Virus record (IMG/VR): IMGVR_UViG_3300011432_000049
Coordinates: 1-21,782 of that record
DNA: 21,782 nt
Strand: one strand, 5' to 3'
DNA from: a virus
Below, piece by piece: positions 1 to 21,782 of the stretch (the stretch's first letter is position 1; each line of letters begins with the position of its first letter). The notes under the pieces were generated by a model. It worked only from the letters and a program-made list of their open reading frames with translations, was not told the DNA's origin and ran no database searches. Position numbers and translations under genes: made by a program.

Positions 1-76
1 GGTTTGTCGCCGGTCAGGCGGGTCCAAACGCCAGTCGCGTGAGTGCGCGACGACACGACACAGGGGAAAGAGGGCC
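1..76 (+). other. Window edge: probable 3' end of an upstream gene
   Basis: Two rightward reading frames are open at the left edge. Frame 3 runs from base 3 to a TGA at 78-80 that overlaps the ATG at 77 (ATGA), the kind of coupling seen between many genes here; its 25 residues are Arg/Gly-rich and its third positions are less GC-rich than those of the sure genes. Frame 1 stops at 40-42 with better codon use. I cannot decide which is the true upstream gene end. A good ribosome binding site (AGGGGAAAGAGG, about 62-73) lies just before 77. Confidence 0.3.
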
Positions 77-304
77 ATGAACGACATCGACAAGGCCATC
101 CAGGGCGCCACCGTCATCAAGTCGGTGGACATCAGCGGGACGTTCGGCCCGACAGGCCGGCCCTTCGTCCTTCAAGTGCCAGTGGACATGGATGAGGCCG
201 AAGCCCTGTCTCTTGCGGGGGCGCTGGCGGCGATGCCGTCCAGGCTCAGGCAGGCGCGTGGCCCGCAGATCGTGGTCCCGAAGCCAGTGTTGGTACGACA
301 GTGA
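77..304 (+). CDS. Hypothetical small protein upstream of terminase
   Basis: This gene encodes 75 residues that I do not recognise. The ATG at 77 has a strong Shine-Dalgarno sequence (AGGGGAAAGAGG) and the stop (TGA, 302-304) overlaps the GTG start of the next gene at 301, so translation is probably coupled to the small terminase gene. The chain has no membrane segment, a short acidic stretch near residue 38 (DMDEAE) and a basic, Pro/Val-rich C-terminus. Small genes at this place in actinobacterial phages often encode HNH-type or packaging helper proteins, but no HNH, zinc or helix-turn-helix motif is visible here. The coding call rests on start signal, codon use and tight junction with terS. 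Confidence 0.7.
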   Translation: MNDIDKAIQGATVIKSVDISGTFGPTGRPFVLQVPVDMDEAEALSLAGALAAMPSRLRQARGPQIVVPKPVLVRQ

Positions 305-750
305 CATCCGGTGGCCCGAGGGTCCGCAGCGGCCCTCCACCAGATCCCAACGCCCTCCGCAGGGAGCGCGACAACGGCACATGGACGACGCTCCCATCCC
401 ATCGTGACGGCCCGACGCCGCTGTGGCCGCTGACCCGCGCGTCGAAGCGCGAGCAGGGGCTATGGGACAGCCTGTGGTCGCTTCCCCAGGCTGTCATGTG
501 GGAGCGGTCCAAACAGCATGGCGAGGTCGCGGTCTACGTCCGCCAGTTCGCCCGCGCCGAAGGGCGTGACGCCTCGGCGGCCGACAGGACGCTCCTGCTG
601 CGGATGATGGAAGCCCTCGGGCTGTCCCAGCCCGGACTCGCCCGCAACCGCTGGCGCATCGAGGATGAGCAGGCCGCGCCACGTCAGCGGGTCGCTGTCG
701 GCGGTGCCTCGGTGAGAGACCGCTTCAGGGTCGTGGATGGAACCGGGTAA
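301..750 (+). CDS. terS: Terminase small subunit (probable)
   Basis: The 149-residue product matches, in length, order and general sequence character, the small terminase subunits of actinobacterial siphophages. The N-terminus is basic and Pro-rich (RSGPPPDPNALRRERD, about residues 9-24), followed by a segment rich in Trp and Leu (WPLTRASKREQGLWDSLWS) and a helical part around residues 90-120 ending in the NRWRIE motif. TerS binds phage DNA at the packaging site and hands it to the large subunit. The start is GTG at 301, overlapping the preceding stop; the 3' end overlaps terL by 14 bases in another frame, so the pair is co-translated. The family assignment is from memory of related sequences; DNA binding itself is inferred. 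Confidence 0.75.
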   Translation: MTSGGPRVRSGPPPDPNALRRERDNGTWTTLPSHRDGPTPLWPLTRASKREQGLWDSLWSLPQAVMWERSKQHGEVAVYVRQFARAEGRDASAADRTLLLRMMEALGLSQPGLARNRWRIEDEQAAPRQRVAVGGASVRDRFRVVDGTG

Positions 751-2371
751 GCCCCTGTGGGTCGCCCTGGCGTGGATCGAGGCCCACTGCGTCGTCCCTG
801 ACGGCTTCAAGCGTGGCGAGCCCTTCAAGCTCTACGCCTACCAGGGCGCTTACCTCCGAGACTTCTACGCCGTCCGCGAGGATGCCGTCTGGAAGCCCGA
901 GAGCCCGGACCTCGCGACCGCGTTCGTGTACCGCCGTGGCATCCTCGTCGGGCCGCAGAAGGTCGGCAAGAACCCGCTCATCGCTGCCCAGGTGACGCTC
1001 GAGGGCGTCGGGCCGGCGCTGTTCGCCGGTTGGGCTGGTACGGACGAGGGCTATGTCTGCGCCGAGCACGGCTGCCGGTGCGGCTTCGAGTATCACTATG
1101 AGCCCGGTGAGCCGAAGGGCATGGCCTGGCCCACGCCACTCATCCAGATCACGGCCTTCTCGGAGGAGTCGACCGAGAACACCTACGACGCCCTCCGGCC
1201 GATGATCGAACTCGGGCCTCTCGCGGACGTCATCCCGAAGACGGGCGAGGAGTTCATCCGCCTGCCGGGTGGTGGACGCATCGACACCGTCACATCATCA
1301 GCCCAGTCTCGTCTCGGCCAGCGCGTCACCTTCGTTCCCCAGGACGAGGTAGGCATCTGGACGCCGACGAACAAGATGACGAGGGTGGCCGACACCCAGT
1401 ACCGTGGCCTCGCGGGCATGGGCGGGCGGGCCAGCCTCACCACCAACGCCTGGGATCCCGCCGAGGGCAGCGTCGCGCAGCGCGAGTACGAGTCGGCGGC
1501 CACCGACATCGCCCGCCACTTCGCCCAGCCGCCCCGCACGCTCTCATACGGCAACAAGGCCGAGCGGCGCAAGATCCACCGCACCGTCTATCCACCCGAT
1601 GTCCTCAAAGAGAACAACGGCCACATCGACCTCGACTCCATCGAGGCGGAGGCCGCGGACCTCGTGGAGAAGGACGCCGCCCAGGCGGAGCGTTTCTACG
1701 GCAACCGGCTCGTGGCTGGTGCCGGCGCAGCGGTGGACGCGGCTGTGTGGGAAGACCTGTCGCGTCGGACTGGCGTGAGCCCCGGCGCCTACATCGGCAT
1801 CGGCTTCGATGGCAGCTTCAGCCAGGACAGCACGGCCCTCATCGGCTGCACGCCCGAAGGTCATTCGTTCGTCCTGGGCATCTGGGAACGCCCACCAGGC
1901 GCCCCTTCGGGCTGGCGCATCCCCCGCCTTGCCGTGGCGGCGGCGGTCGAGGAGGCGTTCAGCAAGTACCGCGTCGGGCGGATGCTCTGCGACCCATGGA
2001 AGTGGGAGACGGAACTTGAGATGTGGGCCGAGAAGCACGGCGAGGAGGTCGTCCTGGCCTTCAACACGAACCAGACCACCCGCCACGCGGCGGCGCTGTC
2101 CCGGTGGCTCACCGGCATCTCCGAGAGCACCCACACTCATGACGGCGATGACCGACTCCGCGATCACGTCCTGGCCGCCCATCTCAAGAAGGTCCGCCCG
2201 ACCCAGACCGAGGACGGCCGGACCCTGTACGTCCTCGCCAAAGGTGACGACGGTCGCAAGATCGACGCCGCGGTCGCCGATGTCCTCGCCTACGAAGCGG
2301 CGATGACCATGCCGCCCGCCCCTCCGCCGTTCGTCTCGGTCTACGAGACGAGGGGTGTCCTCAGCGTGTGA
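737..2371 (+). CDS. terL: Terminase large subunit (ATPase and nuclease)
   Basis: This 544-residue protein is the packaging motor of the phage. The ATPase domain has a deviant Walker A motif GPQKVGKN at residues 72-79 and a Walker B motif FVPQDE ending at D203-E204. A Cys/His-rich patch (CAEHGCRC, 108-115) lies between them, a usual element of this actinophage-type TerL family as I recall it. The C-terminal RNase H-like nuclease shows the expected acidic residues: D358 in GFDGS, D419 in MLCDPWKW, and D510/D515 in KIDAAVAD. The ATG at 737 starts right at the family's usual N-terminus (WIE...GEPFKLYAYQ), which supports this start. It translocates DNA into the prohead through the portal and cuts the concatemer. 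Length and motif spacing look intact. Confidence 0.95.
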   Translation: MEPGKPLWVALAWIEAHCVVPDGFKRGEPFKLYAYQGAYLRDFYAVREDAVWKPESPDLATAFVYRRGILVGPQKVGKNPLIAAQVTLEGVGPALFAGWAGTDEGYVCAEHGCRCGFEYHYEPGEPKGMAWPTPLIQITAFSEESTENTYDALRPMIELGPLADVIPKTGEEFIRLPGGGRIDTVTSSAQSRLGQRVTFVPQDEVGIWTPTNKMTRVADTQYRGLAGMGGRASLTTNAWDPAEGSVAQREYESAATDIARHFAQPPRTLSYGNKAERRKIHRTVYPPDVLKENNGHIDLDSIEAEAADLVEKDAAQAERFYGNRLVAGAGAAVDAAVWEDLSRRTGVSPGAYIGIGFDGSFSQDSTALIGCTPEGHSFVLGIWERPPGAPSGWRIPRLAVAAAVEEAFSKYRVGRMLCDPWKWETELEMWAEKHGEEVVLAFNTNQTTRHAAALSRWLTGISESTHTHDGDDRLRDHVLAAHLKKVRPTQTEDGRTLYVLAKGDDGRKIDAAVADVLAYEAAMTMPPAPPPFVSVYETRGVLSV

Positions 2372-2377
2372 CCCTTA

Positions 2378-2587
2378 TCAGAGGGTGGGGTCCAGCCGCA
2401 CCCTGTAGTCAGAGGACGGCCATAGGCGCCCGTCGCGTTCTTCGCATCGAACGATGAGTCGTGCGCGGTATCGGCGTCCAGCGAGGATGACCGTCGCGCC
2501 GTGCGGGATGGTGGGCGACCCGTCCGAATAGGTGGCGATGGGGAACTCCGGGGGTCTTACCTTCGATGGATCGACGCTCACTCGCAC
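2378..2587 (-). CDS. Probable leftward hypothetical gene between terL and portal
   Basis: A 69-residue reading frame on the minus strand fills the gap between terL and the next rightward gene. It starts with GTG at 2587 (or GTG at 2581, which has a better spaced GGGGAG ribosome site upstream) and ends with a double stop TGATAA, six bases past the terL stop on the facing strand. Third codon positions are as GC-rich as in the sure genes and the sequence is not an Arg/Pro-rich shadow: it reads like a small beta-rich domain (ATVILAGRRYRARLIVR). I do not recognise the family. No clear promoter is seen. It would be the only leftward gene in the structural region. The alternative is that 2372-2635 is non-coding. 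Confidence 0.45.
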   Translation of the reverse strand: MRVSVDPSKVRPPEFPIATYSDGSPTIPHGATVILAGRRYRARLIVRCEERDGRLWPSSDYRVRLDPTL

Positions 2588-2635
2588 TCCCCTGACTACG
2601 CAACTGTCTCGCCATCCTACTACTCAGGAGACCAC

Positions 2636-2827
2636 ATGCGACGCATCGCTACCGCTCTGCGCGCCCTAGTCCAAGACACGATCGGGCTCGAGGGCGCGTT
2701 CACCGTCGCCGGTCTCGTCGGCCTCGCCTTCGTGGCGTGGACGCTCTATTGGCTGGCTGGCGTCGCGGTCGTGTCCGTCATGTGCCTCGTCATCGGGATC
2801 GCCCTCGCCAAGCCAGCCCCGAGGTAA
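2636..2827 (+). CDS. Small membrane protein, two predicted transmembrane helices
   Basis: The 63-residue product starts with a basic, amphipathic segment (MRRIATALRAL) and then has about 38 nearly uninterrupted hydrophobic residues (about 20-57), enough for two membrane helices joined by a tight turn, and a short basic tail (KPAPR). I chose the ATG at 2636 because an excellent ribosome site (CAGGAG, 2625-2630) precedes it; the frame is open back to 2501 but that extension has no start signal and lies opposite the leftward gene. It is the only obvious integral membrane protein in the window. Its stop is three bases before the portal start. Function is unknown: a holin-like or superinfection-exclusion role is possible, but position alone cannot tell. 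Confidence 0.7.
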   Translation: MRRIATALRALVQDTIGLEGAFTVAGLVGLAFVAWTLYWLAGVAVVSVMCLVIGIALAKPAPR

Positions 2828-2830
2828 GCG

Positions 2831-4030
2831 ATGGGACTCTTCGCTACTCGCTGGTCTGAACGGAAGGGGGTCGGTTATCCAGCCATCGGCTGGCAGCCGA
2901 CGACGAACTGGAACCGGGTCACGACCACGGGCCAGTACATCTCCGAGGACAAAGCCAACACGGTCGCGGCGTGGTACGCCGGCATCCGGCGCATCGCGCA
3001 GGACGTGTCGACGCTGCCGCTGATCGTGTACCGGCGTGTCGGGCGCTCCAAGCACCGCGCCATGGACCACCCGCTGTACCGGGTGCTGCACGACTCCCCG
3101 AACCCGGAGATGACATCGGTCGTCTTCCGCGAGACGCTACAGGCGCACGTGCTGGCCTGGGGCAACGGCTACGCCGAGAAGGAACTAGACCGGGGCAACC
3201 GGGTCAAGTACCTGTGGCCGATGCGCCCGGACCGGATGACGGTCGGCTACGACCAGAACGGCAAGCGGGTCTATGACTACGTCATGAAGCCCGGAGCCGC
3301 CCCGACCAGGCTGTCGGCCGAGCGCGTGTTCCACATCCCCGGCCTCGGCTTCGACGGGCTCGTCGGCTACTCGCTCCTGACGCTGGCTCGCGAGACGCTG
3401 GCCGGCATCCTCGGGCTGCGTGAGTACGACAACCGGGTGCTCGCCAACGATGCACGTCCAGGCGTCATCCTGACGCACCCCGAGACGCTGTCGCAGCTTG
3501 CGCGCGAGAACATCGAGAAGTCCTGGGAGGACAGGCACGGCGGCTTCTCGAAAGCCGGCCGCATGGCGCTGCTCGAGGAGGGCATGACCGTCACCGCGCT
3601 CACCCTGCCGCGCGATGACATGCTGTTCATCGAGGACGCCAAGTGGCAAGTCGCCGAGATCGCGCGCTGGATCGGGATCGCGCCGCACAAGATCGGCGAC
3701 CTTGAACGGGCGACGTTCTCGAACATCGAGGAACAGAACATCGACCACGTCTCCTCGACCATCCAGCCATGGTGCACGCGCTGGGAGCAGCAGATCAACA
3801 AGGATCTCCTGACCGAGCCCGATGTCTTCGCCGAGCATCTGATGGATGCGGCCCTTCGCGGCAAGACGCTAGAGCGCTACCAGGCGAACGCCCTCGCTGT
3901 CGACAAGCTCGCCCTCACGCCGAATGAGTGGCGTGAGCGCGAGAACCAGAACCCGGTCCCGTGGGGTGATGAGCCTGTCCGTGGGCCGAACAACACCGCA
4001 CCCGAGCCGGTGCCAGCGCAGGAGGTCTGA
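2831..4030 (+). CDS. Portal protein (HK97/SPP1-type, phage_portal family)
   Basis: This 399-residue protein forms the dodecameric ring at the special head vertex through which DNA enters and to which the tail joins. It shows typical marks of the HK97-type portal family: HPLYRVLHDSPN (80-91), the WGNGYAEKE motif starting at W110, LWPMRPDRM (128-136), and the segment after residue 270 with IARWIGIAPHKIGDLERATFSNIE... that precedes the long C-terminal helices. The C-terminus is Pro/Glu-rich and probably disordered. The ATG at 2831 sits in the junction TAAGCGATG, three bases after the previous stop, with GAGG upstream. It overlaps the protease gene by one base. Length is typical for the family and no damage is seen. 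Confidence 0.95.
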   Translation: MGLFATRWSERKGVGYPAIGWQPTTNWNRVTTTGQYISEDKANTVAAWYAGIRRIAQDVSTLPLIVYRRVGRSKHRAMDHPLYRVLHDSPNPEMTSVVFRETLQAHVLAWGNGYAEKELDRGNRVKYLWPMRPDRMTVGYDQNGKRVYDYVMKPGAAPTRLSAERVFHIPGLGFDGLVGYSLLTLARETLAGILGLREYDNRVLANDARPGVILTHPETLSQLARENIEKSWEDRHGGFSKAGRMALLEEGMTVTALTLPRDDMLFIEDAKWQVAEIARWIGIAPHKIGDLERATFSNIEEQNIDHVSSTIQPWCTRWEQQINKDLLTEPDVFAEHLMDAALRGKTLERYQANALAVDKLALTPNEWRERENQNPVPWGDEPVRGPNNTAPEPVPAQEV

Positions 4031-4776
4031 TGGACCGCAAGCTATTCGCTCCGGGCGGCGTGAAGCTCGACGACCAGGGCCACATCCTGGCTGCGTTCGC
4101 GCAACTGAACAAGATCGACAGCGACGGCCACGTCACACGGGCCGGCGCCTTCCCCCAGAAGTCGGTCCCGATGTCCGCCTACGGCCACACCTCCTGGGAC
4201 GGAGCCCTGCCTGTCGGCAAGGGTGACATCTTCGAGGACGGGGGATGGGCGGTCTTCGAGGGCGACTTCTTCATGGGCACGACCCACGGCCATGACGCCT
4301 ACGTCACGGTCAAGGAACTGGGCGAACTCGCCGAGTACAGCTACGGCTACGTCATCCTCGGCTCCGAGCGGGGCCAGCACGAAGGCAAGCCAGTCACCTT
4401 CCTCGACTCCCTCGACGTGTTCGAGGTGTCCCCTGTCCTCAAGGGTGCCGGCGTCGGTACCCACACCATCGCGATCAAGAGCGACGCGCCGGGTACAGGC
4501 GCGCCGTATGCCGAGCATCTGTCCTGGTACGTGGGCGGTCTCTCGGCGCTCCTCGAGCGGACGCAGGACCGCAAGGCGTTCCGTGAGGCCGAGGGTCGGA
4601 CCCTCAGCCAGAACGACACCGCCCTGCTGACGGAGTTGCTTGCGACTCTGCCCGCGCACGCTGAGGCCATCAAGGCGCTCCTCGCCCAGCCCGTCGACCC
4701 CGCGGTCGTCGAGCGTGCGCGGACGAGCCTGATGGTGGAGATCGAACGGGCTAGGAGCCTGGGCGTCCCCGTCTGA
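4030..4776 (+). CDS. Prohead maturation protease (HK97 gp4-type, peptidase U35/S78)
   Basis: The 248-residue product is the serine protease that trims the scaffold part of the capsid protein during head maturation. By the family pattern (His and Ser about 50 residues apart, acid about 30 further), the likely catalytic residues are H53 in AYGHTSW, S104 in AEYSYGY and E132 in VFEVSPV. The N-terminal 150 residues hold the protease fold; the rest is helical and acidic and may act as its assembly domain. The start (TGATGG) overlaps the portal stop by one base. The gene lies in the standard order portal, protease, capsid. A hairpin at 4804-4822 separates it from the capsid gene. Confidence 0.93.
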   Translation: MDRKLFAPGGVKLDDQGHILAAFAQLNKIDSDGHVTRAGAFPQKSVPMSAYGHTSWDGALPVGKGDIFEDGGWAVFEGDFFMGTTHGHDAYVTVKELGELAEYSYGYVILGSERGQHEGKPVTFLDSLDVFEVSPVLKGAGVGTHTIAIKSDAPGTGAPYAEHLSWYVGGLSALLERTQDRKAFREAEGRTLSQNDTALLTELLATLPAHAEAIKALLAQPVDPAVVERARTSLMVEIERARSLGVPV

Positions 4777-4803
4777 CGCCACCCCACTCACGCAACCCCT
4801 AGG

Positions 4804-4830
4804 CCCCCGGAAACACCGGGGGTCTTCTCA
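4804..4830 (+). terminator. Hairpin between protease and capsid genes (possible weak terminator)
   Basis: CCCCCGG (4804-4810) and CCGGGGG (4816-4822) form a perfect 7-bp GC stem with an AAACA loop, followed by TCTTCTC, a pyrimidine-rich but not T-only tail. It may act as a partial terminator or as a 5' stabilising element for the highly expressed capsid message. The capsid ribosome site (GGAGA, 4833-4837) lies just downstream. Confidence 0.55.
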
Positions 4831-4844
4831 TCGGAGATACCCCC

Positions 4845-6065
4845 ATGCCTACCGCAGCCGAGCTTCGTGCTGATCTGGACACGAAGCGCGCTGGTGCAGC
4901 GGCGTTCCTTGATGCGTTCAAGAGCGCTGACGGCCAGTACGACATGCCGACGTCCAAGGTCGGTGAGTATCGCAAGCGCAACGACGAGATCACCGATGTC
5001 GCTCGTCAGTGGGAAGCCGCTGTCGAGTCCGAGAAGGCTGATGCCGTCGAGGCGATCAAGTCCGAGTCGCAGGGTCGCATCATCCCCGGCGAGGTCAAGG
5101 ACAGCGCGCCTGCGCGCATCGAGACGAAGGCCCAACTGGACGCCTCTTTCAAGGGCGCGTTCCAGAAGTACGGAAAGGCCATCGCCGACTACCAACTCGA
5201 CGACCCGCCCATCCGCTTCAACATCCCGGCCGACCTCAAGACGGTCGTGACCATCGGGACGAGCTACGTCACGCAGCCGTCGCACGTCGGACAGGTCGAG
5301 TCAGCCCTGTACTTCGGGGATGCCGAGCCATTCTTCCCGCATGGCACCGTCGACTCAGCGTCGGTCGTGGGTTACATCCAGACGACCGATACCGACAATG
5401 CCGCCTTCGTGGCGGAGGTCAACGCCGCGACCGACTCCGCGTTCGTGTGGACGCCCGTGACCGATGAGGTCGAGGACGTGCAGACATGGATCCCCGCGTC
5501 ACGCAACCTGCTCTCTGACGAGTCGCAGATGCAGTCGACGATCACAGGGATGCTCGCCAAGCGTCTCCAGAAGGTGGTCAGCAACAAGATCCTCAATGGC
5601 TCGGGCACGACCCCGATCATCTGGGGCGTCTTCATCCGGACCGGCTTCCAGACCCAGGCGAAGGGCGCCGATCCGACGTTCGACGCTATCCACAAGGCCA
5701 TGACGAAGGTCCGCGTCACTGGTGACGCCGAACCGAACCTCGCGGTCTTCCATCCCAACGACTGGGAGGAGATCCGCCTGACCCGCACCGTCGATGGCGT
5801 GTACATCCTGGGCAACCCGACAGAGGCCGGCCCGATGCGTATCTGGGGCCTCCCGGTCATCACCTCCACGGGCATGACCGAGGGCACGGGTGGCGTCGTG
5901 GACACTTCGTACACGACCATCTTCGAGAACGGTGGCCTCACGGTCGAGGTCTCGACCGAGCACAGCACGTACTTCACCGAGCGCAAGATGGCGATCTCGC
6001 TGGTCCGCCGCCTAGCGGCGTTCCACTACCGGCCGTCCGCTGCTGCGACGATCACGGGTATCTAA
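4845..6065 (+). CDS. Major capsid protein, HK97 fold, with N-terminal scaffold domain
   Basis: The 406-residue protein builds the icosahedral shell. Residues 1 to about 100 are charged and helical (KRAGAAAFLDAFKSADG and following), like the delta/scaffold domain of HK97-type capsid proteins that the upstream protease removes. The rest shows the phage_capsid pattern: an extended N-arm/E-loop region, then DVQTWIPASRNLLSDESQ, a spine-helix segment (QSTITGMLAKRLQKVVSNKIL) with NGSGTTP after it, and a C-terminal MRIWGLPVITSTGM... with FTERKMAISLVRR. The ATG at 4845 has a GGAGA site 7 bases upstream. The exact cleavage point and any covalent cross-link residues cannot be read with certainty. Confidence 0.93.
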   Translation: MPTAAELRADLDTKRAGAAAFLDAFKSADGQYDMPTSKVGEYRKRNDEITDVARQWEAAVESEKADAVEAIKSESQGRIIPGEVKDSAPARIETKAQLDASFKGAFQKYGKAIADYQLDDPPIRFNIPADLKTVVTIGTSYVTQPSHVGQVESALYFGDAEPFFPHGTVDSASVVGYIQTTDTDNAAFVAEVNAATDSAFVWTPVTDEVEDVQTWIPASRNLLSDESQMQSTITGMLAKRLQKVVSNKILNGSGTTPIIWGVFIRTGFQTQAKGADPTFDAIHKAMTKVRVTGDAEPNLAVFHPNDWEEIRLTRTVDGVYILGNPTEAGPMRIWGLPVITSTGMTEGTGGVVDTSYTTIFENGGLTVEVSTEHSTYFTERKMAISLVRRLAAFHYRPSAAATITGI

Positions 6066-6068
6066 GCC

Positions 6069-6572
6069 ATGCCCGTCATCAGCGGAGGGGTCGTCCAAGG
6101 CCCCGGTCGCATCCTCCAGCAAACCATCAGGTTCACCGAGGCGGCGGGCAACAACGCGGCCGGCACGTACAACGGGTCGGTCACGATCCCCGCCTATGCG
6201 CTGATCCTCGACATCATCATCTACGGCCAGGCCCTCTGGAATAGCTCTGGTGCTGCCGGCCTCATCGTCGGCGATACCCAGGGTTCGGGGTCGCCTGACC
6301 CTGACGGCCTGGTCGCGACCGTCGACCTCAAGGCCACCGACCTCCTGGCGGCCGAGGGCATCTCGCTCTCGGGCGGCACGGGGCTGGCTGGCGGCAAGGT
6401 CGGCGCTGACATCGCCAACTCGCAGTTCAACCGCCGACGCCTCACCGTCGAGCGGATCATCACGGGCACGGTGACGATGGCCGCAGCCAGCGGGACGACC
6501 GGTGTGACCGACCTGACGGTCATCTACACCGACCCCACCACCGTCATCGCCGCCACGTTCACGGCTTCGTAA
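6069..6572 (+). CDS. Putative head-associated structural protein
   Basis: This 167-residue product follows the capsid gene at once, starting in the junction TAAGCCATG three bases after its stop. It is rich in Gly, Ala, Thr and Val with alternating beta-type stretches (TYNGSVTIPAYALILDIIIYG; ATVDLKATDLLAAEG; RRRLTVERIITGTVTM), which suggests an all-beta virion protein. Proteins of this look recur beside capsid genes in uncultured tailed phages, usually unnamed. A capsid decoration or surface role is inferred from position and composition only. No signal peptide or membrane segment is present and no catalytic motif is seen. There is no convincing ribosome site, so it is probably translated by reinitiation after the capsid protein. 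Confidence 0.75.
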   Translation: MPVISGGVVQGPGRILQQTIRFTEAAGNNAAGTYNGSVTIPAYALILDIIIYGQALWNSSGAAGLIVGDTQGSGSPDPDGLVATVDLKATDLLAAEGISLSGGTGLAGGKVGADIANSQFNRRRLTVERIITGTVTMAAASGTTGVTDLTVIYTDPTTVIAATFTAS

Positions 6573-6575
6573 GCG

Positions 6576-6785
6576 ATGACGGTCTATGTGACCGCCGATT
6601 GGTCTCGGGTCGTCCCCATGGACGACCCCGAGGCCGCATTCGGCGTGGACGAGAGCGACATCGACAGCCGAGGGCTCCGACCCCAGGTCGAGGCCCTTCG
6701 GAACCCCGTGCCCGAGCCTGTACCAGAGGCGAAGGAAGCTCCGACCCCGCCCAACAAGTCGGCCAGTCGGCCGGCCACCAAGTAG
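6576..6785 (+). CDS. Small acidic/proline-rich protein of the head module
   Basis: The product has 69 residues: a short ordered start (MTVYVTADWSRVVP), an acidic middle (about residues 16-30, DDPEAAFGVDESDID) and a Pro/Glu/Lys-rich C-terminus that is surely disordered (PVPEPVPEAKEAPTPP). It begins at the junction TAAGCGATG three bases after the previous stop, without a good ribosome site. Small proteins of this composition are frequent in head and neck regions; a similar Pro/Glu-rich one occurs here at 9695-9946, though the two do not look homologous. Function unknown; a linker or assembly helper is possible. Confidence 0.7.
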   Translation: MTVYVTADWSRVVPMDDPEAAFGVDESDIDSRGLRPQVEALRNPVPEPVPEAKEAPTPPNKSASRPATK

Positions 6786-6794
6786 GAGCCCACG

Positions 6795-7382
6795 ATGGCC
6801 TACCCGATCGCGGCATACGACGCGCTGCCGCTCTACAACATGGCGCGTCAGGGCAAGATCTTCACCGGCAACATCGCTGCTGCCGGTGTGGTGCTGCCCA
6901 TCTATTCCAACAACACGCAGCAGTGCGGTCTCTGGAACCCGGCCGGGTCGGGTAAGGACCTGATCCTGCTCCGGGTCTCGATGACCTACGTCGATACGAC
7001 CGGTGCTGCTGGTGGCTACGTCATCAGCCAGCTTACGGGCCTCGGCTCGGCGGTCGCCACCGGCACGAGCATCACAGCCTTCACGGAGACGACCCCTGTC
7101 TCCGACTACCCCGGTGGTGGGTTCACCTCCGTCGCCAAGTTCGGCCAGGGCGCGACCCTGACCATCGTCGGCGCGTCGGCCACCATCAAGCGCAACCTCG
7201 GCCTCAACCAGCTAGTCACCACGGCCGCCGATGCGACCACGGTGCCGTGGAAGACCGACTTTCAGTTCGACGGCGATGTCGTCGTCCCGGCTGGTACGGC
7301 CATCTTCCTCGCTGGCAATATCGCGACCCTCTCCAAGTGGTCCGGGTCTCTGACCTGGGCTGAGGTCACGGTCGGCTCGTAG
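6795..7382 (+). CDS. Putative beta-sandwich virion protein
   Basis: This 195-residue protein belongs to a type seen repeatedly near capsid or fibre genes of environmental phages, with the marks [20 protein letters not shown] (about residues 46-65), a Gly/Thr-rich middle, RNLGLNQL, and a closing [15 protein letters not shown]. The pattern of amphipathic strands predicts a compact beta-sandwich. I infer a decoration or fibre-anchor role because it lies between the capsid and the collagen-like fibre genes. The ATG at 6795 has an AGGAG site that overlaps the preceding stop codon. The stop is two bases before the next ATG. No enzyme motif or membrane segment is seen. Confidence 0.78.
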
Positions 7383-7384
7383 CC

Positions 7385-8218
7385 ATGACTCGGACGGCCT
7401 ATGACCGCATGGCGGGCAAGCTCGGCACGTCCGACCTCGAGGACTACGAGGCTTTCGTCACGCACACCACTACCGGCAGTGCCGGTATCCCCGGTGAGCC
7501 TGGCCCACGGGGACCGGCCGGACCGCAAGGTCTGGCCGGTCCCATGGGACCGCAGGGCGTACCGGGTGCCGCTGGCGCTCGCGGCATCCCCGGCGAGACC
7601 GGGCCACAAGGACCAGTCGGCGAGGTCGGCCCTCCGGGCATCTCCGGCACTCCTGGCATCCCTGGACTCGAAGGTCCCGAGGGCCTGCCTGGACCGCAGG
7701 GCATCCAGGGCATCCAGGGCTTGCAGGGCATCCCTGGCATCCCCGGCACTCCGGGTGCTGTGGGCGCCGGCATCGTCGCCGGCCTCATCGTCATGTGGTC
7801 CGGCTTGGTCGCCAACATCCCGTCCGGCTGGGTCCTTTGCAACGGCCAGAACGGTACCCCAGACCTCCGTGACCGCTTCATCAAGGGCGCATCGGGGAAC
7901 CCAGGTGCCACCGGAGGCTCCACCACCCACACGCACGCCGCGCATACCGGCGTCATCAATCACACGCATCCCGTCACCGACCCCGGCCATACGCATCCGT
8001 TCTTCCCGCGGACGGCCGCGACCGGTGCCGTGTCCTCGATCGTCACGGGGACGCTCGACACCTCCTCGACCATCGCTGGGCCGAACCAGCCGCACATCCA
8101 GTCGGCCACGACCGGCATCACCACGGCGAATCCGGCTGGCGGCGTCTCCTCGCTGACCCACGACTCGCCGAGCCATGAGCCGCCGTACTTCGCGCTGTGC
8201 TTCCTGATGAAGACGTAG
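7385..8218 (+). CDS. Collagen-like fibre protein with His-x-His tip
   Basis: The 277-residue protein has three parts. Residues 1-30 form a short N-terminal anchor. Residues 31-127 are an unbroken run of Gly-X-Y triplets (about 33), rich in Pro at X/Y and containing [13 protein letters not shown]-type sequence, which folds as a collagen triple helix in other phage and bacterial proteins. Residues 130-277 form a tip resembling tail-collar/fibre heads: [21 protein letters not shown], then three HxH motifs (H182/H184, H193/H195, H202/H204) and a C-terminal [15 protein letters not shown]. HxH motifs bind metal in trimeric T4 fibre tips. The product is probably a trimeric surface fibre. Its place in the head module, not with tail fibres, is unusual. 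It starts two bases after the previous stop. Confidence 0.9.
7475..7765 (+). repeat. Gly-X-Y coding tract (collagen repeat)
   Basis: About 33 consecutive codon triplets starting with GGN encode the Gly-X-Y run of the fibre. Within it, GGCATCCAG/GGCATCCCT-type 9-mers recur several times around 7695-7750, so the tract could expand or shrink by slippage or recombination. It is a coding repeat, not a CRISPR or tandem satellite. Confidence 0.85.
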
Positions 8219-8225
8219 GGGCCTG

Positions 8226-9095
8226 ATGACTGTCGCTGTCACCACCACCGCAGAAGCGCTAGACGCCAGCGAGCTAGGGGTCGATGTCGCCGACTTCCTG
8301 GGCTTCCCAGCGACCGCGCCCTACACCGTGCGCGTGGACTCGGAGTGGATGCGAGTCACCGCTGGCGCCGGGACGACGACATGGACCGTCACGCGGGGCT
8401 ACGCCGGCACGACTGCGGCCACACATCTCACCGCCGCGCCCATCTACCACGTCCCCGACACCTACGCGGACCTGTCGCGCATCAAGCGGCGGTTGCGAGG
8501 CGGAGCGGATGATGAGTCCACGGTCGACGACGACATCCTCTCCGACTCCATCGGAGCCGTGCAGTCGTACCTCGTATCGTTCCTCGGCCTGTTCCTGGGG
8601 CCGACGACCGTGACCCAGATACTCCTCGACGGGGCGCAGGCCATCGACAGCCGGCGACGGTTGTATGTGCCGTTCGGTATCCAGACACTCACGAGCGTCG
8701 AGGTCCAGCCCACGACCGGTGCGTCCTGGGCCACCGTGACTGCTGGGGACCTCATCTCGCGGCCTCGAGCCCACGAGCCGCGGGTCGACCCGAGCCAGCC
8801 GACCACGATGCTCATGTTCAAGGACGTGACCAGCGGCTCGTACCTGTCCTTCCCCTATGGCTACGACAACGTCCGCATCACCGGGACGCTGGGATGGTCG
8901 GCACCGCCCGCGAAGGTCGGAGAGGTCGCTGACACCCTCGTCATCCGCTTGTACCAGGCTCGTCAGACCGGCCAGCGCGACTACGTGGGCAATGACGACG
9001 AGGGCAACCCTGTCGTCAGCCGGTTCATCTCGGGCGAGGACAGGCGCCTGCTCCGCACGTTCCGCCATGAGATCTTCGGCTTCGGGTCCATCTGA
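8226..9095 (+). CDS. Head-tail connector/adaptor protein (probable)
   Basis: The 289-residue product has two parts. Residues 1-75 form a small beta domain ending in WTVTRGYAGTTAATH, a motif I know from several phage neck and fibre proteins. Residues 80-289 hold a helical connector-like part (YADLSRIKRRL..., with DDDILSDSIGAVQSYLVSFLG) followed by beta strands and a final helix pair (ADTLVIRLYQARQTG; FRHEIFGFGSI), which is the layout of head-tail connector proteins (gp6/gp15-like) that dock under the portal. The place between head and tail tube genes fits this. The 75-residue extension is longer than the usual adaptor. The stop overlaps the next ATG by one base (TGATG). Confidence 0.7.
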   Translation: MTVAVTTTAEALDASELGVDVADFLGFPATAPYTVRVDSEWMRVTAGAGTTTWTVTRGYAGTTAATHLTAAPIYHVPDTYADLSRIKRRLRGGADDESTVDDDILSDSIGAVQSYLVSFLGLFLGPTTVTQILLDGAQAIDSRRRLYVPFGIQTLTSVEVQPTTGASWATVTAGDLISRPRAHEPRVDPSQPTTMLMFKDVTSGSYLSFPYGYDNVRITGTLGWSAPPAKVGEVADTLVIRLYQARQTGQRDYVGNDDEGNPVVSRFISGEDRRLLRTFRHEIFGFGSI

Positions 9096-9232
9096 TGGCG
9101 AGGCTACCTGGCTATCTGAAGCTCGTCTCCATCGAGAAGGGCGATGAGCCCCTTACGGTGGAGTTCACCTTCCGCATCCGCTGGTGGCATCCCGGCTGGT
9201 GGCTTGTCGTCCTCCGAGAGATGTGGCGCTGA
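9095..9232 (+). CDS. 45-residue Trp-rich peptide in the neck region
   Basis: This very short gene is linked on both sides by TGATG overlaps: its ATG shares a base with the connector stop and its own stop shares a base with the next ATG. The peptide starts MARLPGYLKLVSIEKGD and ends in an aromatic cluster FRIRWWHPGWWLVVLREMWR with five tryptophans in twenty residues. The whole stretch between the flanking genes is exactly filled by it, which is the main support for its being translated. Function is unknown. It may be a neck helper peptide, or membrane-interfacial given its Trp/Arg/Val make-up. It is too short for any family assignment. Confidence 0.65.
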   Translation: MARLPGYLKLVSIEKGDEPLTVEFTFRIRWWHPGWWLVVLREMWR

Positions 9233-9684
9233 TGGATATCGCCGACATCGGCTCGGCCATCGCCGAGCTATTCGAGGACGTGACACCGCCCACGGGCTAC
9301 ACGGCCATCCAGAAGTCCACGCACCTTCGCCAGTCCGCGGCCGGCAAGCTGCCGCTCGCGGTCACGTCCTGGGTCGCCACCCGCGACATCACCTACGGCT
9401 TCGGCCGGCGCGAGGGCATCGCGGACTTCACGACCACCGTGTACTTCCCGAAGGCGAAGGACGAGGCCACCACGGACGAGATGCTGCAGGTGTGGCACGA
9501 CCGCCTCATCGACGCCCTGCTGGGGCAGCTTCAACTCGACGAGTGGGGCACCTCCAACGGCGTGCGGGGCGCATACGTGCGCTCTGTCACACCCGGCGAG
9601 GAGCAGCTTGGCGAGCCCTACTACGCCGCCATCGAGGTCGTCATCGAGGTCGACTTCGAGCACGCCGTTTCGATGACAGCCTAG
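9232..9684 (+). CDS. Tail terminator/completion-like protein (probable)
   Basis: The 150-residue protein lies between connector and tail tube genes, where the tail terminator (lambda gpU/HK97 gp11-like) is expected. Length fits. The pattern is also right: an N-terminal helix (MDIADIGSAIAELFEDV), central strands (ITYGFGRREGIADFTTTVYF), a helix (DEMLQVWHDRLIDALLGQL) and a final strand ending IEVVIEVDFEHAV. I chose the ATG at 9232 over the upstream in-frame option at 9184 because the latter would overlap the 45-residue gene, while 9232 forms a TGATG coupling. The role, capping the tail tube and joining it to the head, is inferred from place and size. Confidence 0.65.
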   Translation: MDIADIGSAIAELFEDVTPPTGYTAIQKSTHLRQSAAGKLPLAVTSWVATRDITYGFGRREGIADFTTTVYFPKAKDEATTDEMLQVWHDRLIDALLGQLQLDEWGTSNGVRGAYVRSVTPGEEQLGEPYYAAIEVVIEVDFEHAVSMTA

Positions 9685-9694
9685 GAGACCGCTC

Positions 9695-9946
9695 ATGCCC
9701 CGAAGCACCCCCGAAGCACCACCCATGGTGCGCCTCTATCCCACGACCGGTGCCTACATCCCAGGCGAGCCCGCCATCGAGCGCGATGTCACGTCCGAGG
9801 AGGCGGAAAGGCTCCTGGCCTATTCCCCCCCTGCCTACACGACCGAGCCGCCCGTCGTGGCACCCGACCCATCCGAAGACCTGCCCGAAGACATCGAGCA
9901 GCCCGTAGTGCTGGTCGAGCAGACCGGCGACCCGATCGAGGAGTAA
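9695..9946 (+). CDS. Small Pro/Glu-rich protein before the tail tube gene
   Basis: The product has 83 residues. The first half (MVRLYPTTGAYIPGEPAIE, then DVTSEEAERLLAYSPPAY) resembles small phage proteins with a V-T-x-E-E-A-E-x-L-L motif that often lie next to tail tube genes; the second half is acidic and Pro-rich (about residues 48-83) and likely disordered. The ATG at 9695 has a good AGGAG site that overlaps the previous stop. It ends GAGGAGTAAGCGATG, so its last codons also supply the ribosome site for the tail tube gene. Function is not known. Confidence 0.75.
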   Translation: MPRSTPEAPPMVRLYPTTGAYIPGEPAIERDVTSEEAERLLAYSPPAYTTEPPVVAPDPSEDLPEDIEQPVVLVEQTGDPIEE

Positions 9947-9949
9947 GCG

Positions 9950-10945
9950 ATGGCGATCACGGGCACCAAGCCCTTCTTCCGGACCCAGATCGGCATCGAG
10001 TCGACGCCAGGCACGGCGGTCGCTGCGACCCGCATCGCGCCCATCGTCTCGGGTAACTGGAACGAACACGGCGAGCGCGTCTTCATCGTCGAGGACCGCA
10101 ACTCGCTCATCAAGAACTACCGTGCCGTCGCCACCAAGCAGTTCGCCGAAGTGTCGATGGAGATCGCGCCGACCTTCGAGGACTTGCCGCACTGGCTCCA
10201 GTTCTTCGCCAAGGGCGGAGTGACAGGGGTCGTGGAGGACACGGCCGCCTATCGCTACACCTTCACGCCGACCATCACGTCCAACGACCTCAAGACGGCC
10301 ACGATCGAACTAGGCGACTCGACCCAGGAGTACGAAGCCGAGTTCTGCGTCGGCACGAGTGCGGAGATCACCTTCGCCCGGAACGCGCCGGCTTCCATGA
10401 CGGCGAACTTCCTCGGCAAGCAACTCACGGCCGCGTCCTTCACTGGTTCGCTGTCGCAGCGCGTGACCGAGGACATCAACGGTGCCCTCGCTGCGGTCTA
10501 CATCGACGCCAGTGGCGGCACGATCGGCAGCACGCTCGTCACGAACGTCCTCGAGGTCAAGATCGGCATCGAGACGGCACAGACCCAGTTCTGGGCTCTG
10601 AACGGCTCGCTGACCCCGGTCGATGTGTACCGCGATGCGCCTCGCGGCTGCTCGGTCGAGATGACCATCGCCTTCACGAACACGACAGAGTACGCGGCCT
10701 TCAAGTCGAACTTCAACGGCGACGACCCGCGCCTCATCCGGGTGAAGGTGCTCGGCTCGACGATCACGGGATCCAGCACCGCCAAGACGGCGCAGTTCGA
10801 CCTGTACACCGTTTGGGCCGAGTCGCCCTTCGGCGAGCAGGACGGGCTTCGCGTCATCAACCTCAGCGGCGAGACGGTCTATTACCCGAGCGCCACGGCC
10901 GACTGGAACTTCCAGATCGTCAACGACCTCTCCTCGCTGCCGTAG
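9950..10945 (+). CDS. Major tail (tube) protein
   Basis: The 331-residue protein has the marks of the large phage tail tube family: an N-terminus MAITGTKPFFRTQIGIESTPGTAVAATR with the GTAVAATR motif, then repeated beta-hairpin pairs and Thr/Ser/Gly-rich strands (FEDLPHWLQFFAKGG; AAYRYTFTP; AEITFARNAPASMTANFLG) and a C-terminal strand DWNFQIVNDLSSL. It polymerises into the hollow tube around the tape measure protein. Size is at the long end for the tube domain, so an added surface domain is possible. The start has a GAGGAG site inside the upstream gene's end. A strong hairpin follows the gene, and the tail chaperone genes come next, the usual order. Confidence 0.88.
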   Translation: MAITGTKPFFRTQIGIESTPGTAVAATRIAPIVSGNWNEHGERVFIVEDRNSLIKNYRAVATKQFAEVSMEIAPTFEDLPHWLQFFAKGGVTGVVEDTAAYRYTFTPTITSNDLKTATIELGDSTQEYEAEFCVGTSAEITFARNAPASMTANFLGKQLTAASFTGSLSQRVTEDINGALAAVYIDASGGTIGSTLVTNVLEVKIGIETAQTQFWALNGSLTPVDVYRDAPRGCSVEMTIAFTNTTEYAAFKSNFNGDDPRLIRVKVLGSTITGSSTAKTAQFDLYTVWAESPFGEQDGLRVINLSGETVYYPSATADWNFQIVNDLSSLP

Positions 10946-10957
10946 CACACCACGCCA

Positions 10958-10995
10958 TGCTGGCCCCTGCCTCCCCCTGTGGGCAGGGGCCAGCA
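10958..10995. terminator. Perfect 14-bp hairpin after the tail tube gene
   Basis: TGCTGGCCCCTGCC (10958-10971) and GGCAGGGGCCAGCA (10982-10995) pair without mismatch around a 10-base loop. No T-run follows on either side, so it is not a standard intrinsic terminator; it may stabilise the 3' end of the abundant tail tube message or weaken readthrough into the chaperone gene. The next ribosome site (AGGGGAAAG) begins four bases downstream. Confidence 0.65.
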
Positions 10996-11012
10996 CCTAC
11001 AGGGGAAAGCTG

Positions 11013-11399
11013 ATGCCAGCCATCGTCGATGTCCCGCTGCGCGGGCAGTTCACCGTCAAGGCCCACTCACGCCCGTCGCACGGGCAGACCAAGGCCATCT
11101 CGAGGGCTCTGCGCGCCCGACTGAAAGAGGAGCAGATCGAGGAACTGCTGGTCGACAACATCCTCACCCTTTGCACGGCCTGGGATGTCACCGACGAGGA
11201 GGGGCATCCGATCCCGTTCACGCGCGAGGGCATCGCCAGCGCGCCCGACGATCTCGTGACGGAACTCGCTGACCGACTGCAACAGTTCGTCAACCGCGGG
11301 CTGACCTTCGACCAGAAGGTCAAGGCCCTCGCGGACGACCTGGGTGACGACGACCCCAGGAAGGTCACGCTGCTGGGGATCATCGACTCGGGAAACTGA
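11013..11399 (+). CDS. Tail assembly chaperone, short form (gpG-like)
   Basis: The 128-residue product is the first of the two tail chaperones that hold the tape measure protein while the tube forms. It is helical and charged (RALRARLKEEQIEELLVDN; DDLVTELADRLQQFVNRGL), of typical length, and lies directly between the tail tube and tape measure regions. The ATG at 11013 has an AGGGGAAAG site. Its last codons are TCG GGA AAC TGA, which contain the slippery heptamer GGGAAAC; part of the ribosomes should move back one base there and read on into the long form. The family has little sequence conservation, so the call rests on place, length and the frameshift. Confidence 0.88.
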   Translation: MPAIVDVPLRGQFTVKAHSRPSHGQTKAISRALRARLKEEQIEELLVDNILTLCTAWDVTDEEGHPIPFTREGIASAPDDLVTELADRLQQFVNRGLTFDQKVKALADDLGDDDPRKVTLLGIIDSGN

Positions 11400-11620
11400 T
11401 CGACCCGGCCAGGCGGGTCGCCTACCTGGCCGGGTCGGGGCTGGGCGACCTCGACCACGACGACGAGGACATGGAGGACGCCGCCCTATTGGCGGCCTTC
11501 GAGTGGGCTCCCGCGTCGCTGGACGACGTCGACGAGATGCCAGAGCGGACGCTGTGGCTCCTCGTCTCCTACAGGACCGGCGTGGTGGACGCAGCCAGAA
11601 AGGGAGCAAGTGATGCCTAG
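11013..11620 (+). CDS. Tail assembly chaperone, frameshifted long form (gpGT-like)
   Basis: After -1 slippage at GGGAAAC (11390-11396), reading continues from CTG at 11396 to TAG at 11618-11620, adding 74 residues to give about 202. The added part (LIDPARRVAYLAGSGLGDLD, a HDDEDMED acid patch, LLAAFEWAPASLDD, RTLWLLVSYRTG) has good coding character and no start codon with ribosome site of its own, which is what the lambda G/GT system shows. The G part binds the tape measure protein and the T part contacts the tube protein in lambda. The end overlaps the next gene's start by 8 bases. The coordinate span is written as one block; the actual product joins 11013-11396 to 11396-11620. Confidence 0.85.
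11390..11396 (+). promoter_or_regulatory. Programmed -1 frameshift slippery site
   Basis: GGGAAAC fits the X-XXY-YYZ rule in the zero frame (G GGA AAC) and is followed directly by the zero-frame stop TGA. Lambda uses GGGAAAG at the same place in its tail chaperone genes. GC-rich sequence just after the site (CCCGGCCAGGCGGG near 11403-11418) could form a stimulatory structure with CCTGGCCGGG at about 11426-11435. Confidence 0.88.
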
Positions 11621-12146
11621 CGCTCCCATCACCTTCACGGTCAAGGGCCTGGACGACATCCAGCGTGGCTTCCGTTCGCTGCGCCAGCCGGAACTGACGC
11701 GGACCGCCAAGCCCGCATTCGCCGAGGGCTCCAAGAAGGTGTTCGTGCCGGAGGTCCGCCGGCAGGCCCCTCGCGGGCCGTCGCCTCACAAGTCAGCGGC
11801 CCGTGGCACCCGCGGGCGGAAGGGGCCGCTGCACAAGAACGTCACGACGCGGCTCCTCCCTCGCGGTCGTTTACCGGCGAGCATCCGCTCGTCGGTCCTT
11901 TTCGCGTATGGGACCAGCCCGCGTGCGTGGTACCGCCACTTCGTCATCAAGGGCACCCAGCGTCACTCCCTCGCGAGGGGAGCGCGGGTCAAGGGCAACG
12001 TCAACCAGTCGATGCGTCCCATCCATCCCGGCAGCCGGGGTAACGACTTCGTGGGTCGCGCGCAGAAGCGTGGCGAGGCCCCGTTCCTCCAGCACTTCAG
12101 CGGAGCGCTCATGAGCGTGTACAAGATGCGAGCGAAGGCGAAGTAA
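11613..12146 (+). CDS. HK97 gp10-like neck/minor tail protein (probable)
   Basis: The 177-residue, strongly basic protein starts with ITFTVKGLDDIQRGFRSL, the usual opening of HK97-gp10-family tail/neck proteins, followed by a helix (AFAEGSKKVFVPEVRRQAPRG), a linker rich in Arg/Gly, the GRLPASIRSSV element and a late HPGSRGNDFVGRA motif. Such proteins normally sit at the head-tail junction and their genes lie before the tail tube gene; here it lies between the chaperones and the tape measure gene. I chose ATG at 11613 over GTG at 11610 because of an AGGGAG site seven bases upstream. A minor tail protein with the same ancestry is an equally good description. Confidence 0.6.
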   Translation: MPSAPITFTVKGLDDIQRGFRSLRQPELTRTAKPAFAEGSKKVFVPEVRRQAPRGPSPHKSAARGTRGRKGPLHKNVTTRLLPRGRLPASIRSSVLFAYGTSPRAWYRHFVIKGTQRHSLARGARVKGNVNQSMRPIHPGSRGNDFVGRAQKRGEAPFLQHFSGALMSVYKMRAKAK

Positions 12147-14504
12147 GTGGTCACAGCGACGAACCAACTCACCATCATCGCCTCGTTGCAGGACCGCTTG
12201 ACGAAGCCCCTGATGGGCATCGAGAAGTCCACGGCGCGGCTCGATAAACAGTTCACGAAGCTGTCCGGCGCTGTCCAGAACGCCTTTCAGTTCTACGTGC
12301 GCTATCGGATCTTCTCGCTCATCAACCAGGGCATCTCGGCGATCGAGAATGCCATCCCCGGTCTCATCGCTCGGGGACAGGAGTGGGCGCGCACGGTCGA
12401 TGACATCTCCGACTCGACCGGGCTGGCAGCGGAGAAGTCGAGCCTGCTGGCCGGCGTCATGTCGGTCATGGTCGGTGATGCTCAGGGCTTGACGCGCGCC
12501 CTCGGTGCGGTGGCGAACAACGCTGCCAACCACAGCGATGTGTTCAAGCGTTACGGCATCGCTGTCCAGAACACCAACGGACAGCTATTGGACTCGTGGA
12601 CGATCTTGATGAACGTCCGCAAGGCCCTTTCCGACGTTGGCAACGGCTTCATCACGACCGCTGCCGCACGGGAACTTTTCAGCCGTGGCGGCCAGGTGCT
12701 CATCGACTTCCTGACGATGAGCGATGCGCAGTTCAAGCTGCTGACGAAGGACGTGCGGGAGTCCGGCGTCATCATGACCGACGCTGGCCTGCGGGCCGCC
12801 GAGGCGTGGGGCCGGACGCAGCGCAGGTTCGAGCAGCAAGTCACGGGCATCGCGAACCAGATCACCCAGACGGTGCAGCCGCTCCTGACTCGCCTCGTGG
12901 ACGGCATCACGAACTATCTGCGCCAGAACATGGCGAGCATCGTCGGCTTCGTGACCGAGGTCGTGTCATTCGTCGCCCATGCCGTCGCTGGGTTCCTGGG
13001 CATCGACATCAGCGGCCAGGTCCAGACGATGGCCGAGCAGATGGACGCACTCGCCGAGGGCTCCAACAAGCGGGAACGTGCCCTCTCGAAGACAGCCAAG
13101 GCCCGAGACGAGCAGACCGAGTCGGAGGACGGCTACAGCAAGGCGCTAGAGTCGCAGATCGACGCCATCGACCGTCAGCTTGAGGCCATGTCGCGGGTCG
13201 ACGACGCCGAGGATGCGCGTCGCGAGCACATGCGTCTGATGCAGGACATCGCTGACGCGCGCAAGGAACTGCGCGACCTTCGGGGTGAGTCCATCTTCGC
13301 TGCCGGTATGTCGGCGGCGGAAGCCGAACTCGCCCGCCAGGCACACGCCGCTGACATCGTGGACGCCCAGAAGCGCATCGGCGAGGCCCAGCAGAAGCTC
13401 GAGGAGCAGGAGCGCGACCGGGCTCGTGAGATGCGACGGGACGACCTCGAAGACCGCAAGGCCATGTTGCAGCAGCGTCTCGCCGCCCATATCAAGACGC
13501 TGGCTGACGAGGCCGCCGCCGACCGCGAGGCCATGGGTCAGATATTCGGCCCGGACGCGGGTGGCTTCGGTGGCATCACGGACAACATCAAGAAGGTCAT
13601 GGCAGCCGGCAGGGAAGGGCTGCTCAAGGGTGAGTTGGGCAAGCAATGGGGCGAGGACTTCCGGGCCAGTCTGGATGGCTTCTTCCGAGACCTCAACAAC
13701 CCCACGACCGGCCTCGGTGCGGCGTTCTCCTCCATCGCTTCTGTCGCGAAGCTGGTCGCCGACAACTGGATGCTGGTGGCCGCCGCTGGGGCGGCGATCA
13801 TCGCCCTCAACCTCGCGACGAGCCTCGGTAGGCTCGCTATCGCTATCGGCTCCATCCTCGCGCTGATCCCTGGTGCTGGGGTCGCTGCTGGTGTTGGTGC
13901 TGGTGCGGCGAAGGGAGCCGGGGCCTTGGGAGCGGCCGGGGCGGTCGCGAAGGCTGGCGGCGGCGGGCTCCTGGCGCTGCTGATGGGCCGAGAGGTCGCT
14001 TCGGCGGCGTTCGGCAAGAGCTTCGGGGCAGCCCAGCCGATGATCGACAACATCAACCGGCAGGGTGACGAGGCGTTCGACCGACTCGTCGCGGGCACCC
14101 AGAAGACCCTGCAAGACACAGCCAACAGCCTATTCGGGCCTGGCACATTCATCGGCGGCATCACTGGTGCCAACGCGGCGCAGAACATCACCTCTGCTGT
14201 CGCGACCGGAGCTAGGACATCCGAGAGGCTTGCCGCCCAGCAGGGCACGCTCGCTACGGCCCTCGGACCGGATGGCACGATGGCTGATGTCGCCACCTCG
14301 GCGGAACGGACCGAGGATGCCGTGGCGCCCTATGGCGGTCGCACGCTCGCCCAGTACCTCCAGCGCATCAGCGCGAACACCGGGACCCTCGCGTCGCAGC
14401 CGCTCGGCGTCGCGAACCTAGAACTGAATGTCGATCGCAAGACGATCCTGCAGATGCTCGGCGTGCCCATCAAGCGCGGCACGTCGACCCAGAAGCGGCA
14501 ATAG
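12147..14504 (+). CDS. Tape measure protein
   Basis: This is the longest gene (785 residues). The N-terminal 200 residues resemble other tape measure proteins (DRLTKPLMGIEKSTARLDKQF, VDDISDSTGLAAEKSSLLAG). Residues about 300-465 are coiled-coil with heptads rich in Ala, Glu, Arg and Leu (for example QKRIGEAQQKLEEQERDRA). Residues about 540-613 are hydrophobic and Gly/Ala-rich, the membrane-active type of segment of many tape measures. The start is GTG at 12147, directly after the previous TAA. By the rule of about 0.15 nm per residue, the tail would be near 120 nm, a siphovirus tail. No lysozyme or peptidase motif is seen. Confidence 0.92.
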   Translation: MVTATNQLTIIASLQDRLTKPLMGIEKSTARLDKQFTKLSGAVQNAFQFYVRYRIFSLINQGISAIENAIPGLIARGQEWARTVDDISDSTGLAAEKSSLLAGVMSVMVGDAQGLTRALGAVANNAANHSDVFKRYGIAVQNTNGQLLDSWTILMNVRKALSDVGNGFITTAAARELFSRGGQVLIDFLTMSDAQFKLLTKDVRESGVIMTDAGLRAAEAWGRTQRRFEQQVTGIANQITQTVQPLLTRLVDGITNYLRQNMASIVGFVTEVVSFVAHAVAGFLGIDISGQVQTMAEQMDALAEGSNKRERALSKTAKARDEQTESEDGYSKALESQIDAIDRQLEAMSRVDDAEDARREHMRLMQDIADARKELRDLRGESIFAAGMSAAEAELARQAHAADIVDAQKRIGEAQQKLEEQERDRAREMRRDDLEDRKAMLQQRLAAHIKTLADEAAADREAMGQIFGPDAGGFGGITDNIKKVMAAGREGLLKGELGKQWGEDFRASLDGFFRDLNNPTTGLGAAFSSIASVAKLVADNWMLVAAAGAAIIALNLATSLGRLAIAIGSILALIPGAGVAAGVGAGAAKGAGALGAAGAVAKAGGGGLLALLMGREVASAAFGKSFGAAQPMIDNINRQGDEAFDRLVAGTQKTLQDTANSLFGPGTFIGGITGANAAQNITSAVATGARTSERLAAQQGTLATALGPDGTMADVATSAERTEDAVAPYGGRTLAQYLQRISANTGTLASQPLGVANLELNVDRKTILQMLGVPIKRGTSTQKRQ

Positions 14505-16418
14505 ATGGCCGTCCAGATCCTCGTCGGCGAGGCCAACGGGGAAGCCACCGACGACATCACGCAATGGGTCGATTTCGAGACGATCTCGATCGAGGACACG
14601 GGCAACCAGACCGATGACACGGCCAGCTTCGAGGTCATCGACAAGGGCCTGACGATCGACGTCCTGCACCCCCATGGGCCGGTCCGGATCACGCAGGACG
14701 ACGACGACAAGTTCATCGGCTTCATCGTCAACCTCGAGCCTGCGTGGGAGGGCATCAGCCGCCGCTTCCGCATCTCGTGTGTGGGCCTCAGCGTGCTCCT
14801 CGACAAGAGCATCATCCCCGCCACTACGACGAACACCTACCGGCGAGCGGCCGGCGAGAGCGACCGAAGGCGCATCCTGTGGCTCCTGCGGACGTTCGCC
14901 CAGCCATTCATCGACGTCGGGTCCTCGGATTTCAGCAGGATCCAGACGTTGGAAGGCAGCATGGAGGCCCAGGACTTCCAGGGCCTCACGGTGCGTCAGG
15001 CGATCGAGCGCGTCCTTGGTGCTGCCAGTGAGTCCAGCAACTACTTCGTGGACACGACCGGGCGCCTGCATACCTGGGACGACGACCACGAGGAGGACGA
15101 CGAGGCTCCCTTCGCCATCGTGGCGGAACACACCCTCGCTTCTGATGAGGTCGCCCCGTCCGACCTTCGGGTCAACCATGACACGTCCGAACTCATCAAC
15201 TACTACTTCGTCCGTGGCAAGAACGCAGCCGGCAGCGGGTCCTACAGCGACGCGGACAGCATCGAGCAGTACGGGCGTTGGCAGGCGTTCATCGACGGTC
15301 CCGACAGCGACACGACCCGCAAGGCGCAGCGTCTCGGGCGGGCGGCCCTGCGTGACACGAAGGACCCCATCATCCGGGCCAACTTCCACGTCGAGGACGA
15401 CTATTGCGTCAACGACGACGGGCTGACGTGGAAGCCAGGCCAACTCGTATCCATCACCAGCGCCGCACACGACCTCGATGGCTACGAGAGTCGCATCGTC
15501 CGCACGACGACCACCTACCTCAATGGTCGTGGCTCCCGGCGCATCGAGATCGAGATCGGTGCTCTGCGGGCCAACTTCCTCGGTCCCGACCAGTGGGGCC
15601 AGCAGGGAGGGTTCCCGAACCCGCGCATGTCGGTCGACTCCGGCACGGTCGGGTCCGTAGCGCGCCCGCGCGACACCCGGCCGAAGCTGCTCGACGGCTT
15701 CGGGCGCATCGCCACGCCATCAGCGCCCACGCATGGTGACTCTGTCGGTGCGTGGCAGTACGCCAGACTCAACTACGGTCGCCACTTCGGCTCATGGTCT
15801 GGTGGCCTCCTGCCTGGCATCGGGGACGACTTCACCATCGGGGCGCCCTGGGGGCCAGCCCTGACCCTGACGGGCCACCCGCAACCGGTCGTCGCGAACA
15901 CGGCGGCCCAGCATCACGTCCACACGATCTGCGGCGGGATCGGTGGTTGGTCGGGTTGGGACGAGCAGGAGAGTTGGGCGAGGATCACCGTTGGCACACT
16001 CCCAGAAGATGCTGTCGGCGTGTACGTCACCGTGGGAGCGGGTGAGTACAGGGGTTCCGGCACGGCCGTCGATGTCCTGGCCCTCACTGGGGGACCCCCT
16101 GCGACGCCGCGCCAGGGCGCCGTCGTCGGGCGCATCGAAGGGACTGGCACGCTCGAGGTGCTGATCGCGGTGGCGGGGCCAACGGACCTGTGGATCGGGC
16201 TCGTCCGGGGTTGGCCCGCCGATTACACGCCGATGGATGGCCCTCCCGGCTACCTTTGCACAGGAGGACCGTGGAGCCCTGAGCTTGGCGGGGGGAAGAT
16301 GACGGATCCCAGCTTCGGCACGCGCGACTTCGCCATCGGCGCATCACCGACATCTCCAGGGCCGACCGGTACGCCCGGTGGACAGGGACCGTGGGACTGG
16401 CATGTGGTGGGAGCATGA
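14505..16418 (+). CDS. Large tail-tip protein, hub/Tal-like
   Basis: This 637-residue protein begins right after the tape measure stop (TAGATG). Residues 1-370 look like a tail hub domain (gp27/Tal-like): an N-terminal beta part (VQILVGEANGE..., ISIEDTGNQTDDTASFEVID), FIGFIVNLEP, then the long DFQGLTVRQAIERVLGAASESS and a TTGRLHTWDDD strand, ending in KPGQLVSITSAAHDLDGYESRIVRT, as in phage late control D-like hubs. Residues about 385-637 are Gly/Trp/Pro-rich beta sequence, perhaps a host-surface or carbohydrate binding part. No separate distal tail gene is seen, so Dit function may be fused here or lie in a later gene. No protease or hydrolase signature is recognised. Confidence 0.78.
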   Translation: MAVQILVGEANGEATDDITQWVDFETISIEDTGNQTDDTASFEVIDKGLTIDVLHPHGPVRITQDDDDKFIGFIVNLEPAWEGISRRFRISCVGLSVLLDKSIIPATTTNTYRRAAGESDRRRILWLLRTFAQPFIDVGSSDFSRIQTLEGSMEAQDFQGLTVRQAIERVLGAASESSNYFVDTTGRLHTWDDDHEEDDEAPFAIVAEHTLASDEVAPSDLRVNHDTSELINYYFVRGKNAAGSGSYSDADSIEQYGRWQAFIDGPDSDTTRKAQRLGRAALRDTKDPIIRANFHVEDDYCVNDDGLTWKPGQLVSITSAAHDLDGYESRIVRTTTTYLNGRGSRRIEIEIGALRANFLGPDQWGQQGGFPNPRMSVDSGTVGSVARPRDTRPKLLDGFGRIATPSAPTHGDSVGAWQYARLNYGRHFGSWSGGLLPGIGDDFTIGAPWGPALTLTGHPQPVVANTAAQHHVHTICGGIGGWSGWDEQESWARITVGTLPEDAVGVYVTVGAGEYRGSGTAVDVLALTGGPPATPRQGAVVGRIEGTGTLEVLIAVAGPTDLWIGLVRGWPADYTPMDGPPGYLCTGGPWSPELGGGKMTDPSFGTRDFAIGASPTSPGPTGTPGGQGPWDWHVVGA

Positions 16419-17143
16419 CATGGGGCATCGATGGGAACGCCCTCTACGTGGAGGGGCCGGATAGCGTCGGCCTGATGGTGCAGGGCGAGGGCGAGGATGC
16501 CGACGCCCCGCGAGGGCCGTGGTCCGAAGACGCCTCATTCGGGGTCGAGGTCGACTTCACGGCTACCGACCTGACGGGAGGGTCAGTCGGGGTGACGGCG
16601 GTGGCGATGGGACGGAGCATGTCGGCGACGCTCGACATCGCTGCTGGGACCGTCACGGTGTACGGCCCCGACTCGACAGATACCGCTGACGTGGACCTGA
16701 CGGCCGACTCCACTCACACACTCTCGGCCGACACGCGGGCTGGTGAGGTGCGCGGCAAGGTGTGGGCCGTGTCTGACGGGGAGCCTGCCGACTGGGCAGC
16801 TATCGCGGCGATGGATCAGACGGTCGACGAGGGCGACCGCTTCATCCTGTGGGTCTACGCCGCTTCCGGGCAGACGGTCCGTGTCCCAGCTATCAGGACG
16901 GCTCTCGCTGCCCTTGCCGGCCAGTTCATGCAGCATGAGTGGATCGGCTATGCCTCCGGGGAGACCGAGAGGTTCCGGCCTCGCCACCGTTACGTGCTCG
17001 GCACGCTGGTGCTTCACACCAACGGCATAGACAGCCCACCCATCTGGGGTGATGGCATCTCGGCTCGTCTCGATGTCTCGCCGACCGCTCACTCGGGCAT
17101 CCACGCCACCTATATCGCTGAGGGCAGAGGGGACGACTCATGA
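16415..17143 (+). CDS. Minor tail protein with LamG/concanavalin-like domain (probable)
   Basis: The 242-residue product overlaps the hub stop in ATGA; I chose ATG at 16415 for this coupling over an upstream in-frame start at 16391. Residues about 35-130 have the strand pattern of a LamG-like jelly roll: FGVEVDFTATDLTGGSVGVTA, SATLDIAAGTVTVYG, HTLSADTRAGEVRGKVWAV, then the SDGEPADW turn, a combination frequent in actinophage minor tail proteins that may bind glycans. Residues 160-242 are another beta part (RFRPRHRYVLGTLVLHTN). A place in the tail tip, with receptor contact, is inferred. Confidence 0.68.
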   Translation: MTWGIDGNALYVEGPDSVGLMVQGEGEDADAPRGPWSEDASFGVEVDFTATDLTGGSVGVTAVAMGRSMSATLDIAAGTVTVYGPDSTDTADVDLTADSTHTLSADTRAGEVRGKVWAVSDGEPADWAAIAAMDQTVDEGDRFILWVYAASGQTVRVPAIRTALAALAGQFMQHEWIGYASGETERFRPRHRYVLGTLVLHTNGIDSPPIWGDGISARLDVSPTAHSGIHATYIAEGRGDDS

Positions 17144-17155
17144 GGAGATACCGAC

Positions 17156-17608
17156 ATGGCTGACGTACTCATGCAGGGCTACCACGTCGCCCGCGACGCT
17201 GGGTTGCTTCAGGACGACGCGCCGATCTGGTTCGCGATCGCCATGGACGGCACGGTGCCGGATGCCGACTCGATATTCGTGGACGACACCGACCTGGTGA
17301 CGACCGAGTACGACGGGGCGGGCTACGACCGGCATGAGGCGGCCGGCGTGACGTGGGCATATGACAGCAGCGACGACGAGATGCAGCTTGACTGCGACGA
17401 TGACCCCGAGGCGTTCGGTGACACGGTGGTGGCAGCCTCCGACCCGCCAGCAGGTGTGTACACCATCTTGCAGGCGGGCGGTTCGCCCGACGACTCGGCG
17501 GACTACGTACTGGGGTACAACGACTCAGGGTCCTACGGCAACGGCGGTGGCGGCGCGCTGGGCCTGACAGTGCCGGTCGGAGGCTTCCTCTACAGCAAGC
17601 AGGGCTAA
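17156..17608 (+). CDS. Putative tail structural protein
   Basis: The product has 150 residues and is very acidic (DADSIFVDDTDLVTTEYDG; SSDDEMQLDCDDDPEAFGD), with a Gly-rich C-terminus ending VPVGGFLYSKQG. The ATG at 17156 has an excellent ribosome site (TGAGGAGA) about nine bases upstream. It lies among tail-tip genes and is probably a virion protein; I do not recognise a family. No transmembrane helix, signal peptide or catalytic motif is seen. The next gene starts three bases after its stop. Confidence 0.75.
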   Translation: MADVLMQGYHVARDAGLLQDDAPIWFAIAMDGTVPDADSIFVDDTDLVTTEYDGAGYDRHEAAGVTWAYDSSDDEMQLDCDDDPEAFGDTVVAASDPPAGVYTILQAGGSPDDSADYVLGYNDSGSYGNGGGGALGLTVPVGGFLYSKQG

Positions 17609-17611
17609 GGT

Positions 17612-18631
17612 ATGGCCCTCACCATCGTCCAGGCTCACGCCCTCGCCAACATCACGCCGGCTGCGGTTGACTGGGACCTCGGGTCGCCGCCTGCCAACAC
17701 CAAGGGCCTGGTCATGTGGACGACGCAAGACCTCTCGGTCACGCCCGTCTACGGTGGTGAGGCTCTAGAAGTCGTCACCCAGTACGACCCAGCCGGCTCC
17801 GAGTTGATGCGGCTGTGGCAGCTTATCAACGACGACTTCGCGGCGGCATCAGGGACTCACTTGACATTCACGTCGCCGGGGTACGTCGACGGCCAGGCGG
17901 TCCATGCGGCCTGGCTGGTCGCGGGCGCCCCGGTGGTGCTGGTCGATGCGTCGTACTCGGTCGGCGCTGGCGTCACGATCAGCCTAGACCCTGGTAGCGG
18001 GGCCGCCTGCGTCGCCTACGCCTGTGGCTACATCGGCAAGTCCGGCGGGGTCACGGTCAGCAATATCGCCCCGCAGTCCGGGCAGACGCAACTGTCCGAG
18101 GTCGATGGCATCGGCGGCGGGGTCTCCCCTGGCGCCGCGTGCGCCTCCTACAAGTCAGGCATCAGTGCCCCGACGACGGTGGGCTTCGATTTCACTAGCG
18201 GCGGCGGCACGAGCGGTGCCCAAGCGGCGGCGCTCTACTCCGAGGGCGCGACCGGTGTCATCCTGTCCGCGTACGGTGAGGTCACGGCTTTCCGCGCGGG
18301 GCTGACTATCGCGCCAGGGGCGGACTCGATGGTGTGGCTCTTTCGTGCCTCCGAGGTCACACGGTTCCGCCCGCTACGCGTGCAGACGTCCGGCCCGCGC
18401 CAGGTGGCACTCGTGGGCACCAGCTTGGGCACCTCCGAGATGACCGAGGGCGGCACCGAGGGCTACCAGCTCACCTACCACGCCGCGTCGAAGCCTGACT
18501 GGCAGCCATCCGGCAGCCCTGTCCTCGACACGGCCGCCTGGCTGCCGCTGACCGCCGTCGTCGGCGGCGTGCCCGAACTCGTATGGGACGACGACGACAG
18601 CCTCATCCCCACGCTCACGCCACTCGACTGA
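17612..18631 (+). CDS. Putative tail structural protein, Gly/Ala/Val-rich
   Basis: This 339-residue protein has a low-charge, beta-rich composition with many Gly, Ala, Ser and Val (ASYSVGAGVTISLDPGSGAA; SVSP-type turns; SGGGTSGAQAAALYSEGATG), as in fibre or tail-tip proteins. The N-terminus (ALTIVQAHALANITPAAVDW) and C-terminus (LVWDDDDSLIPTLTPLD) are not familiar. It has three internal cysteines close together near residues 132-138 and 176. It starts three bases after the previous stop (TAAGGTATG) and is followed by the tail fibre gene nine bases on. A role in host contact is inferred from position only. Confidence 0.75.
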   Translation: MALTIVQAHALANITPAAVDWDLGSPPANTKGLVMWTTQDLSVTPVYGGEALEVVTQYDPAGSELMRLWQLINDDFAAASGTHLTFTSPGYVDGQAVHAAWLVAGAPVVLVDASYSVGAGVTISLDPGSGAACVAYACGYIGKSGGVTVSNIAPQSGQTQLSEVDGIGGGVSPGAACASYKSGISAPTTVGFDFTSGGGTSGAQAAALYSEGATGVILSAYGEVTAFRAGLTIAPGADSMVWLFRASEVTRFRPLRVQTSGPRQVALVGTSLGTSEMTEGGTEGYQLTYHAASKPDWQPSGSPVLDTAAWLPLTAVVGGVPELVWDDDDSLIPTLTPLD

Positions 18632-18640
18632 GGTGCTGCC

Positions 18641-19654
18641 ATGACCACGCGCTTCGCTGGACATCTGCTGACAGGCGACCACGCCTCACGGCCAGCCTTC
18701 GGGGACGTGCCTGAGGGCACGCTGTACGCCTGCTCGGACCACGCTCTCATCTACCAGTCCGATGGCGTGGCGGCGTGGTCGACGTGGAGCACGGTGAGCG
18801 GCACCGCACTCGTCGCCGCTCATACCGGCGATGCGTCGGACGCCCACGACGCGAGTGCCATCAGCATCCTTGACGCCGCCAACGACTTCACGGCCACCGA
18901 CGTCGAGGGCGCGCTGGCCGAGCTACAGGCCGATAACGAGGCGCACGTCGCTGCTGCGGACCCGCACACCGGCTACCGCTTGGAGTCGGCGGACCATACC
19001 CATGCCAGCACCGGGGCGCAGGCCGGGACCGTAGACCATGGCGTGCTGACTGGCCTGACCGACGACGACCACCCGCAGTACGTCAAAGACTCGGAGTTCG
19101 GCGCCAAGGGCCGCATCCTCGCGGGCACGGGCTCTGGCACCTTCGATGACCTCCCGGTCGGCACCAACGGGGACGTCCTTACCGCGGACTCGGGCGAGAC
19201 GATGGGCGTCAAGTGGGCGGCGGCGGCAGGCGGCGGAGCCGTCGCCACGGACGCCATCTGGGATGCCAAAGGCGATGTCGCGGGCGGGACCGGGGCCAAC
19301 ACCGCCGCGAGGCTGGCGGTCGGCGGTAACGGGGCCATCCTCGAAGCCGCCTCCGGCGAGACGACAGGTCTTAAGTGGTCGCGGACGCTACGCGGCAAGA
19401 TCCAGGGATCGGATGGGGCCGTCCTCCAGGGGACGGGCTTCACATGCGCTCGCAATGCGACGGGCGACTACACGATCACCATCACGTCAGCATTCGCCGC
19501 CGCGCCCATCGTGGTCGGAACGGTCATCACGGTCGCAGGCTCGCGATGGTTCACGGCCGACAACGTCACGACGACCTCCATCCATGTCTACATCGCCTCA
19601 AACCTCGCCCTGGTGGACCTTGACTTCTGCTTCATCGCCATCGCGGCGTCGTGA
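18641..19654 (+). CDS. Tail fibre protein (probable), last gene of the late operon
   Basis: The 337-residue product carries motifs I know from many tail fibres: DVEGALAELQADNEAHVAA (a coiled-coil piece, about 87-105), a HTHAST stretch, LTGLTDDDHPQYV, and WDAKGDVAGGTGANTAARLA. Two 20-residue repeats (V173-W192 and V227-W246, 13 of 20 identical) with the pattern V-G-x-N-G-x-x-L-x-A-x-SGET-x-G-x-KW frame this last motif. The C-terminal 90 residues (GFTCARNATGDYTITITSAF...) form a beta-rich tip, probably the receptor-binding part. An AGGTGC site precedes ATG at 18641. Such repeats are typical of trimeric fibre shafts. Confidence 0.85.
   Translation: MTTRFAGHLLTGDHASRPAFGDVPEGTLYACSDHALIYQSDGVAAWSTWSTVSGTALVAAHTGDASDAHDASAISILDAANDFTATDVEGALAELQADNEAHVAAADPHTGYRLESADHTHASTGAQAGTVDHGVLTGLTDDDHPQYVKDSEFGAKGRILAGTGSGTFDDLPVGTNGDVLTADSGETMGVKWAAAAGGGAVATDAIWDAKGDVAGGTGANTAARLAVGGNGAILEAASGETTGLKWSRTLRGKIQGSDGAVLQGTGFTCARNATGDYTITITSAFAAAPIVVGTVITVAGSRWFTADNVTTTSIHVYIASNLALVDLDFCFIAIAAS
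19157..19378 (+). repeat. Two 20-residue coding repeats in the tail fibre
   Basis: Copies at 19157-19216 and 19319-19378 encode VGTNGDVLTADSGETMGVKW and VGGNGAILEAASGETTGLKW, 54 residues apart. They flank the WDAKGD...AARLA motif, a modular unit found in other fibres. Confidence 0.8.
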
Positions 19655-19663
19655 GCGCGTCTG

Positions 19664-19750
19664 ATGCTCGCCACCCGTCACCGGGTGCGCATCTGCTTCT
19701 CGTTCATGTGCACCGACCTGCGCATCGACGGCGACTGCCTTCCGGTTTAG
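19664..19750 (+). CDS. Possible 28-residue peptide between fibre gene and terminator
   Basis: An ATG at 19664 opens a frame to TAG at 19748-19750 encoding MLATRHRVRICFSFMCTDLR and eight more residues, with three cysteines. It fits in the gap after the fibre gene, before the terminator. There is no clear ribosome site (only GAGCG ten bases upstream), so this may be chance; it would need conservation in related phages to be accepted. Confidence 0.2.
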   Translation: MLATRHRVRICFSFMCTDLRIDGDCLPV

Positions 19751-19804
19751 CGTCCACCGTCACGGAGCCGCCCAGACCTCTCCAGCAACGCAGACCCCCG
19801 CCAA

Positions 19805-19830
19805 GCCCGCCCTTCGGGGCGGGCGTTTTC
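19805..19830 (+). terminator. Strong intrinsic terminator of the late operon
   Basis: GCCCGCCC (19805-19812) pairs perfectly with GGGCGGGC (19817-19824) around a TTCG tetraloop, followed by GTTTTCGT. This is a textbook rho-independent terminator for rightward transcription. Read leftward the hairpin lacks a T-run, so it is less likely to serve the repressor transcript. About 100 bases between it and the repressor stop hold nothing I can name apart from a GAGGAGG sequence at 19901-19907. Confidence 0.92.
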
Positions 19831-19928
19831 GTGTCCCTGGTGCCTCCTGTCAACGCTGTTTCATGCAAGATGCGCCCCAGCCTGCCGGACTTTTCCATCC
19901 GAGGAGGCACGGGACATGCACTTGCTCG

Positions 19929-20267
19929 TCATTCGTCGATGGGTCTATGAGGCCGTCGCGGTGGCCCTAGACGCTCGTCTACCGCCCGATCGACCTCCAT
20001 GGCTATCGCCATCCGTAGCTCGTCGTCCACGGGCACGGCTGCGTCCCCGTCGAGCGCGGCCACGACCTCCCACGGCCTGACCCCGAGCGCGCTCGCCACG
20101 GCGGCCAGCGCGTCCATGTCGGGATAGCCGTCGAAGTCCGGGTTGGTCCACTTCGTCAAGGTCTGCCGCTGCACGCCTGAGCGCTCCACCAGCGCCTTCT
20201 GCCAGCCACGACGCCCGCCTGTCCTACGGGCTAGGTAGGTGCGCATCCGTGTGCCTCGCGTCGTCAT
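19929..20267 (-). CDS. XRE-family helix-turn-helix repressor (probable immunity repressor)
   Basis: The 112-residue leftward product has an XRE-type helix-turn-helix: GWQKALVERSGVQRQTLTKW (residues 21-40) followed by MDALAAVASALGVRPWEVV (51-69), then an acidic helix (DDELRMAIAMEVDRAVDERL) and a basic tail. It lacks a peptidase domain of the LexA/cI type, so it is a small repressor. I place the start at ATG 20267: no Shine-Dalgarno sequence is present, but a TACCGT box ends eight bases before it, which fits a leaderless message as for lambda cI. ATG 20246 (105 residues) is the alternative. It faces the Cro-like gene across a divergent control region and probably maintains lysogeny by blocking rightward transcription. 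Confidence 0.82.
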   Translation of the reverse strand: MTTRGTRMRTYLARRTGGRRGWQKALVERSGVQRQTLTKWTNPDFDGYPDMDALAAVASALGVRPWEVVAALDGDAAVPVDDELRMAIAMEVDRAVDERLGPPRRPHRPIDE

Positions 20268-20274
20268 CGACACA

Positions 20275-20303
20275 ACGGTATTGACATGGGTGCGCGGACT
20301 GTG
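20275..20303 (-). promoter_or_regulatory. Leftward repressor promoter (weak, candidate)
   Basis: On the minus strand TACCGT (20280-20275) lies seven bases before the repressor ATG at 20267, the right distance for a -10 box of a leaderless message. The -35 position (CACAGT, 20303-20298) is poor, as for promoters that need an activator. It shares its spacer with the rightward promoter, so the two cannot be occupied freely at once. Confidence 0.4.
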
Positions 20304-20309
20304 TACCGT
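20281..20309 (+). promoter_or_regulatory. Rightward early promoter
   Basis: TTGACA (20281-20286, perfect consensus -35) is followed after exactly 17 bases by TACCGT (20304-20309), which has the TAnnnT -10 pattern common in high-GC actinobacteria. Transcription would start near 20316 and drive the Cro-like gene and the small genes behind it. Confidence 0.75.
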
Positions 20310-20368
20310 TCGCATAGTCAGAGCCATGGCTACGTTGTCTATGACCTGGCAGCATAGGCGGAGCACAC

Positions 20369-20557
20369 GTGACGCACCCACTTTCGGAAGCCCTCGCAAG
20401 GCGCGAGCGCAGCGCCTCCTGGCTGGCACGCAAGACGGGTAAGACCCCCTCCTACGTGTCCCGTGTCATGAGCGGCGAACGCAGACCCTCCGAGGACTTC
20501 CGCGAGCGCGCAGCAGCGACGCTCGGGGTGCCTGAGTCACGCCTGTTCCCGTCATGA
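20369..20557 (+). CDS. Cro-like XRE helix-turn-helix protein
   Basis: The 62-residue product is little more than a DNA-binding domain: SWLARKTGKTPSYVSRVMSG (residues 17-36) is a clear helix-turn-helix with the usual S-Y-V-S-R recognition helix, followed by a helix ending LGVPESRLF, as in short XRE proteins. It starts with GTG at 20369 behind a GGCGGAG site, about 53 bases after the expected start of transcription. As first gene behind the rightward promoter and opposite the repressor it probably plays the Cro role, or that of an excisionase/early regulator. The stop overlaps the ribosome site of the next gene. Confidence 0.82.
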   Translation: MTHPLSEALARRERSASWLARKTGKTPSYVSRVMSGERRPSEDFRERAAATLGVPESRLFPS

Positions 20558-20568
20558 GGAGGAAGGAC

Positions 20569-20808
20569 ATGGCACGGGAGCCTGCCCCTCGCCGGGGCCG
20601 TCCATCCACGGAGTCCATCGCCCAGCTTGAACTGCTGGCCTACAAGGGGGAGACGAAGCGCTCGGTGATAACCGTCGCGCCCATCGTCCACAAGCTCGCT
20701 GCCATCGCGGCGCGATGCGACCAGCGCCTAGCCGACCGCTTCGAGTCGGAGATATACGCCGAGCTTATCCGCCTGCTACGGCGCCAGTCGGTGCCGTTCA
20801 GCCTGTAG
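20569..20808 (+). CDS. Small early hypothetical protein, basic N-terminus
   Basis: I take ATG 20569 as start because AGGAGGAAGG (20557-20566) lies just before it; ATG 20554 in the same frame is the other option but would place the ribosome site inside the gene. The 79 residues begin AREPAPRRGRPSTES, a Gly-Arg-Pro motif typical of DNA-binding or AT-hook-like tails, followed by helices (IVHKLAAIAARCDQRLADRF and EIYAELIRLLRRQ). It could be a small DNA-binding protein; I do not recognise a family. It is part of the early operon. Confidence 0.78.
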   Translation: MAREPAPRRGRPSTESIAQLELLAYKGETKRSVITVAPIVHKLAAIAARCDQRLADRFESEIYAELIRLLRRQSVPFSL

Positions 20809-20817
20809 GGAGTCCAT

Positions 20818-21057
20818 ATGACTGCTCGCTTCGAGATCGTGGCTGCCAAGAAGGCAGAGGAGATCAGGGCAACACCGTTCGCGAAGGGACGGCCACTCAA
20901 CCCCCCCACGCGCGCCCTCCTAGATGGCGAGGTGATCCAGCTACCCCATAGAAAGAACATCGGAACGATGGCTGCGCTGAAGAAGCGCGGTCTCCGACGC
21001 CGCACCCGCAGCGATGGCAACAGTGGTACCTACGTCTGGGCCGAGCCACTGCCATGA
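20818..21057 (+). CDS. Small early hypothetical protein, basic
   Basis: The product has 79 residues. An N-terminal strand/helix (RFEIVAAKKAEEIRATPFAKG) leads to a central segment (RPLNPPTRALLDGEVIQLPH) and a very basic end (ALKKRGLRRRTRSDG) closing with TYVWAEPLP. An AGGGAG site precedes ATG 20818, and the stop overlaps the next start in ATGA. The charge pattern suggests nucleic acid contact, but no family is recognised. Confidence 0.78.
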   Translation: MTARFEIVAAKKAEEIRATPFAKGRPLNPPTRALLDGEVIQLPHRKNIGTMAALKKRGLRRRTRSDGNSGTYVWAEPLP

Positions 21058-21242
21058 ACTGCGACCTAGAACTCGCCAACGGTCAGCCCTGCCCCAAGCC
21101 GGCCACCCACTTCCGCCGTCACTCCCTCGACGGTCGGATGGTCGGCTACTGCGACCTGCACATCCGCGTGCAGCGCAAGCGCTGTCCCGATAACGAGGCC
21201 GAGCAGTGGGGCTGGTACACGTACACGGCGGTCGCGGCATGA
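21054..21242 (+). CDS. Small putative zinc-binding protein
   Basis: The 62-residue protein has C3 and C13 in the N-terminal part (MNCDLELANGQPCPKPATHF, with H19) and a C33-x2-H36 pair in GYCDLHIRV, a spacing that fits a small treble-clef or zinc-ribbon fold; C44 is a further candidate. It ends with an aromatic strand WGWYTYTAVAA. It is coupled on both sides by ATGA overlaps (21054 and 21239). Such tiny zinc proteins are common in phage early operons and their roles are mostly unknown. Metal binding is inferred from residue pattern only. Confidence 0.75.
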   Translation: MNCDLELANGQPCPKPATHFRRHSLDGRMVGYCDLHIRVQRKRCPDNEAEQWGWYTYTAVAA

Positions 21243-21508
21243 CCGCACGACTCGGGGACCGCGTGCGGGACCGCATCACGGAATACGAAGGCATCGTCAT
21301 AGCGGAGACACTGTGGTTGAACGGCTGCCGGCGCCTGACATTGCAGGCGCCCGGTGAACACGAAGGCAAGCGCCGCGAGCCACTCACCATCGATGAGACG
21401 GACGCCGTGGTCATCGAGAGCGTCTTCAAGCTCTTCAAGCCCTCCGAGCCCTTCGAGCGAACGGGTGGCCCTCGCCCTGATCCTGTGCAGCGGACGGACC
21501 CGGTATGA
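21239..21508 (+). CDS. Small early protein with LGDRVRD motif
   Basis: I start this gene at ATG 21239 (ATGA overlap) instead of the in-frame option at 21206, which lies inside the preceding gene. The 89 residues begin ARLGDRVRDRITEYEGIVIA, then LWLNGCRRLTLQAP, a pattern I recall from a widespread small phage protein (usually K-x-G-D-x-V-x-D, ...G-x-A...NGC) of SH3/KOW-like beta character and unknown role. The C-terminus (about 68-89) is Pro-rich. It overlaps the next gene in ATGA. Confidence 0.78.
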   Translation: MTARLGDRVRDRITEYEGIVIAETLWLNGCRRLTLQAPGEHEGKRREPLTIDETDAVVIESVFKLFKPSEPFERTGGPRPDPVQRTDPV

Positions 21509-21782
21509 CGCACCCGTTCACGACCACGCTGGAGACCCGCTTCGGTGGGCTCCTGCGGCATGGGCAGCACGAGCCTGACGGCATGGCGTGCGCCTTGGAG
21601 GCAGCGTCCATCGCCCGCAAGCGCAAGTGGTCCGACGAGCCGGATCTCGTGGGTCTCCCCGATCTGCGCCCGCTGAACGATGCGCGATGGCCCGACGACG
21701 CCACGCGTACCGAGCACATCACGCCAGTCGTCATCGCCCTGTGGGGCTGGCCGCGCTGGTCCGCGAAGCGCAAGCAGGCATA
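21505..21782 (+). CDS. Hypothetical protein, cut by the window end
   Basis: From ATG 21505 (ATGA overlap) the frame stays open for 92 codons; the window then ends with TA, so the next base decides whether this is a stop. The sequence includes HGQHEPDGMACALEAASIAR, a WSDEPDLVGLPDLRPLNDAR segment, WPDDATRTEHITPVVIALWG and a basic close WPRWSAKRKQA. I recall similar D-L-R-x-L-N-D-A-x-W sequences in other phage proteins but know no function. It is the last gene seen of the rightward early operon. Confidence 0.78.
   Translation, partial: MTHPFTTTLETRFGGLLRHGQHEPDGMACALEAASIARKRKWSDEPDLVGLPDLRPLNDARWPDDATRTEHITPVVIALWGWPRWSAKRKQA

Follow-up and report, generated by a model that had tools for sequence, protein, structure and literature searches.

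In phage lambda, CI bound at OR2 activates PRM, and OR2 lies at about -35 to -53 relative to the PRM start. Phage PY54 has a divergent CI/Cro pair, and RACE placed the 5' end of its cI mRNA at the AUG (PMC4488713). The PaaR2/YdaS system of a cryptic prophage of E. coli O157:H7 has a 97-bp divergent region, and the regulator transcript starts at the start codon and is translated leaderless (PMC8630535). In Actinobacteria and Deinococcus-Thermus, leaderless genes of the TANNNT type lack a Shine-Dalgarno site, and their -10 box lies immediately before the start codon (PMC3160421, PMC12340547). Zheng et al. 2011 took a TANNNT located about 12 bp before the start as the leaderless signal and reported it for 4 of 12 Chloroflexi genomes (PMC3160421).

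We analyzed a pair of divergent genes in a window that is an entire IMG/VR record of 21.8 kb. The record is that of a siphovirus-like phage with terminase, portal, capsid, and tape measure genes, and the nearest matches to its terminase were from actinophages (46-49%). A collagen-like protein with Gly-X-Y repeats is encoded amid the structural genes (7385-8218). No integrase, tRNA, or Rfam RNA was found within the 21.8-kb record. The gene pair lies between structural phage genes and small genes of unknown function (Table 1). The original prediction of a divergent XRE/Cro switch agrees with what the two genes encode: both products are HTH regulators. The repressor matched HTH_26 (E = 1.2e-4, over the cut-off), and the Cro-like protein matched HTH_31 (E = 3.8e-9). 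An AlphaFold2 model of the repressor had a mean pLDDT of 80 and a first helix at residues 4-15, and fold comparison returned generic XRE folds and nothing more specific. With 112 aa and one HTH, the repressor had no C-terminal dimerization or self-cleavage domain among its Pfam and PHROGs matches.

Table 1. Coordinates of genes, promoter elements, and candidate operator sequences in the window.
Feature	Position	Strand	Comment
Repressor gene	19929..20267	-	112 aa, Cro/C1-type HTH; start ATG at 20267, probably leaderless
Alternative in-frame ATG, codon 8	20244..20246	-	After GAGG; secondary or unused
Repressor start codon, putative transcription start too	20265..20267	-	7 bases past the -10 box in 5/5 loci; no Shine-Dalgarno site
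7-bp inverted repeat AACGGTA/TACCGTT	20274..20310		Originally predicted operator; probably coincidental
Leftward -10 box TACCGT	20275..20280	-	Reads TAGCCT in L057, L060, and L061 and TACCAT in distant L069
Rightward -35 box TTGACA	20281..20286	+	Adjoins leftward -10; same in four loci, TTGACT in the fifth
Candidate operator unit TGTACCGTTCGCATAGTCA	20302..20320	+	Over rightward -10 and start; matrix rank 5 of 43,528
Rightward -10 box TACCGT	20304..20309	+	TACCGT with N17 in 4/4 close loci; TAGTGT with N17 in distant L069
Weak second candidate unit	20342..20360	+	GCATAG shared; 40 bp downstream; 11/15 identical
Cro-like gene	20369..20557	+	62 aa, GTG start with Shine-Dalgarno site

Homologous pairs recur in three other loci. 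A search of species genomes with the Cro-like protein identified a contig of a Chloroflexi MAG with the same divergent pair (L057), and a two-row repressor profile identified two viral contigs (L060 and L061). A four-row repressor profile then detected a distant repressor homologue (L069; E = 4.9e-7) in the same class as the MAG. The five loci compared below are these four and the window; the full pair is limited to the four close loci, and a Cro-like gene was not detected at L069. The repressor is 46-53% identical to its homologues, with the MTxRG start kept, and the Cro-like protein is 42-71% identical to its relatives. The window and the stretches around L057, L060, and L061 have only the repressor and Cro genes in common, plus one short weak match. 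Because the stretches share so little else, the switch behaves as a module. No further close members were found among 400 genomes sampled from the phylum of the MAG or 177 genomes of its class. Searches of viral contigs, genome contigs, and phage records with single repressor sequences gave no match, and the exact string of promoter plus arms had no match in viral contigs.

Several other candidates were discarded. L002, found with the Cro-like protein, had an unrelated context, and in L058 and L059 the Cro domain was matched distantly, by the N-terminal part of large unrelated proteins. Weak HTH matches (L070-L072) were also set aside; L070 and L071 turned out to be other regulators. Two matches to the promoter pattern (L137 and L139) were not divergent switches, L137 being a pilin-like host ORF. 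The terminase-related records lacked the repressor, and their other HTH genes (L044-L048) belong to different systems. In one of these phage records, two divergent HTH genes of another kind encode proteins of 161 and 103 aa (L048:412-1341), possibly a second type of switch.

The shared intergenic region has two predicted divergent promoters, with boxes and spacings conserved in five loci. In each locus, TANNNT-N7-ATG reads leftward and TTGAC(A/T)-N17-TANNNT reads rightward. The rightward promoter had been described as a TTGACA, a 17-base spacer (20287-20303), and a TACCGT, and the leftward one as a TACCGT before the repressor ATG. All of these elements are present, and the leftward box (20280-20275) is separated by 7 bases from the A of the ATG at 20267. 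The pattern TTGACA-N16-18-TANNNT occurs only once on both strands of the 21.8 kb, at the rightward promoter. Among the four close loci, 6 of 6 positions are invariant in the -35 box and 6 of 6 in the rightward -10 box, as are 6 of 17 in the spacer and 1 of the next 18 bases. At the leftward -35 position these loci read CACAGT, CCCCCA, CCCCCA, and CCCCGT, so the leftward promoter appears to lack a -35 box. The -10 of each promoter directly adjoins the -35 position of the other. Because the promoters are superimposed in this way, the geometry indicates that they probably cannot be occupied at the same time. A TTGACA-N17-TACCGT string also lies upstream of the pilin-like ORF, which has a GGAGG Shine-Dalgarno site, in a genome of the class of the MAG (L137:1500-1760), and this suggests that TACCGT is an ordinary -10 box in that class.

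The repressor message had been predicted to begin at its own ATG, with no ribosome site. This leaderless reading is well supported by sequence comparison, because TANNNT-N7-ATG is kept without a Shine-Dalgarno site and because the same signal is found genome-wide in the MAG with the closest homologue (G024). The distance from the first T of the box to the A of the ATG is 13 bases in all five loci. Pairing of the ATG region at 20267 with the anti-Shine-Dalgarno sequence gave +1.2 kcal/mol, whereas the median over 28 starts in the phage was -5.45. A Shine-Dalgarno site was absent at all five repressor starts (-0.1 to +1.3 kcal/mol), and the Cro starts of the switch loci have one (-5.6 to -9.7 kcal/mol; -5.8 in the window). 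We scanned 0.91 Mb of G024 for TANNNT before in-frame ATGs of long ORFs. There were 15 cases of TANNNT 6-8 nt before the ATG compared to 2.2 expected (P = 1.6e-8), with a peak at 7. This signature was measured in the MAG of the homologue, a Chloroflexi MAG (contigs L077-L136) with about 71.6% G+C in the first contigs sampled.

Another possibility is that the message has an ordinary leader, with transcription from near 20267 and translation from the in-frame ATG at 20246, a usable start that the original prediction did not mention. The GAGG before this codon is well spaced (-5.9 kcal/mol). However, the three close relatives have CTG, CTG, and CTA at this codon, whereas the ATG of MTxRG is invariant, and the GAGG sits in conserved Arg-Gly codons. 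A start at 20246 would also cut predicted helix 1, which begins at residue 4. It seems unlikely, then, that the repressor is made in this way.

Where the regulators might bind was approached through the close relatives. In L057, L060, and L061, the sequence from the rightward -10 onward can be read as three tandem 21-bp units of the form GGTRCCGYGAGCGTAG. A lag of 21 was the best in L057 and L061 and tied for best in L060, and it beat shuffled sequences in L061 only. We built a matrix solely from units 2 and 3, the downstream units, of the close relatives. In the window, the site at 20302-20320 ranked near the top, and 1.15% of shuffled intergenic sequences scored as high; this match to unit 1 is forced in part by the -10 box. 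Units 2 and 3 are poor matches in the window, and the second unit at 20342-20360 had a shuffle fraction of 0.047 and a matrix rank of about 510-545. We propose, as a candidate operator, a direct-repeat unit overlapping the rightward -10 in place of the inverted repeat. This unit lies at -35 to -53 relative to the repressor start.

The operator first suggested was that inverted repeat, where a single bound dimer or a looped pair would span both -10 boxes. The repeat is present as described and is perfect in the window. Its arms (20274-20280 and 20304-20310) are 100% complementary and coincide with the two -10 boxes, with 23 bases between them and 30 from start to start. The complementarity of 7/7 in the window falls to 4/7 in each of the four relatives, so the repeat is unlikely to be a conserved operator. 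The four matching positions in the relatives are promoter-box letters plus one position, and any pair of divergent TANNNT boxes will pair at three positions by default. Chance produces at least one 7-bp inverted repeat, with arms at most 40 bases apart, in 13% of 101-bp sequences from intergenic shuffles and in 22% of those from a Markov model, and the left arm ranked 17,999 of 43,528 sites with the unit matrix of the relatives. There is one other copy of the 7-mer in the window, at 7850. An operator consisting of this single inverted repeat is therefore not supported, and we consider it quite improbable.

Other repeats were seen in these regions. In the window, the Cro leader contains a perfect palindrome of 10 bp, AGCCATGGCT (20322-20331), and an 8-bp inverted repeat (20287-20294/20373-20380) extends into the Cro gene. 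The rightward -10 of the distant locus is overlapped by a perfect inverted repeat of 16 bp, TGATAG-AACA-CTATCA (L069:180-275), which is a candidate operator of another form than the 21-bp units seen in the close homologues.

Taken together, the gene pair is probably a CI/Cro-type switch by which a temperate phage chooses between lysis and lysogeny, with superimposed promoters, a leaderless repressor, and the unit at 20302-20320 bound. With the two divergent promoters superimposed, one polymerase at a time would use the region. The rightward TTGACA-N17-TACCGT would give a message in which an untranslated leader precedes the Cro-like gene and supplies a Shine-Dalgarno site. From the leftward promoter, with its -10 box alone, a leaderless repressor message would begin at its own AUG. 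The repressor, the Cro-like protein, or both would bind the 20302-20320 unit, over the rightward -10 and start. The bound unit would block the lytic promoter, and it is placed where it could activate the repressor promoter as lambda CI does at OR2. The ends of the transcripts, the pairing of proteins with units, activation by the bound unit, and temperate growth of this phage are inferred.

The pair could instead be a toxin-antitoxin or other autoregulated HTH module and not an immunity switch. A profile of the Cro rows weakly matched the HigA antitoxin, and the window record has no integrase. However, the pair consists of two small HTH proteins, no toxin family scored above the cut-off among the neighbors tested, structural phage genes adjoin it on one side, and a tyrosine integrase is present in one homologous phage record (G025). 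The chance that the pair is such a module appears very slight. It is hardly credible that the repressor is translated in an extended frame, from a start on the far side of the promoters: the frame is open upstream in 4/4 loci and an LVNSL-like peptide recurs in the three close relatives, but this peptide coincides with the invariant promoter boxes, and the only upstream start codon seen at a shared position in the four loci was an NTG, two codons before the ATG, 1 base past the -10 box and without a Shine-Dalgarno site.

The reading as a CI/Cro-type switch, which has comparative support, would bring a design known from lambda, PY54, and the E. coli O157:H7 prophage, the leaderless repressor, to phages with their nearest known relative in a Chloroflexi genome. 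It offers an operator unit that is testable and different from the one first proposed. Switches of uncultured phages might also be located by this arrangement, in which the TANNNT-N7-ATG of an HTH gene diverges from a TTGACA-N17-TANNNT. Much more tentatively, there might be an uncharacterized repressor family, in phages related to Chloroflexi prophages, that uses asymmetric operator units, directly repeated at exactly two helical turns (21 bp). Unit 1 would cover the lytic -10 at -35 to -53 of a leaderless repressor promoter that has no -35 box, and one bound unit would both repress and activate.

The locus resembles lambda cI/cro in having divergent repressor and Cro genes, a short intergenic region, and a candidate operator over the promoter corresponding to PR. 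The leaderless cI mRNA of lambda and its weak PRM without a good -35 also resemble what is predicted for the repressor here. In contrast to lambda CI, the repressor has only 112 aa and one HTH, with no recognized C-terminal cleavage domain. The candidate operators look like direct units 21 bp apart, whereas those of lambda OR are palindromes; the promoters are fully superimposed, and the host group is probably different. PY54 differs in that its cro is leaderless as well (PMC4488713), whereas the Cro-like gene of the window has a leader and a Shine-Dalgarno site. PaaR2 belongs to a toxin-antitoxin operon (PMC8630535), and its likeness to the window is one of arrangement. The TANNNT leaderless genes described previously are mostly cellular, whereas the predicted one of the window is a phage regulator with its closest homologue in a Chloroflexi MAG.
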